This document shows positions 1 to 64,000 of a DNA stretch of 64,000 nt, one piece after another. The notes beneath the pieces are model-generated. The model was not told where the DNA came from and did no database searches. It saw only the letters and a program-made list of their open reading frames with translations. Origin of the DNA: Candidatus Scalindua sp. SCAELEC01 (GTDB taxonomy: Bacteria; Planctomycetota; Brocadiia; Brocadiales; Scalinduaceae); contig SHMT01000021.1 of NCBI GenBank assembly GCA_004282745.1, positions 1-64,000 of the forward strand. The letters run 5' to 3'. The position numbers and the translations under genes were made by a program. How positions within the stretch are numbered: position 1 is the stretch's first letter; each line of letters begins with the position of its first letter.

Positions 1-356
1 AGCATCATGGCAGAATCATTGATTAAGTAAAGGTAAAATGTTACACATTTACAATAAAATAGGATACCACAGTATCTGTATGTCTAAATTCATGCAGAGA
101 GTCTTGTTTTAAGGTTTTCTTCAAATTACTTTTAATTTGAAAGGCAAAAAGTCTGGCGTACGGATCTAGGGAGGAGCTTCGATGGCTTATTTCCGTACAA
201 AAACTAAATAGGAAAAAGAACACACTTTGGAAAAATACTTATTTAAATACATCTTCACGACGTCTAATAAGCTCCATATATACCCATTGCAATGTATCTA
301 ATATCACACAATCTCTAAAAAGAACATTTTCTATCCTCTTCAGGGGAAAGTCAGAT
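1..356. other. Intergenic, nothing recognised
   Basis: AT-rich sequence without a convincing coding frame, RNA gene or repeat. The purine-rich stretch just before 357 (CAGGGGAAAG) may serve as ribosome binding site of the next gene. Confidence 0.5.
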
Positions 357-1925
357 ATGCTTGATAAAAACCAGTGCAACTTGATCCGCCCTCTACAGAA
401 TCCCTCGGTATACCCGCACGACGCTGATCGGTTTGAGCTGATCGAAACCCATATTTCGTGGGTTTTCCTGAGTGGCTCGTACGCCTATAAGATCAAAAAG
501 GCGCTCAATCTCGGGTTCCTCGATTTTTCGACGTTGGACAAACGCAAATTCTATTGCGAAGAGGAACTGCGGCTCAATGGCAGGCTGGCACCCGAACTCT
601 ACCTGACGGTTGTTCCTATTACCGGCACACCTGACCAGCCGCAACTGGGAGGACCGGGTGAAGCCTTCGAATACGCAGTGAAAATGCGCCGTTTTCCGCA
701 GCAGGCACTGCTGAGCCATATGCTGCAACAGCATCTTCTGGCCGAGACTCACATCAGTCAGGTCATTGCCCAGGTTGCGGACTTTCACCAGACCATTCCG
801 GTAGCAACCGCCGGCACCCGATATGGAAATCCGGATCACGTCGTCGCACCGGTGCATGAAAATTTTGTGCAAATTCGAGAGAGTATGCACGATCCCCGAC
901 ATCTTGAATTGCTTGATCAGGTGGAAGCATGGGCCGAACAACAATACGAATCGTGTTACCCGCATTTTCGGCAAAGAAAAGAGCAGGGCTTTATTCGTGA
1001 ATGCCATGGCGATATGCATCTGGGCAATATGGCGGTGATCGACGATCGTGTGGTCATCTTTGATGGTATCGAGTTTAATCCTGATCTCTACTGGATTGAT
1101 GTAATGAGCGAGGTGGCGTTCCTGTACATGGACCTCGAGTACCACGGGAAGCGTAATTTTGCCTGCCAGTTTTTGAACGGCTATCTGGAAAGGACCGGGG
1201 ATTATCAGGGGCTGCGGGTATTTCACTACTACCGGGCGTACCGTGCTATGGTGCGAGCCAAGGTCGCGTACATTCGTGTGAGCCAGCAAGCAGGGCAGGT
1301 CCTGCGATCGTCGGACATGCAGGAATTCGAACGTTATCTACAGCTCGCGCTCAGCTATACACAGCAGCAACAGCCTGCATTATTCATCACCCATGGCTTG
1401 TCGGGCAGCGGTAAGTCCACCCTCTCGGGGCCATTGGTCGAGCCATTGGCAGCAATAAGAATTCGCTCGGATCGCGAGCGACAGCGAATGTTCGGTAAAG
1501 GCAGGCGGCAAGGTGAGGCGGCAACTATCGGTGAAGGGGTGTACTCCGAAGACGCCAGTCGGCAAACCTATGGGAAGCTTGTAGAACTTGCCGAGGCTGT
1601 TCTGCAAGCCGGGTATTCCGTAATCATTGACGCGACATTTCTCGAACGCCAGAAAAGAACACCTTTTAAACAACTGGCGGATCGTCTCGGTGTACCGATT
1701 CGTATCCTTTTCTTTCGTGCCGATATCGATGTGCTTCGACAGCGCATTCGTAACCGCCAGCGTGAAGGCAGCGACATTTCGGAAGCGGATCTCAGCGTGC
1801 TTGAGCATCAGCTCGCGACGTACACGGGACTTGGTGAGGAGGAGCAAAGGTACACTGTTACCATCGACACCGAATCGGTCTTCGATTCGGAGCAACTCCT
1901 TTCCCTGGTCAATCAATCACTGTAA
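357..1925 (+). CDS. Bifunctional aminoglycoside phosphotransferase-like / P-loop kinase protein
   Basis: 522 aa with two domains. The N-terminal half (about residues 30-330) is an aminoglycoside phosphotransferase (APH)-type kinase fold: the catalytic loop HGDMHLGNM starts at residue 217 and is followed by the metal-binding IFDGIEF. The C-terminal part (about 340-520) is an AAA_33-type P-loop kinase with Walker A GLSGSGKST at about 347 and a later IIDATF strand. Proteins with this order are usually annotated 'bifunctional aminoglycoside phosphotransferase/ATP-binding protein'; the substrate is unknown and antibiotic resistance should not be assumed. The gene is clearly richer in G+C and in C/G-ending codons than its neighbours, which suggests acquisition from another lineage. 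It stands alone and converges with the next gene. Confidence 0.85.
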   Translation: MLDKNQCNLIRPLQNPSVYPHDADRFELIETHISWVFLSGSYAYKIKKALNLGFLDFSTLDKRKFYCEEELRLNGRLAPELYLTVVPITGTPDQPQLGGPGEAFEYAVKMRRFPQQALLSHMLQQHLLAETHISQVIAQVADFHQTIPVATAGTRYGNPDHVVAPVHENFVQIRESMHDPRHLELLDQVEAWAEQQYESCYPHFRQRKEQGFIRECHGDMHLGNMAVIDDRVVIFDGIEFNPDLYWIDVMSEVAFLYMDLEYHGKRNFACQFLNGYLERTGDYQGLRVFHYYRAYRAMVRAKVAYIRVSQQAGQVLRSSDMQEFERYLQLALSYTQQQQPALFITHGLSGSGKSTLSGPLVEPLAAIRIRSDRERQRMFGKGRRQGEAATIGEGVYSEDASRQTYGKLVELAEAVLQAGYSVIIDATFLERQKRTPFKQLADRLGVPIRILFFRADIDVLRQRIRNRQREGSDISEADLSVLEHQLATYTGLGEEEQRYTVTIDTESVFDSEQLLSLVNQSL

Positions 1926-2046
1926 CAGGCGTTTCAAAACAGGGCGGTTTTATGGCGAGTACTGAACAATCGATCCGATTCAGGATGGTTTCGGCCGTGT
2001 TACCCCTGATAAAATCTTTCTTACTAAACATATTCTTAGGTCTAAT

Positions 2047-3357
2047 TTAATCTTTTTCCGATCCTCTCTTTATGCTGCCATAGAGCTCAGCCCACCTGGG
2101 TAACCTATCTGTCAACTCGAGGGTATCTAAGTACGACATGTCAGCGTATGGGAAAAGAGTTGTTTCAGAGGAACAATTTCCCTGCAGTGTTAATGCATTT
2201 GCTATGTGAACGGCCGTTAAAGCTGTAAACTCAGTTGAGTATTTCGCTGTCTGTTGGGGTATTAACTTACCATTTTCCGATTCGGTTTTCTCGTTATCTC
2301 CTTTCAGGTCTTTATTTGACATAATGAACATACGTTCTATCAACTTGGATGGATTGTGGTGATAGGCTACTGATTCGGCGATATTAGCAGGAAGTCCCCA
2401 GAGCCCTAAGAGATAAGCACCCAATTCTGCATGAGAAGTTTTCAAAGTGTTGTACTCAGCTTCTGTAGAATCACAACCGGTTGTTTTTACAAGTTGTATA
2501 ACTTTATTGTATTGCTGTGGAACTTTAAGTAGTATGAGTTTTCCAATGTCATGTAACATTCCCGCTATCATCGCCTCTTCCACAACTTTAGCAGAAGCGT
2601 TTTCAGCACGAGCAATATCTCTGGCAAGTCCTCCGGTTATCAAACAGTGTTTCCACATTTTCGTTAATGAAAAGTCACACAATTCTGCATCTTCTGTAAA
2701 TGAAGAAAAGACATGAATAGAAAGAACTAGTGCCTTCAATGACTCTATCCCCACAAAGACAGATGCTTGCTGTGGGTTAGTGATTTTGCGTGGTAGAGCA
2801 AAGAAAGCAGAGTTAACTAACTGTAGGATTTTTGCGGACATTGACACATCTTGTGAAATAAAATGACCAACCTTCTTGAGAGAGGGTTCGGAGGACTGCA
2901 TTTCTGATACAATAGAATTATATAAAGCGGGGAGACTCGGTAAATTCTTTGTACCTGCAGCAATCTTTTTTAATGTTTCGTTCTTTAACAGATCTCGCAG
3001 TTTGCATGTACGTTCAATGGTGTTTTTCATTGTTTCGGCACAACATGGTTTTGCTAAAAACTGGTGTACGATCATGGTTGACTTAAGAACAGTTTCTGGA
3101 TCTGAAAGCTTTGCGTGAATAATACGAACAGTTTTAGGATAACGTTCACTAACCGCACCAAGTAATTCTACACCGTCCATTCCCTGAAGACTTATATCGG
3201 AAACGAGAACATCAAAAGAGGATTTTGACATGAGGTCCAATGCTTCTTCTCCACTTATTACAATCTCTATTACCCAATCAGGGGATATCAGTCCAAGTGT
3301 CCTTGTTAACTTTTTTGTCGAACCCAAATCATTATCCACAAACAGGATCCTTCTCAT
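2047..3357 (-). CDS. Response regulator with HDOD output domain
   Basis: 436 aa. Residues 1-120 form a receiver domain with acidic D8 and D10, phospho-acceptor D54 (LVSDISLQGMDG) and K103 (LAKPC). The Ser/Thr normally found at the end of strand 4 appears to be His81 (VRIIHAKL). Residues about 135-340 form an HDOD domain, starting LPSLPALY and including AGMLHDIGKL, which keeps an HD pair. HDOD proteins of this layout act in signalling, motility or stress pathways, usually without proven enzymatic activity. No sensor kinase is adjacent, so its partner must be encoded elsewhere. It is a single-gene unit convergent with the upstream kinase gene. Confidence 0.88.
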   Translation of the reverse strand: MRRILFVDNDLGSTKKLTRTLGLISPDWVIEIVISGEEALDLMSKSSFDVLVSDISLQGMDGVELLGAVSERYPKTVRIIHAKLSDPETVLKSTMIVHQFLAKPCCAETMKNTIERTCKLRDLLKNETLKKIAAGTKNLPSLPALYNSIVSEMQSSEPSLKKVGHFISQDVSMSAKILQLVNSAFFALPRKITNPQQASVFVGIESLKALVLSIHVFSSFTEDAELCDFSLTKMWKHCLITGGLARDIARAENASAKVVEEAMIAGMLHDIGKLILLKVPQQYNKVIQLVKTTGCDSTEAEYNTLKTSHAELGAYLLGLWGLPANIAESVAYHHNPSKLIERMFIMSNKDLKGDNEKTESENGKLIPQQTAKYSTEFTALTAVHIANALTLQGNCSSETTLFPYADMSYLDTLELTDRLPRWAELYGSIKRGSEKD

Positions 3358-3511
3358 CTAAAATGTCCTTTCTTCTGTATTTGCCAATTACTTAAAATCT
3401 ATATGCCGTCTAGTTCGTATTATTCCGTTATCATTGTGATATACTAAAATGGATAAGTCTCGTTTTCAGAGACAGTGCTATAACAATTATCTTTATAACA
3501 TACAGTTTGTT

Positions 3512-4066
3512 TTATATTTTCGATAAAGGAGTCAACGACATTTTTATATTTTCAAATATCATACTCGCTTCCGTGTCTGTTATCTCACCTTTTTCTTCTT
3601 TTAAGAACAGGCCAAGTCTCAGAGCATGAAGGGCATGCACCTGTAGATCATCTGGATTCTTACGAATTAGTGCTTGCCACTTTAACTCTAAATCTGGATT
3701 CAGACAATATTTTTCGTGATTTACATCTTGGTTTGTTAGTTGATTTATATTGCTGAACGAAAAAGCGTCTCCCTTGTCCGTAATTGTTTTTTTTATTATT
3801 TCCCAGGTGGAGTTCTTTCTTACCTTCTCCAGGAACTCGTTTCCATCCCACGATAGGTTGTGAGGCATTAAATATAAAACCTGTCCCGTTAACTCCGATT
3901 TCACCGGATCGCAGTGAAGAAGGTTTGAGTCATACATCAAATAGATATGATATTTTATACTGCTTGCATCAAATCCTTCGATCTTTGGGAGATCATCATG
4001 CACGGTATCTTTCGTTTCCTCAAAGTAAAAAAGTAATTTTCTTATTAAATCCATATCTCGCTTCAT
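3512..4066 (-). CDS. DUF2513-like protein
   Basis: 184 aa. The opening MKRDMDLIRKLL, the winged-helix-like part (YHIYLMYDSNLL) and the segment LSWDGNEFLEKVR match what I know of the DUF2513 family, which is found in prophages and accessory regions and has no established function. A helix-turn-helix-like fold is likely from the pattern. It lies between the HDOD regulator and another orphan gene on the same strand, with gaps over 150 bp, so it is probably transcribed separately. Confidence 0.7.
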   Translation of the reverse strand: MKRDMDLIRKLLFYFEETKDTVHDDLPKIEGFDASSIKYHIYLMYDSNLLHCDPVKSELTGQVLYLMPHNLSWDGNEFLEKVRKNSTWEIIKKTITDKGDAFSFSNINQLTNQDVNHEKYCLNPDLELKWQALIRKNPDDLQVHALHALRLGLFLKEEKGEITDTEASMIFENIKMSLTPLSKI

Positions 4067-4277
4067 CTCTTCCCTTTATACCTCCAATTTTTTGTATTGG
4101 GATGTAGTAAAAATTTATAAAATATATAAAGTTATTCAACAACAATTATTGGTAGAATTAACGTCCATTGAGCACCGCTTTGTCAACCAATTACTAGATT
4201 AATAGGTGATTTTAGTTTCATTATGTAAATGACACTACTCTTTAATAATCAGACCACAATATTTTATTCTCCTGGTA

Positions 4278-5006
4278 TTAGTACGGTATTTCACTAACGT
4301 CGATTTTATCGGTGAGTCTATCTAAAACTGAATTTTGTGATTTTGGGTAATCTTTACCAATAGTATCTCTTCTTGTATTATTCAAATATCCATCTCCGCA
4401 CTCTGCAGGAACAGAATATACTGGAATTTCATAAATTATATTTTCTGAATTACCATCTTCGACGTATTTGTTAACGATACAAAATTTTACATTTACCTTT
4501 AACGTGGAAGCCCAATCGCTTAAATCTTTGGATATAGTTTCTGTAGGCATTGCAACAAGAGGAGCATGTTCGAAAATCTCAACAAGAACACTTCGGACCT
4601 TAGAGGTAAATACACTCTCATCATTCATCAAGTAACCTTCGTCTGAAAATATTTTTATTATCTCTTTGTTTTTCTTAAGTTGCAGTATTATCGTTTCTAT
4701 AAGCAGTTGTTTGGTTGTTAGTTGTTCTGAAGCAATCAGTTGTTTTACTACTTGTGGTGCAATATGACTCCAAACATTGTGTTTTGGCAGTGTCGTGCAT
4801 AGGACAAACCATTGTCGATTTGAAATGTTAATTGCAAATCCATCCGAGAATTCTCCGAAACCACCACTTTCTGAAATAAGCTCTTTCGAGAGGCAAAAAG
4901 CGCTCTGTCCAAAAAAGTAATTGGGATTTTTTATAACCATGTTTTTCAGTTCATCTTCAGATGTAAATGGAGATGAAACAAACTTGTTTCTACCTGATAG
5001 TAACAT
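4278..5006 (-). CDS. Uncharacterised protein, possibly a degenerate nuclease-like fold
   Basis: 242 aa, with a good ribosome binding site (AAAGGAG) a few bases before the ATG. The segment ELKNMVIKNPNYFFG, then SDGFAINISNRQWFVLCTT, then HIAPQVVKQLI resembles the core of PD-(D/E)XK-like restriction-associated proteins, where an acidic motif would sit in the 'WFVLCTT' strand. Those acidic residues are absent here, so if the relationship holds the site is inactive. The C-terminal half is not recognised. Function unknown; the family assignment is weak. Confidence 0.5.
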   Translation of the reverse strand: MLLSGRNKFVSSPFTSEDELKNMVIKNPNYFFGQSAFCLSKELISESGGFGEFSDGFAINISNRQWFVLCTTLPKHNVWSHIAPQVVKQLIASEQLTTKQLLIETIILQLKKNKEIIKIFSDEGYLMNDESVFTSKVRSVLVEIFEHAPLVAMPTETISKDLSDWASTLKVNVKFCIVNKYVEDGNSENIIYEIPVYSVPAECGDGYLNNTRRDTIGKDYPKSQNSVLDRLTDKIDVSEIPY

Positions 5007-5644
5007 TTGATACTCCTTTTCTATCTAATGCACAAGCTAATAAGGCATACAGCTCTCATTTTTTGCTTTATTTTACTGTTGATGCGCAAGACGCATACCC
5101 ATGTTGTCATAAAAGATTTGACAAAGAACGTATTTTTGTATGCCCTGGTTACATAATATGTTACAGTTTCAACAGGTAATGTGGGGGGAAATAAGTAATA
5201 TCTCAAAGATAGTGGTGGTGTTCCATTTTGTGACATTGTCCATGAAAGTTCACCTCACGTGAGCAATCTAACAAAACAGAGAAAATACGATTTTCTCTTA
5301 AACTCTGTGTGTGAGAATTGATTTGGAAAAAATGGCACTCACTAAAATTATTGGAGATTAATCACATCATATGTATATAATGCTGGCAAGCCTCCCGAAC
5401 TATACTCATCTCATAATGGTTTTCGGATAAAATCCGAGATAAAATTGAGCGAGTAAAATCCTCGGCGTTTTCTGTCTGAGACGGGCAAGCATGTAAAGTT
5501 GTTCTTTTCTGAGTTCTCAACGGGGCAGAGAAGCGGAGGATGTACAATGGGTTATCAAAAGTAAGGTACAGAAAAGACTTGAGACTTAAGTAGTGCGCAA
5601 AGGAATTACAAAGTGATCTTAAAAAATTGTTCTTGGGGAATAGT
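5007..5644. other. Intergenic region with a truncated repeat
   Basis: About 640 bp without a supported gene. It contains the perfect palindrome CTCACGTGAG near 5255, a small hairpin (GAGAAAAT-ACG-ATTTTCTC near 5280-5298) and the truncated repeat copy listed separately at 5401. Confidence 0.5.
5401..5490 (+). repeat. Truncated copy of MITE-like family B
   Basis: About 90 bp starting TATACTCATCTCATAATGG are closely similar to the left end of the 251-bp element at 35513 and to the element at 45015 (reverse orientation). Similarity is lost after about 5490, so the GC-rich centre and the right end are missing. Confidence 0.8.
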
Positions 5645-6295
5645 ATGGTATCTCATATTTTAAAAAGAGTGAAACTCTATATGATAGGATTTCTGGGATC
5701 AACTCTCTTTCGATTTCTGTTTTTTACAATTCGGATTGAGGAGAGACCACACCACTATCCCAGGCAACAAAAAGAGCGAGGAAGGAGGGTGATTTATGCC
5801 TTATGGCATCCATTTATTCTGATACCCGGTTTTGCTTCAAGAAATCTGGGAATAATGGTATTGATAAGCCAACATTCTGATGGTGAATACATTGCACAGG
5901 TTATTCAGTGGCTGGGCTATTGCGTAGTGAGAGGTTCTACGACGCGAGGTGGTGGGAGGGCGATGTTATCTATCATCAAGAGAGCGAGAGAGTGGGATGC
6001 CTTGGCAATTACCCCAGATGGTCCGAAGGGGCCGGTACATAAAGCGCAATCAGGGATAATTTATTTGGGACAAAAAACTGGTTATCCAATAATTCCGATG
6101 TCAATTTGGAGTTCAAAGTATTGGACTCTTCCCAGTTGGGATAAATTCCAAATTCCAAAACCGTTCTCGAAGTCCATTATACAGTATGGAGATCCGATTT
6201 ATATACCACCTAAACTTACGAAAGATGAGATAGAAAAGTATCGTATATTGTTAGAAAAAACACTTAACGAAATGGCAAGAGAGGAAGATCATTAA
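5645..6295 (+). CDS. DUF374 family lysophospholipid acyltransferase-like protein
   Basis: 216 aa from ATG 5645, which has a GGGG ribosome binding site at 5635; a TTG at 5627 would add six residues. Motifs in order are ALWH, ISQHSDGE, RGSTTRGG and TPDGPKGP, the signature of DUF374 proteins, which are related to the LpxL/PlsC acyltransferase superfamily. An N-terminal hydrophobic stretch (GFLGSTLFRFLFF) suggests membrane attachment. The family probably acylates lipid A precursors or other envelope lipids; the substrate is not defined here. It is the only gene in its unit and converges with rseP. Confidence 0.85.
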   Translation: MVSHILKRVKLYMIGFLGSTLFRFLFFTIRIEERPHHYPRQQKERGRRVIYALWHPFILIPGFASRNLGIMVLISQHSDGEYIAQVIQWLGYCVVRGSTTRGGGRAMLSIIKRAREWDALAITPDGPKGPVHKAQSGIIYLGQKTGYPIIPMSIWSSKYWTLPSWDKFQIPKPFSKSIIQYGDPIYIPPKLTKDEIEKYRILLEKTLNEMAREEDH

Positions 6296-6486
6296 GAGGC
6301 CAGGAACAAATAACGTGACAATTTTGTGGCTCGTCCAACCTATAAGCCATTTTGATGGGCAAAAAAGGCAGGTTATTTTGGATCAGCTCCTACGGCTCTG
6401 CGTTAGAGTTAAGGTCAGGGTAATGCGCAACTTTATAAATTGCCAAGCAATTCTTTGGATTGACCCGATGAGAGCTGAGCCCTCAG

Positions 6487-8301
6487 TTAGAGTACCTGAA
6501 AAATTCGCATGATGTCATTTTTCGTTGCATAGATAACGAGGGATAAAATTAAGCCTAAACCTATGTAATTGGCAATTGCAAGAGTCTTTTCACTGACAGG
6601 CGAACCCTTAAGTTTTTCAATTCCGATGAACAGGAGATGACCACCATCCAAAACAGGGACAGGTAAAATATTAAGAACAGCAAGATTGATACTGATAATA
6701 GCGAGGAAATAGACAAGTTTCCCAATCCCAGATTTAGCAGATTCATAGGAGGCCTGGGCAATGAGAACAGGGCCTCCAAGCGCTTTTGTTGACAATTTTT
6801 GGGAAACAAAGCCCTGCAAGGTTAAATAAATCCTCTTGATGTTTATTATTGCTTTCTGGGTTCCCACTATACACGATACCAATAGTCCATATTTCCGTGT
6901 TATTTTCTTCTCTTTTAATCGAATACCCATCCGACCTTGGGCACTCTCTTCACTCTTAACCGGTGTAATTTGCTCCACCATTCTTTCATTGCCACGTATC
7001 CACGCAATCTCCACTGGCTTACCGTTACTTTTTGCAATGGACTCTAAAAGTTCTTCCCATTTCAAGGTCTCCTTACCATTCAATGATATGATTTTGTCTC
7101 CTGGCTTGATCCCTATTTCTGCTGACGGTAGGCCCTCTACCGTCGTGTCCACGGTGAGTCCGTAGTGAGGAGTAAACCCTGTCAGGAACTCCTGGATAGT
7201 TTCTTCACCTGATTTGTTGAACGCTATCAATTGTGTGTTGCGACCTCTCTTTATCTCCAAATCGATACTTCCATCAGGTAAACTTGTTATTGAATTCACC
7301 AATTCTGAGTAGCCTGTAACCGTTTGTCCATTTACCTTAACTATTTCATCACCTTTTTTAAGTCCGATAGATCTTGCCAAACAATCATTTTTTAGGCTAT
7401 CAATCTTTGCCGTTGTACAAGAGAGGCCTATCATCCATCTGTTGTCAACTGATGGTGTAATGTTCAGATCAAACTTTCTGTCATTACGCAAAACCGTTAA
7501 GACTAGCTCATTTCCAGGGTTTGAGCGTTCAATCGCTCTAAATTCATTTTCTGATGTAATACTTGTACCATCAACTGCAATTATGGTGTCACCAACTTTC
7601 ACGCCAGCTTTTTGGGCCGGTGCATCAGAATCCCCAAATGAAAAAATCTTACCCACTTCCAAACTGGTTGCTGGAGCTATTCCAATGCGTTGGATCCCTA
7701 GATTTGGATCAAATCTAGGGAGAATATTAACGTATTGTAACTTCCCGTCTCTCTCTAACTCCACTTTAATACCTTCCGGTGAATTGTTGAGAGCGATAGA
7801 GACAAAGACATCCTCAAAATCTGGGTTAGAGATTCTGTCGACTTTGGTGATTTTGTCTCCCGGTTGAATACCCGCTTCCCAGGCAGGCCAACCAGGGATG
7901 ACTTGGCCTATTTCAGAGGTAACAAAAGGAACCCCTATCCGGAAAGCGATAATGAAGGCGATAAATGCCAATAGTGTGTTACAGGTAACTCCGGCAACGA
8001 GTACGGCAGCGCGCTGCCCAGGTGTTTTGGATGAAAATTCCCCCTCATCACCGGTGCATGTTTCATCTTTCTGCTCACCGGCAAGTTTCACATATCCTCC
8101 TAAAGGAAAGAGGGATAGCCGGTAGTCTGTTTCTCCAATCTTTTTTCTTATAATGGCTGGTCCAAATCCCATTGAAAATGCGAGAACTCGTACACCTATT
8201 TTCTTCGCAACCAAAAAATGACCAAGTTCATGAACAAAAATGAGTAGTCCTATCCCAGCGATTACTAAGATAACATTAGTTGATATACCTATAAAAGGCA
8301 T
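6487..8301 (-). CDS. rseP: Site-2 intramembrane metalloprotease RseP
   Basis: 604 aa. The N-terminal membrane helix carries the zinc motif HELGH (residues 24-28) and the C-terminal helix carries LDG (about 551-553), the third zinc ligand. Between them lie what look like four PDZ repeats, each with a GxKxGDxI-type core (GIQPGDKI, GVKVGDTI, GLKKGDEI, GIKPGDKI). Escherichia coli RseP is about 450 aa with two PDZ domains, so this protein is enlarged by additional repeats. Members cleave membrane-bound anti-sigma factors or leftover signal peptides. The start overlaps the end of dxr by 13 bp, giving the common dxr-rseP arrangement. Confidence 0.93.
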   Translation of the reverse strand: MPFIGISTNVILVIAGIGLLIFVHELGHFLVAKKIGVRVLAFSMGFGPAIIRKKIGETDYRLSLFPLGGYVKLAGEQKDETCTGDEGEFSSKTPGQRAAVLVAGVTCNTLLAFIAFIIAFRIGVPFVTSEIGQVIPGWPAWEAGIQPGDKITKVDRISNPDFEDVFVSIALNNSPEGIKVELERDGKLQYVNILPRFDPNLGIQRIGIAPATSLEVGKIFSFGDSDAPAQKAGVKVGDTIIAVDGTSITSENEFRAIERSNPGNELVLTVLRNDRKFDLNITPSVDNRWMIGLSCTTAKIDSLKNDCLARSIGLKKGDEIVKVNGQTVTGYSELVNSITSLPDGSIDLEIKRGRNTQLIAFNKSGEETIQEFLTGFTPHYGLTVDTTVEGLPSAEIGIKPGDKIISLNGKETLKWEELLESIAKSNGKPVEIAWIRGNERMVEQITPVKSEESAQGRMGIRLKEKKITRKYGLLVSCIVGTQKAIINIKRIYLTLQGFVSQKLSTKALGGPVLIAQASYESAKSGIGKLVYFLAIISINLAVLNILPVPVLDGGHLLFIGIEKLKGSPVSEKTLAIANYIGLGLILSLVIYATKNDIMRIFQVL

Positions 8302-9437
8302 TTTTTGGTCTCCTTACGTGCATAGTCATCGGCAAGCATGATATCTTTCATATCAGGGTCTTGGACAAAGTTATGTTTCTGGATAACCTTATCGACCAGT
8401 TTTGCGATATCTGTAAATTTAATTTTTCTCTCGAGGAAAGCCTGAACGGCTACTTCATTAGCCGCATTCAGCGTTACTCCGTTGGTACCACCTTCTTTCG
8501 CAGCTTCGTATCCTAATTTCAATGCGGGGAATTTGTCCATATCAGGTTGTAAAAATGTGAGATTTGCAAGTTTGGCAAGATCTAGATTCTGCACATTACC
8601 GTTTTCTCTATGAGGATAGGTTAAAGCAAATTGGATCGGTACTTTCATACTCGGTAGTCCCATTTGGGCAATAACAGAACCATCACAAAATTCAACAAGT
8701 GAATGGATGATTGATTCCGGGTGAATGATTACGTCGATTTGTGTTGTGTCTAAATTAAAGAGCCATTTCGCCTCAATGATTTCTAGTGCTTTGTTCATTA
8801 ATGTAGCGGAATCTATTGTTATTTTTTGTCCCATTTGCCAGGTTGGATGTTTAAGGGCCTCTTCCAATGTAACCTGGGAGAGTTTTTCTTTAGGGTGATT
8901 ACAAAACGGCCCACCGGAAGCGGTAATGACAACTCTCTTTACCTCATTGCGATTTCCCGCCATCATGGCTTGAAAAATTGCGCTATGCTCACTGTCTACA
9001 GGAAGGATTTGAGCACCTCTCTCTTTGGCCATCGGCATAATTATGTTACCTGCCATCACCAGGGCCTCTTTGTTTGCAAGCGCCAATGTCTTACCCGTTT
9101 TAATAACTTCAATAGCCGCTGGAAGACCCGCAGCGCCCACAATCGCAGAGATAACAATGTCCGCATCTTCTTGTGCGATTAATTCACATACGCTCTCTTT
9201 TCCTGTACGGATCCGGACAGACTTTTCAGGTACTTTTTTTTGCAAATCATCCAGCCACTTTCCCTCAACAAGAGAAACGCTTTTTGGTTCAAATTCATTA
9301 ATTTGCTCTGCTAAGAGATCCCAACGGGAATTTGCAGATAAACCTACCACCTTATATTGATGACGAAGATTTCTTACAACTTCCAAAGCACTGGTTCCGA
9401 CAGACCCCGTTGATCCAAGAATAATCACATTTTTCAT
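8289..9437 (-). CDS. dxr: 1-deoxy-D-xylulose 5-phosphate reductoisomerase
   Basis: 382 aa, close to the usual length. It converts DXP to MEP with NADPH, the committed step of non-mevalonate isoprenoid synthesis in the cytoplasm. Visible motifs are the NADPH-binding GSTGSVG (residues 8-14), the metal-binding DSEHSAIFQ, ASGGPF, and the substrate-loop region HPTWQMGQKITIDSATLMNK. It lies 18 bp after ispG and overlaps rseP, so ispG-dxr-rseP form one operon holding two steps of the same pathway. Confidence 0.97.
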   Translation of the reverse strand: MKNVIILGSTGSVGTSALEVVRNLRHQYKVVGLSANSRWDLLAEQINEFEPKSVSLVEGKWLDDLQKKVPEKSVRIRTGKESVCELIAQEDADIVISAIVGAAGLPAAIEVIKTGKTLALANKEALVMAGNIIMPMAKERGAQILPVDSEHSAIFQAMMAGNRNEVKRVVITASGGPFCNHPKEKLSQVTLEEALKHPTWQMGQKITIDSATLMNKALEIIEAKWLFNLDTTQIDVIIHPESIIHSLVEFCDGSVIAQMGLPSMKVPIQFALTYPHRENGNVQNLDLAKLANLTFLQPDMDKFPALKLGYEAAKEGGTNGVTLNAANEVAVQAFLERKIKFTDIAKLVDKVIQKHNFVQDPDMKDIMLADDYARKETKKCLL

Positions 9438-9455
9438 TTTTATAGATTTTTTTTG

Positions 9456-10511
9456 CTATGGCTGTAAAGACTCTATCTCTTCAAGGAGTGTGGTAACCAT
9501 CTCGTTCTCAGGGATTTTCCGTATTTTTTCTCCCTTTCTAAAGAGTAAACCAAATCCGTTTCCTCCAGCAATCCCGATATCTGCGTCCATTGCCTCTCCC
9601 GGACCATTAACCACGCAACCCATAACGGCAATTTGTATGGATTGTTTTTTGGTCGGAAGTCGTCTTTTTACGTCTTCAACTATTTTGACAAGGTCTATTT
9701 CACAACGTCCGCACGTAGGACAGGAGAGTATTTCAGCTTCACTGCTTTCCACTAATCCGATTGCTTCCAATATCTTATATCCAGCTCGTACCTCTTGATG
9801 AGGGGTTCCGGTGTACGATACCCTTAGCGTATCACCAATTCCTTCTGAAAGAAGCCCTCCAATTCCAATTGCTGATTTTATAACAGCATCTTCAGGTGCG
9901 CCTGCAGCGGTTACACCAAGATGCAGAGGGTAATCACACTGCCCCGCTATGGAGCGATATGCTTGCATGGTCTTCTGGACGTCAGATGCCTTTAGGGAAA
10001 TTATGATATCTTTAAAACCTAATGATTCGAAATGTTCACAATAGCGTAATGTTGTATTGACCATTAATTCGACTAAATCCGTCTCATTGCCTCTCTGGTC
10101 TCTGATTGAGCCTGAATTAACGCCTATTCGAATGGGTATACGTCTCTTTTTTGCCAAACGCACAATATCTTCTAGTTTCTCTCTTTTTTGCATATTACCG
10201 GGGTTGATCCTGATTTTATCAACTCCCTGATTTATCGCCTCCAGGGCAAGATTGTGCCCAAAATGTATATCTGCAACAAGCGGAATGTGGATCCTTTTTT
10301 TTATCTCTCCCAGGCACTTGACCGCCTTGACGTCCGGTACGGCAACCCTTATGATGTGGCACTTGAGGGCCTCTAATTCATGGATCTGATGTACCGTCGA
10401 CTCAATATTGTCAGTATGGGTCTTTGCCATTGACTGAATAGCGATGGGTGCATTCGCACCAATTTCTACTGAACCAATGGACACTAATCTTGATTTGCGG
10501 CGTGTTATCAC
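9456..10511 (-). CDS. ispG: 4-hydroxy-3-methylbut-2-enyl diphosphate synthase (IspG/GcpE)
   Basis: Iron-sulfur enzyme that converts MEcPP to HMBPP in the MEP isoprenoid pathway. The N-terminal TIM barrel shows APIAIQSM and LVADIHFGHNLALEA; the C-terminal 4Fe-4S domain shows CPTCGRC and GCVVNGPGEA. I prefer the GTG at 10511 (351 aa, beginning VITRRKSR, where relatives begin) with AAGGG about 11 bp upstream; an ATG at 10565 would add 18 residues unlike family members. It is first in the operon with dxr and rseP. Confidence 0.94.
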   Translation of the reverse strand: MITRRKSRLVSIGSVEIGANAPIAIQSMAKTHTDNIESTVHQIHELEALKCHIIRVAVPDVKAVKCLGEIKKRIHIPLVADIHFGHNLALEAINQGVDKIRINPGNMQKREKLEDIVRLAKKRRIPIRIGVNSGSIRDQRGNETDLVELMVNTTLRYCEHFESLGFKDIIISLKASDVQKTMQAYRSIAGQCDYPLHLGVTAAGAPEDAVIKSAIGIGGLLSEGIGDTLRVSYTGTPHQEVRAGYKILEAIGLVESSEAEILSCPTCGRCEIDLVKIVEDVKRRLPTKKQSIQIAVMGCVVNGPGEAMDADIGIAGGNGFGLLFRKGEKIRKIPENEMVTTLLEEIESLQP

Positions 10512-10665
10512 GTAGCCAAAAACCCTTAAAAGGTTTATCCGGGAAATATAAATATTTATGATCACTGATTATATAGTGCAGATGGTTACAGTCAAACAAA
10601 AATATTTACTGAATTTTCAATAACGGTAAGTGATGTTTTTTTTTACGAGAACAATACAAAAACAC

Positions 10666-10693
10666 TTGACACTTCTAGATGGGTATTTATCAT
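10666..10693 (+). promoter_or_regulatory. Predicted sigma-70-type promoter
   Basis: TTGACA at 10666-10671 and TATCAT at 10688-10693 with a 16-bp spacer, about 70 bp ahead of the iron-sulfur protein gene. The -35 is perfect and the -10 matches five of six bases. Confidence 0.6.
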
Positions 10694-10760
10694 AGTATTC
10701 ACATGAATAATTCAGTACTCTCATAGAGTTTAATTTTGTCATATCAATTGGAGAAGTGTA

Positions 10761-12101
10761 TTGGCTGCTCAAAGAACTGATACCTCTGTTGAGGTTATAC
10801 CTGGAAGTGCTCAACTACAAACAGAGGGTACATCTAGTCAGAAAAGAAAACAGAAACGAGTACCGTGGATGAGTCCTACTCGGTTTCGGTGGATTTCTCA
10901 GATCGCTTTTATGATTGTTTTTATTGGTATAGGATGCCAGTTCTATTTTTTTGTACGTTACTGTGAAAGTGGTGGTACAACCCCATATTTTTCAAGACCG
11001 CCGGGGATAGAGGCGTGTTTACCCATAGGCGCCTTTATGAGCCTCAAATACTTCTTGGGTATGGGGAAAGTGGACCCAATTCATCCTGCGGGGTTTATCA
11101 TCTTTGCTTCTATCCTACTTACATCATTCCTGTTTCAAAGGGGGTTTTGTAGTTGGATCTGTCCGGTAGGGACCATATCTGAATGGGCATGGAGATTGGG
11201 AGATTGGATAAAATCAAAATTCAACAAAACCGTCAGATATTGGGTAGAGATGTTTCCGGTTAAACTGACATGCGGTTTGAGCATGATAACAACCCCCATT
11301 ATCGCACTGATGATCCTTGACGTCATCAACTTTAGCTCTTTTAAATCTCTCTACGTTATCTCTCACACACTTTTCTATGTAATGCTCTCTTTTATCGGTA
11401 TAGCCCTGATCGCTCCCTTTGTTCTTCCAAAAAAAATATGGCCGGCTCGCCTTGAAGATTCTATTGCACGTGCTTGGAAATATTCTATCTTTGCTTTTTT
11501 TGCCGTTTCTATTTTAATCAAGATGCCGGCACAACAGCTTGAGGTTATCTTTACTCGATCACCATACATGAAGGTTGCAGATGTCATGATGTTAAATTTC
11601 TTCCGAAACCTTTCCCTGCTTGCCATAATCGTCTTGTCTCTCCTCTTTCTCTTTTCGATATTGAATAAGAATTATTGGTGCCGTTATTTTTGTCCTTATG
11701 GCGCAATTATCGGTCTCTTGGGGTGGGCAAGTGTCTTTAGAATTGTAAGAGACAGTAAAACGTGTATTGATTGTGGTAAGTGCACGAAGGCGTGTCCTGT
11801 TCTTATTGAGGTTGACAAGAAGAAGATTGTATATAGTCAAGAGTGTTGGGCATGTTATGACTGCGTTGAGGTCTGTCCGGTAAGTGGCGCCCTTGATATG
11901 AAGATTGTGGGGATTGGTAAGAAAGTACACTATGCCGTGTATGCAGGTCTTGTAGTTGGGTTATTTGTTGTTTTTATGAATACGGCGCGTTTTACCGGGG
12001 TTTGGTATAATAACGTATCGTTAGACGAATACATGTACAGGATTTCAGAAGTCGATGACCCCAAGTACAAACATAAGCAGGGAAAATTTGAAATTGAATA
12101 A
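10761..12101 (+). CDS. Membrane 4Fe-4S ferredoxin-type protein, NapH/CcoG/NosR-like
   Basis: 446 aa from a TTG start preceded by GGAG at 10750-10753. After a hydrophilic N-terminus come several membrane helices, with the Cx3CP motifs CSWICP and CRYFCP typical of the NosR/NapH/CcoG group on the helix flanks. Two cytoplasmic ferredoxin clusters follow (CIDCGKCTKACP and CWACYDCVEVCP), then a last membrane helix. Such proteins pass electrons between the quinone pool or ferredoxin and periplasmic or copper-handling partners; which role applies is not shown. The downstream DICT-domain gene begins inside or right at its end. Confidence 0.88.
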   Translation: MAAQRTDTSVEVIPGSAQLQTEGTSSQKRKQKRVPWMSPTRFRWISQIAFMIVFIGIGCQFYFFVRYCESGGTTPYFSRPPGIEACLPIGAFMSLKYFLGMGKVDPIHPAGFIIFASILLTSFLFQRGFCSWICPVGTISEWAWRLGDWIKSKFNKTVRYWVEMFPVKLTCGLSMITTPIIALMILDVINFSSFKSLYVISHTLFYVMLSFIGIALIAPFVLPKKIWPARLEDSIARAWKYSIFAFFAVSILIKMPAQQLEVIFTRSPYMKVADVMMLNFFRNLSLLAIIVLSLLFLFSILNKNYWCRYFCPYGAIIGLLGWASVFRIVRDSKTCIDCGKCTKACPVLIEVDKKKIVYSQECWACYDCVEVCPVSGALDMKIVGIGKKVHYAVYAGLVVGLFVVFMNTARFTGVWYNNVSLDEYMYRISEVDDPKYKHKQGKFEIE

Positions 12102-12666
12102 TCCTTTTCATCAACTGATAAGAGAGGTGCAGGCCTTGGATAAATACCATAAACCGAGTCCTCTTTTAGAAGACCTCGATCTGGATATGTTTGATGGCGA
12201 ATACCATTTTACAACATCTCGGGCAACTCTATTATTGATGAGTCGGGTGATTGAAGATACGCTAAAGCTGCACAAAAAACAGTGTTCATTATATGCGGGA
12301 TTTCAAGAATTAAGTCGATTTATGGAATTTCGTGAAAAATTTGTAAAATTGGCTGATCACGCTGACCAAATTTTTATTATTGGAATTGCAGACGAACCGA
12401 TAAAAGAAATTGCAGATAATGTGCATATTCTTACCGAAAATGCCGATATTATACGCGAAAATTGGATATCCATAATCTCCAACAGAGAAGAGATCCATAT
12501 TTCCCTCATTGCCGAAGAGATTCCTTCCCGGAAACAGCATGAAAGGTATGCGGGGTTCTACACGAACAGCAGGGTGGTAACCGAAAAAGCTATAGGGATT
12601 TTGAAAAGTAACAACGTGCTGAGCCGTGAAATAGCATTTGGTAAACAGACCTTTTTTGACCTCTGA
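12055..12666 (+). CDS. DICT sensory domain protein
   Basis: Up to 203 aa. The section SLYAGFQELSRFMEFREKFVKLADHADQIFIIGIADEP fits the DICT domain, found in diguanylate cyclases and two-component proteins, where it is thought to sense light or redox inputs. No output domain is present, so this is a stand-alone DICT protein. The ATG at 12055 overlaps the upstream gene by 47 bp and has no clear ribosome site; TTG codons at 12088 or 12094, behind AGGGA, are more likely starts. Close coupling with the iron-sulfur protein suggests a joint role. Confidence 0.7.
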   Translation: MTPSTNISRENLKLNNPFHQLIREVQALDKYHKPSPLLEDLDLDMFDGEYHFTTSRATLLLMSRVIEDTLKLHKKQCSLYAGFQELSRFMEFREKFVKLADHADQIFIIGIADEPIKEIADNVHILTENADIIRENWISIISNREEIHISLIAEEIPSRKQHERYAGFYTNSRVVTEKAIGILKSNNVLSREIAFGKQTFFDL

Positions 12667-12674
12667 TTCCTTAA

Positions 12675-13373
12675 ATGACCAACTCCCCATCTACTGTACT
12701 TGCTGTAAGCCCCCATCCCGACGATGTTGAATGTGGGATGGGTGGTAGTATCATAAAACTTCTTAAACTTGGCCACAAAGTTCATGTTGTCGATCTCACA
12801 AATGGTGAGCCTACTCCGCATGGCACACCAGAATTGAGGAGGAGAGAGTGTGAAAAGGCGACAGATTTATTGGCTTTAACCAGCAGGATTACTCTAGACT
12901 TTCCCAACCGCTACCTATTTGACAATGTCGAGGTGAGATACAAAGTCGCTGAGGTTATTCGTAAGGTAAAACCCGAGATACTGTTTTTGCCATTCTGGGA
13001 AGACGCTCACCCTGATCATGTACAGGCGGCACAGATTGGTGAGGCCGCAAGATTTTATGCAAAACTTACCAAAACTGATATGGCTGGTGATCCCTGGTAC
13101 CCGAAGCGTATTTTTTATTATCAATGGACTCATATGAGAGTCCAGTTTCCCCCTGCGTTTATTCTTGACATTAGTGATGAATTTGAAAAAAAAGTAAAAG
13201 TGGTCAAAACGTATGAGTCCCAATTTGCCTTTTCAGATGATAGATGGAACAGCGTAAGCGGTTCACTTCATGCATATGGACACTATTATGGTGAGTTAAT
13301 CGGTACCCGGTATGGAGAACCTTTTGCCTGTCGAGAAAAGATAGGATTGAGAGATATAGGGGGGTTAATATAA
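12675..13373 (+). CDS. PIG-L family deacetylase, BshB1-like
   Basis: 232 aa zinc-dependent N-acetyl-sugar deacetylase. The metal motif SPHPDDVECGMGG (AHPDD type), the second motif HPDHVQAA, and the pattern DLTNGEPTPHGT fit the BshB1 branch, which removes acetyl from GlcNAc-malate in bacillithiol synthesis. BshA and BshC are not in the window, so the pathway assignment is inferred from similarity only; LmbE-like deacetylation of another substrate is the alternative. It sits eight bases after the DICT gene and four before the HypE-like gene. Confidence 0.85.
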   Translation: MTNSPSTVLAVSPHPDDVECGMGGSIIKLLKLGHKVHVVDLTNGEPTPHGTPELRRRECEKATDLLALTSRITLDFPNRYLFDNVEVRYKVAEVIRKVKPEILFLPFWEDAHPDHVQAAQIGEAARFYAKLTKTDMAGDPWYPKRIFYYQWTHMRVQFPPAFILDISDEFEKKVKVVKTYESQFAFSDDRWNSVSGSLHAYGHYYGELIGTRYGEPFACREKIGLRDIGGLI

Positions 13374-13377
13374 AGAG

Positions 13378-14391
13378 ATGCATCCTTTGAAGGTTGGTAA
13401 ATTACCCTCAGCGCTCCTTGGTGATTTAATCCAGTCTATTACGTGCAATGACAAAAGGGTCATTATTGGGCCAAAAATTGGTGAAGACGCTACCGTGATA
13501 GATTTTGGTGACAAATACCTCATTGTTAAAACTGACCCAGTCACTTTTGCTACCCAGGAGATCGGGTGGCATACCGTACAGGTGAACGCAAACGATATTG
13601 CAACCATGGGGGGGGTACCTAAGTGGTTCTTGGTCTCCATCTTGTTACCGGAAGGTAAAACAGATGAAGGAATGGTAAGGAAAATATTCTCCGATATTAA
13701 TCGAGCGGCAGAAGAGTTGAGTATAACTCTTTGCGGTGGCCATACAGAAATTACTTATGGCCTAAGCAGACCGATAGTGACCGGACAGATGCTCGGAGAA
13801 GTAGATAAAAATAAATTAGTAAATAATGCCAATGCCAAGCTCGGTGATGAAATCTTACTCACGAAGAGTATAGCCCTTGAGGGTATGGCGGTTCTTGCAC
13901 GGGAAAAAGAGAGTGAATTATTAAGGAGATATGATAGCGCCTTTATAAAAAAGGTCCAAAATTTTCTGTATGATCCCGGCATTAGCATTGTAAAAGAGGC
14001 GCTGATTGCAAATCAGACTGCACGGGTGAGTGCAATGCATGATCCCACCGAGGGTGGATTGTCTACCGGATTATGGGAGCTTGCAAAGGTTGCAAATACT
14101 GGTGTTACCGTGTATGCAGAGAGGATTCCGTGTCTCTGGGAAGCAAGGACATTGTGTGCAGATTTCAAGCTTGATCCAATGGGCGTAGTTGCCTCTGGCG
14201 CTTTATTGATAGTTGTGGATCCTTCTATGAGTGAATCGGTTAAAAGGGATATTGAAAATGGTGGCATTGATTGCTCGGTAATAGGCAAATTGACAAAAAT
14301 TGATGAAGGTTTAAAGATCGTCAAAAACGGAAAGAAGCAAGACTTACCTCTCTTTGAAGTAGATGAAATTGCATCGATTTTTTGTTTATAG
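13378..14391 (+). CDS. AIR synthase-related protein, HypE-like
   Basis: 337 aa with the PurM/HypE two-domain fold: the N-terminal part (GEDATVIDFGDKYLIVKTDPV, NANDIATMGGVPKW, CGGHTEIT) and the C-terminal part (MHDPTEGGLSTGLWELA). HypE dehydrates a carbamoyl group to the cyanide ligand of NiFe hydrogenases, but true HypE ends in a conserved Cys. Here the last residue before Leu is Cys (IFCL), which is compatible with, but not proof of, that chemistry. No other hyp gene is nearby. It ends the four-gene run that starts with the iron-sulfur protein. Confidence 0.82.
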   Translation: MHPLKVGKLPSALLGDLIQSITCNDKRVIIGPKIGEDATVIDFGDKYLIVKTDPVTFATQEIGWHTVQVNANDIATMGGVPKWFLVSILLPEGKTDEGMVRKIFSDINRAAEELSITLCGGHTEITYGLSRPIVTGQMLGEVDKNKLVNNANAKLGDEILLTKSIALEGMAVLAREKESELLRRYDSAFIKKVQNFLYDPGISIVKEALIANQTARVSAMHDPTEGGLSTGLWELAKVANTGVTVYAERIPCLWEARTLCADFKLDPMGVVASGALLIVVDPSMSESVKRDIENGGIDCSVIGKLTKIDEGLKIVKNGKKQDLPLFEVDEIASIFCL

Positions 14392-14544
14392 TGTTTGTCC
14401 GTAGATCTGAAGGTTGCACCAAAACTACCCAGAAACAGGAATGCTGATTTCATTACCAACACGTGCCTAAGGCTGTAAGTACAGAAAAAGAGTCGAAGCG
14501 TAATGTCGTTTAACCACTAACGATAACACCATCACTCTTTTATC

Positions 14545-14573
14545 TTGACATCCTCTCCCATTGGCTATAAAAT
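14545..14573 (+). promoter_or_regulatory. Predicted promoter of the hflKC leader
   Basis: TTGACA at 14545-14550 and TAAAAT at 14568-14573 with a 17-bp spacer. It lies about 275 bp upstream of hflK and just ahead of the structured leader. Confidence 0.6.
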
Positions 14574-14579
14574 TCCTTT

Positions 14580-14820
14580 ATCTCTGTTCGTGCTTTATTT
14601 GTGAGTGGGTAAAATTGTTATTGTCCTAGTGCCGTGTTTTTGGTAGGATTGCAGGTGCTCGGCTGACACGTTGTGCGGTTTTCTGAAAGATCCTTCAGCG
14701 TTGTTCATGATATACACACAACCCGTTGGCGTTCATAAGCAAAGATACACGACCGAGCTGTCGTGTAATGATTTTTGGAGAACAGGGAGGAAGTCGTTTT
14801 GAACCCTCCCTGATTTTAGT
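14580..14820 (+). ncRNA. Candidate structured leader RNA / small RNA upstream of hflKC
   Basis: No coding frame, but a promoter at the left and a terminator-like hairpin at the right. By eye it holds: TCCTA/TAGGA (14624-28 with 14644-48); GTTGTGCGG pairing CACAACCCG region (14670 with 14717-25) enclosing CTGAA/TTCAG (14683-87 with 14694-98); and a perfect 7-bp stem ACACGAC/GTCGTGT (14747-53 with 14760-66). The loop of the last stem, CGAGC, is complementary to GCTCG at 14657-61, which would give a pseudoknot or an alternative fold. I do not recognise a known class (tmRNA, RNase P, SRP and 6S signatures not seen). Confidence 0.5.
14783..14820 (+). terminator. Rho-independent terminator-like hairpin before hflK
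   Basis: CAGGGAGG (14783-14790) pairs perfectly with CCTCCCTG (14805-14812), followed by ATTTTAGTTT. It ends only 28 bp before the hflK start, leaving little room for a separate hflK promoter, so it may act as an attenuator. Confidence 0.7.
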
Positions 14821-14848
14821 TTGAAGCGTAAGAGAAGCGGTAATAATT

Positions 14849-15847
14849 ATGAGTGACGATTATAGAAGACAACCCGATTTCAAGTTTGATAGCGTACAGC
14901 TTGAGCCTTTCAAAAAGTATATAATCCCTATTGCCATTGTTCTGGCCATTATCATCATAGGATACTCCTCGTTTTATACCGTAAAGGCAAATCAGGAAGC
15001 TGCGATATTGAGATTTGGTCGGTATACAAAGACTGTTGGCCCTGGATTGCACGGCAAGCTGCCATTTGGAATTGATAGGGTCTACATCGGAGAGGTAAAG
15101 CGTATTTATAACGAAGAGTTTGGCTACAGGACTTTGCGTTCTGGTAGAGAAAGCGCCATAGATTATGATTTCAGAGGTGCGAAAGATGTCTCATTGATGT
15201 TAACGGGCGACAGGAACTGTTCAGTAGTCAATTGGGTTGTAAGGTACAAAATCAAAGACTTAAAGGCATTTCTCTTCAATGTGAGAAATGTAAAGGACAC
15301 TATACGAGATGTTTCTGAAGCGGTAATGAGAACAACCATAGGCGATAGATCAATCGATGAGGTCTTGACGGTAGGGAGACGGGACATTGAAGAGCTTGCG
15401 AGAGAAAAGATGGAGAACCGTCTCGATCTGTATGGTTGCGGAATAGATATCCAAGTGGTCAATTTAAAGGGTGTTGATCCACCTTCTCAGGTAAAAGACG
15501 CATTCGATGCCGTTAATAAGGCAGTTCAGATGAGAGATCAGATAATCAACGAAGCTGAAGGAAAAAAGAATAAGATAATCCCGGCTGCCAGGGGAAAGAG
15601 AGAGCAGGTTATCATGGAGGCGGAGGGGTATAAAGTGAAGAGGATAAATGAGGCAACGGGTGACACCAAGGCATTCCTGGCTGTATTGATGGAGTATGAA
15701 AAGGAAAAAGATGTGACAAGACGAAGGCTCTATCTTGAGACGATGGCAAAAGTGCTCCCGGAATGTGAAGAGATCTATATTATTGATAAAGACCAGAAAG
15801 GCCTTCTGCCGTTTCTTAACCTGGGGGAGAGCAAATTACCACAATGA
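14849..15847 (+). CDS. hflK: HflK-like SPFH/prohibitin membrane protein
   Basis: 332 aa. A short cytoplasmic N-terminus, one membrane helix (about residues 24-45), then an SPFH (band 7) domain starting YTVKANQEAAILRFGRYTKTVGPGLH and an alanine/glutamate-rich helical tail. HflK and HflC form a large cage around FtsH in the inner membrane and modulate its proteolysis. The stop codon overlaps the hflC start (ATGA). The upstream leader with a terminator suggests regulation at transcript elongation. Confidence 0.9.
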   Translation: MSDDYRRQPDFKFDSVQLEPFKKYIIPIAIVLAIIIIGYSSFYTVKANQEAAILRFGRYTKTVGPGLHGKLPFGIDRVYIGEVKRIYNEEFGYRTLRSGRESAIDYDFRGAKDVSLMLTGDRNCSVVNWVVRYKIKDLKAFLFNVRNVKDTIRDVSEAVMRTTIGDRSIDEVLTVGRRDIEELAREKMENRLDLYGCGIDIQVVNLKGVDPPSQVKDAFDAVNKAVQMRDQIINEAEGKKNKIIPAARGKREQVIMEAEGYKVKRINEATGDTKAFLAVLMEYEKEKDVTRRRLYLETMAKVLPECEEIYIIDKDQKGLLPFLNLGESKLPQ

Positions 15848-16836
15848 AACCTCGCGCACAGATTTTAATAATAATTGCAATAGTAGTAGTTGTCGGAGCC
15901 ATTATCATTGGTTCTAGCGCATTCTACGTAGTGGACGTAAAAACGCAGGCAGTCGTGACGCAGTTTGGCAAACCGGTGAGAACGGTAACAGAACCAGGTT
16001 TGCATGTAAAAACCCCATTCATCCAAATGGTGATATATTTTGAGAACAGGATTTTAGACTGGGATGGAGAACCGAGTGATATTTTAACAAGGGATAAAGA
16101 AAATATTGGCGTTAACACGTGGGCACGATGGAGAATTGTTGATCCCTTAAAATTTTATACATCCCTGGGGCGGGAAAATAGTGGGCAAGGGGTGCTCGAT
16201 GAAGTTATAGAGTCTGCAGTAAAAAACGTGGTAAGTGCGTACCCCTTGAATGAGATCCTTCGGGATACAAACCGAAAACTAGCCTATACAACCGAAGAGT
16301 TGGAAAAAGCTGAGATAGAAAAGAAGATCCATATCGATATGGGGAGAACGAAATTGGTCGAGAAAATTCGGGTAATGGCGAATAAGGGATTGGCGGAAAG
16401 GTATGGGTTGGAACTCCTGGATGTAAGGATCAAGCATATCAACTATGTGGCGACTGTGATACCCAAGATATTCGATAGAATGCGTTCGGAAAGGATGAGG
16501 ATAGCCAGCAAATACGAATCTGAGGGTAGGAGGGAAGAGGCGGAGATATTGGGTCAGATGAAGAGAGAGCTGGAGGGGATCGAATCTGAGGGGTACAAGG
16601 TTGCCATAGAAACCAGAGGTGTAGCTGATGCTGAAGCAATTAGGATTTATGCGAATGCATATAAAAAGGCACCTGAATTCTACACATTTACGAAGACCCT
16701 TGAGACCTATGCGAAGACAATCAGCAATAAGACCCGTCTGATATTGAGTACTGATAGTGACTATTTTCAGTATCTGAATAGTTCGATGGGCAGAGAGAAA
16801 GTTGATAAGCCAGATCAGCAATTAAGTGAGGAGTAG
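15844..16836 (+). CDS. hflC: HflC-like SPFH/prohibitin membrane protein
   Basis: 330 aa. One N-terminal membrane helix (residues about 8-28), then the band 7 domain VDVKTQAVVTQFGKPVRTVTEPGLHVKTPF and the charged helical region RMRSERMRIASKYESEGRREEAEI typical of HflC. It partners HflK, with which it shares a 4-bp overlap. FtsH is not in the window. Confidence 0.92.
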   Translation: MKPRAQILIIIAIVVVVGAIIIGSSAFYVVDVKTQAVVTQFGKPVRTVTEPGLHVKTPFIQMVIYFENRILDWDGEPSDILTRDKENIGVNTWARWRIVDPLKFYTSLGRENSGQGVLDEVIESAVKNVVSAYPLNEILRDTNRKLAYTTEELEKAEIEKKIHIDMGRTKLVEKIRVMANKGLAERYGLELLDVRIKHINYVATVIPKIFDRMRSERMRIASKYESEGRREEAEILGQMKRELEGIESEGYKVAIETRGVADAEAIRIYANAYKKAPEFYTFTKTLETYAKTISNKTRLILSTDSDYFQYLNSSMGREKVDKPDQQLSEE

Positions 16837-17177
16837 GTCGCTTCAAACGCACAGGTTTCTCATTTGTGGCAAATTTTGGTAGTTGTAGTTGGAAGGATTT
16901 AAAAACGGCGGATAGTTTGAGACAGAATGGTTTTCCTTTGACAGTCGGAAACCGTTCAGGCTGATTGAGCTTGTGGTACGCTCTGGAAAGGATTTAAAAT
17001 TTGGGTAGTTTTTTCGTAGAGTCGACTCTGTCGCGAACCTAACACACACACATCACAGCGACTCCGATAGTTAGTGCACTTCTCGACAATTACAATACTC
17101 ACACTCTTATTCCACTAATATTACGACTTTCTCTGTAATGACAGGAATACCTCATTTGCTAATTTTTCATAAACAAT
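16837..17177. other. Intergenic, no gene recognised
   Basis: About 340 bp between hflC and the TonB-like gene. It holds a short CA-dinucleotide run (ACACACACACA near 17041) and no convincing terminator or promoter. Confidence 0.4.
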
Positions 17178-18638
17178 ATGTACCTAAGATCACCCTTGGA
17201 TTATGAAACGAAAAGTATTTTTTACTATTTTCTGGCCATCTCCTGTATCCTGCATCTGATCTTTATCTTTATCTTTACTTCTGCAAGTTTGAGTCAATTC
17301 CTCAAACCTAATCTCAATGTTATCGATGATGGCTCAAAAAAGGACGATTATGTAGTTGAGGTATCATTTGAAAAGATAAAAGAAGAGGAGGAGGTGGATA
17401 AAAGTCCGGAAATTAAAGAAGAAGAGGAAATTACACCGGAGCTGAAAGAGGAGGAGAAGAGAGAGATTTTTGTTGATACATCTGAGCAGATCACTGATGA
17501 GACACCTCAAGTCGATACTGAGAAAATAGGAGAAGTGGGTTCAATCGCTAAGGACATGTATGCGGGGCAGGATAACTTGAATAGTGAACCACGATTAACC
17601 GATGAAGCAGAGGACCTTATCCCGGAGCCGGAGTATCGAACAGCCCTCGCTTCGCAACAGGCGGATGTACAGATTGAACCTCAGATAAATACACTACCTC
17701 GTTTACAAGAGGAGGTTGCGGAAAGTGAACAGGATGAAACTGTTGTTGAAGAAGAGAATCGAGAGGCAGAGATGAAGAGCGTGTCAGTCGAAACCTCTGA
17801 GGCGAGTAATGTGCGGGAAATAGAAGCGCGAGATACAATTGCGGTCCCCGAGGAAACTGCTGAAAAGAGTGTTGCTCAGGTAAGAGAAGGGGAGGTAACT
17901 GCTGATCCAAACGATCAGAATGAAGAGGTGGAAATTGAAGCGTCTTCATTTGATTCAGATATGATTGTCCCTGAAAACATACCGGTTCAGGGGGTTTTGG
18001 AAGAAGAAGCAGACCTTGAAGAGGAATTGGTTGAAAAAGTTAGTACTGAGGTGCTTGAAGAGCAAGGTGAACGAGAAGTACCACAAGAAGAAACTGAGCC
18101 TCTCCCTACCAGAGAAAATATCAAGTTGGTGTCCCTACCGAAAGATAGTATGGATCAAATTGCCGAAGTGCTCCAGGAAACGTTGAAAGAAAGTGCTCAT
18201 GAGAGCGCACAAGAAAACGTGGAGAACCCTGAAGAGCAGTTAAATACTATTTCTCCTAGTGATACGGTTCAGGCTCCTTTTTTTGAAGATAACATTTCTA
18301 ATGCCCCAATTCAAGGTCGTGAGTCATTTAACATAAAGAAGCATGAATATGCACCCTATTATAAACATATACGAGATAAGATACGGTTGTTTTGGCTGGT
18401 ACAATACGGTACGGATGCATCGATTAATCTCGTAACCAAAGAGTATAAACCTGTTGTTGTAGAATTTAAGGTCTTACCTTCCGGCAAGATAGTAGAAGTT
18501 GCCATTTCGAATACGGCGGGTAATGATCTCCTTGCATCCAAGGTGCAAACATCTGTCCAAAACACAATGTTAGACAAATTCCCCGACTACGTTAATGAAA
18601 AGTTTATTAACGTGAGGTTTAATTTTTACTTTTTTTAA
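17178..18638 (+). CDS. TonB-like energy-transducing protein
   Basis: 486 aa. A single N-terminal membrane helix (about 14-40) is followed by a very long acidic linker (about residues 50-370) dominated by Glu, then a C-terminal TonB/TolA-like domain (about 390-486) with YYKHIRDKIRLFW and VVVEFKVLPSGKIVEVAI. TonB linkers are normally Pro/Lys-rich; this one is Glu/Val-rich and longer than usual. With exbB and exbD downstream it should couple the proton motive force to outer-membrane transport or envelope maintenance. A Tol-type role is possible, as no tolB or pal is seen. Confidence 0.82.
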   Translation: MYLRSPLDYETKSIFYYFLAISCILHLIFIFIFTSASLSQFLKPNLNVIDDGSKKDDYVVEVSFEKIKEEEEVDKSPEIKEEEEITPELKEEEKREIFVDTSEQITDETPQVDTEKIGEVGSIAKDMYAGQDNLNSEPRLTDEAEDLIPEPEYRTALASQQADVQIEPQINTLPRLQEEVAESEQDETVVEEENREAEMKSVSVETSEASNVREIEARDTIAVPEETAEKSVAQVREGEVTADPNDQNEEVEIEASSFDSDMIVPENIPVQGVLEEEADLEEELVEKVSTEVLEEQGEREVPQEETEPLPTRENIKLVSLPKDSMDQIAEVLQETLKESAHESAQENVENPEEQLNTISPSDTVQAPFFEDNISNAPIQGRESFNIKKHEYAPYYKHIRDKIRLFWLVQYGTDASINLVTKEYKPVVVEFKVLPSGKIVEVAISNTAGNDLLASKVQTSVQNTMLDKFPDYVNEKFINVRFNFYFF

Positions 18639-18655
18639 GGCTTGGAGGTGATAAC

Positions 18656-19321
18656 GTGGAGTGGTTAGCGGGTGGTGGCCCGATAATGATACCTTTGTTT
18701 ATTTGCTCAGTTTTAGCGCTTGCCGTAATACTTGAGCGTGCGATAAATCTAAGAAAAAATAACATCATTAGGCCAGAATTAGTTGAACTGATACATTCAT
18801 ATAAGCGATCGGAGGACATTCAGACAATCTACGCTAAATGTAATTTGATAAAGTGTCCGTTTTCCAACATTATTAAACGTGCAATTATAAATGAACATTT
18901 AACACGAGAAGAGAAGGTGTTAGACATTCAGGCTGTAGGCAGACAAGAAGCGAGAGGATTGGATCGTATGTTGATAGTGCTTGAGATTATTACGGCAATT
19001 GCACCGATTCTTGGTTTATTGGGAACGGTACTTGGCATGAGTCAGGTATTTGATGTTATCTCTGAGATCGGACTGGGACAGACAAAGGCCTTTTCAGGTG
19101 GTATTGCTCAAGCTCTTAGGACAACCATCATCGGTCTGAGTGTAGCAATACCATCCTTAATCGCGTATAGCAGTTTTGATAGAAAAGTAGACACAATGAT
19201 TCTTGATATGGAAAAATATTCGATGGTACTGCTGAACAAACTCTATTCCGTTGGAAAGCATGAAGATGTAAACCTACGTGGTATAAATAAAGCGGTACCG
19301 AGAAAGGGTGGCAAGGAGTAA
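18656..19321 (+). CDS. exbB: ExbB/TolQ/MotA family proton channel
   Basis: 221 aa from a GTG start with GGAGG about eight bases upstream. Three membrane segments are visible; the conserved core is IAPILGLLGTVLGM with the following FSGGIAQALRTTIIGLSVAIPSLIAY. It forms the pentameric channel that, with ExbD, energises the TonB-like protein encoded 17 bp upstream. Confidence 0.9.
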   Translation: MEWLAGGGPIMIPLFICSVLALAVILERAINLRKNNIIRPELVELIHSYKRSEDIQTIYAKCNLIKCPFSNIIKRAIINEHLTREEKVLDIQAVGRQEARGLDRMLIVLEIITAIAPILGLLGTVLGMSQVFDVISEIGLGQTKAFSGGIAQALRTTIIGLSVAIPSLIAYSSFDRKVDTMILDMEKYSMVLLNKLYSVGKHEDVNLRGINKAVPRKGGKE

Positions 19322-19480
19322 TTGGTGTATCCATTGCGGGAAGTCCTTATTCGACTTATACAAAATAATGCTTTTAACAACCGATCTCCCTTTTTTCAAA
19401 GAGTTGAGATGTATGCGCTTCTCAATCTTAGCGAGGTCTTACGATAACGATTATCAAAACACTTTTTTCATGGAATTAAT

Positions 19481-19894
19481 GTGCAATTTCGACCAAAGCG
19501 ATTTATAAAACCAATAATAAATATTGCCCCATTGATCGATGTCCTCTTTCTCCTGTTGATATTTTTTATGGTTACGTCTACATTTATTGAGCAACCAAAC
19601 ATTAAACTGGAATTACCCTCCACAAAACATACTGAGACAAGTAGAACAGAGAAAACGGTATTAATGCTCTCTCGGGACGGGAAAGTGTATCTCAAAGAAA
19701 AGCTCATCGATAAGGAAGATCTGGAGAAGGTCCTTCGGAGAATACTCCTGGATACAGGAGAAGATGTACTTGTTTTAAAGGCTGACAAGTTTGTCCCGTA
19801 TGGTGATGTAGTGGATATTATGGATTTTGCCAGAGGAGCTGGCTTTAAGAAAGTAATAGCCCCAACCATTACAGAAGGTGAAATGAAACAATAG
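19481..19894 (+). CDS. exbD: ExbD/TolR family proton channel subunit
   Basis: 137 aa from a GTG start. After the basic N-terminus, the membrane helix begins INIAPLIDVLFLLLIFFMV and carries the essential Asp (D19 by count), the proton-binding residue of this family; the periplasmic domain follows (DKFVPYGDVVDIMDFARGAGF). It is third in the tonB-exbB-exbD unit, but with an unusual 160-bp gap after exbB in which I see no gene. Confidence 0.9.
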   Translation: MQFRPKRFIKPIINIAPLIDVLFLLLIFFMVTSTFIEQPNIKLELPSTKHTETSRTEKTVLMLSRDGKVYLKEKLIDKEDLEKVLRRILLDTGEDVLVLKADKFVPYGDVVDIMDFARGAGFKKVIAPTITEGEMKQ

Positions 19895-19926
19895 GGAATC
19901 AATAACGCCAGAAAGGGAAGGTTAAT

Positions 19927-20736
19927 TTGTATACGAAAAATTTTAAAAGTTTAACGGATCTCATGAAAAGACTCAGGAGTGAGGGTGGTTGCCCCTGGGA
20001 CAAAGAACAGACACACGATACATTGAAGTCGTGCTTAATAGAAGAAGTTTATGAAGTGGTTGATGCGGTAGATTCAGGTGACCCAGAAAATTTACAAGAG
20101 GAGCTTGCCGATCTTTTTTTTCTCATAATATTTTATTGCCAAATATCTGATGACAATGGTGCTTTTGATCTTAATAACGTAATGGAAGTCTGTTTTGAAA
20201 AAATGACGAGGAGGCATCCTCATGTTTTTGGTGGGCAACCTGTTGAGAATTCACTAGATGCCCTGTCACAGTGGAACGACATCAAGAAGAAAGAAGTGGA
20301 GGAGAAAGGGGGGGGTGCGGTCGGAACCCCATCGGTCATTGGCAATATACCGAAGCACTTACCAGCATTACAGAAAGCGCAAAAGATTCAGAAGAAAGTT
20401 GCACGAGTAGGTTTTGATTGGGAAATGATAGAGGACGTTGTTGCAAAAGTGCAAGAAGAGTTAGACGAAGTGAAGGAGGCAATCAGTAGAAAAAATGAAA
20501 AACATATTGCTGAGGAGATAGGAGATTTGCTCTTTGCAACAGTGAATCTTTCAAGATTTCTTAAAATGGACTCTGAAGGTTTATTGCGTGAAAGTATTGC
20601 AAAATTTATAGATCGATTTGTGAAGGTGGAAAAAGAGCTAAACGCTGCAGGGAAGAAGATCGAAGAGTGTACGCTTGCAGAAATGGACACTCTGTGGAAA
20701 CAAGTAAAAAAAGAGGAAGTGTCCAGAAGGAAATAA
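19927..20736 (+). CDS. mazG: Nucleoside triphosphate pyrophosphohydrolase MazG
   Basis: 269 aa from a TTG start with GGAAGG just upstream, close to the E. coli length of 263. Both all-alpha repeats are visible: GGCPWDKEQTHDTLKSCLIEEVYEVVDA with EELADLFFLIIFY, and RVGFDWEMIEDVVAKVQEELDEVKEA with EEIGDLLFATVN. It hydrolyses NTPs and dNTPs to monophosphates, cleaning the nucleotide pool or damping the stringent response. It follows exbD by about 30 bp. Confidence 0.95.
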   Translation: MYTKNFKSLTDLMKRLRSEGGCPWDKEQTHDTLKSCLIEEVYEVVDAVDSGDPENLQEELADLFFLIIFYCQISDDNGAFDLNNVMEVCFEKMTRRHPHVFGGQPVENSLDALSQWNDIKKKEVEEKGGGAVGTPSVIGNIPKHLPALQKAQKIQKKVARVGFDWEMIEDVVAKVQEELDEVKEAISRKNEKHIAEEIGDLLFATVNLSRFLKMDSEGLLRESIAKFIDRFVKVEKELNAAGKKIEECTLAEMDTLWKQVKKEEVSRRK

Positions 20737-20912
20737 TTATATCTTTTTTTCTGAACACTCAGTTTAAAGGCCAATTCATTTACTGTTTTAACGTTTCTCA
20801 ATAGAGTGGCAAAATGAAATTATTGATATTTTTCTTCCTGGTTTTAAAGCCGAGATACAGGTGTCATAATTGCGGTTGAAAAATTAAAACTTTTAAGATG
20901 GAGAAATCGCAT

Positions 20913-22139
20913 ATGTTGATAAGAAAACAAATCCTACCGTATGGTATTTTACTTTTTTTATGTTTCATTTTACCCTGTTTGGATGTGGTTGGCGAGGAGG
21001 ATGAAACAGCTCCCAAATTTGCAAAAAATGACATAGTTCATAATCCTACGGATATTACAATTACGGAAGATGAATTAATAAACTTAATCAAAGATTCTCG
21101 GATTGTTTTTGTCGGTGAGACGCACGATAATTACCGAGCACATCAGGTACAATTACAAATCATTAAAGGGTTGTTTGATGCTTCTGAGGGCAGTATTGCA
21201 ATAGGCATGGAGATGTTCCAGAGAAGGTCTCAGGAAAAACTCGATGCATTCATTTCCGGTGAATTACCTGAAAAACAGTTTCTTAAGGAGGTTTGGCTTC
21301 CTGATTGGGGTTACGATTACGACTATTACAAAGAGATTTTTGATTTTGCAATAGCAAACAAAATTAAGCTCATTGCCTTAAATGCCAATAATGAGTTCAG
21401 AGAGAAAATCAATGCAAAAGGGTTAGAGAATTTGTCTGATGAGGAAAAAAAAGAGCTCCCTGAAATTGATTTGAATGATGAATACCATAGAAAACGTATA
21501 AAATCGATTTATGATGTCCATGGTGTTAGTAAATTGGACGATTTTGAAAAGTTTTATCGGATTCAGTGTTTGTGGGATGAAACAATGGCAGATACAGCAG
21601 CCAACTATTTAAAAGGGAGTGAAGGGCAAGGGAAACAGTTAATTGTTTTGGCAGGGAAAGGCCACATTCGATATGGATTTGGTATCCCAAAGAGGTTATT
21701 TCGACGGCTGAGAGAGTCCTATTCTACTATCCTTCCCGTCGAAATTGAGATACCAGAAAACAAGAAACATAATATCATGAAGGTCAAAGATGTCCAAATC
21801 CCATTGGTGGAGAGTGATTTCTCCTGGATGATAGACTATTGTGATCCTGATTCGGTAAAGGTAAGATTAGGTCTTATTGTAATGAAATCGGAAGAAGGAG
21901 TGCAAATCCATACCGTTTTAGAGAATTCAACAGCAGATATTGTCGGAATGAAAAAAGGGGATATTGTGGTAAATGTTGATGGCACTCCTATTGAGGATCC
22001 GTTTGATCTGGTGTATGAGATGAGGAGCAAAGCACCTGGAGAAAAGGGCAAAATTGTGATCCTTCGTGACGGTAAAGAGATGGGCTTAGACATTATGTAT
22101 CAGGCATTCAAGAGAGAGGAGAAAGTACATCCAAAATAG
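20913..22139 (+). CDS. ChaN-like (DUF399) protein with C-terminal PDZ domain
   Basis: 408 aa from ATG 20913, chosen because GGAG lies at 20900-20903 and the resulting N-terminus is a clean signal peptide (about residues 1-28); an ATG at 20898 would add five residues. Residues about 45-280 are the ChaN/haem-binding-uptake domain: VFVGETHDNYRAHQVQL, GMEMFQRR, VWLPDWGYDYDYY, GKGHIRYG. About 310-400 is a PDZ domain (ADIVGMKKGDIVVNVDG). ChaN is linked to haem or iron acquisition in other bacteria; fusion to PDZ points to a scaffold or protease-partner role in the periplasm. Confidence 0.85.
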   Translation: MLIRKQILPYGILLFLCFILPCLDVVGEEDETAPKFAKNDIVHNPTDITITEDELINLIKDSRIVFVGETHDNYRAHQVQLQIIKGLFDASEGSIAIGMEMFQRRSQEKLDAFISGELPEKQFLKEVWLPDWGYDYDYYKEIFDFAIANKIKLIALNANNEFREKINAKGLENLSDEEKKELPEIDLNDEYHRKRIKSIYDVHGVSKLDDFEKFYRIQCLWDETMADTAANYLKGSEGQGKQLIVLAGKGHIRYGFGIPKRLFRRLRESYSTILPVEIEIPENKKHNIMKVKDVQIPLVESDFSWMIDYCDPDSVKVRLGLIVMKSEEGVQIHTVLENSTADIVGMKKGDIVVNVDGTPIEDPFDLVYEMRSKAPGEKGKIVILRDGKEMGLDIMYQAFKREEKVHPK

Positions 22140-22336
22140 CGAAACCTGCTTCATTCTTTATAAAGAATATGGCTATGAAACTATCATGAAAAGGAATACT
22201 GTTTTTTAGATTTTGCTGGCTACACCAATGTTTATGTGTAAAATAACCGTGAAGAGGTCTCCTTACTGAAGAGTAGAGAGTGACCACACAGGCTGTTTGA
22301 AGTTAGAGGAAGGGTATTTTATCAAGGAGATAGTAT

Positions 22337-22891
22337 ATGGGAAATGATAATAATGTATTTGGAATGTTTCACGGTATCGTCGTTTTCTCTTTAATAGTAG
22401 TCTCGTTTCTTTCTCCAATACTGTTTGGATTTATGTCTATTGGTAAAGGTGAACCGGAGACTGAGACCACATCAAGATTTGATTTGTCAGTAGATGAGAA
22501 GTTGGTGACTCTTCACGCAAATAATGCGTCATTATATCAAATAATTGAAGAGTTGGGTAAGTTGATGAAGATTGAAGTGGTTGGTAACATCCACGAGGAA
22601 GAGCAGGTTAATGCAGATTTTGATAAGCTTTCTTTAATAGAAGCTTTGGAACAGCTCAGCACAAACTATGGGTATCAGATGGATTCAGACAATGATGGAG
22701 ACGAAAATTACGGTCGCCCCCCTCGCATAACGAAGATCATTATCTTACCGAAGGGGAGAGAAAAGGGTTTGTCGAATATCGCTTCAAAAGATACAGATAG
22801 TCAAGAAAATCAGAGTGAAGAACCAAAACGGCCGGAACCCTTTAAATTCGAGTTTGATCCTAGTAAGTATATGGAAGGTGGAGTAAAATAG
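22337..22891 (+). CDS. Exported protein with STN (secretin/TonB short N-terminal)-like domain
   Basis: 184 aa with ribosome site AAGGAG ahead of the ATG. A hydrophobic signal segment (about 10-38) is followed by VTLHANNASLYQIIEELGKLMKIEVVG and LIEALEQLSTNYGYQM, the pattern of an STN domain as found at the start of secretins and TonB receptors. The C-terminus is charged and low complexity. A free-standing STN-like protein of this kind has no established function. Confidence 0.6.
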   Translation: MGNDNNVFGMFHGIVVFSLIVVSFLSPILFGFMSIGKGEPETETTSRFDLSVDEKLVTLHANNASLYQIIEELGKLMKIEVVGNIHEEEQVNADFDKLSLIEALEQLSTNYGYQMDSDNDGDENYGRPPRITKIIILPKGREKGLSNIASKDTDSQENQSEEPKRPEPFKFEFDPSKYMEGGVK

Positions 22892-23027
22892 GGATCGAAT
22901 TGGTTTGTGGCTCTTTTTTGCTTTTTGAGTGAAAGGAACTTGCAACCTATTTTTAAACCAAAAACCTTGTCAGAAAGCGACTGTTACTTAAAAACGTTTT
23001 CTGTACATTGAGTACCTCTCGATCACT

Positions 23028-23246
23028 CTAAGGGCCCAGGAAAGAATAACTTGTTGTTCTCGCCTGTCCGAATGGCTGGTAGGCCGGGCGGGCATCTCAT
23101 TTCAGGTCACCTTCGGCCGCTCTTCACTCGCAGCATCCTCGCTGTAGCTTAGGCTACACCTGCGGTCCTGGTCGATCAGATCGACCAAATCTGACATAAA
23201 ACTGAGCGCGATAAAACAACAAGTTATTCTTTCCTGCACCCTAAGG
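23028..23246. repeat. MITE-like element, family A copy 1
   Basis: About 220 bp bounded by inverted repeats reading AGGAAAGAATAACTTG inward from both ends (left at 23037-23052, right at 23220 on). The inside is GC-rich and partly palindromic (GGTCGATCAGATCGACC). No coding frame. A second copy is at 63426. Confidence 0.8.
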
Positions 23247-23264
23247 GTCTCTAACCAGTTTCAA

Positions 23265-23560
23265 ATATCCGATTAATAATTGATTCAGGAGTGATTACCA
23301 TCCACCCTCTTCGGCTGACAGGCCTTCCCTCTATGAGATATTTTGTCCTGATCAGCCTATACTTGATCGTCAAGATAGTGACTTCGTCTTGCCATGAGCA
23401 TAGAGATGCGGTCAATTGGCAGACGCTCTGATAGAGCTCTTGTTATAGCCTTTTCCTTCGTCGGTCTCCATGTCCTGAAGTATAAAAAAATGTTGAGAAG
23501 GGTAAATGAGTTTTGTGTCAGAAAATACCATGTATTGCTAAAGGTGTTCACCTTTCATGC
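23265..23560 (-). pseudogene. Possible decayed gene remnant
   Basis: Two minus-strand frames joined by an apparent frameshift read as one plausible tail, ...RALSERLPIDRISMLMAR and then DEVTILTIKYRLIRTKYL to the stop near 23265. No family recognised. Confidence 0.2.
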
Positions 23561-23703
23561 TTTTTTTTATCCATTTTCAGTATAATTACCACGATTTTTC
23601 GTTTCCATTCCATACATTTTTAGTTTCTAACCCAATCCCTGTGTCCAATTATAGAGAGGTCATTGTGGCCTCCTACGGAATGATACCCCACCAGAATCTA
23701 TCT

Positions 23704-23950
23704 CTAGCCCCAGTTTACAAGTTATGACGAAAAACCACCAATACGTTTGTGTAACGTTTATTATATCATTAAGTTGCAAACAATAAGCTTGTATTGCCCT
23801 ACCAGCACATAAAAAGGAAAAATGAAAAAAACAGCAAACATACGTAACTATATAATTTTCAACGTGTTATATGATATTTCTCTAATTCTACAGGTAAGGA
23901 AAACTCTTAAAATAAGCTAAAATAGGCCATAACTTGTAAACTGGGGCTAG
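23704..23950. repeat. MITE-like element, family C
   Basis: 247-bp AT-rich, non-coding element bounded by perfect 23-bp terminal inverted repeats (23704-23726 and 23928-23950) beginning CTAGCCCCAGTTTACAAG. Only one copy is present in the window. Confidence 0.8.
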
Positions 23951-24171
23951 GTGAGATGAAATAATTTGTTATGCAACTATAACATTTTTTGTTATGACTT
24001 TAAATATATGGGAGAGGAAAGATTCTGAAAAAACCCTTATCTCACTGTTTTGTATATACTTAGCGCGGACCCTCCTTTTTGTGCAATATGGCATTATGTT
24101 TGCGCTAATTTACATAATGGGAAAATATTTAAACTTAATAGGTTAAATTAAATAAGGACGCAGGAGGCTAT

Positions 24172-24597
24172 ATGCAAGAATCAAAAACTCTTGACGGTAA
24201 AGTCGTAGCTCCAAATGTAATTGTGTCGGAAGGGAAAACAGTGCAATGCTGGACAAATTCGATGGGGGATTCCGTAGCACCAGAGCCGCTAGATCTTAAA
24301 CCTTATGTGGGAATGGTAGTAGAGGTTGATGGTTATCTGTTAGGTGATCTATGGAACGCAAACCTGGTCCGCGTTGTGCTGGAAGATGGATATCATGAGA
24401 TTTCCGGTAAGGTGATAGGGCTGAACGATATAGAAGGCCCTTATGGCCGAATTAGTTGTTATAAACACGGAATGCTGGAAGCTTGGTATATGCCTCTACA
24501 TTTCAGAGAGTATATGAATTTGATGATTACGGTTGCTGGTGACCTTCGTGGTGGTAACCTATACAGGGCACAGATTATGAATGTACCTGACAGGTAA
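24172..24597 (+). CDS. Uncharacterised 141-aa protein
   Basis: Strong ribosome site (GCAGGAGG) eight bases before the ATG. The protein is soluble, without signal peptide or membrane helix, and rich in short beta-like stretches (GMVVEVDGYLLG, HEISGKVIGL, MITVAGDLRGG), suggesting two OB- or SH3-like beta barrels. I do not recognise the family. It stands alone between a repeat-filled gap and an empty stretch. Confidence 0.7.
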   Translation: MQESKTLDGKVVAPNVIVSEGKTVQCWTNSMGDSVAPEPLDLKPYVGMVVEVDGYLLGDLWNANLVRVVLEDGYHEISGKVIGLNDIEGPYGRISCYKHGMLEAWYMPLHFREYMNLMITVAGDLRGGNLYRAQIMNVPDR

Positions 24598-25079
24598 TTT
24601 GGCAACGCCCCCGGCAAAGAGATGAAATACTTAAAGGGCCTTTTTAGCTTGCCGAGACAAAAAAGAAAAAATTAAAGGGGACCCTGGTGTTGCGCTTGGT
24701 GTTATTACGACTTAGTATTGTATAATACCTGTTTTACAGAAAAAATGAGACATTTAACCAATTACCACTGGAGAGGTCTTTGGGCTCTATTCGTGAAGCC
24801 GGCCAAGATGACGGTGTCGATTATGCGTAGATACTTTCGATACGTGGAGGCAAAAAGGAGGGAGGAACGGAACAATTTTTGGCGGTCTATTTGTGATGGT
24901 TTATCACCGGGAAACAAAACAGGGCAGAAATAATTGATGATACGGGAAATGGTAACATCATAGCCACGACACAGTGATTTCAGTTTTCAGAGCTCGATTT
25001 CTCGCAAAACCCTGCTCAAGAGGTGCAAAAATTACTTTAAGGAACAGCATACCGGTGCTACTACATTGTCTCTCTTTAT
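24598..25079. other. Intergenic, no supported gene
   Basis: A 71-codon frame at 24718-24933 lacks a ribosome site and resembles nothing, so I do not call it. TATAAT at about 24720 has no good -35 partner. Confidence 0.4.
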
Positions 25080-26321
25080 CTACTCTTCTTCTATTTTTTT
25101 CCTTATCATAAAATCTTTTTCAATAGATTTTATTGGTGCGATAAATACCCTCTGTCCAGGATTGGCCTTTTGAATTGGCTTCATTTCCTGGTCAAATATC
25201 TCCTTCACCGTCTGTGTAAAATCCTGGTTCATCTGCTTACCCATTATTTCAATTTCGTCACCAATCTCGATCTTGTTCTTGGCCAACACCCGGGCATAGT
25301 TGCCATTTTTGTGGTTTTCAAATAAACCGAGAAACTTGTAGGGTTGCGCATAACCATTTTCAGATTCCACCACCTGACCGTTTTTGCTTGGGTTGCCCAA
25401 GAAGAAACCGGTACAATACTTTCTATGGCTAATTTTTCCTAGCTCTTCCAACCACTGTGACTGGTACTCATAAGCCCCATGAGAACAGAGACAGTCTATT
25501 GCTTCACGATAAATTCTTGTAACGGCAGCGACATAATATTGACTCTTCATTCTTCCCTCAATCTTAAAAGCGTTGATACCGGCCTTTAACAGCTCGGGCA
25601 TATGCTGGATCATACACAGATCACGTGAACTCATGACGGACGTAAATCCATTGTCCTCATAAACCTCAAAGTATTCGCCAGGCCGTTTCTCTTCTACGAT
25701 AGCATATTTCCATCGACATGATTGAGCACAGTCTCCTAAATTTGCACCACGGTCTGCCATATATGAGCTGAGATAGCACCTACCGGAATATGAGATACAC
25801 ATTGCACCATGAATAAATACCTCTGTTTCACAATCACTATTGGCATTTATTTGAACAATCTCATCCAACGACAACTCTCTTGCCAAAACAACTCGTTTTA
25901 CTCCTTGATGGTGCCAAAAATTAGCGGATTGATAGTTAGTGCAATTTGCCTGTGTACTGAGGTGAATGGGCACTTCTGGTAGTAGCTGTTTTACCAGTAC
26001 AATAATTCCAGGATCAGACACAATCAGGGCGTCTATAGGATATTTTGCAAGTGAATTCAAATAGTGCTCTACCTGAGTGAGATGATAATTGTGGGCAAAA
26101 ATATTCAGAGCAACATAAAAATACTTTCCTTTCTGATGTGCATATTCAACCCCTTCCCCGATTTCATCTAAGGTAAAGTTTGCAGATCCGCTTCTGAGGT
26201 TGAATTCTTTTCCACCTGCATAGACCGCATCAGCACCATAATCAACAGCAATTTTCAATTTGTCGAGATTGCCCGCAGGCGCTATAAGCAGAGGTTTTTT
26301 ATAATTCCTTGTTTCATCCAT
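25080..26321 (-). CDS. Peptidase U32 family protein (TrhP/YegQ-like)
   Basis: 413 aa. It opens with LLIAPAGNLDKLKIAVDYGADAVYAGG and contains the U32 signature EVFIHGAMCISYSGRCYLSSYM, a Cys cluster (GDCAQSCRW) and KIEGRMKSQYYVAAVTRIYR. Although named peptidases, E. coli YegQ (TrhP) and RlhA act in tRNA or rRNA hydroxylation; length and layout fit TrhP, for hydroxylation of tRNA uridine-34. It lies 16 bp after the HAD-kinase fusion gene and is probably co-transcribed. Confidence 0.85.
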   Translation of the reverse strand: MDETRNYKKPLLIAPAGNLDKLKIAVDYGADAVYAGGKEFNLRSGSANFTLDEIGEGVEYAHQKGKYFYVALNIFAHNYHLTQVEHYLNSLAKYPIDALIVSDPGIIVLVKQLLPEVPIHLSTQANCTNYQSANFWHHQGVKRVVLARELSLDEIVQINANSDCETEVFIHGAMCISYSGRCYLSSYMADRGANLGDCAQSCRWKYAIVEEKRPGEYFEVYEDNGFTSVMSSRDLCMIQHMPELLKAGINAFKIEGRMKSQYYVAAVTRIYREAIDCLCSHGAYEYQSQWLEELGKISHRKYCTGFFLGNPSKNGQVVESENGYAQPYKFLGLFENHKNGNYARVLAKNKIEIGDEIEIMGKQMNQDFTQTVKEIFDQEMKPIQKANPGQRVFIAPIKSIEKDFMIRKKIEEE

Positions 26322-26337
26322 CGTATATAAGAAATGC

Positions 26338-27606
26338 TCAATAATATGTTAGTAATGTTAAAAATAGTCCGGTCCCAAGAGGTATAGTCAAATTATCAGC
26401 TTTAATGGGTAACGATTCAATTATACAGGAGACAAAAGAGGCGGCCAATGCTGTATACAAGGGAAAATAGAAAATAGTGCAGATAGTTGCGGAGATAAAG
26501 AATGCCAGGGTACCTTCCAGGCTTTTTCTTTGATTATAAGGGATTCTGTTTCTTCCGTAAAATCTTCCGACCATAGTTGCAATACTATCAGAGAATGCAA
26601 CAATCATAATGACTGCACACGCAATTGTTCTTGGGAAGAAGATCAGAGCACACATGACACCAACAGATAAGGTAACCGGAGATAGGGTAAAATGTCTTTG
26701 CTCACTCGTTCGAATACAATATTTTGTAATAAGATTGATTACGGGAAGAGAGACAGCATTCAGCCGTAACCATTCAGAAATAATAAATAGTATTGTTATA
26801 CCCATCAATAGATACAACGTTAGTGTATAATGGATAGTTGTAAAAAAAGGAATGAAAGCTGTGCATACATGAACTCCCTTCCTCCGAAATTCTTGTTTCC
26901 ACGAATAGGTGAACTCTTTGCTTAAGCTCTTACTCAGTTCAATAAAGGACGGACCTTCGTTGATCTCAACGTACGTGAGAACTTTATTCAAATCATAACT
27001 ATCAGTTACATATTTAGTTTTTTTTCGGACTTGATAATTTGGGTTATAGCCAATACTAATCTTTGCATGCGACATTACATCTAAATTGTTACGGTCATCA
27101 CCTACCACTATTACGTCATCCCACGTAAACTCACCCTCCTGCAACAACTTCCCAACAACTCTTGTCTTCCCATCATGAAAGGTGAGTAAACCAGAAATCT
27201 CCCCGGTAAAAGTACCTTTATCAAACTGAGTACCTATTCCATGTCCACAATCTGCTTCTAATTTCTTGGCGAGATCCTTCATGAGAAAATCCGGTACTCC
27301 ACTACTTATCAATGCTACGGAATGTCCCTTCCGCTTAAGAGAGTTAATTGCCTCTTTTGCATTGTCCACCAACTTCATATTATCGTAAACTTCCCAAAAC
27401 TTATCCTCACTAATCCTTTTAAGACTGCCATATATTCTTTCGAGTAATTTACGCATTGGCAAAACATTAATACTGAATAAAAAACAGAGAAAAAATGCAT
27501 GAAAAAAATGGAAAAAACTTGAATGAAATGAAAGTTGTAACAGGTATTGACTTCTAAAAATTACACCGTCAGTATCAAATACTATTAATTTTCTCTTAAT
27601 ATTCAT
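26338..27606 (-). CDS. HAD phosphatase fused to dolichol/diacylglycerol kinase-like membrane domain
   Basis: 422 aa. Residues 1-210 are a SerB-like HAD hydrolase: nucleophile motif FDTDGV, motif II ISSGV, and VVGDDRNNLDV. Residues about 235-420 form a multi-helix membrane domain starting EFRRKGVHV, with AFSDSIATMVGRFYGR and RKSLEGTLAFF, the pattern of CTP-dependent dolichol/phytol/diacylglycerol kinases. One chain would thus hold a phosphatase and a lipid kinase, suggesting turnover of a polyprenyl or lipid phosphate at the membrane. The HAD part also has a hydrophobic insertion near residues 25-50. Confidence 0.78.
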   Translation of the reverse strand: MNIKRKLIVFDTDGVIFRSQYLLQLSFHSSFFHFFHAFFLCFLFSINVLPMRKLLERIYGSLKRISEDKFWEVYDNMKLVDNAKEAINSLKRKGHSVALISSGVPDFLMKDLAKKLEADCGHGIGTQFDKGTFTGEISGLLTFHDGKTRVVGKLLQEGEFTWDDVIVVGDDRNNLDVMSHAKISIGYNPNYQVRKKTKYVTDSYDLNKVLTYVEINEGPSFIELSKSLSKEFTYSWKQEFRRKGVHVCTAFIPFFTTIHYTLTLYLLMGITILFIISEWLRLNAVSLPVINLITKYCIRTSEQRHFTLSPVTLSVGVMCALIFFPRTIACAVIMIVAFSDSIATMVGRFYGRNRIPYNQRKSLEGTLAFFISATICTIFYFPLYTALAASFVSCIIESLPIKADNLTIPLGTGLFLTLLTYY

Positions 27607-28027
27607 GTGTTATCTGACGATAAACTCTCTTTAAACAAAGGAGTTGTTCTCGCCCGATCAGCGTTCCCGCACAAACGTACCGTTCTCAGGTCAGGCAGGC
27701 TGGTACGTAGGATGCCCGTAACTCGATAAAAAAAAATACCATTTTAAGCATCGGTAAAGAATTATACCTTATACCACATAGAAAGGTTTCTTTTCAATAA
27801 AATTTGAAGATTGTTACCTATTTGAGCACTTATCCGTTGACATTATTTAAATAAACTGATACTATCCATTTTCATTCTCACCCACATTGTGTAGAGACGA
27901 TGTCCTTCTAGCATTGCATCATATTTTCAAAGTTGCCCAGCATAAAGAAGTAAAAATCACTTGGAGATACCAAATTTCAAAACTTTTAAGTGTCGTTGAT
28001 ACCAAAAATTTACAAAGGGGGAGGCGT
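27607..28027. other. Intergenic with a degenerate repeat and promoter
   Basis: 27640-27720 contains pieces resembling the GC-rich cores of the MITE-like elements (GTTGTTCTCGCCCG, then CAGGTCAGGCAGGCTGG), probably a decayed copy. The promoter at 27837 is listed separately. Confidence 0.4.
27837..27865 (+). promoter_or_regulatory. Predicted promoter of the amidase gene
   Basis: TTGACA at 27837-27842 and TACTAT at 27860-27865 with a 17-bp spacer, leaving a leader of about 155 nt before the ATG at 28028. Confidence 0.45.
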
Positions 28028-28636
28028 ATGATTAAATTAGAAAGTTCAAAACTCAAACTGTTATTGCTCATCTTTCCTTTATTATATGGTTGTAGTACAC
28101 CAGTGACTAGGCAGCCACTAAAAAGCACATATCTTACACCGGTAGCACCCAAACCAGCAATTTTTATCCCAAATGCAGTCCAAAGTGAGTTGGATAGATT
28201 TAAACCCAGGTATTGGAAATATATTGTGATTCATCACAGTGCTTCTAATGCGGGGAATGCCACGTCAATTGGGAAATACCATAAAGAGGTTAGGGGGTGG
28301 GAGAATGGCCTAGGTTACCATTTTCTGATCGGAAATGGGAATGGTGCAAGAGATGGTCAGATAGAAGTTGGCAACAGATGGAATGACCAGATAGATGGTG
28401 CTCATGCTGGAAATGGGGAGTACAATAAATATGGAATTGGCATTTGCCTAGTTGGGAATTTTGAGAACCGACATCCTACAGATTCTCAAATTTCATCTCT
28501 TGTTTATCTGGTAAATTATCTCCAAAGACGTTGCAACATATCAAAAGAGAATATTATCAAACATTGTAACGTACGAAAAACCGTATGTCCTGGTAATCAT
28601 TTTCCCTATAACAAGGTTCTGGCCCGTCTCAGGTAA
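28028..28636 (+). CDS. N-acetylmuramoyl-L-alanine amidase / PGRP-like lipoprotein
   Basis: 202 aa from ATG 28028, preceded by GGGGGAGG. The N-terminus is a lipoprotein signal with lipobox LLYGC. The catalytic domain (amidase_2/PGRP) shows IVIHHSA, GYHFLIGNG, GIGICLVGNF and KHCNVRKTVCPG, i.e. His, His and Cys zinc ligands as in PGRPs and T7 lysozyme. It would cleave the lactyl-peptide bond of peptidoglycan in the periplasm. The rhomboid gene follows 35 bp downstream. Confidence 0.88.
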   Translation: MIKLESSKLKLLLLIFPLLYGCSTPVTRQPLKSTYLTPVAPKPAIFIPNAVQSELDRFKPRYWKYIVIHHSASNAGNATSIGKYHKEVRGWENGLGYHFLIGNGNGARDGQIEVGNRWNDQIDGAHAGNGEYNKYGIGICLVGNFENRHPTDSQISSLVYLVNYLQRRCNISKENIIKHCNVRKTVCPGNHFPYNKVLARLR

Positions 28637-28671
28637 TCGCTTCAAGTTCATGTATTTATCAAGTCGCGATC

Positions 28672-29373
28672 ATGATACCCCTAAGAGATAAAAACCCATC
28701 AAACGTTGTTCCCTATGTAACGATAGGAATAATTGTTGTAAATATAGTAATGTTTTTTGTCGAAATCTCCTTAGAAACAAATCTAGATGGTTTTTTAAGG
28801 AATTATGGTGTGGTTCCGAGTAAGTTTATTGGGGATGTTTCGGGAGATAGGGCAACATTTATTGCGACTTTTTTTCCACTCTTTTCCTACATGTTCCTAC
28901 ATGGTGGGGTGGTGCATCTTCTCGGTAACATATGGTATTTGTGGATTTTTGGTGACAATATTGAAGATGAATTGGGGCACTTCAAATACCTCTGCTTTTA
29001 TCTGTTTTGCGGGATTGTGGCATCTCTTGTTCATCTCGTTTTTAATAGTGCTTCCGAAGTTCCCTGTATCGGTGCAAGTGGTGCGATAGCTGGTGTTCTG
29101 GGTGCCTACACCGTTGCATTTCCCTATGCGCGGGTGGTAACAATCATTCCTTTTTTGTTTATATGGCCAATATTTGAATTGCCTGCCATGGTTGTTCTGG
29201 GATTCTGGTTTGTTATTCAATTTTTTAATGGGGCAGTATCGATCACAGCCTCAACCTCTAGTGGGAGTGTTGCGTGGTGGGCACATATCGGAGGTTTTAT
29301 TTCGGGAATAGGTACATTTTATTTTCTGAGAAAACTTTTTGGTAAAAAACACAGGAGGATGATAGCCCGTTGA
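28672..29373 (+). CDS. Rhomboid family intramembrane serine protease
   Basis: 233 aa with about six membrane helices. The catalytic Ser lies in GASGAIAGVLGAY and the catalytic His in AHIGGFISG; HLLGNIWYLWIFGDNIEDELG is the typical HxxxN segment. It cleaves membrane proteins inside the bilayer; substrate unknown. A second rhomboid-like protein is encoded at 35820. Confidence 0.92.
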   Translation: MIPLRDKNPSNVVPYVTIGIIVVNIVMFFVEISLETNLDGFLRNYGVVPSKFIGDVSGDRATFIATFFPLFSYMFLHGGVVHLLGNIWYLWIFGDNIEDELGHFKYLCFYLFCGIVASLVHLVFNSASEVPCIGASGAIAGVLGAYTVAFPYARVVTIIPFLFIWPIFELPAMVVLGFWFVIQFFNGAVSITASTSSGSVAWWAHIGGFISGIGTFYFLRKLFGKKHRRMIAR

Positions 29374-29612
29374 TATAAGAGAACAAAGTGATCACAATTA
29401 ACAGTATATACTCATCGCAAATTGGTTTTCGGTTTTCAGAACCAGATTTCACCAGACCTTTAGATCTTTCTCAATCACAATATCCTCGCCTTGATAGCAC
29501 CAAGGCTCTGGTTTTGTTCAATCGAAAAATCAAAATTTCAGGCAAACTCTTGCCCAGAAATTCCAAAAATCAATTTACGATGAGTATAAAATACTGACAA
29601 TGTAACTGAAGA

Positions 29613-32213
29613 TTAAGATGGCGGAGGATCCTTGAGTCTGAACGCAATAGTATCTCCTTCGACATCCGCTACTATTTGATCACTATCGCTAAAATTACCC
29701 TGGAGAATTTGCAATGATAGTGGATTTTCAATCAGCCTTTGTATGGTTCGCTTTAAAGGTCTTGCCCCAAAGGTAATATCGTATCCTTCTTCAACCAGTT
29801 TCAACTTAGCTGCTTCTGTTACCGATAATGTCAAATTATGCTCTTGTAACCTTTTTGTAAGTTCTTTTAGCTGTATTTCAACAACCTTGGCTAAGTGTTC
29901 CTTTGTTAAACTATTAAATATCATTGTTTCATCAATACGATTTAAGAATTCTGGTCTAAAGACCTCCTTTAGCGCGGTACTAATTCTCTTTTTTAGCTCT
30001 TCATCCTGCTCGTTGCCAGCATACGACTGAATAATTTGGCTTGCTATATTTGAGGTCATTACAATGATTGCATTCTTAAAATCTACTGTTCTTCCCTTCC
30101 CATCTGTTAATCTCCCATCATCAAAAACCTGTAACAAGATGTTGAATACGTCCCGATGAGCCTTTTCTATTTCATCAAACAGAATAACTGAGTATGGCCT
30201 CCGTCTGATGACTTCTGTCAATCTTCCTCCCTCCTCGTATCCTACATAACCCGGAGGTGCACCAATAAGCCTTGCTACGGAGTGTTGCTCCATAAATTCT
30301 GACATATCGATCCTTACCATTGCATTTTCGTCATCAAAAAGAAAAGAGGCGAGGGCTTTACACAATTCTGTTTTCCCCACACCGGTAGGGCCGAGGAATA
30401 AGAAGGTGCCAATAGGACGACTCGGATCCTGGAGTCCCGCACGTGCTCTTCTCACAGCATTCGAAACGGCCTCTATCGGTTCATCTTGACCTATTACTCT
30501 CTCTCTCAGACGATTTTCCATTTTAACAAGTTTATCTTTCTCCCCTTCCATCATTCGCGATACGGGTATCCCCGTCCACTTGGAGACAACTTCTGCAATA
30601 TCGTCAGAGTCTACCTCCTCTTTGAGCAAACAGCGATCTTTTTGTATCTCTAACAATTCGTCATGTTTCTGCTTCAATTTTTGATCATAATTCCTTAATA
30701 GGCTATAACGTATTTCTGCAACCTTTTCAAGCTCTCCTTTTCTTTCGGCGGTTTGCTCATCAATACGTGCCTGGTCGATGTTTGTATTCAAAGTTTGTAT
30801 TTCTTTGATAATTTTCTTCTCGTTCTCCCACTGTCCTCGTAACGCGCTACCCTCTTCTCGAAGCTCTGATAGATGGCGTTCCAGTTTTTCCTTCCTTTTT
30901 TTTGACCCTATATCCTTCTCTTTTTTTAAAGCCTCCCTTTCTATTTCTAATTGGGTAACCTTACGTTCAATCTCATCAAGCTCCGTAGGCATACTATCAA
31001 TCTCCATCCTGAGTCTTGATGCTGCCTCGTCTATCAGGTCAATGGCTTTGTCTGGTAAGAATCGATCAGAGATATATCTATGTGAAAGCGTTGCGGCAGA
31101 GACTAACGCAGAATCCTTAATTCGAACGCCGTGATGGATATCATAACGCTCCTTTAATCCTCGAAGAATTGCTATGGTGTCTTCCACCGAAGGTTCACCA
31201 ACAAACACAGGCTGGAATCTTCTTTCTAGTGCCGCATCCTTCTCAATGTATTTTCTATATTCGTCCAGCGTAGTAGCACCAATGCATCGGAGTTCACCGC
31301 GGGCCAGGGCTGGTTTCAGGAGATTAGACGCATCTACCGCACCTTCTGCAGCACCTGCTCCGACTACGGTATGGAGTTCATCAATAAAGAGGATCATCTG
31401 TCCCTCAGCGGCATCGATGTCCTTCAATACAGCCTTTAACCTGTCCTCAAACTCCCCCCTAAATTTTGCACCTGCGATAAGTGCACCCATATCTAAGGAG
31501 CGTAAGCCTTTATTTTTTAGCCCTTCAGGTACATCACCATTCACAATACGCAGTGCCAGGCCTTCAGCTATGGCAGTCTTTCCCACACCCGGTTCTCCGA
31601 TCAATACCGGATTATTTTTTGTCCTGCGGGATAGTACTTGAATTACTCGCCTTATCTCCTCGTCTCTTCCGATAACGGGATCTAACTTCCCTTTTCTTGC
31701 CAGATCAACAAGATCTTTACTGTAGCGTTCTAATGCCTGATACTTCTCTTCTGGATTCTGGTCAGTAATTCTCTGACTACCCCGTATCTCCTTAAGGGCC
31801 GTAAAAATATCATTTTTATTAATGCCGGATTCATTCAATATTTTCCCAGCAGTACTATGTTTTTTGTCTGCTAAGGCAATAAAGAGATGTTCGGTACTGA
31901 TATACTCATCTTTTAGCCTATTTGCTTCAATAAGTGCATTATTAAAAATCTCATTTAACTCGTTACCAATAAATTGTCCTTGAGAGCCACTTACCTGCGG
32001 TAGCGAATTGATTGCCTCCTCTGTTTTTAGAAAAATTTCATCTTTATTTGCTCCCAATTTTTTAATAATTGGGATAACCACGCCGAGCTGTTGTTTAAGC
32101 AAACAAAATAATAGATGTAAAGGGTCCAACTGCTGGTGGTTCTTGGAAGCAGCAAATTGTTGGGCTTCTTGAATTGCTTCCTGTGACTTTATCGTAAATT
32201 TATCGTATCTCAT
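29613..32213 (-). CDS. clpB: ATP-dependent disaggregase ClpB
   Basis: 866 aa, full length. Order: N-domain (1-145), AAA-1 with Walker [14 protein letters not shown], coiled-coil middle domain (about 410-525, rich in Glu/Lys/Arg) and AAA-2 with [14 protein letters not shown], then the C-terminal region. The middle domain separates ClpB from ClpA/C. It pulls proteins from aggregates together with DnaK, whose gene lies immediately upstream on the same strand, separated by a terminator hairpin. Confidence 0.97.
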
Positions 32214-32236
32214 TCGAGAATCCTTTCTTAAAAAAA

Positions 32237-32262
32237 AACAAGTCGGTTCTACCCGACTTGTT
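32237..32262 (-). terminator. Terminator after dnaK
   Basis: AACAAGTCGG and CCGACTTGTT form a 10-bp perfect stem with a short loop, flanked by an A-run on one side and a T-run on the other, so it can work on both strands. It sits in the 92-bp gap between dnaK and clpB and should limit read-through. Confidence 0.85.
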
Positions 32263-32305
32263 TTTTATCTCCCGGTAATTTTTGCACGACATTTGTCCTA
32301 ACGCC

Positions 32306-34231
32306 TCAATCTTTGACCTCATAGTCTGCGTCAATAACATCGGCGTCGTCTTTCTCCTTCTTTGCTTCATCGCCAGGGGTCTGATCTTCAGCTTGAGCTC
32401 CTGCCTCCGGTTGTTGAGCTTGTTGCTCTTTCGCTGTCTTCTCATACATTGCTTGTGACAATTTATGAGAGGCCGTTTGCAGCTCCTCAATAGCCTTTTT
32501 AATGCTAGCGGTATCATCGCCGTCCTTTAACTTTTTCAGTTTTTCGATAGCATCATTAATGTTCCCCTTATCGGACTCACTGATACTGCCACCATGCTCC
32601 TGTAATATCTTTTCCGTTGCATAGATTGCCTGGTCCGCTTCATTGCGTGCATTAATTAGTTCCTTTTTTCCCTTGTCCTCTTCGGCATGTTGCTCAGCGT
32701 CAGTCTGCATCTTTTTTATCTCTTCTTCGGATAGTCCGGAAGATGACTGTATTTTAATTGATTGCTCTTTACCCGTACCGAGATCCTTCGCAGAGACATG
32801 AAGTATTCCATTTGCGTCGATGTCAAATGAAACCTCTATTTGCGGGATACCACGCGGTGCTGCGGGGATACCCGCCAATTGAAAACGTCCCAATGTTCGA
32901 TTATCAGATGCCATAGAACGTTCTCCCTGGAGCACATGAATGTCCACGGCAGTTTGATTATCAGCAGCAGTTGAAAACGTCTCTTTTTTATTTGTTGGGA
33001 TAGTTGTGTTACGCTGGATTAAGGTGGTGCTAACACCGCCTAAAGTTTCGATTCCTAGTGACAGCGGAGTCACATCGAGCAGAAGGACATCGTGGACTTC
33101 TCCGGCAAGTACTGCACCCTGAATTGCGGCACCAAGTGCAACTACCTCATCTGGATTTACACTTTTATTAGGTTCCTTTCCAAACAATTCTTTTACAAGC
33201 GCTTGTACACTAGGCATTCTTGTTGAACCACCGACAAGAACTACCTCATTGATTTCTCCGGCTTTCATCTTTGCATCTTCCATAGCGGTCAAACACGGTT
33301 GACGACACTTTTCAACAAGATGTTCGGTCAGTTGCTCACACTTCGACCTTGATAAGCTCATAGTAAGATGTTTCGGGCCTGATTGATCAGCCGTAATAAA
33401 TGGTAAGTTTATTTCAGTGCTTGTTGAAGTTGAAAGTTCGCATTTCGCCTTTTCCGCAGCTTCTTTAAGACGTTGTAGGGCCATATGGTCCTGTAAAAGA
33501 TCGATACCCTGTTCCTTTTTAAATTCATCTGCTATATAGTTAAGTAACACTTGGTCAAAATCATCTCCACCCAGATGGGTGTTACCATTCGTTGAGAGAA
33601 CTTCAAAAACACCCTCACCAACCTCAAGTACAGAGACATCAAATGTACCGCCACCCAGATCAAACACCGCGATCTTCTCATTCTTCTTTTTGTCAATACC
33701 GTACGCCAACGATGCAGCAGTGGGTTCATTAATAATACGGACAACATCCAGACCAGCGATCGTTCCTGCATCCTTTGTCGCCTGTCTCTGACTATCGTTA
33801 AAGTATGCGGGTACGGTTATCACCGCCTTTTTTACATCACATCCCAAGTAATCCTCTGCCGTTTTCTTCAGATTTTGCAGAACCATTGCTGAGACCTCGG
33901 GAGGAGTGAAACTCTTCCCTTTTATTCCGACCTTTACCAATTCATCGGGACCACCGACAATCTCGTACGGAACAAGTTTTTCTTCTTGTGCAACCTCGTT
34001 GTGTCTCCTGCCCATAAAGCGCTTAATCGAGAAGACGGTATTTTTTGGATTAATCACGGCTTGTCTTTTAGCAAGCTGTCCAACGAGACGTTCGTCTTTA
34101 TCTGTAAAGGCAACAACCGAGGGCGTTATCCTGTTTCCTTCGGCATTTGTTATTACGACAGCCTGGTCGCCTTCCATTACGGCCACTACGGAGTTTGTTG
34201 TTCCCAAATCAATCCCAATAATTTTTTCCAT
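32306..34231 (-). CDS. dnaK: Molecular chaperone DnaK (Hsp70)
   Basis: 641 aa, standard length. Opens [19 protein letters not shown]; nucleotide-binding motifs [26 protein letters not shown] and [11 protein letters not shown]; substrate domain starting [18 protein letters not shown]-terminal tail [13 protein letters not shown]. Ribosome site AGGGAGG precedes the ATG. grpE and dnaJ are not adjacent. I found no CIRCE operator in the 430 bp upstream. Confidence 0.98.
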
Positions 34232-34663
34232 TATATCCTCCCTAAAAAATACATCCTGGAATATCTAAAAAAGTTGAAATTTAAGACCGGTTACTGTTGT
34301 GTTAGTACATTTATTTAGCCAGTCAAGAATACTATGCTTCAGTTTGAATGGTGAAAGTCTAGTAATTCAAAAAATAATATTTAGTAAATCAAATGCACCC
34401 TGAGTAGGGTACGAGAATTATTACCGGCTACCAAAGGAAGCAAACTGCATGCCGTATCGTGGGAGGTGTAGTGTAAGTCAATGGTTTAATGGGTTTTACA
34501 CAACATGTCACTATGTAAATAATCATCGTATTCCTTTTTCTTTCAGTTAAATATGCCAAGATGGCATACTCGTTGGTGTGAAAACGAGCGACTTTCAGGT
34601 GAAATGTTGGTGGAGTAGTAAGCAATTTAATTGAGGGCATTTGTAGATAGAGGCAATTTCTGA
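34232..34663. other. Intergenic between dapB and dnaK
   Basis: About 430 bp. A possible dnaK promoter on the minus strand (TTGACT near 34325-34330 with a weak -10) is the only regulatory candidate; no coding frame is convincing. Confidence 0.35.
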
Positions 34664-35461
34664 TTAATATAACTCTTTTAATACATCTTCCATCCTATAT
34701 TGACCTGGTGGTTTTCCTGCTAAGACCGTTGCAGCACGAATAGCACCGATAGCAAAAGAATCTCGCGATTGGGCTTTGTGGACAAGTTCCAGTCGTTCTC
34801 CCTGATTTCCAAATACCACGGTATGTTCCCCTACAATATCACCTGATCTTATTGAATGAATGCATAATTGATTTTTAGGTCTTTCACCCGTAATACCTTT
34901 TCTCCCATAAATGGTAATATCGTCCATGTTCTGATTTGTTGCATTGCATATTTTCTCAGCGATTTTTAAAGCTGTTCCGCTCGGAGCATCTTTTTTAAAA
35001 CGGTGGTGCGCCTCTACAATTTCAATATCAGAATCCATACCCATTATCTTCGAAACTGTTTCAACAAGGCTAAACAGCAAATTGACACCTATACTCATAT
35101 TTGGAGAAAAAAGGCAGGCTACCTTCTCAGACGCTTTTGCAACACTCTCCTTCTGCTGTGTGTCAAGGCCTGTTGTGCCTATTACGATTGCAATTCCCTG
35201 TTCGGTGCAGCTCTTTAATCTTTCTACGGTTGAATCAGGCGAAGAGAAGTCGATGAGAACATCCGGCGTTCCTTGGAGTTCGTGTGAAATGATAGTTCCA
35301 GAGAGATCTTGATTAACAATTTGACCTAAATCTTTTCCAATATTGTCATGATTCTTATCTTCAAGTGCTGCTACAAGCTCAAGTCCTCTATCTTTGGCAA
35401 CGAGTTCGGCGATTCTTGTCCCCATTCGACCACATACACCATTAATTGCTATCTTAATCAT
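34664..35461 (-). CDS. dapB: 4-hydroxy-tetrahydrodipicolinate reductase
   Basis: 265 aa, usual length. NAD(P)H-binding NGVCGRMGTRIAELV at the start; IGTTGL; the catalytic loop EAHHRFKKDAPSGTA; and RSGDIVGEHTVVF near the end. It reduces HTPA to tetrahydrodipicolinate in lysine and diaminopimelate synthesis. No other dap gene is nearby. Confidence 0.96.
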   Translation of the reverse strand: MIKIAINGVCGRMGTRIAELVAKDRGLELVAALEDKNHDNIGKDLGQIVNQDLSGTIISHELQGTPDVLIDFSSPDSTVERLKSCTEQGIAIVIGTTGLDTQQKESVAKASEKVACLFSPNMSIGVNLLFSLVETVSKIMGMDSDIEIVEAHHRFKKDAPSGTALKIAEKICNATNQNMDDITIYGRKGITGERPKNQLCIHSIRSGDIVGEHTVVFGNQGERLELVHKAQSRDSFAIGAIRAATVLAGKPPGQYRMEDVLKELY

Positions 35462-35512
35462 ATTTTCTTTACCTTCCCATTTCCATAGATATTACGAAAA
35501 AACTTTTTAGAT

Positions 35513-35763
35513 TATACTCATCTCATGATGGTTTTCGGATAAAATCCAAGATCAACTGAACGAGCAAAGTCCTCGGCATCTTTTGTCCGGAGATAACGGC
35601 CAGTCTGAACAACAGGTCGAGCAGGCAACCAAGATTTGGTTTCCGGCCCGCCCGGGCCTGTCAACCGTTCGCCAGTCCCTGTCCGAATGGCTGGTAGGCC
35701 GGGCGGGCGACGCTCTTTCTGGCGGAGACGGGTAAAACCGATAACTAAATCGGTTTTAGTATA
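35513..35763. repeat. MITE-like element, family B full copy
   Basis: 251 bp, ends TATACT and AGTATA, with a GC-rich centre (GGTAGGCCGGGCGGGC near 35690-35707). No coding capacity. Similar sequence occurs at 5401 (truncated) and 45015 (reverse, interrupted). Confidence 0.8.
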
Positions 35764-35819
35764 TCAATAATCAAAGTCAAGCGCTTTGGATAAAAAGAAA
35801 ATAATCTCTTTTTAAACTC

Positions 35820-36710
35820 TTAATCCTTATCTTGCATATTTCTAAATCTTTTGCTGGCATTTTTGAGAAATGCCTTCTCTTTTTTTGTTAGGCTCTTAAA
35901 ACCTTCCCGATTGACCTTATCCAGCAATTGATCAACTTCATCCCTCAATTCATCACCCTTCCTCTCTGATCTCTCTCTTTGCTGCTTTTGCCATGATATG
36001 ATCAATTGGCTAAATCTTGGTTCGTAACGTATGAAAAGAAACCCGTAAACGAGTCCTCCAAGATGAGCAAAATGGGCAACATTCCCCCCGGAGGGTAGCA
36101 AACAGTTAAAAATTGTTATACCGGCAAAAATTGTGACAAGATATTTGGCTTTTATAGGAAACACATAAAAAATAATGGTAACATTGGGGAAAAACATTGC
36201 AAAAGCTATCTCTATGGCAAAGATGGCGCCAGAAGCGCCAAGAATAGGGTTGTATGGTGTGAAAATGCAGCACATGATTCCTGCAAAAATTCCGGCCGTA
36301 AAGTACATGGTCAGAAATTTTCTCGTACCCATAACCCTTTCAACTTCACCCCCAAACATCCACAAAACCAGCATATTGATAATGAGGTGCCATGGGTCAT
36401 GGATGCTGTGTAAAAACATGTAACTGACAAATTGCCATAACCACATTTTCCCAACAGCAAAGGGAGGATAGAGCCAAAATAGAGTGGTAAATCGATCAGG
36501 ACCCACAATTATTGGTTGTTGGACTATTTCATCAATAAAATTTGAATCTGGGAGTATAGGAGATGTCCCCCATTGAGAACTGATTGTTGAAAAAAGGAGC
36601 TGAATGACAAAGACGCCGGCATTGACAATGATGAGAATCATAATTGCCTTGGTCCACTTACTTCCCAATGAAACGTTAAAACCTGGTTTATAAAAACGAA
36701 AGTTTGTCAT
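35820..36710 (-). CDS. Rhomboid family membrane protein
   Basis: 296 aa. Six or seven membrane segments; catalytic Ser in ILGASGAIFAI and His in AHFAHLGGLVYG; HLIINMLVLWMFGGEVERVMG carries the HxxxN segment. A charged cytoplasmic tail of about 65 residues (WQKQQRERSERKGDEL onward) is predicted helical. It belongs to the planctomycete/bacteroidete-type long rhomboids by appearance; substrate unknown. Confidence 0.88.
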   Translation of the reverse strand: MTNFRFYKPGFNVSLGSKWTKAIMILIIVNAGVFVIQLLFSTISSQWGTSPILPDSNFIDEIVQQPIIVGPDRFTTLFWLYPPFAVGKMWLWQFVSYMFLHSIHDPWHLIINMLVLWMFGGEVERVMGTRKFLTMYFTAGIFAGIMCCIFTPYNPILGASGAIFAIEIAFAMFFPNVTIIFYVFPIKAKYLVTIFAGITIFNCLLPSGGNVAHFAHLGGLVYGFLFIRYEPRFSQLIISWQKQQRERSERKGDELRDEVDQLLDKVNREGFKSLTKKEKAFLKNASKRFRNMQDKD

Positions 36711-36924
36711 TTTATATCACAGTGAAAAGTTTTCTGCGGGCAAATTCTTATCGATAAATCTGCCAGAAATTTTAATGGTAATTAATTTACTTAATTTATA
36801 TCACAAGCTCAATGGAACCTTTTTACTATAACTATTTCGTAAAAAAAGTCAAGATTGTTATCGGTATATTAAAGGTTTCACAACAGGTAAATTAAGAGAG
36901 CAGGACATATGATAGCGCCTGAAA

Positions 36925-38550
36925 TTATTTGTATAAAATTTTTCTGAAAAGCACCACACTAACAATGAGGTTGAAAATATTTGCCCCCCACATTGAAGGG
37001 ATAATGGGATACATTGAATCCTCAGCTAATATGAGGCCGAGAGCAACTAATGGATAATAAAACAGCAATACCAAGATAAAGCTAATACCCAAGCTGATAA
37101 GCAGATTGCTACTTCTCGTCATGATACCTATTGGGATACCGATCAAAATAAAAGCTATGCATGAAAAAGAGGGTGATAGTCTTTTGTGGATATTAATTGA
37201 CAATTCTCGTTTCAATTGTTGCTTGCTTGCACTTTCAATCCGTTTAGTAAGATCAGCGTATTCCTTATCCAGCTTATCCTTAATTGGTTTAAATGCTTCA
37301 ATTGTCTTATTCGCTTTCTCTTTTCTCTCTATCTCATTTTTAATGACTCTGTTGGCAATAACAATCTTCCTTTTAGCATTTTTGATCCTTAGGTCTTCTC
37401 TTTTTAGTGTCTTTTTAATGAGAGAGATTTTCTTGAGGACCTCATCTTCTCTCTTCTGCTCCAGATCATGAGATTCACTAGTTCTTTTATTGTTGTCGTT
37501 ATTCCACCTTTCCTCCTCTCTTAGTTTTCTGAGATTATTTTGTGCAATGTTCTTATAATTTTCAAAATTAGAAATATCAATGTCTGTACGCTTCAATATC
37601 TTTTCTTGTTTTAAAATATTTTTGCTTGCGATTTCAATTTCAGCGTTGGCTGTTTCAACTTTCCGTTCGATATCTTTCCTTTGATTATTTATTTCAGCTA
37701 TTACTCCAGTGGTATCATCGATAATTCCTTCAGGATCTTTGAAAAACTCTTTTGTGCCTTTTAACTCTTTACTTACCGCACCCTTTTGTGCAAGGATGTT
37801 TGTTAATGTGGTATATTTCAGGGATGTGTTTCGAACTCTCTGCTTAAATGGGATATCGAATGTTGCCTCCTCAAAGCTGCCCATCTGTGGTACACTCGCA
37901 TCACCCTCACTACCAGGTTTAATAAATTCACCACGCCTCAAAGTTAATACTGCCAGATCTCCCTCTGGGCTAATAGAAATTTCTCCCTCCTCTGCCAAGA
38001 TGATATTTACAATGAAATCCTCGTCATATTCAAAGACAGCAAGATTTTTGTAAATACCATGCTCTACATTACTTATATACACTTGATACGGATAAACATT
38101 AATCTTCTTTTTAGCGGTAATAAAATGTTTGGCTAAAACCTGTTTGACCGCCTTTTCCTGGTACTTTCTTACTTGAAAATATGACTTGGGCAGTACTTCA
38201 GCGTTGAGATATAAGGTTATTAAACTAAAGAAGATGCCGGTAAAAACTATGGGGATAATTATCTTAAACAGATGTACACCGGCGATCTTGATGGCCAGGA
38301 TCTCGTTGTCTGCACTCAACCTGCCGTACGTCATAACCGTAGCCGTGAGCAAGGATGTTGGTAAGGCATGTGGTAGGGCGTATAATGCTAAGTAAGGCAT
38401 TATGTGGAGAAGACTTGAAATATCAAGACCTTTATGAAGCAGTTGTATTGAAAACCCAAGCAACATCAAAAGTTCAAAGCACAAGAAGGACGGGAGAAAA
38501 GTCCTAAACAGCTCCTTTATCAAATATTTGTTAAGTGTTTTTAAGAACAC
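36925..38550 (-). CDS. LptF/LptG (YjgP/YjgQ) family permease with a coiled-coil insertion
   Basis: 541 aa from a GTG start. Membrane helices at the N-terminus (about 15-110) and C-terminus (about 440-540) match LptF/G; YGRLSADNEILAIKIAGV is the family motif in the first cytoplasmic loop. LptF/G transport lipopolysaccharide with LptB. Usual members are about 360 aa; here the periplasmic part carries an additional charged segment (about residues 280-430, Lys/Glu/Asn-rich heptads) that should form a long coiled coil. Only one permease gene is present, and no lptB is adjacent. msbA is divergently encoded next door. Confidence 0.85.
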   Translation of the reverse strand: MFLKTLNKYLIKELFRTFLPSFLCFELLMLLGFSIQLLHKGLDISSLLHIMPYLALYALPHALPTSLLTATVMTYGRLSADNEILAIKIAGVHLFKIIIPIVFTGIFFSLITLYLNAEVLPKSYFQVRKYQEKAVKQVLAKHFITAKKKINVYPYQVYISNVEHGIYKNLAVFEYDEDFIVNIILAEEGEISISPEGDLAVLTLRRGEFIKPGSEGDASVPQMGSFEEATFDIPFKQRVRNTSLKYTTLTNILAQKGAVSKELKGTKEFFKDPEGIIDDTTGVIAEINNQRKDIERKVETANAEIEIASKNILKQEKILKRTDIDISNFENYKNIAQNNLRKLREEERWNNDNNKRTSESHDLEQKREDEVLKKISLIKKTLKREDLRIKNAKRKIVIANRVIKNEIERKEKANKTIEAFKPIKDKLDKEYADLTKRIESASKQQLKRELSINIHKRLSPSFSCIAFILIGIPIGIMTRSSNLLISLGISFILVLLFYYPLVALGLILAEDSMYPIIPSMWGANIFNLIVSVVLFRKILYK

Positions 38551-38697
38551 GCAATAAGCCCGATAAAATGAGTGTAACCGCTTACATACAATAGTATTGA
38601 ATTTTGATTATACCTATCATGTTTCTCACAGGTCAATAAGAAATATTAAGATAACGTTGATACATTACCATGGCAAATGGAGTGCAGAAGCTTTTTG

Positions 38698-38725
38698 TTG
38701 ACAAAATACCTTTGCGTGATAACAT
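38698..38725 (+). promoter_or_regulatory. Predicted promoter of msbA
   Basis: TTGACA (38698-38703), 16-bp spacer, TAACAT (38720-38725) in the 350-bp gap between the divergent lptF-like gene and msbA, about 170 bp upstream of the start. The rest of this gap shows nothing else. Confidence 0.4.
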
Positions 38726-38901
38726 CTTCTTGGTTGTTTTATACCCGTAGCTATTAATTATGCTTTTGATACCTGTCTAATTTTCAAACCTATTTATAAA
38801 CAGTACTTATCATAACTGTTTTATGTGAAATTTAAGAAAATCAGATTAAATGGACAACCTCTTCCATCACTCTCGGTTTCACCACTAGTTTGAACAGGTA
38901 A

Positions 38902-40788
38902 ATGTCTATGAAAAAAAATACGATGATTCAGGAATGTGCCAGGTTATTCGCATATGCAAGACCTCATTGGAAAATGGCACTGCTCACGATTATTTGCATG
39001 GGTATTTTCACTCTTCTCAGTGGTGCTCAGTTGGCTTTGGTTAAACCGGTCATCGACCATTTGACGCGGGGAGAAACCCTGGGAGCTCCAATTGATCAAG
39101 ATAGTTCTGTTCGACATACAAACGTAAATTCATCTTTATCGCACATAAGAGGAAAGGCAGTTGACAAAATAAAGGAGACTCCTTTTGTCTCAAACTGGAG
39201 TAAGTTGTTAAGAATAATGACAAGTTCATTCACCTTTATCGGTATCATCGCTGCCATAATAGCACCCTTTATCTTTTTCTTTAATTTTTTACAACAGTAC
39301 CTAAAGAACCGAGTAATGTGGAGCGCGCTCGTTGATATCCGTAATCAACTTTGTGAACACCTGCTCCCACAATCGCTCAGCTATTTTGAGAATCGAAAAA
39401 GCGGAGATCTGATCTCTCGTCTCACAAATGATATTTTTGCCACTCAATTTGGTCTTTCGATGCTCTTCGACAATATAATATTTTACCCGATGCGTTTACT
39501 ATTAGGATTTTCACTTGCCTTCTATTTTAGCTGGAAACTTTCGCTCTTAACCTTTCTGGTACTGCCCGTTATCGTAGTTCCTGTTCTGATCTTTGGGAGA
39601 AAAATAAAAAAACATGGCAGAAGAAGCCTCGAACATCTGGGAGAATTGACCGATGCAATGAAGGAGATGTTCACCGGAATAAGGATCGTAAAGGCGTTTA
39701 AGATGGAAAATGAGGAGAGTAAGGAATTCAGAAAGATAAACAGCAGATACTTTAAGAAGATGATGCAGACCGTCAAGGCAAAGGCCATGAATTCGAGTAC
39801 TACCGAATTCATCTATTCGCTAGGACTGGCGGCAATTATCATATTTGGTGGTTACGTTATAACGACGAAACAGGTTACACCCGGAGAATTGGGGGGGTTT
39901 GTTACCGTAACCGGCTTCATGATTCTTACGTCAATAAAAAAACTTGCTAAATGTTATGGTAATCTTCAGGAATCTTTGGCCGGAGCAAGTCGTATCTTTG
40001 AACTACTGGATCAGAAACCCACAATCCTAGATCATCCTGATGCCGTAGAGATTAAGGAGATAAAAAAAGGAATTCTCTTTAAGAGTGTCAATTTTGCCTA
40101 TGATAGTTCGCTGGTTCTTAAGGATATCAATCTTGTCGTTAGAAAGGGAGAGTTGATTGCCATTGTGGGCAGGAGCGGGGCGGGAAAATCAACACTGCTG
40201 GACCTCATTCCTCGCTTTTACGACACGGTAAGCGGGACCATCGAGATTGATGACATAGATATTCGCCGAATCAAACGGGATTCTCTTTTAGATCAAATTG
40301 CAATCGTTAGCCAGCAATCGTTTCTCTTTAATAGGAGTTTTGCCGATAACATCCTCTGTGGAAGACAGGATGCAACACTTGAAGAGGTAATGGATGCGGC
40401 AAAAGCGGCAAATATACACAATTTCATTGTGGGTCTTCCTAATAGATATGACACGATCGTGGGGGAGCAGGGGGTAAAGCTTTCCGGTGGCCAAAGACAA
40501 CGGATAACTATCGCAAGGGCGATATTGAAAAATGCTCCTATCTTAATATTGGATGAAGCGACCTCTTCTCTCGATTCAGAATCTGAGAAACTTGTTCAGG
40601 ATGCCCTTGATAACTTGATGGAGGGAAAGACCACCTTAGTCATAGCCCATCGTCTCTCAACCATACGCCACTCAGATCGTATAGTTGTTATGAAGAAAGG
40701 CTCAATCGTTGAAATAGGTACACACGATGAGTTGATGAAACAAGGGGGAGAATATGAAAGATTGCATAGGATACAGTTTGGGGAATAG
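38902..40788 (+). CDS. msbA: ABC lipid flippase, MsbA-like
   Basis: 628 aa half-transporter: six membrane helices (1-330) then an ATPase domain with Walker A VGRSGAGKSTLLDL, Q-loop VSQQSFLFN, signature LSGGQRQRI and Walker B LILDEATSS, ending with the H-loop IAHRLST. MsbA flips lipid A-core across the inner membrane. A hydrophilic stretch of about 45 residues between helices 1 and 2 (TRGETLGAPIDQDSS onward) makes it longer than E. coli MsbA (582 aa). Proximity to the LptF/G gene supports a lipid A role over drug export. Confidence 0.88.
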   Translation: MSMKKNTMIQECARLFAYARPHWKMALLTIICMGIFTLLSGAQLALVKPVIDHLTRGETLGAPIDQDSSVRHTNVNSSLSHIRGKAVDKIKETPFVSNWSKLLRIMTSSFTFIGIIAAIIAPFIFFFNFLQQYLKNRVMWSALVDIRNQLCEHLLPQSLSYFENRKSGDLISRLTNDIFATQFGLSMLFDNIIFYPMRLLLGFSLAFYFSWKLSLLTFLVLPVIVVPVLIFGRKIKKHGRRSLEHLGELTDAMKEMFTGIRIVKAFKMENEESKEFRKINSRYFKKMMQTVKAKAMNSSTTEFIYSLGLAAIIIFGGYVITTKQVTPGELGGFVTVTGFMILTSIKKLAKCYGNLQESLAGASRIFELLDQKPTILDHPDAVEIKEIKKGILFKSVNFAYDSSLVLKDINLVVRKGELIAIVGRSGAGKSTLLDLIPRFYDTVSGTIEIDDIDIRRIKRDSLLDQIAIVSQQSFLFNRSFADNILCGRQDATLEEVMDAAKAANIHNFIVGLPNRYDTIVGEQGVKLSGGQRQRITIARAILKNAPILILDEATSSLDSESEKLVQDALDNLMEGKTTLVIAHRLSTIRHSDRIVVMKKGSIVEIGTHDELMKQGGEYERLHRIQFGE

Positions 40789-40793
40789 GTAAA

Positions 40794-43691
40794 TTGAGGA
40801 AAGCGATAGTAGCCAGAGGAATTCGGGTACACAATCTCAATAACATTAATGTTGAAATTCCCTTACGTCAGCTTGTCGTTATCACGGGTGTCAGTGGCTC
40901 CGGCAAATCAAGCTTGGCTTTTGATACTCTGTATGCGGAAGGGCAGAGGAGGTATGTGGAATCGTTTTCCGCGTATGCCCGTCAGTTCCTTGAGAGAATT
41001 GACAAACCCGATGTCGATCACATTGAGGGGATACCTCCCGCAATTGCGATAGAACAGAAGAATTCGGTAAAAAACCGGCGTTCTACGGTAGGAACGGCAA
41101 CGGAGATAAATGATTATCTGCGGCTTCTCTTCGCCCGGATAGGAAAGACATACTGTGAAGGGTGTGGTGAAGAGGTTCGGAATGACACAATATCGCAGAT
41201 CGCAGAGTACGTACTTTCACTCCCTGAAGGAGTGAGACTTCTTGTAACATTTCCTATCTCGATAAGTAAAAGGATCTCCGGTAAGATGCAGCTTGCAGCC
41301 TTAAGGGAACGAGGAATTATTCGAATCCTCGCGGACAAGGTAATTATAGACATCTCTTCTCAATCCAAAAACTTTAATATTCACAAATTCACCTCAGTTG
41401 CCGGTGTTGTAGATAGGTTGGTGACGGGAAAAAAGATAAAGAGCCGTCTGGTCGACAGCCTCGATGCCGCTTACCGGTTGGGTCACGGATACTTGCGAAT
41501 TATGGTCCAGGGGAATCCTGACCAAGTGCAACCTTACCGTGGTCGTGATAGTCACATATATAAAAAAAAGCTTGTGGGTCTTATTATCGACGATGTTGAG
41601 TGGACGGAAGCATCATTTAGCGCCTATTTCCGCTGCAGTGCTTGTGATAGAGAGTACCCGACACCAACACCCCATCTCTTCTCCTTTAACAACCCACTCG
41701 GTGCCTGTGTGAGCTGTCAGGGGTTTGGTCATTCCATTGAGATAGACATGGACTTGGTCATACCCGATAAAACGAAGACCATTAATGAAGGAGCAATTGC
41801 TCCCTGGAATTCTCCCTCTTACTCCGGCTTACTAGAGGAATTACAAGCTGCGGCATCCCAATTTAACATTCCCCTTGATACCCCTTTCAACAAACTGACA
41901 AAGAACCAAGAGGGCTTGATCATTGAAGGAACAGAGGAGTTTTGGGGCATTAGAGAGTTCTTCACTAAACTGGAGAAGAAGAAGTACAAGATGCACGTAA
42001 GGGTCTTTCTCAGTAAATACAGGGCGTATAACGTATGTGCTGAATGCAATGGTTCGAGGCTGAACCCATCCGCCCTTCACATAAAGGTTGATCGCTATAC
42101 AATAACGGAAATCTGCAGGATGTCTATCGATGAGGCGTTTGACTTTTTCCAGAAGCTGAAACTCACAAGATTTGAAACGGAGATGGGAAAGCTCATATTA
42201 TTGGAGATCAAGAAGCGACTGGGATACATGGTCAAGGTAGGTTTGGGGTATCTGTCTCTGGATCGCATGACGCGTACGTTATCCGGCGGTGAGTCTCAAA
42301 GGGTAAACCTGACTACCTCTTTAGGCGCATCGCTCGTGAATACACTCTATATATTGGATGAACCCAGTATTGGGTTACATCCCCGCGATACAAAACGCCT
42401 CATCAAGATCCTCAAAGAGTTGCGGGATATTGGAAATACCGTCATCGTAGTGGAGCATGATAGAGAGATCATGCACTCATGTGACTTCCTCGTCGATCTG
42501 GGGCCGGGGGCAGGGAAGGATGGTGGTAATATCGTTTACAGAGGGAGTGTTAAAGACATACCCCCACAAACCGGGTCACTGACGGGACAATACTTAAGAG
42601 GGAAGAGAAAGATTGTTCCTCCTGCTGCGAGGAGAGTGGACAAGCGTAACAACGTTATGATTAGGGGTGCTTCGGAAAACAATCTGCAAAATGTTGACGT
42701 CTCTTTTCCACTCAAGACATTCACCTGTGTAACGGGGGTATCGGGATCCGGGAAAAGCACCCTTGTGCAGGACACTCTCTATAGCGCCATCAAAAGGAAG
42801 TTTGGGATCTATCAGGGATTGGTTGGGAAGCATAAGGAGATAACCATTAACGGACATATTGATAACGTAGTTTTGGTTGATCAATCTCCCATTGGAAGAA
42901 CACCGAGATCAAATCCGGTAACCTATGTAAAGGTATTTGATGCGATGAGAAAGATATTCGCCTCCACGAGAGAGGCACAACGTTACGGACTCACCCCTGG
43001 CTCTTTCTCTTTTAATGTAAAGGGTGGCAGATGCGATCACTGCGATGGGTGCGGATATGTGAAAGTTGACATGCAGTTCCTTGCCGATATCTATGTAACG
43101 TGTGATCAATGCCACGGTACCCGTTATCGAAACGACATACTGGAGGTGAGCTATAAACAAAAAAACATCTGTGAAGTACTTGAAATGACGGTTAAAGAAG
43201 CCATGGACTTCTTTTCTGATCGTCCCAAATATACCGTTACCGGGAAAAGACAAACGAGTCTCAGTAGGCTGTTATCGGATATCAGAAAAGGCTTGCAATA
43301 CCTTGATGATACCGGTTTAGGGTATCTGAAATTGGGGCAGGCGGCGACAACGCTTTCAGGCGGTGAGGCACAGCGTTTGAAATTAGCGACCTATATGGCT
43401 CGGGGGAGAGGGGAAGAGATACTCTTTATCTTTGACGAACCAACTAGCGGTTTACATTTTGACGATATCCGAAAACTGCTCGATTGTTTCCAGAAATTAA
43501 TAGATAATGGTCACTCCATAATCGTCATTGAACACAACCTTGATGTGATAAAGTGTGCAGACTACATCATAGACCTTGGCCCGGAGGGCGGAGATGGTGG
43601 TGGTTTTGTCGTAGGTTGTGGTACACCAGGAGAAATTGCCAAATTGCAAAATTCACATACGGGGAAATTTCTTAAGAAAGCTCGTGCATGA
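40794..43691 (+). CDS. uvrA: Excinuclease ABC subunit A
   Basis: 965 aa from a TTG start, five bases after msbA. Two ABC ATPase halves: Walker A GVSGSGKSSLAFDTL and GVSGSGKSTLVQDTL, signatures LSGGESQRV and LSGGEAQRL. Zinc-finger cysteines are CSAC...CVSC (about residues 281-309) and CDHCDGCG...CDQCHG. UvrA dimers find DNA damage and load UvrB for nucleotide excision repair. uvrB and uvrC are not in the window. Confidence 0.97.
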   Translation: MRKAIVARGIRVHNLNNINVEIPLRQLVVITGVSGSGKSSLAFDTLYAEGQRRYVESFSAYARQFLERIDKPDVDHIEGIPPAIAIEQKNSVKNRRSTVGTATEINDYLRLLFARIGKTYCEGCGEEVRNDTISQIAEYVLSLPEGVRLLVTFPISISKRISGKMQLAALRERGIIRILADKVIIDISSQSKNFNIHKFTSVAGVVDRLVTGKKIKSRLVDSLDAAYRLGHGYLRIMVQGNPDQVQPYRGRDSHIYKKKLVGLIIDDVEWTEASFSAYFRCSACDREYPTPTPHLFSFNNPLGACVSCQGFGHSIEIDMDLVIPDKTKTINEGAIAPWNSPSYSGLLEELQAAASQFNIPLDTPFNKLTKNQEGLIIEGTEEFWGIREFFTKLEKKKYKMHVRVFLSKYRAYNVCAECNGSRLNPSALHIKVDRYTITEICRMSIDEAFDFFQKLKLTRFETEMGKLILLEIKKRLGYMVKVGLGYLSLDRMTRTLSGGESQRVNLTTSLGASLVNTLYILDEPSIGLHPRDTKRLIKILKELRDIGNTVIVVEHDREIMHSCDFLVDLGPGAGKDGGNIVYRGSVKDIPPQTGSLTGQYLRGKRKIVPPAARRVDKRNNVMIRGASENNLQNVDVSFPLKTFTCVTGVSGSGKSTLVQDTLYSAIKRKFGIYQGLVGKHKEITINGHIDNVVLVDQSPIGRTPRSNPVTYVKVFDAMRKIFASTREAQRYGLTPGSFSFNVKGGRCDHCDGCGYVKVDMQFLADIYVTCDQCHGTRYRNDILEVSYKQKNICEVLEMTVKEAMDFFSDRPKYTVTGKRQTSLSRLLSDIRKGLQYLDDTGLGYLKLGQAATTLSGGEAQRLKLATYMARGRGEEILFIFDEPTSGLHFDDIRKLLDCFQKLIDNGHSIIVIEHNLDVIKCADYIIDLGPEGGDGGGFVVGCGTPGEIAKLQNSHTGKFLKKARA

Positions 43692-43873
43692 CGTGACTTT
43701 CGGCCTAATTGGCGTATTGGCTCTCTCTCCATTTTATTGGTCAGGTATCCGAGAGTAAAGAGTATGACTGATACGAGTAAACCCAAAGCTACGGTTTTTA
43801 CCTTGTAATCTTGATTGGTAAACGAATCCGTATTCCGATATAAAAATGGGGTTACCCTGGAAACGGTGACCAC
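43562..43873 (-). CDS. Doubtful small membrane protein downstream of nadA
   Basis: 103 codons from a GTG 16 bp after nadA, with one convincing membrane helix (VALGLLVSVILFTLGYL). Its last third runs antisense to the uvrA end and looks like a shadow of it, so the frame may be real only in its first half or not at all. Confidence 0.25.
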   Translation of the reverse strand: MVTVSRVTPFLYRNTDSFTNQDYKVKTVALGLLVSVILFTLGYLTNKMEREPIRQLGRKSRHARAFLRNFPVCEFCNLAISPGVPQPTTKPPPSPPSGPRSMM

Positions 43874-43888
43874 TGAACCTTTGAACTC

Positions 43889-44797
43889 TTACGAAAGGTC
43901 TAACATCTGTTGTATTGTCTTCCTCGCCTTTACAGCGATCTCTTCCGGTACCGTAACGACGAACTGGAGATCTTCTAACGACCACATCACCTTCTCCAGA
44001 GTGTTTAATTTCATGTTAGGGCAATCGGATAGGGGGGTTGCGGGTAAAAAGGTCTTGTCCGGATACGTCTGGCGCAAACGATGGAGGATACCGATTTCCG
44101 TTCCAACAATGAACTCCTTTGTATGGTTACTACCCGGATACTTTATGATACCGGTTGTGCTTGCTACATGGTCGGCCAAAGCAATCACATCTGGCGTACA
44201 CTCAGGGTGAACAACTATCTTTGCGTCTGGATGTTCGGACTTTAGTTGTACCACATGTTCAGAAAGGATCCGGTGATGTGAAGGGCAATAACCATCCCAA
44301 AAAATCATTTTCCGGTTTAAGCATGACGCGACATAAGCACCGAGGCTCTTATCAGGTACAAATAATATTTCTCTATCTTTAGGGATGGAAGCCACGATCT
44401 TAGTTGCGTTTGCTGAAGTGCAACAAATGTCGCTCTCCGCTTTAACGGCTGCTGTACTATTAACGTAACAGACGACAGTAACATCGGGATAGAGTTTCTT
44501 TTTCTCCCTCAGTTCTCTTGCCGTTATCATGGCCGCCATGGGGCAACCGGCATTTTCGTCCGGCATAATCACGGTTTTATCAGGACACAACATCGCAGCG
44601 GTTTCTGCCATGAAGTGTACGCCGCAAAATACAATCAGATCTGCATCTGTTTTTGCTGCCTGTTGAGAGAGCCCCAAAGAGTCACCGACAAAGTCAGCCA
44701 CATCCTGTATCTCACCTCGTTGGTAATTATGTGCCAAAATTATTGCGTTATGCTTCTTCCTCAGCTCAGAAATCCTTTCAACGATAGGATCTGTCAA
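43889..44797 (-). CDS. nadA: Quinolinate synthase A
   Basis: 302 aa from a TTG start with AAGGAG seven bases upstream. It condenses iminoaspartate with dihydroxyacetone phosphate to quinolinate for NAD synthesis and carries an oxygen-sensitive 4Fe-4S cluster. Motifs: ILAHNYQRGEIQDVADFVGDSLGLS, FCGVHFMAETAAML, CYVNSTAAVKAESDICCTSANA, HPECTPDV. nadB and nadC are not adjacent. Confidence 0.96.
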   Translation of the reverse strand: MTDPIVERISELRKKHNAIILAHNYQRGEIQDVADFVGDSLGLSQQAAKTDADLIVFCGVHFMAETAAMLCPDKTVIMPDENAGCPMAAMITARELREKKKLYPDVTVVCYVNSTAAVKAESDICCTSANATKIVASIPKDREILFVPDKSLGAYVASCLNRKMIFWDGYCPSHHRILSEHVVQLKSEHPDAKIVVHPECTPDVIALADHVASTTGIIKYPGSNHTKEFIVGTEIGILHRLRQTYPDKTFLPATPLSDCPNMKLNTLEKVMWSLEDLQFVVTVPEEIAVKARKTIQQMLDLS

Positions 44798-45014
44798 TCT
44801 ATTACTCCTTCATGTATTATAAACTAGGTAAGGGTCCAGGAAGATATACAGTTATTTCCTCCCGGACCTCACAAGCTACTTTATAAAGATCTCATCTTCC
44901 GCAAAAGCGGTTAAAAATTAAATAAAAACTATTATTAAGTAAAATACCTATTTTTACAACAGTTTTTTATTTCTGTTGTATACTCGGTTGAAATAGTGAA
45001 TTAATTATGAAACC

Positions 45015-45440
45015 GATACTAAAACCGATATGGTTTGTGGTTTTACCCGTCCCCGCCAGAAAGAGCGTCGCCCGCCCGGCCTGTCAGCCATACGGACGGG
45101 GGCTGGCGAACGGTTGACAGCCCGGGCAGGCCGGAAACCATATCTTGGTTGCCTGCCCGATAAGTCGTTCAGGCGAGCCATTATCCTTGGACAAAAGGTG
45201 CAAAGGACTTTACTCGCTCAATTGATCTCGGATTTTATCCGAAAACTATTCAGTAGCGTCCGGTTAGGTTTTTGCGTATTAAAGTTATTGCCCCAAAACT
45301 TGTCATTCCCGCATGTTTTTAGCGGGAATCTATGATGAAACGAGTCTTTGGATACCCGATAAAGGCGTTCGGGTATAACGAAAGCCGCATAAGCAAAAAC
45401 CTAACCGGACAATGATAAAAACCATTATGAGATGAGTATA
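45015..45440. repeat. MITE-like element, family B, interrupted copy
   Basis: Reverse-oriented relative of the 35513 element. It is intact except that its right arm is split by the insertion at 45258-45410: GGATTTTATCCGAAAA lies left of the insertion and ACCATTATGAGATGAGTATA to the right. Confidence 0.8.
45258..45410. mobile_element. Small non-autonomous element nested in family B copy
   Basis: 153 bp with perfect 18-bp terminal inverted repeats GTCCGGTTAGGTTTTTGC. AAAAC occurs on both outer flanks and could be a target duplication if the true ends lie about 10 bp further out. The interior contains the hairpin CATTCCCGC/GCGGGAATC, of a type common in many bacterial genomes. No coding frame. 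Confidence 0.75.
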
Positions 45441-45629
45441 TCTTTGCCCTATTCATGTGCTTAAACGAGGACTTAGTAGTCTAACCATAACTGCCTAGTT
45501 AGAAGGTTTGCAGTACTTATGTAATCGTATCATCCTAGCACTCAGTTACTTGAGTGTTTGATAGTTGTAGATTTTTAGAGCAGCAGAGTGGGTGGTAAGT
45601 TTTCGTTAAACCATTAACTTTGAATTCAC

Positions 45630-45656
45630 TTGACACCATTTAATGTTTTTGATAAT
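45630..45656 (+). promoter_or_regulatory. Predicted tRNA promoter
   Basis: TTGACA at 45630-45635 and GATAAT at 45651-45656 (15-bp spacer; TAATTT at 45653 would give 17), ending about 26 bp before the tRNA. Confidence 0.5.
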
Positions 45657-45682
45657 TTTACACACTTGCAAAGGGATGTAAT

Positions 45683-45756
45683 GGGCGATTAGCTCAGTTG
45701 GCTAGAGCACTTGCTCGACAAGCAAGGGGTCACTGGTTCGAGTCCAGTATCGCCCA
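45683..45756 (+). tRNA. tRNA-Val (anticodon GAC)
   Basis: Complete cloverleaf: acceptor GGGCGAT/ATCGCCC, D stem GCTC/GAGC, anticodon stem CTTGC/GCAAG with loop TCGACAA, five-base variable loop, T arm ACTGG-TTCGAGT-CCAGT, discriminator A. CCA is not encoded. Position 33 is C instead of the near-universal U. The part from the anticodon loop onward recurs twice downstream. Confidence 0.9.
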
Positions 45757-45760
45757 TATT
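45714..45760 (+). repeat. Putative attachment site, copy 1 (inside tRNA-Val)
   Basis: 47-bp core from the anticodon loop through the tRNA 3' end plus TATT. It is identical at 61403-61449 and has one mismatch at 62494-62540. Repeats of this extent are typical of integration sites of tyrosine-recombinase elements. Confidence 0.8.
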
Positions 45761-45884
45761 TATCAATCTCGTCCAACTTTTTGTTCAAGCTGATAAGTAT
45801 TTCTCCCGCATTGCAAGACTGGTCACATTATTCATTTTAAATTTTTACTTGTTTGTTACAACCTTTTGAACAAAATTAAGGATT

Positions 45885-46109
45885 ATGACTAAATTATTAG
45901 AAAAAGCATTTAACCAAGCTTCCAAACTTCCTGATTCATCTCAGGATGCTATTGCGGCCATTATACTGGAAGAATTAGAAGATGAAAAGAAATGGGAAAC
46001 ATCTTTTGCCAATTCGCAAGTCGCTCTTTCTACACTTGCAACAAAGGTACGTAATGAGATTAAACAAGGAGAAACGCTCCCATTTGATCCTGCATCCAGA
46101 ACAAAATGA
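45885..46109 (+). CDS. Antitoxin of a type II toxin-antitoxin pair
   Basis: 74 aa, acidic and helical (MTKLLEKAFNQASKLPDSSQDAIAAIILEEL...). Its stop overlaps the toxin start (ATGA). It is likely to bind and neutralise the RelE/ParE-like toxin and to repress the shared promoter. First cargo pair after the tRNA. Confidence 0.75.
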   Translation: MTKLLEKAFNQASKLPDSSQDAIAAIILEELEDEKKWETSFANSQVALSTLATKVRNEIKQGETLPFDPASRTK

Positions 46110-46375
46110 TATCCCGTACTACGAAAGAGTTTTGGAAACTTTTTGACGCACTTCCCAAAACTATACGAAACCAAACGGTAAAAACCTATAAAGTATGGAA
46201 TAACAATCCTAACCATCCCAGCCTTCATTTTAAATCCATTCACAGTACCGAAACTCTTTATTCCGTTCGTATCAGTCGTGGTTATCGAGCACTGGGACTA
46301 AAGGAAGCTAAAGCTATTACCTGGTTCTGGGTTGGCTCGCATACGGAATACGAGAAACTGATTTCTAGGTATTAG
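46106..46375 (+). CDS. RelE/ParE-like toxin
   Basis: 89 aa with the RelE/ParE fold pattern: FWKLFDALPKTIRNQTVKTYKVW helix pair, then beta strands LYSVRISRGYRALGL and ITWFWVGSHTEYEKLI. Members either cleave mRNA on the ribosome or poison gyrase; the sequence alone does not decide. Co-translated with the preceding antitoxin. Confidence 0.8.
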   Translation: MISRTTKEFWKLFDALPKTIRNQTVKTYKVWNNNPNHPSLHFKSIHSTETLYSVRISRGYRALGLKEAKAITWFWVGSHTEYEKLISRY

Positions 46376-46808
46376 TTGATATATTAATTTTTGGTTCTTC
46401 TCCCAATTACACTTGATATCTAAACGATATTTATCAGTATTCTTAGCAGGAAAATATAGGATGAGACATATACAAAAAGCAAGTTTTGATAATTGACTTA
46501 GGGGAATATGAACTGTTTGAAGGAATGGGCATTGAGGAAATTTATAAACAAGCTAAGGAGTATTCTGAAATAGATAGCAGGGTGTTGGTTGAGAGATAGT
46601 CCTATAAAATAAAGAGGGTTGAGGAATAAATGCTTTGAAAATGGACAAACTGCACAAAACGAGATACCTCATAAGTCGGTGTTCCTTGTTGTCGATGAAA
46701 CTTATTTTTAAATAATGCGTATGGTGCTTCCGATTTACAGGGTATTGTACGTTGTAAGTTGGCGATGCTTAAATGCGAGGACCGACCCCGTTCCTAAAAT
46801 TCGGACCA
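46376..46808. other. Gap with a short coding remnant
   Basis: A frame at about 46465-46600 reads VLIIDLGEYELFEGMG then IEEIYKQAKEYSEIDSRVLV before a stop. It looks like the tail of a real protein without a start; family not recognised. The rest is empty. Confidence 0.3.
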
Positions 46809-47330
46809 TTAAAAACCCACCTCAATAGCTTTCTTAATTTCATTATCTAATAAATAATGGACTTTTTGTTGCTCTGTTTCTGTGGCTAGTTGTCCGGAAA
46901 TACGGCTAGGAATATTTAAAAACCTGTCCCTAAATACTCGGTAAAGAGTTTCGTTTGCGTCTCTGACTTCCTTAGCAATGACGAAGATGCCAGCTTTTTC
47001 GTTATATTCAAGTTCTGCTAGTTTTGCCCGATAATGTTCTCTTTTCGCCTTTGCATCTCTGAATCTGATGGTATCGTATTGTCGTTGGTCTTGTTCTATT
47101 TCTATATCTTTTGAAGCTATTAACACTTTAGATCTTCCATGAGTTAAATCGATATTAGAAGCAAGCTCTTCTTTCGCTCTCTCTGGATCAATTTTACCGT
47201 TAGTTAAAGTAATATTTCCTTTTTGTATATGTTGCCAAATTGCAGTTCGAGAAACTCCGAGCATTTCTGCGAATTTTTTTTGTGAGATTAATTTGGTTGG
47301 ATTATTTGAATTGATTATCGAATTGTTCAC
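46809..47330 (-). CDS. Phage terminase small subunit (Nu1-like)
   Basis: 173 aa. The N-terminal winged HTH (LISQKKFAEMLGVSRTAIWQHIQKG) followed by a helical region (YDTIRFRDAKAKREHYRAKLAELEYNEKAG) and VYRVF-type C-terminus fit Nu1/terminase small subunits, which recognise phage DNA for packaging. No large terminase, portal or capsid gene is present, so this is a prophage remnant or an orphan reused as a DNA-binding protein. Confidence 0.7.
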   Translation of the reverse strand: MNNSIINSNNPTKLISQKKFAEMLGVSRTAIWQHIQKGNITLTNGKIDPERAKEELASNIDLTHGRSKVLIASKDIEIEQDQRQYDTIRFRDAKAKREHYRAKLAELEYNEKAGIFVIAKEVRDANETLYRVFRDRFLNIPSRISGQLATETEQQKVHYLLDNEIKKAIEVGF

Positions 47331-48272
47331 TTAATGTGTCCTCGCATTCAGTTTTGAACTCGCTAAAAAGCCTTGAGCCCAAATGTCTTAAAAATTCAAG
47401 GTGGTTGACTCTTTAATTTCCTTGCTTAACATTATATGATATGTTTATTTTAGATGTGACCATGCTTCTGGATTAGCTTTTCGACATTCTTGGTTAAGAA
47501 TTAAAGTTGTTGCTTTTTTAGAGTTTTGTTGATGTTATGAAGATCTCAGATGTAACTCATTGAATTATATCAACTTCAACTAATCCAGGCATGTAATGGA
47601 TTATGTTCCACAAGGAATGTATTGTCAACTATAAAAAATGAAAAGTTGTCGAAAGTGTTAACTTGGCACTCGTTAAATTTATAGCCAATACTCATGAAAG
47701 ACAAATATTTTGTGAAGATCGACGAGGTTCTGTAAGCCATTGTGTAAAGGCAAGTTAGATTTTTGTTCTATCGCTAGCGGAAAAGAACGAGTCCGGACAC
47801 CCTTACTCGACGAAGTTGGTCTAGAGTACCTTGACAAAAATATGGAATACTTCGGGTGTATGTGATGGATTGTTTTCGCGTTGATTGAAATGGGTTTTTG
47901 TTATAAGTGCATATCCTTGTGTGATTGTATTTCTCGCTCTCGTTGTCTCTCTAGAATGGATATCACAAGGCTTTACAAGTTTATAGTCTCTGATCAATCT
48001 AAGGATCTCAATGGCTGCAATGGATGTAAAGAGGGGGGTATTATTCGACGTCAAATAGAGTTATTGTGTATAACTGAATAGAAATTGACAAAACGAACCA
48101 AGGTTATTAACCGTTTTTGGCTGATTTTTCTAGGGAGCCTCATTATGGTAGCAATATACATACTGTAAATTTTATTGATTTTTCAGACGTCTGAGTCATG
48201 GCTTAATCGTGGAGAAAAAGAAAGGCGAGTATAAATCGTACATTGTTACATTCCACCAGACAACTGCTCTTT
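47331..48272. other. Long gap without a supported gene
   Basis: About 940 bp. Short frames on both strands at 47821-48081 lack starts and similarity. The sequence looks like decayed DNA inside the tRNA island. Confidence 0.4.
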
Positions 48273-49631
48273 TTAAGTGATTGTCTCACAATTTTCAATC
48301 TCACTTTTCTTGCAGTCCCTATCTTTTGCTTCTAATCTGCCATACCTGTCCCATGCCTTATAAAGGCATCTTCCCTTTTCATGACAAAGTAAGAACTTCC
48401 CGCAGGCATGGCATTCAGACCCCTTATAATTGTTATGAGGTGGAGAAATAATATTAGCAAATTTTGGATCATGCCAAGCTCTAGCAAGGGATACTTTCCT
48501 TAAGTCTTCACCTCTAAGATGGTCCATATGAATTAGTTTGTAACATCGATGGACAATTCCGTTAGGAAGAAAAAAAAGCTTAGTTTTTCCGATATCACAT
48601 GTATATCCTTTGTTTAAATCTTTATCAAGACCTCGAAATTTTTCTATTCTGAGATAAGAAAATTTATTGCTCAGCTGTTCTAACTTTCTTTCCACTTCAG
48701 CTTCTCTTTTTATTTCCATATCCTCGTTGGTATACTTTCCCATAGGACTAACAACGGGCACAAAGGAGACAAACTGAAGTACTTTTGCTCCAAATTTGGC
48801 TGCAAAGGCAGCCACTTTATCCATACCGCTCAATGTGAATGATGTTAAAACCGTTTGAATTGAAAAGGCAACACCTGCCTTTTGGAGGTTTACTACTGAT
48901 TTTTTAACTTGCGTGGCATATCTTCCTGAACCGATTAAGGTTTTGTTAATTTTCCTATCAACAGAATCTATTGAAAGGGATATATGTCTCACTCCCGCTT
49001 CTGCAAATTGCAATGCCAACTCTTCTGATATTGGACCTTTTGTTGTCAAAAGAGGATTTATTCCCGATTTTATTGAATCACCCATTATTTTTGGTAGGTC
49101 CCGTCTGAGTAAAGGTTCAGCTCCACCAATGAGCAAGTACTCGCATCCAAGTGTGGAAGCTTCATTAAATATTTTCTTCAAACAGCTATTTTCGATAAGG
49201 GAATCCCTGGCTTTTCGTCCTCGTATAGGTTGTGCAAAGCAATAAACGCAACGTCTATAACAGTATGATGTTGACCACCAGTGAAGGATTTTTGGACCTG
49301 GGAAAGTGCGGAGTCCCTCTGAGAGGTTAGGAGGTTTTACCCTGGCTAATGTTTCCAAATTATAAGGAATTTCCCTTAATTGCGATTTTAAGGAGAGCAA
49401 GGGTTTCAAACGGAAAACAAGAAAATCCAAAATTTTATCTCCTTTCTCCACTATTCGATTCATGATTTCTCTATTCTCACTATGTGTTCGTGTTCCATTC
49501 ATAAGCTTGAGCGCAACCGATTCTGTACCAGAAAGGGCACATACAGCTTGTTTGGTAACTCTAGAACAAACATAGCCAAGGCCCCTCTCAATCCTATATT
49601 CCCAAACTTTATCGAGTGAATATTTCTGCAT
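48273..49631 (-). CDS. Radical SAM/SPASM protein with RRE-like N-terminus (second of pair)
   Basis: 452 aa. N-terminal about 85 residues (YSLDKVWEYRIERGLGY to a leucine-rich helix) resemble a PqqD-type recognition element. The radical SAM cluster motif is C124-x3-C128-x2-C131 (CYRRCVYC), with GGAEP following. The SPASM/twitch part has TCDIGKT, HRCYK, CHACGKFLLC and GRC, enough for auxiliary clusters. Such enzymes modify ribosomal peptides. Its ATG overlaps the stop of the upstream radical SAM gene by one base (TGATG), so the two are translationally coupled. Confidence 0.85.
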   Translation of the reverse strand: MQKYSLDKVWEYRIERGLGYVCSRVTKQAVCALSGTESVALKLMNGTRTHSENREIMNRIVEKGDKILDFLVFRLKPLLSLKSQLREIPYNLETLARVKPPNLSEGLRTFPGPKILHWWSTSYCYRRCVYCFAQPIRGRKARDSLIENSCLKKIFNEASTLGCEYLLIGGAEPLLRRDLPKIMGDSIKSGINPLLTTKGPISEELALQFAEAGVRHISLSIDSVDRKINKTLIGSGRYATQVKKSVVNLQKAGVAFSIQTVLTSFTLSGMDKVAAFAAKFGAKVLQFVSFVPVVSPMGKYTNEDMEIKREAEVERKLEQLSNKFSYLRIEKFRGLDKDLNKGYTCDIGKTKLFFLPNGIVHRCYKLIHMDHLRGEDLRKVSLARAWHDPKFANIISPPHNNYKGSECHACGKFLLCHEKGRCLYKAWDRYGRLEAKDRDCKKSEIENCETIT

Positions 49632-51022
49632 CAGTTTCCTTTCAAACAGAAATCATCTTTTTCATACAAAGAACCGTAGCGAGAAATTGCTGAATAATAA
49701 CACCTTCCCCTATTTTCACATAATTGAAATGAAGAACATCCATCGCACTCCGTGCCTTTGTAAAAAGCAGATGATGGTTTGCTTAGTTGTAAAAACCGTT
49801 TACTATTCCAAGTTTCCTGAATGGTGCATTCCATAAGAGACCCAATAATCATTTCTTTATGGTAAGGAAGGTAATGGCAATGAGTCACACTTCCATCAGG
49901 GAGGAGATGTAGTTCTTCAAAAGCAACACCACAAATCTTCTGGTTCATGTTTAAACTTATTTCTTTCAACTTGGAGCTCCCATAAAATTTAATTTCGACC
50001 TTGTGGCCATATTTCTCTTGTAGTTCATCAAGTTTTATCTTCACCATGTCTTTTTTTGAGGGGACAAGAGAGTTGTCAGAAAATATATCATTCAATTGAG
50101 GCCTAAAGGTGGATAGAGTTAATTTTGGAATACCGTATTGTACAGCGAGTTTAAACAAATTTTCTAAGGAATTGATATTGATGGAAGTAAGCACAGTGTT
50201 GAGTTCAATGGGAATACCTGCTTCCATAATGGCTGTAATGGCAATTATAGCTTCTTCCCAAAAGTTGCGCGAACCTGTTAATACAGAAGTTTCTTTGGGT
50301 AGTGTGGAATCAAGGGAGTAAGTAATTCTAGTCGTTCCAGCCGCAGCAAGATCCTTTGCCTGAGAGGCAGTTATGGCAAATTTAGTAACAAGGTGAGTTC
50401 GTATTCTAGAGGATGTTGCTGCCGTAATAATCTCCTTCAAGTCTTTCCTTAGTAGGGGTTCACCTCCTGTAAGATGGAGATTTGATACACCAATCTCAGA
50501 CATTTCAGACACCATTTCCAATGCTCTTTTTAGAGGAAAGCTGGCATCCGGCGGGGATTTTTCATTTAAGGCTGAATAAGAGGTGACCTCATAAAAACAA
50601 TAGGGACACTTTCGATTACATGAAAGAGTAACCAACCATGTTAATGAGGATGGAGCTGCCTCGCGGCGTTGGGTTTGTCTTTGTCTTAAACGATTAATAT
50701 TAAGGCGCTTAAGCCAACTAAGGTTTAATTTTTTGGGGTGACTGGGGCCGAGGTAAGTCCAGTAACGTTCCAAAACACGATCCACCCATTGTTTTCCCAT
50801 AGAGTTTCCAATGCTTAACGAACAAGCCGTTTTAGCCTTATTAACGTCACCAGATTCAGAGAGGAAGGTAAGTGCTAGAGCCTCGCCAACGGAGAGTTGG
50901 TGTTTTACCTTCGACCCTTTACGGAAAAGGTAGGGTTCTCCTTTATAAAGGTCTATTGTGACATCTGGTTGCAAATAAAACTTCGTATGGTAATTACCAA
51001 TTTCCCGTTGCATTATTAACAA
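49631..51022 (-). CDS. Radical SAM/SPASM protein with RRE-like N-terminus (first of pair)
   Basis: 463 aa. Residues about 10-90 (FYLQPDVTIDLYKGEPYLF ... LSVGEALALTFL) again look like a PqqD-type peptide-binding domain. C135-x3-C139-x2-C142 (CNRKCPYC), then LTGGEPLLRKDL. The SPASM region holds CGVAF, HCHYLPY, CDGCSSFQLC, GRC and a final Cys. It starts 98 bp after the 65-aa Cys-Cys peptide gene, its likely substrate. The product chemistry cannot be read from the sequence. Confidence 0.87.
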   Translation of the reverse strand: MLIMQREIGNYHTKFYLQPDVTIDLYKGEPYLFRKGSKVKHQLSVGEALALTFLSESGDVNKAKTACSLSIGNSMGKQWVDRVLERYWTYLGPSHPKKLNLSWLKRLNINRLRQRQTQRREAAPSSLTWLVTLSCNRKCPYCFYEVTSYSALNEKSPPDASFPLKRALEMVSEMSEIGVSNLHLTGGEPLLRKDLKEIITAATSSRIRTHLVTKFAITASQAKDLAAAGTTRITYSLDSTLPKETSVLTGSRNFWEEAIIAITAIMEAGIPIELNTVLTSININSLENLFKLAVQYGIPKLTLSTFRPQLNDIFSDNSLVPSKKDMVKIKLDELQEKYGHKVEIKFYGSSKLKEISLNMNQKICGVAFEELHLLPDGSVTHCHYLPYHKEMIIGSLMECTIQETWNSKRFLQLSKPSSAFYKGTECDGCSSFQLCENRGRCYYSAISRYGSLYEKDDFCLKGN

Positions 51023-51120
51023 TTAAAAAAAGGAAGCATTCATAAATAAAGAATTATTTTTTAAGAAACACACAGCGTTATCATAATTGGAGCAAAACAT
51101 GGCTCCCTAATTTTGATTTC

Positions 51121-51318
51121 TTATTTTCCCACTCTCTCTATTTGCTCTAGATCTACCTTTACAAGAGCAACCGTTCCAGCACTACAACAAGTAGCAACAC
51201 TATCTAAATGTCCTATAACTTCCGCCGGCACTTTCTCTAACAATTTTCGAACTTGGAAAATTGCCTTTTCACCGATTTCAGCCCTTTCATAGATAGTTTG
51301 TTTTCCTTTACCTTCCAT
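51121..51318 (-). CDS. 65-aa Cys-Cys peptide, candidate RiPP precursor
   Basis: From the ATG at 51318 (GGAG nine bases upstream; an in-frame ATG nine bases earlier overlaps that site). A charged helical first part (residues 1-38, TIYERAEIGEKAIFQVRKLL) is followed by a small-residue segment with vicinal cysteines C44-C45 (VATCCSAGTVALVKVDL). Position directly before two radical SAM/SPASM genes on the same strand makes it the best candidate for the modified peptide. No known precursor family is recognised. Confidence 0.6.
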   Translation of the reverse strand: MEGKGKQTIYERAEIGEKAIFQVRKLLEKVPAEVIGHLDSVATCCSAGTVALVKVDLEQIERVGK

Positions 51319-51424
51319 AATTACCATCTCCTTTCTATAATTCTGTTATTTTTGAATGCCCCTTTCTTTTCCCCTGAGCAAATATTTCTTTTTCCAGGAG
51401 TAAAAGTGTTACCTACCTTCCAAT

Positions 51425-51562
51425 TTAACGAAGCATGAATCCTTCTGGATCATTCAGTGCGTAAGTACCCTTGTCTGATTTACAGGATACCTTCTTATCC
51501 ATCTTGTTTTTCCAATCGATAAAGATCTTTAACTTCTGGTTCAACGTTTTCTTTGGCGGCAT
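51425..51562 (-). CDS. 45-aa small ORF, alternative frame
   Basis: Frame beginning MPPKKTLNQKLKIFIDWK and ending in LNDPEGFMLR. It overlaps the 32-aa frame. No ribosome site precedes its first ATG; an internal ATG at 51502 (25 aa, MDKKVSC...) overlaps the stop of the 32-aa frame (ATGGATAA) and could be reached by coupling, or the two could be one gene joined by frameshift. Confidence 0.3.
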   Translation of the reverse strand: MPPKKTLNQKLKIFIDWKNKMDKKVSCKSDKGTYALNDPEGFMLR

Positions 51563-51593
51563 CTAAGAAAGTTGTATTGTCGACTTTTTTCAT
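51495..51593 (-). CDS. 32-aa peptide upstream of the Cys-Cys peptide
   Basis: Starts MKKVDNTTFLDAAKENVEPE with a strong ribosome site (AGGGAG six bases before the ATG) and ends KQDG. Too short to classify. Its position in the radical SAM cluster and good initiation signal make translation likely; it may be a second precursor or a truncated one. Confidence 0.4.
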   Translation of the reverse strand: MKKVDNTTFLDAAKENVEPEVKDLYRLEKQDG

Positions 51594-51777
51594 CTCTATC
51601 TCCCTGCGTTTAAGTTACCGCAAGATATATCTGTTTTTCTAAATAATTATAACAGTAATACACTGCCAGAAATATATAAACTCAGTATCTTTCGAATGTC
51701 ATGAAAATTTCAGTTTCAAAAATAATAAAACATAAGTTGTCCTTGTTAGATGGTTACAAAGTTGTTTTTGTACTGTC

Positions 51778-52240
51778 TCATGACGCCATACCAGGAATAG
51801 TATTACTTTGCCTGTTTTCTATTGTATCCTCTATATTATCCGGTAGTTCCCATAGAAAACCTAACACACTTTTATCCTCAATTTCATCAATGGAAACAAG
51901 GTGGTCGTGTATATTATCTCCACTTGGTGTATCCTGATTTAATATATAAGTTGTTGTTTTTGTGACTGCAATGTTTTAGTTTTGTTTGAAAATAATTTTC
52001 CAGTAGCCACTGGGAATTTTGTGTGGTTCGTCGGCGTCTGGCAACATTGACATATCTTTTACTTATAAAGTGCCAGTAATGACAAAAATGGTATATTGCT
52101 CGACAAGCACTCGGATTTTTGTATCCGCCACTCCTTCAATTTTAACCACTGGTTTTGTTGGGGTAGATATCAATGGGTTAAGTTTGATCCTCAACTCTAT
52201 TATTTGAAATTTAATTTTACCTTAACCGTAAAAATTGGAT
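51778..52240 (-). pseudogene. Decayed DNA/RNA non-specific endonuclease (NucA/Endonuclease_NS) C-terminus
   Basis: Reading leftward one sees YTIFVITGTL, a stop (TAA), then ADEPHKIPSGYWKII, another stop, then TTTYILNQDTPSGDN, HLVSIDEIEDKSVLGFL and WELPDNIEDTIE. These line up with the C-terminal half of NucA-type nucleases (ITG, VPS.WK, VSxDEIE...GFDF). The DRGH catalytic part is missing. It lies between the DUF11 lipoprotein and the micro-ORFs. Confidence 0.65.
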
Positions 52241-52320
52241 TACCATGTCGGGTGTAATGGATGAAGAGGAATCTCTCAGCTCTACCCTATCCCAATTTAA
52301 TAACGAACTAATTTAAATTT

Positions 52321-53310
52321 TTATGGAGATACTATCAATACTGCTTGAGCATTACTTCCTGCCGGAAAACCACGAACAAACGCTTTTGCTCTGTTCACAA
52401 TTTTACCTGATTGGTTTACTTGCACTTCAATTTCCAAGTTAACAGTATTTCTAGCTCCTAAGCTACCGATTTCCCAAATACCGGTATTCGTATTATAACT
52501 TCCATTACTATTGTCTGATACGTAAGTTACCCCATTTGGTAAAATGTCTCTCACTTCTATGCTTGCCGCACTACAATTTCCCATATTTGTAAGTGTTATT
52601 TCGTATGTAACATGATCTCCCACTTTGGGAGAACTTGGATTCACACTCTTTTTTAGAGACAAATCGAAGCAGTCTTTAACTTTAACTTCGTCACAATCGG
52701 TAGCTACGATGACACCTTCTTTATTTTTGTTACAATTATCACAAATATTTCCTGATGGATATAAGTCATCATATCCACCTATCACTCTGCCTTCCAGAGC
52801 TAGATCATTACTAAACTCATTCAATTGAGGAAATTTCTTAAACAGGTCTGTTGCTGGAAAAGCATTAGGTGGGCAGAAAATCTCAGGACATAAAGTTTCC
52901 CAAAAGTCAATTAAGTTTGGCCTTTTCACAAGAATTTTATCGAAACCGCATAAAACATCATAAGTATCAACCAAACCCGGAATGATAGCTCTTATTATAT
53001 AGATTTCTCCGCCTACTAAATTTGCAAAAATGTTATCACCTTCTTGTTTATGAGGGATCATTTTTAAGTTGTTTCCTTTGTAATGCAAGAGCATAACGTT
53101 ATCAAACATATATTCAATTTTCTGCAAACGTTTGAGTGATATTTTCACGTTTTTAAGATCTTGCCCAACTGGTCCTTTAGTCCGTACTGCTACAGCTTCA
53201 TCTAGTAGTGTAAAAACATTATTTGGGACAGTTACTGGAACAATTTTACATCCAGCAATCAAGACCATAACTAAAAATAATGAGATAACTATTCTTTGCA
53301 TTTTTTCCAC
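52321..53310 (-). CDS. Lipoprotein with C-terminal DUF11 domain
   Basis: 329 aa. Signal with lipobox LIAGC (Cys21 by count). The middle (about 30-205) is not recognised; it contains four nearby cysteines (NICDNCNKNKEG, DCDEVKVKDCFD). Residues about 210-329 are a DUF11 surface repeat: LSLKKSVNPSSPKVGDHVTYEITLTN and DILPNGVTYVSDN. DUF11 domains occur in secreted wall or surface proteins. It lies inside the radical SAM cluster on the same strand, so it may be an exported partner. Confidence 0.75.
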   Translation of the reverse strand: MEKMQRIVISLFLVMVLIAGCKIVPVTVPNNVFTLLDEAVAVRTKGPVGQDLKNVKISLKRLQKIEYMFDNVMLLHYKGNNLKMIPHKQEGDNIFANLVGGEIYIIRAIIPGLVDTYDVLCGFDKILVKRPNLIDFWETLCPEIFCPPNAFPATDLFKKFPQLNEFSNDLALEGRVIGGYDDLYPSGNICDNCNKNKEGVIVATDCDEVKVKDCFDLSLKKSVNPSSPKVGDHVTYEITLTNMGNCSAASIEVRDILPNGVTYVSDNSNGSYNTNTGIWEIGSLGARNTVNLEIEVQVNQSGKIVNRAKAFVRGFPAGSNAQAVLIVSP

Positions 53311-53635
53311 CTCTTTCGTATTAGACTATTCGATAATATGATATAGTAAAAAAATGTAGCGATTGAAAAAAAGGTTTATTTGTTGGATGTTTATCTGAAA
53401 CATAATAGTCAATTGTGTTTCAAACTAGTTTTGTTCGGTACCAAATTACATGTGAAAACGTTTATTACTACACAATACCTAATGCAAGAGAGCGGGAGAT
53501 TACTGTTTGGTAACCGCCGCTTCTTGCGTTTAGGTTCTTGTGTCAGTTCGTTAATTTCTCCCTTAAATGCATTAGTTCAAGGGGGGTATTTTATTTCTTC
53601 TTTGATTATTCCCAACAGAAAAACACTTGCAGTCA

Positions 53636-54607
53636 TTAAGTGGTTTGATACTGTTCTGCTCTTGAACCGCGTTTCCCACGCATGAATGCAGGATCCTCTA
53701 TCGCATCCTCCCATTCGGACGATTCATAACAATATGGTATATCTTTCTTGTAAATATGGCCAAGTTTTGATCCGTGCCAGATACTGTCCAGATTCTCATA
53801 TTTAAGATTCCCTACAATAGCATGGGTACATCGACTACAGGCTCTCACATCCAGGTCTGGGTCGATGACGATCTGCGTAAAGCCCGCAACACAAGGAGCT
53901 CCAGTCGCACTGTACGTGGTCGAGTTGCACTCATCGGTTGGGAGTCTGATTTGGAGATCATATGTATCCCGGATGTTTCCGAGAGTCTCCCAAATTTTTT
54001 GCATGTCCACCGTTTCTGAACGTAAGTATTGGTCTCCCTGATCAAGGAAAGGCACAGACTTAAACGGCATAATATGAAAATGTCTAGTCAGATGTTTTGC
54101 CGCAACAATAGTCTTAACGACTTGCTCTATATTCTGTGATGAGACTACTATAGCGATTGTTAGCGAAACGCCCGCATCCCTCAAAAACTCCAGATTCTTT
54201 AAAACCCTTGATCCATTTCCACGCGTCTTATCGTTCGTGTCCGGATCAATGGCGTCAAGAGACACTTGCATCGGGAAAGAGCCCTTTTTCCTGATGATTT
54301 CCTTCATATAAACAACGTTCTCTTGCTTTATGTAGGTGCCGTTGCTAAGTATTGTTACATGTTCGAATTCATTGTGAGCGTACTTTAGTATATTGTTTAT
54401 TTCTGGATGTAGGAATGGTTCACCACCACTGAGAGTAAGAAAAAACAACTTCTGTGCTTTGAGTATGTTAACGACCTTCCTGAAGTTAATCATTGTCATA
54501 TGTTCATGTTTTCTGGGCTGAAAGAAACAGTATTCGCACTTAAGGTTGCAAACACCTGTAATATTTACTGTGGCCCATAGAGGGCTGTTAGGTCTTTTTT
54601 GTGTCAT
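53636..54607 (-). CDS. Radical SAM protein of the PqqD-associated pair
   Basis: 323 aa from ATG 54607, which has AAGGAG ten bases upstream; an upstream in-frame ATG at 54730 lies inside the PqqD gene. Cluster motif C20-x3-C24-x2-C27 (CNLKCEYC), then LSGGEPFLHPE. The C-terminal part has CVAGFTQIVIDPDLDVRACSRCTHAIVGNL, a shortened SPASM-like segment with fewer cysteines than the other two. It probably works with the PqqD-like protein encoded 34 bp upstream. Confidence 0.85.
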   Translation of the reverse strand: MTQKRPNSPLWATVNITGVCNLKCEYCFFQPRKHEHMTMINFRKVVNILKAQKLFFLTLSGGEPFLHPEINNILKYAHNEFEHVTILSNGTYIKQENVVYMKEIIRKKGSFPMQVSLDAIDPDTNDKTRGNGSRVLKNLEFLRDAGVSLTIAIVVSSQNIEQVVKTIVAAKHLTRHFHIMPFKSVPFLDQGDQYLRSETVDMQKIWETLGNIRDTYDLQIRLPTDECNSTTYSATGAPCVAGFTQIVIDPDLDVRACSRCTHAIVGNLKYENLDSIWHGSKLGHIYKKDIPYCYESSEWEDAIEDPAFMRGKRGSRAEQYQTT

Positions 54608-54641
54608 CGTAAGAATCTCCTTATGTTTTTTTGGAACAACC

Positions 54642-55061
54642 TCATTTTTTGTTGAGGGTTTTCTCGCATGAATCAGTACTTTCGGAAATCTGAGCAAGTA
54701 GCATGTGAAGATCACTTTCCCGCACTCCATATTCTTGAACGGCTTTTTTCAAACCGGTACCCTCTTGGAGGGTCATCAAAACCTTATATGCCTCATCATC
54801 AAGTTCGAAGACTCGATTGGTGTCTGGATTCCAAAGAAGCGCACCAAAATCTTCCTTCCGGATATACCAACTCATCCAATCTTTCTTTCTCGATACCAAA
54901 TCCATCGGATTTTGAAACTTCGAAAAATCAAGTATGCAACAAAATCCGTCGCAGCAAAGCATCCATGCTTGTTGATCACCGAGCTTCTTGAACTGATTCT
55001 TATCCCGTACTGCATCAATCAGATCCTGGTGGAGTTTTGACAGGTACAATTTTGCTTTCAT
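54642..55061 (-). CDS. PqqD-like peptide-recognition protein with Cys-rich N-terminus
   Basis: 139 aa. Residues about 65-125 (WYIRKEDFGALLWNPDTNRVFELDDEAYKVL, then a helical end) fit the PqqD/RRE fold that delivers precursor peptides to radical SAM enzymes. The additional N-terminal 60 residues contain CC-DGF-CC (residues 36-42), unusual for PqqD proteins; this part might bind metal or be a fused substrate segment. First clear gene of the unit containing the radical SAM gene at 53636. Confidence 0.7.
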   Translation of the reverse strand: MKAKLYLSKLHQDLIDAVRDKNQFKKLGDQQAWMLCCDGFCCILDFSKFQNPMDLVSRKKDWMSWYIRKEDFGALLWNPDTNRVFELDDEAYKVLMTLQEGTGLKKAVQEYGVRESDLHMLLAQISESTDSCEKTLNKK

Positions 55062-55216
55062 AAGTAATTCCTCCTATAATGTGGTAAAAAAAACAGTTGT
55101 TCAACCTAAAGACTAAGTGATGCAACTACGATACCATTTCATATTTGAATATAGACATACTTGTAAGCTCTTGTAAAAAGGAGATATAAAGGACAAGTCC
55201 TTAATTTAAGGATGAA

Positions 55217-55265
55217 GTTTTGTTACAACAAAATAACAAAAAATGTTATTTGTCTGTAACAAAAC
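55217..55265. terminator. Long perfect-to-near-perfect hairpin upstream of the PqqD gene
   Basis: GTTTTGTTACA (55217-55227) pairs with TGTAACAAAAC (55255-55265), and ACAAAATAACA with TGTTATTTGT inside, with two single-base bulges and an A5 loop: about 21 bp. It lacks a U-tract, so it may be an operator or processing site instead of a terminator. Confidence 0.5.
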
Positions 55266-55322
55266 AAAGAAGAGAAAGTAAAACATATAATGGTTTTATG
55301 AAATGATGTTGAATCTTAAGAG

Positions 55323-55442
55323 TCAATATTGCTTTATTTGTATATGAATGAATAGTGGAGATTTCTGGTAACTTCCACAATGTGGGCATTTCGTCGCTCC
55401 GTAATATATATCACATTTGCAAGCAAAATATCTTTTACTCAT
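55323..55442 (-). CDS. 39-aa zinc-ribbon-like peptide
   Basis: ATG at 55442 with AAGGTG five to six bases upstream. CKCDIYYGATKCPHCG gives CxC...CxxC, a zinc-ribbon pattern. The rest is basic and hydrophobic. It precedes the PqqD gene on the same strand by 260 bp with the hairpin between them. Could be a small regulator or a remnant of a larger ribbon protein. Confidence 0.4.
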   Translation of the reverse strand: MSKRYFACKCDIYYGATKCPHCGSYQKSPLFIHIQIKQY

Positions 55443-55726
55443 TCGACACACCTTAAAAAAATTCTTATTCAAGAAGAAATAGTACAAAGTTGACAAGTTT
55501 CTGAATAACTAAAAAACCTTATCACCTTTTCCTCACACCTTCAATTTTGACCACTGGTTTTCTTGGGTGTTTTATTCACGTTTGTGTAGAAGTCTGCAAA
55601 CCAGTTATTTCCCACTCTTATGTATTTGTATTTTGTTCTTTTTTTTGGTGTTAACTAAAAGCTGTGGGCAACATGATCCTCTCCGTCCCAACCAGAGCCA
55701 GGTTAGCTATCATTTACAATGAACTC

Positions 55727-55900
55727 TCAGTTTGACATGCCAGTTAAAACATAAGGTTTTTGGCTATTGCTTGGTACGCAGACGACCCAGACCCCTTTGA
55801 AGTTTGGTGTTTGGATAAATGTTACATGTAGTTCCAATAACGACATAGTTTCCTTAATGATATCAGGAATATCAGTCGCCAAATGATGGATTTGCTTATT
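55727..55900 (-). pseudogene. Gene tail cut by the IS3 element
   Basis: An open frame entering from the IS end reads HHLATDIPDIIKETMSLLEL then HVTFIQTPNFKGVWVVCVPS and stops at 55727. It looks like a real C-terminus without its start; family not recognised. The missing part is not found beyond the other IS end. Confidence 0.4.
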
Positions 55901-56091
55901 TGAGGTGGCCTGGTTTGTCAAGACCATTTTTTGTTATTTTTTAGATGCATTACTTAATGATCAGTACGGGACAAAATGTGTAACGGAAGGAGCTCGTAGG
56001 GCGACTGGAGTTACACATTTTTTGAATTCTCAAACCACTCCTCCTTGCCTATTTTTTATCTAAAAATAATTCTTTTTGGTGCTACTGTCCT

Positions 56092-56928
56092 TTACAGCTT
56101 TCTCCCATAATGAACCTCAACAGGAGTTCTGTATTCTAACGATTGATGATATCTCCGATTGTTATAAAACAAGAAATAACTTCTTAAACCCTCACGGGCA
56201 TCCTTATATACCTGATAGTTTTTTATATACACCTCCTCATACTTTACGCTCCTCCAAAGCCTTTCTGTAAAAATATTATCAAATACCCGACCTCGACCAT
56301 CCATACTGATCTCTATCCCACTACTTAAAAGAATTCCGGTAAAATAATTACTCGTAAATTGGGATCCCTGATCACTGTTAAATATCTTAGGACAACCTTT
56401 TTCTAAAGCATCCTTCAATGCTTCCGTACAAAAGTTCACATCAAGTGAATTGCTCAATCGCCAAGACAAAACGTAACGGCTGAACCAGTCGATAATAGCT
56501 ACAAGATATAAAAATCCCTGTCTTAGACGAATGTATGTGATATCTGTACCCCATACCTGTTCTGGATTATCGATCTTCACATCACCCAGTAAATAGGGAT
56601 ATACCTTGTGCTCAGGATGTTTCTTGCTTGTTTTTAACCTGGGATAGATTGCCCGCAATCCCATTTGACGCATGAATGCCTGAACCCTTTCTCTACCTAT
56701 TTCAAAACCCTCACGCCTTAACGCCTCCCGTATCTTTCGACTTCCATAAAACGGACATTCTGTGAAAATCTCATCTATACGGTGCATTATCCATACAGAC
56801 TCCTCAGATACTTTTACAGGCTCGTAATAATAGCTTGATCTATGCAACCCCAAAAGTTCACACTGTCTGCGAATACTTAAATTACCATGCCCCGGTTCTA
56901 TTAAACTCCTTCTCTCCTCAATGCTCAA
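56092..56928 (-). CDS. IS3-family transposase OrfB (DDE)
   Basis: 278 aa. HTH_21-like start, then the rve catalytic core with D in VWGTDITYI, D in FNSDQGSQFTS and E in FTERLWRSVKYEEVY, ending YNNRRYHQSLEYRTPVEVH. It overlaps orfA by 11 bp. Expression as an OrfAB fusion by -1 frameshift at the A9 run before the overlap is usual for the family. Intact. Confidence 0.95.
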   Translation of the reverse strand: MSIEERRSLIEPGHGNLSIRRQCELLGLHRSSYYYEPVKVSEESVWIMHRIDEIFTECPFYGSRKIREALRREGFEIGRERVQAFMRQMGLRAIYPRLKTSKKHPEHKVYPYLLGDVKIDNPEQVWGTDITYIRLRQGFLYLVAIIDWFSRYVLSWRLSNSLDVNFCTEALKDALEKGCPKIFNSDQGSQFTSNYFTGILLSSGIEISMDGRGRVFDNIFTERLWRSVKYEEVYIKNYQVYKDAREGLRSYFLFYNNRRYHQSLEYRTPVEVHYGRKL

Positions 56929-57202
56929 ACAACAGAGATTTTTTTTTAAGCCATTCGTTTTCTACTTTTAGTTGGCCGATCTGCCTATACAGCTCATCAA
57001 CCAACTTCTCGTTTTCTTTGTTTGTCTTTTCCTGCTTCCCCTTGAATACTTCTCTAACACCTACCAATGCACGTTTGCGCCAATCTACTAATTGTGTCCT
57101 GTGTACTTCGTATCTGGATGACAACTCCGCTATTGTCTTTTCTTCCTTAATAGCTTCCAATGCTACTTTTGATTTAAAGTCCGCATTAAAACTCTTTCTC
57201 AT
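56918..57202 (-). CDS. IS3-family transposase OrfA
   Basis: 94 aa HTH_Tnp_1 protein (FNADFKSKVALEAIKEEKTIAEL, then a leucine-zipper-like helix). It ends in a run of nine A residues (KKK codons) that is a likely slippery site for frameshifting into orfB. Confidence 0.92.
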   Translation of the reverse strand: MRKSFNADFKSKVALEAIKEEKTIAELSSRYEVHRTQLVDWRKRALVGVREVFKGKQEKTNKENEKLVDELYRQIGQLKVENEWLKKKSLLFEH

Positions 57203-57306
57203 TTTCGAACCTCCTTTTTGACATTATATCATCAAAAATGCATCTTAACTACTGGTCCGAAATTCCCAGTCCATTATAAGCTGACAATGAGGGAGAGGCA
57301 AAATTT

Positions 57307-57852
57307 TTGGCAGATCAACAATTTGAGGATAAGGAACAAGTTGAGATAGAAGGGACAAAATTGAAGGTACCTGGGAAACGTGGGTTTTTAGGAATGGGGC
57401 GTCAGCAAAACATTTATGAGATTTCAATCAAAAAACCTTCACTTTCTATTGTGGAAATTGATTTTAAAGTTAAAGCAAAAATAAATATTACGATAAAAAA
57501 AATACCATCTAAAAAAGATTTAATAAACTCTTTAGACAAATTAATACATCAAACTTCAGCACAGTGGCTTGATCTTGATAAACCTCTACCTGTAACACTA
57601 TACTATTTATTGGTTGTAAACGACCAGACCAAGCCATTTATTGTTTTGAAAAAGCTATCCAATATTTTTGATAAACCTTATAAAGATAATCCACATTATG
57701 CCGCTGCCTGGTTAAATAAGGCTTCAGCAGAAGAAAAGGTTGGAAAATTTAGGAATGCGGTAAAGTCGTTTAGAAATTTTATTAATGTAGCCCCATCTCA
57801 GTATGCAAGCCATGTTGAGTATGCACAGCGAAGGATACATGAGTTAACATAA
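57307..57852 (+). CDS. Jag-N-like/TPR protein, possibly shortened by the IS
   Basis: 181 aa from TTG 57307 with GAGGGAGAGG about ten bases upstream. The frame is open back to a stop at 57277, almost at the IS end (57273), so the original start may have been lost. Residues about 18-40 (KVPGKRGFLGMGRQQNIYEI) resemble the KGFLG-type turn of Jag_N domains and are matched in the next gene. The C-terminus (AAAWLNKASAEEKVGKFRNAVKSF) looks like a TPR repeat. Function unknown. Confidence 0.6.
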   Translation: MADQQFEDKEQVEIEGTKLKVPGKRGFLGMGRQQNIYEISIKKPSLSIVEIDFKVKAKINITIKKIPSKKDLINSLDKLIHQTSAQWLDLDKPLPVTLYYLLVVNDQTKPFIVLKKLSNIFDKPYKDNPHYAAAWLNKASAEEKVGKFRNAVKSFRNFINVAPSQYASHVEYAQRRIHELT

Positions 57853-57889
57853 CAACGAATATAAAATTTTTATAAAAGAAAGGAAAAAA

Positions 57890-58855
57890 ATGGAAAAGAA
57901 AACAATAGTAACAGAAGCGGAAAGTGTAGAGCTTGCATTGGAGAAAGCGAAATCGCAAGTTTCAGAAAATTGGGTTATTATAAACGAAGAAGTGATATCA
58001 GATGGTAAACCAAAATCAATATCAGAAGAAGCTAGTGATCTTGAAGATGCATGGAATAAGGCTGAAGCTCAGCTTCTCCCAAATGCAAAAAATATAGAGC
58101 GAAAAGTCACCAGAGAACCAGGTAAAAGATACATCGAAATAAATGCGTTTGAACAGAGTGAAGCGAGGGCTAAAGCTTTGAAGTGCCTTAACAATGGGGA
58201 GGCTATAAAAGATGTTTCCCTAAGTGTTTCTGGTGCAAAAGGTTTTCTTGGCATTGGCAAAAAAGAATCTGTTTTTCATGTTAACATTATTATGAAAGCT
58301 TGTGTGCAAATCGACTGCAAATATGATGCTCGTATCAGTATAGAAGTCACTGATAAAGAAATAGTAAGAAAGGAGAACAAAATAAAGATTACAAAGCTGG
58401 TCGATAAACTAAGTAAAGTACACCAATCATCGCTTTATCCCGGAGTTGGAGATCTTGAAAAGTTTAAAAGTTGGCTCGATTGCGAAGGTGAAAGGTTTTG
58501 CCGTAATGTATTAATTTCTACAACTGAAGAAATAATAAAAGAACTTGTTGAACCCTACAATAGACTTTTAAGTGAAGCAAAACTTAATTTTCCTACTTTC
58601 TCGACAATACAAACTCTTGAACCACACCTAGGTTGGCAAATAAAATGGGGTAAAGAGAACCCTATTGCAGGCTTCCCTATAGAAAACCCTGCAATAAAGC
58701 TTTTTTTACACAGAAAGGAATGCCGTAATGAGGTCATCAACGACTCTTATAATCTTATGCAACTACTTCTTAAAGAACTGCTGGCTGATAATCCACAGGA
58801 TGCTGAGATACGTGATCGGTTATCAATATCTCAAATTAACAAGCTACAAGACTAA
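57890..58855 (+). CDS. Uncharacterised protein with Jag-N-like segments
   Basis: 321 aa. The first 60 residues (VTEAESVELALEKAKSQV) and about residues 100-135 (EINAFEQSEARAKALKCLNN, then GAKGFLGIGKKESVFHVNI) follow the Jag_N pattern of KhpB-type RNA-binding proteins, seemingly in tandem. No KH or R3H domain follows. The remainder (about 150-321) is not recognised. It follows the preceding gene by 37 bp; shared segments suggest the two are paralogous or act together. Confidence 0.6.
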   Translation: MEKKTIVTEAESVELALEKAKSQVSENWVIINEEVISDGKPKSISEEASDLEDAWNKAEAQLLPNAKNIERKVTREPGKRYIEINAFEQSEARAKALKCLNNGEAIKDVSLSVSGAKGFLGIGKKESVFHVNIIMKACVQIDCKYDARISIEVTDKEIVRKENKIKITKLVDKLSKVHQSSLYPGVGDLEKFKSWLDCEGERFCRNVLISTTEEIIKELVEPYNRLLSEAKLNFPTFSTIQTLEPHLGWQIKWGKENPIAGFPIENPAIKLFLHRKECRNEVINDSYNLMQLLLKELLADNPQDAEIRDRLSISQINKLQD

Positions 58856-58988
58856 CTTCAGATGAAAATGGAGTACCTTTAGAAACAAAGCCTCAAAAAG
58901 AAACTCCTTTATTAACGAAAGAAGAATGTAAAGAATTAGCGTACAAGTATATTTTACCGGTTTGAACAAAATTTTTTATTGTTAAGAA

Positions 58989-59888
58989 TCATATTTTATA
59001 AACAAGTTCGGACTCTCCTTCCAATGCATTACTGACCAAATTTGCTATCGCTTCTTGTTTGTCATTTAGATGAGCACTGTTGTTACTAGGTGGTAGATAA
59101 TCGCCGTGATCAACATTGTACTTCTTATCAATTTTCATTGGAAATACTTTAGTGGCTACATAATGTTTTCGCTTTCTGTTTTTATATTGATTACCGAAGT
59201 TGCGTTTTGATTGAATATTTTTAGGGCCATGATAGCCGAGAGCAAAGCCAAAAGATTCTTTCCAGAAGAAAATGAATGCCTGCAATAAATCTCCGAGAGG
59301 ATAATAACGCCTTAGTATCTTGTCTTTCACCGAATGCAAAACTACCACCCGTTGAGTCCTTTCTGCAGAGATTTTGTATTTTTCAGGAACTGACAAGCTA
59401 TAATCGTCAACAGCAGCGGCCAACAAGCATATTTGGTTAACAGGGTAAATATCCTGATCTCCTTCTGCCATCTTGTACAGTATGTTAATGGTTTCCAATG
59501 TCACTCGGCATCCGAGACTGTGGGCAATAAAATTTACAGGGTTGACATTACCGATGTGGTTTTCAATAAAGCGTGCTAACTGCACCGCTGTATCATCAGC
59601 CTGATAGCCCTCGGTAAAGGAATAGCTGAATGGGCCGATAGGGCTGTCTCCGGGCCAAAGCACAAAAACTACCGCATTGCCCTTGTTGGCCAATATTTTT
59701 GCTAGACGAGAAAGGCTGTTTCTGCCTGCTTGTTTATTAACCTTAAAGCCATGAATTAAGAAAGTGACCTGCTCATAGCCGATTAAAGCATGCTCGGCCA
59801 CAATTACATTCCCCAGATCTTCATAAGGGCTGAGTATTCCAGAATTGACAGAGCCACCAGGACCGCGAAAAGATAGTTCATATATCAT
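58989..59888 (-). CDS. Alpha/beta hydrolase, DUF900-like
   Basis: 299 aa. Oxyanion strand FLIHGF, nucleophile elbow AHSLG (Ser in A-H-S-L-G), and a late HGD (NVDHGDYLPP) likely to supply the catalytic His. The stretch WPGDSPIGPFSYSFTEGYQADDTAVQLARFI fits DUF900 (PF05990) hydrolases. No signal peptide. It is coupled by ATGA overlap with the upstream membrane protein gene; the pair may be an effector module but that is inference. Confidence 0.78.
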   Translation of the reverse strand: MIYELSFRGPGGSVNSGILSPYEDLGNVIVAEHALIGYEQVTFLIHGFKVNKQAGRNSLSRLAKILANKGNAVVFVLWPGDSPIGPFSYSFTEGYQADDTAVQLARFIENHIGNVNPVNFIAHSLGCRVTLETINILYKMAEGDQDIYPVNQICLLAAAVDDYSLSVPEKYKISAERTQRVVVLHSVKDKILRRYYPLGDLLQAFIFFWKESFGFALGYHGPKNIQSKRNFGNQYKNRKRKHYVATKVFPMKIDKKYNVDHGDYLPPSNNSAHLNDKQEAIANLVSNALEGESELVYKI

Positions 59889-60529
59889 GATTTACCACCA
59901 ATGGCCTTGGCTGCTTCCTTAATACCATCAGCGACATCCTTAGCAATTGGAGCGAGAGGAACAGCGACCAAGCCTACAATTAGGCCAGCAACAATACCTT
60001 CTTTATCCGGTTTTATGGTAAAAGCTGCGCTGAGTGATAATGATAATGCAATGATAAATGCCCTCAGACGGATCCCGTTAATATAAGCTCTTTCCGCCAG
60101 CGACAGCGCTGCATCAATACGTGCATCTGCTGCGACTTCAAAACGACCGAGTATATTTTGTTCTTCCTGTTCGAGTTCTTTACCGATGGCAGCTTTTTTT
60201 GCAACAGCTGGTAATTGATTACGATCAGCACCAAGCAGAATATTTTCCATTTCTACAGCATTTTGTTCGTCCAGACCTATGCGCACCCCTTGACGAAGGA
60301 TGCGCGGCAGATCGCCACTACTCCGGTTGGAGCGATAAAGGGATTCCAGTAGCATCATACGTTCATTACCATATGCTTTAATAAGAGCAGCATCTGCCCA
60401 ATTGATACTTTTTTCGAGTTTGGAAAAGCCAATAGGGCGCATTTTAACGGATTTGAAGCCTTCGGCGATACCCATAGCTGCTGTACCAACGGCACCGGCT
60501 GCGAGTGTGAATTGTGCTAAATCGAGCAT
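59885..60529 (-). CDS. Uncharacterised membrane protein coupled to the hydrolase
   Basis: 214 aa. Ala-rich start (QFTLAAGAVGTAAMGIAEG), a long central helical region and two membrane helices near the end (LRAFIIALSLSLSAAF and IVAGLIVGLVAVPLAPI). No family recognised. Its stop overlaps the hydrolase start, and GC and codon use look richer than in neighbouring island genes. Confidence 0.6.
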   Translation of the reverse strand: MLDLAQFTLAAGAVGTAAMGIAEGFKSVKMRPIGFSKLEKSINWADAALIKAYGNERMMLLESLYRSNRSSGDLPRILRQGVRIGLDEQNAVEMENILLGADRNQLPAVAKKAAIGKELEQEEQNILGRFEVAADARIDAALSLAERAYINGIRLRAFIIALSLSLSAAFTIKPDKEGIVAGLIVGLVAVPLAPIAKDVADGIKEAAKAIGGKS

Positions 60530-60657
60530 ATTTTCTTCTCCTAATTTATGTATCTTATTTTGGATGATATATCATGCCTAGATTACGTAATAATTCCAAT
60601 GGTTTCTTGTTTTAGCAAGCTCTGTACGACGGAGTGATTGTTACAGAATGAATTGTC

Positions 60658-60698
60658 GTAAGTTCAAACTGATTTCACTGAAAACAGTTTGAACTTAC
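60658..60698. repeat. 14-bp perfect inverted repeat at IS fragment junction
   Basis: GTAAGTTCAAACTG (60658-60671) and its complement CAGTTTGAACTTAC (60685-60698), loop 13 bp. The right arm ends exactly where similarity to the IS3 element starts (60699). Confidence 0.75.
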
Positions 60699-61202
60699 AG
60701 AAAAAGGTTGTCCTAAGATATTTAACAGTGATCAGGGATCCCAATTTACGAGTAATTATTTTACCGGAATTCTTTTAAGTAGTGGGATAGAGATCAGTAT
60801 GGATGGTCGAGGTCGGGTATTTGATAATATTTTTACAGAAAGGCTTTGGAGGAGCGTAAAGTATGAGGAGGTGTATATAAAAAACTATCAGGTATATAAG
60901 GATGCCCGTGAGGGTTTAAGAAGTTATTTCTTGTTTTATAACAATCGGAGATATCATCAATCGTTAGAATACAGAACTCCTGTTGAGGTTCATTATGGGA
61001 GAAAGCTGTAAAGGACAGTAGCACCAAAAAGAATTATTTTTAGATAAAAAATAGGCAAGGAGGAGTGGTTTGAGAATTCAAAAAATGTGTAACTCCAGTC
61101 GCCCTACGAGCTCCTTCCGTTACACATTTTGTCCCGTACTGATCATTAAGTAATGCATCTAAAAAATAACAAAAAATGGTCTTGACAAATCAGACCACCT
61201 CA
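60699..61202 (+). mobile_element. 3' fragment of the IS3 element, inverted
   Basis: About 500 bp matching 55901-56405 in reverse orientation. It contains the last third of orfB (60717-61011), whose translated C-terminus is identical to that of the full copy over 70 residues. The two copies flank a 4.3-kb segment as inverted repeats. Confidence 0.9.
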
Positions 61203-61402
61203 TTTCCCCATATATTACCTCCTGGGATTATGCGATATACTATTGTAGTCAAAACGTAGTCAACTCCAACGGAATCAGTCGGACTCAACCGGAATCAACA
61301 GGAAAACAAATTAAATGTAAGTCTTTCTGTATTAAAGTGATAGCGACATAACAGACACAATTTCAGGCACTTACGGAATATGTTAAAAATACCCTGCCCT
61401 CA
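61203..61402. other. Gap with imperfect tandem repeat
   Basis: About 200 bp; near 61260-61305 a unit like CAACxGGAATCA recurs two to three times. No gene. Confidence 0.4.
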
Positions 61403-61449
61403 CTCGACAAGCAAGGGGTCACTGGTTCGAGTCCAGTATCGCCCATATT
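61403..61449 (+). repeat. Putative attachment site, copy 2
   Basis: 47 bp identical to tRNA-Val positions 45714-45760. Only the 3' part of the tRNA is present, so it is not a tRNA gene. Confidence 0.85.
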
Positions 61450-61617
61450 GTCATATAAGGAGTTAGGAGAAGTGGTTGAGGGGCATGAATCAAATATGAA
61501 ATTTAGCAAAGGCAGCGTGATTAGAAAAACTATCTGTTGCTGACGTAGCACTATATTTTTAGAAGTAGCAAGATTTGCGATTATATTGTTCTATGAATTG
61601 AGTACTGACCATGTTTC

Positions 61618-61941
61618 TTATAAGTTTTTAACAGGTATCCCTTCTTTTTTTATTTCCCATGCCAAAGGATCCTCATCTACAAATGTTTCCGGCGTGAATG
61701 GTACTGGCTCTAACCTTGGATCAATATTAGAAGAGAGCTTCATCAAACGGATCCTTTCTTCAAAACGATCATTAGTAAAGTCAGGAGATATAACAGCCAG
61801 ATCAATATCACTGGATTTATGGACATTGCCTTTTGCATATGATCCAAAAAGGTAGATTGCTTCAACGAGAATACCATCTTCATCTAATTTCATAATAAAC
61901 CTGCGAATGGTATCTAAAATTAGAGAATTGACTTTAACCAT
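61618..61941 (-). CDS. Nucleotidyltransferase (MNT) antitoxin-type protein
   Basis: 107 aa minimal nucleotidyltransferase: IYLFGSYAKGNVHKSSDIDLAV is the GS...DxD motif. In HEPN/MNT modules this protein neutralises the HEPN toxin, in MntA by AMPylation. It overlaps the HEPN gene by 22 bp. Confidence 0.88.
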   Translation of the reverse strand: MVKVNSLILDTIRRFIMKLDEDGILVEAIYLFGSYAKGNVHKSSDIDLAVISPDFTNDRFEERIRLMKLSSNIDPRLEPVPFTPETFVDEDPLAWEIKKEGIPVKNL

Positions 61942-62306
61942 TTGAAAACCTCTTCTATTTGAATTAACTCATTTTTGGTAAAACCTTCGGTACACTTTTT
62001 CCTGAAATCTCTTTTTTCATCCGGGTATCTTGATTCAAGATTAAATGCCGTAATCCTGATAAGTTCATTTTGCATATCTTCTGATAATTGAATATCTGAT
62101 AATTCTGCAAGTCTCTTAAGATTATGAATATAAGGTGCATGCATTTTTTTTCTGGCTACATAGAGAGCCTTTAAAAGTTTTTCGATGGCAAGATGACCAA
62201 AGAAAAGAGAATAAGAATAGTCTCTTTTCTCAAAAAGATGCCATGCTACTTGTAATGCCTCATCTGCTTCTACCAACCAGAAACTTTGTACTTTTTGTAT
62301 ATCCAT
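61920..62306 (-). CDS. HEPN domain toxin-type protein
   Basis: 128 aa helical. YSYSLFFGHLAIEKLLKALYVARKKMHAPYIHNLKRL is the core HEPN pattern; a clear Rx4-6H RNase motif is not obvious (RKKMH is close). First gene of the HEPN/MNT pair. The pair is all that lies between attachment-site copies 2 and 3. Confidence 0.85.
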   Translation of the reverse strand: MDIQKVQSFWLVEADEALQVAWHLFEKRDYSYSLFFGHLAIEKLLKALYVARKKMHAPYIHNLKRLAELSDIQLSEDMQNELIRITAFNLESRYPDEKRDFRKKCTEGFTKNELIQIEEVFKWLKSIL

Positions 62307-62493
62307 AATGTGGCATTAATAAGAATCATTTTTAAAACTCTACTTATTAGAACAAATCTATTACAATTGTCAAGTAAGCAAACCAAAACAGGCCAAAACA
62401 GGAAGTAAATTAAACTCTCTGTTTTGGCCTTAAACCTAAGTAACACAAAACAGTTAGAACTAGACTGAAAAACTCTAACGCTTCTTTCTCCTG

Positions 62494-62540
62494 CTCGACA
62501 AGCAAGGGGTCACTGGTTCGAGTCCAGTATCGCCTATATT
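62494..62540 (+). repeat. Putative attachment site, copy 3
   Basis: 47 bp matching the tRNA-Val core with one mismatch (CGCCTATATT for CGCCCATATT). Confidence 0.85.
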
Positions 62541-62702
62541 ACTCACTTGAGACATATTAATGAGTGTCCTAATCGGTAGTATTTTGGCTAGGGATATATG
62601 TGTAAGTTTTTCTCGAGAGGATGTTCCTAGTGATCCTGTTTCTTTTGCCAGCTTTCTGCGATGAAGGGAGTTAACTATTTGGAAGATGACTATCTTAAGC
62701 GA

Positions 62703-62942
62703 TTAGCCTTTCAAAGTTCGAAATTGATCAACAGTCAATCCTGCATCATTTAAAATAGCCTTTAAGGTTTTGCGTCTTATTGTCTTACCTGAATGTATTG
62801 GTACATTAGTTCTTCGTTTATCACTAGCTCTTTTATAAATGGCGTGACTGCTTCCGGACTGGCGGATAAATTGAAATCCGATAGACTCTAAGACCTTGAC
62901 AACCTCTTTTGAAGTAACGACAGGGAATCTCTTTGATGTCAC
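62703..62942 (-). CDS. hicA: HicA toxin
   Basis: 79 aa dsRBD-like mRNA interferase: TSKEVVKVLESIGFQFIRQSGSSHAIYKR with the catalytic His in SSHAIY, and HSGKTIRRKTLKAILNDAGL. Overlaps the end of hicB by 4 bp; here antitoxin comes first. Confidence 0.93.
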   Translation of the reverse strand: MTSKRFPVVTSKEVVKVLESIGFQFIRQSGSSHAIYKRASDKRRTNVPIHSGKTIRRKTLKAILNDAGLTVDQFRTLKG

Positions 62943-63172
62943 ACTGCTACCTTCAAAGAGGTTATAGTAAATTCTTCATCGGGTATCTTTTCTCCATTCT
63001 TTAAATAATCTTCTATAAAGGCATTAATAGTTTTCCGCATTTCAGATATCGTTTCTTCATATGTATCTCCTTCTACATGGCAACCCTGAAAGGCAGGACA
63101 CTGAGCAAAGTACCCACCCTCTTCACAAGGTTCCACAATAACAGCAAATCTGTATGTTTTATCTTTGCTCAT
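62939..63172 (-). CDS. hicB: HicB antitoxin
   Basis: 77 aa from ATG 63172, chosen for the perfect AAGGAGG site upstream (an in-frame ATG at 63217 would add 15). RNase H-like fold: YRFAVIVEPCEEGGYFAQCPAFQGCHVEGDTYEET. No C-terminal DNA-binding domain, so it is the short type. Confidence 0.93.
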   Translation of the reverse strand: MSKDKTYRFAVIVEPCEEGGYFAQCPAFQGCHVEGDTYEETISEMRKTINAFIEDYLKNGEKIPDEEFTITSLKVAV

Positions 63173-63231
63173 TCTGATTACCTCCTTAATCTTTAAAAGT
63201 TTTTTGTAATGATACATCTTTTATGTATTAA

Positions 63232-63432
63232 TTAAATTTCTTCTTTTGATAATATTTTAGCCGCGTAGTCAAGTATAGCTAAAATATCTTCATAAGTGAT
63301 TTCAAATTCTTAATAACATCCTGATATGTCATCCCTCCAGCAAGTTTACCTAAAATAAGGTGAATGGGAACACGTGTCCCAGTAATTACCGATTTACCAA
63401 AACGAATATCATCATTCACACTGATCTTAGGG
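63232..63432 (-). pseudogene. DUF433 antitoxin-type gene, broken
   Basis: ISVNDDIRFGKSVITGTRVPIHLILGKLAGGMTYQDVIK, then a one-base loss, then EFEITYEDILAILDYAAKIL to the stop. The pattern is DUF433. The start is removed by the MITE-like element at 63426. Confidence 0.8.
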
Positions 63433-63672
63433 TTCAGAAAAAAATAACTTGTTAATTTTTCGCCCGTCCGAACGGTATGAGCCGGGCGGGCGCTCAGTTT
63501 TAGGTCAGGTTTGGTCGATCTGATCGAACTGAACCGCAGGCGTAGCCTGAGCTACACCGAGGATTCGGCGAGTGAAGAGTGGACGAAGATGTCCTGAAAA
63601 TGAGATGCCCGCCCGGCCTACCAGCCATTCGGACAGGCGAAAATGCCAAGTTATTCTTTCCTGAACCCTAAG
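63426..63672. repeat. MITE-like element, family A copy 2
   Basis: 247 bp with terminal inverted repeats of about 26 bp (CTTAGGGTTCAGGAAAGAAT inward; the left arm has two changes). Similar to 23028 in ends and GC-rich core. It sits between two broken toxin-antitoxin-type genes. Confidence 0.85.
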
Positions 63673-63709
63673 TACTATTTCCTCAGATTTTATCTCTTAC
63701 ATCCACATT

Positions 63710-64000
63710 TTAAAAAAATGTTTGGTAAGATCCTCTATCCCTCGAGAGAAGAAGTTCTGCATGAATCAGGGCATGAGCGCCTATCATAAAGTCACTGACC
63801 ATCCGTTGTCTGGTAGCTATAATGCTACTGCAGTTCTCACAATGTACAGTGACAAACTTTCCACATTATGAACACTGTAATTGCTTTTTTCTCCTCTTTG
63901 AGTAACCTTTCCACATTTTTCCGGAAAGAGCAAGTGCCTTTTTATTTGAGTGAACCAGTTTTGTCGAAGTACTCGACAAAAATTATTCCACCTCTGATTC
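63710..64000 (-). pseudogene. PIN-domain gene fragment with zinc ribbon, broken
   Basis: One frame from the window end reads KALALSGKMWKGYSKRRKK, QLQCS, stop, [20 protein letters not shown], then [30 protein letters not shown]. The last part is the C-terminal half of a VapC-like PIN domain; the earlier Cys pairs form a ribbon interrupted by an in-frame TAA. A frame change in the T/A run removes the tail. Confidence 0.6.

Follow-up and report, generated by a model that had tools for sequence, protein, structure and literature searches.

What do the radical SAM enzymes encoded side by side on this DNA act on, and do they all serve one pathway? A preliminary description of the 64,000-nt stretch analyzed here (the window), which sits within an 81.7-kb contig of a 4.6-Mb genome, had pointed to a single undescribed peptide-modification cluster of three such enzymes, a PqqD-like protein, a lipoprotein and a small peptide with two adjacent cysteines. 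The named genes are all present and all lie on the minus strand. The explanation that we favor, with a probability of roughly two in three, is that a mobile island carries a RiPP module in which two of the enzymes, termed P2 and P1, jointly modify the 65-aa peptide. The PqqD-like gene, the third enzyme gene (R3) and the lipoprotein gene probably make up another unit of the island, distinct from the first.

The peptide gene and enzymes P2 and P1

The candidate precursor peptide is encoded at 51121..51318 (minus strand) and has the sequence MEGKGKQTIYERAEIGEKAIFQVRKLLEKVPAEVIGHLDSVATCCSAGTVALVKVDLEQIERVGK, with its two cysteines at Cys44-Cys45. This 65-aa gene is real, beyond chance, because three measures agree. 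Its SD, at -14.0 kcal/mol, is the lowest among the cluster's candidate starts, a value reached by 8 of the 6341 start-like triplets in the whole window; Markov shuffles yield an ORF of at least 65 aa with an SD as strong in 0.1% of cases; and the codon log-odds is +15.5 in the peptide frame, whereas the other frames give -3.3 and -7.0. The peptide of the preliminary description is thus a genuine gene. It lies directly upstream of P2-P1, with 107 bp between its stop codon and the P2 start. An attenuator in this gap was considered and is not claimed, as the fold is no better than that of shuffles (z -0.35). On the other side of the peptide gene, a 32-aa micro-ORF (51495..51593, minus strand; SD -8.1, coding-like codons) may represent either another small gene or one with a frameshift. 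Beyond it lies the remnant of a DNA/RNA non-specific endonuclease gene, interrupted by two stops (51778..52194, minus strand), which matches Pfam PF01223 at E 2.3e-6 when translated with X at the stops and which separates the two enzyme units. In the region where micro-ORFs had been noted earlier, the segment at 51.78-52.19 kb thus has to be reread as a decayed gene.

P2 (49631..51013, minus strand; 460 aa from the ATG at 51013) and P1 (48273..49631, minus strand; 452 aa) have the same architecture of an RRE-like N-terminus, a radical SAM domain and a SPASM domain with seven cysteines. The P2 stop and the P1 start share one nucleotide (TAATG), and the P2 start is without a clear SD. The CxxxCxxC motif is intact in both enzymes, as CNRKCPYC in P2 and CYRRCVYC in P1, with Pfam Radical_SAM E-values of 7e-20 and 9e-17, respectively, and the Radical_SAM and SPASM domains score above the Pfam cut-offs in P1, P2 and R3. 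All seven SPASM cysteines are kept in both P1 and P2; C361, C379, C423, C426, C432 and C438 of P2 are invariant across seven aligned members of the family, C456 is present in most, and the spacing is CX2CX5CX5C. The cluster-binding motifs, the SPASM cysteines and the start-stop overlap had all been read correctly from the letters. In NCBIfam, both enzymes score far under every listed cut-off (StsB, PapB, SkfB, GeoRSP, PqqE and mycofactocin), with, for example, 77 bits for StsB versus 625 and 61 bits for PapB versus 340. TIGR03913, a three-enzyme GDL-peptide system for whose accession a literature search turned up no paper, is outside the best 25 NCBIfam matches of P1 or P2. A role in antiphage defense, raised by matches to the PADLOC viperin models, was rejected because those models cover the shared radical SAM core only.

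The preliminary description had also proposed that both SPASM enzymes carry their own RRE, and here three lines of evidence converge. AlphaFold2 models of P1 and P2 were built from a 12-row alignment and have an overall pLDDT of 62-64; even the best N-terminal blocks reach a confidence of only about 55-68. Both modeled N-termini have a strand-strand-helix-helix-helix order: strands 18-22 and 36-40 and helices 42-54, 57-68 and 70-88 in P2, and strands 19-22 and 29-33 and helices 35-44, 50-60 and 64-79 in P1. Structural alignment places P2 on SuiB 5v1s (Z 23.3, 332 residues, rmsd 4.2) and P1 on SuiB 5v1t (Z 22.8, 344 residues, rmsd 4.2), and the alignments to SuiB and SkfB span the N-terminal region through the SPASM domain. 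A profile of the family N-terminus also matches the PqqD profile in hhalign (E 6.9e-5, probability 63%, 44 columns). Taken together, the models, the structural alignments and the profile match argue with moderate strength that the P1 and P2 N-termini are PqqD/RRE-like.

Relatives of the enzymes and known two-enzyme systems

A search with an alignment of P1, P2 and one planctomycete relative found Pseudoalteromonas genomes of three species (L014-L016), each with three tandem RRE-radical SAM/SPASM genes, small Cys peptides upstream and ABC transporter genes after them. These are the closest P1/P2 relatives found, with best pairs at about 28-32% identity. They share with the window tandem enzyme genes and CC-containing peptides directly upstream, and they differ in number, with three enzymes against the window's two, two to three peptides against one, and transporter genes against none. 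The conserved Pseudoalteromonas trio, at 3536-10344 of L014 and in the same region of L015 and L016, is accompanied by EGCSSCCS peptides and looks uncharacterized; its third enzyme scores 62 against TIGR03913, for which the cut-off is 592. Three further genomes, two from the same order and a third from the same class, each have a single family member beside Cys-rich peptides. The two same-order loci (L019 and L023) resemble the window in having an enzyme of this family adjoined by a short Cys peptide, but each has one enzyme, and the peptide is rich in Cys-Xaa-Xaa-Xaa repeats (TIGR04117-like, with a match below the cut-off) and unrelated in sequence to the 65-aa peptide. At L023 (4405-7166, genome G040) there are two such CXXX-repeat-like peptides, and the adjoining enzyme frame is broken into 403 + 79 aa. 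Overall, one to three short Cys-containing peptides adjoin the enzyme(s) in 6/6 outside loci examined, which supports a link between enzyme and short Cys peptide across the family.

The P1/P2 enzyme family is rare, and none of its members has been studied. At the threshold used, members turned up in 3 out of 392 genomes from the phylum, the window's own genome included, and the 321 genomes from the class of Pseudoalteromonas added none beyond the starting genome. A single-sequence scan of genome contigs with P2 returned no relative, tblastn against plasmids gave only matches of 22-26% identity, and neither the enzyme alignment nor R3 found anything in scans of viral sequences. In the tree, which has long branches and leaves the finer placement unsure, P1 and P2 are sisters (95/95) next to two Pseudoalteromonas enzymes (86/91). 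A family HMM built without P1 and P2 scores P2 at 274 bits and P1 at 223, with Rhizobium and Mesorhizobium plasmid enzymes close behind P1 at 185-187, and R3 at 82. Searches for homologues of the peptide covered plasmids, viral contigs and 98 related genomes and produced nothing beyond a single weak hit (E 0.08); a comparison with the PDB gave a chance-level match only. Because no homologue turned up in the collections searched, co-evolution of the peptide with the enzymes is unproven.

The preliminary description regarded the composition of the cluster as undescribed, which is too strong for its core module, because thuricin CD and thuricin Z/huazacin also pair precursor(s) with two RRE-radical SAM/SPASM enzymes. 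In thuricin CD, the TrnA and TrnB precursors are encoded with two divergent radical SAM/SPASM enzymes, TrnC and TrnD, which carry RREs and work as a single complex, not one after the other, with radical chemistry strictly needed from TrnC only (PMC12093266). In thuricin Z/huazacin, the ThzA precursor accompanies the enzymes ThzC and ThzD (PMC8172795). The layout of a precursor and two radical SAM/SPASM enzymes is therefore already known, from a few Bacillus antibiotics, and the window shares with both the small precursor gene and the two enzyme genes. Unlike the window, the two Bacillus clusters contain ABC transporter genes. In the window there is a single CC-peptide, and the enzymes fall well short of the listed curated cut-offs; no transporter gene was recognized between tRNA-Val and the outer att-like copy described below, and neither an exporter nor a leader protease was recognized in the cluster. 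SuiB (streptide), SkfB and CteB combine an RRE with radical SAM and SPASM domains as P1 and P2 do and are among their best structural matches, where the aligned sequences are about 13-19% identical. What is new here at the level of sequence is a pair of enzymes below the listed NCBIfam cut-offs and a peptide unmatched in the collections searched.

By analogy with these systems, we infer how the module would work. The ~40 N-terminal residues of the peptide would serve as the leader, and the core would extend from about residue 40 and include Cys44-Cys45. P2 and P1, products of overlapping genes, would each bind the leader through the N-terminal RRE and would cooperate, probably in a heteromeric pair like that of thuricin CD. 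The cross-links that they introduce into the core by radical chemistry would most likely be thioethers formed from the two adjacent cysteines. Few examples of two-enzyme radical SAM systems exist, and the need for two has been closely studied in thuricin CD. A distant family in which the window has two enzymes and Pseudoalteromonas three offers independent cases for asking whether paired maturases always form a complex, and, if the proposal is true, it adds a peptide-modifying system from Planctomycetota. A bolder version, which we consider possible but doubtful, is that these rare clusters in Planctomycetota and Pseudoalteromonas represent a new RiPP class in which a CC core receives an undescribed linkage pattern from two or three paralogous RRE-radical SAM/SPASM enzymes working jointly.

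The probable second unit and competing explanations

Upstream of the endonuclease remnant lies a lipoprotein gene (52321..53301, minus strand) with the lipobox IAGC and one DUF11 domain (Pfam E 2.5e-28). R3 (53636..54607, minus strand) is a radical SAM enzyme with a short SPASM-like tail; a longer R3 ORF would start at 54730, without an SD. In the tree, R3 falls in a clade other than that of P1 and P2, together with the radical SAM protein of 4.8-kb Klebsiella plasmids and a 7.7-kb Escherichia plasmid. The R3-related genes on such small plasmids are found at 1349-2239 of L025 and 2810-3700 of L026. A search of 98 related genomes with a threshold of E 1e-30 gave no R3 relative. The outermost gene (54642..55061, minus strand) encodes a 139-aa protein whose C-terminal half is weakly MftB/PqqD-like. 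The gene called PqqD-like at first reading is thus there, and its assignment is weak, with a match to MftB at E 0.001 that is below the cut-off and a profile comparison that gave no confirmation of PqqD. Its N-terminal half contains CCDGFCC, which is unexpected for an RRE protein. At E 1e-4, a search of 199 genomes from the phylum gave no relative of the protein.

A rival view joins all six genes in one pathway: the PqqD-like protein and R3 would act early, P2 and P1 would follow, and the product would be anchored or carried by the lipoprotein. The common strand and island of the genes favor it, but we find such a pathway rather improbable. R3 clusters with the enzymes of small enterobacterial plasmids, apart from P1 and P2, and the decayed endonuclease gene splits the two units; for these two reasons the units are provisionally treated as separate, and the single three-enzyme cluster first envisaged is not upheld. 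Moreover, no outside family locus examined has, among its ORFs as read, an R3-like gene and a DUF11 lipoprotein beside its peptide and enzymes. A different substrate, such as the lipoprotein or a peptide from another locus, with the 65-aa gene encoding a regulator or an immunity factor, seems to us unlikely. It would suit the lack of any peptide homologue that would show linkage, as well as the two cysteines of a peptide whose counterparts beside related enzymes mostly have three or more, but the position of the peptide gene, the strength of its SD and its Cys pair all fit the precursors of related loci.

The state of the island bears on a further reading. The endonuclease remnant and the IS copy are signs of decay that could mean that the module is inactive. 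That the whole cluster is a decaying, functionless remnant would agree with these features, with the possible micro-ORF frameshift, and with the failure to recognize either an exporter or an integrase, the latter among the island ORFs of at least 90 aa and the proteins scanned. Against it are the intact frames of P1, P2, R3, the lipoprotein and the peptide, the coding-like codon use in the peptide, R3 and lipoprotein frames, and the complete metal-binding motifs, and we judge it improbable. Finally, the best NCBIfam matches of P1 and P2 include PqqE and the mycofactocin maturase, and PqqE also ranks among the best structural matches, as would be expected if P1 and P2 made a redox cofactor like PqqE or MftC do. 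The bit scores speak otherwise, at 100 for P2 with PqqE versus a cut-off of 381 and 90 for P1 with mycofactocin versus 265, and on the family HMM PqqE itself (122 bits) is far under P1 and P2. PqqA carries Glu-x-x-x-Tyr and MftA ends in a C-terminal Val-Tyr; the 65-aa peptide has neither, and a cofactor role is very improbable. Joint modification of the 65-aa peptide by P2 and P1 is thus the reading that we retain.

The island and its insertion site

The preliminary description placed these genes inside a tRNA island. The island itself is borne out, with a single tRNA gene in the window rather than several: tRNA-Val(gac) at 45682..45757 (plus strand) is the integration site. Copies of its 3'-end recur on the plus strand as an internal att-like repeat at 61401..61454 and an outer one at 62492..62545, from which point the window is collinear with the empty site of a congener. 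In that same-genus genome the tRNA-Val site is uninterrupted, and the DNA directly 3' of it is 83% identical to window 62492-63199. The segment 45760-62491 is therefore an acquired insertion with one att-like copy inside, and the cluster is borne by the part at 45.76-61.4 kb.

Several smaller elements accompany the cluster. IS3-family transposase genes lie upstream of it (56092..57202, minus strand). A perfect 504-nt inverted repeat joins 55901-56404 to 60699-61202; since the first copy overlaps an IS3 transposase gene, the second is probably an IS fragment. Between the two tRNA-Val 3'-end copies, window 61401-62545 forms a small tandem island unit with a nucleotidyltransferase/HEPN pair. At the opposite edge of the island, two small genes at 45885-46375, the second ParE-like, are a probable toxin-antitoxin module. 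A short repeat with 22-nt inverted arms at 45241-45414 is a MITE-like dispersed element, with many similar copies in a congener (G001).
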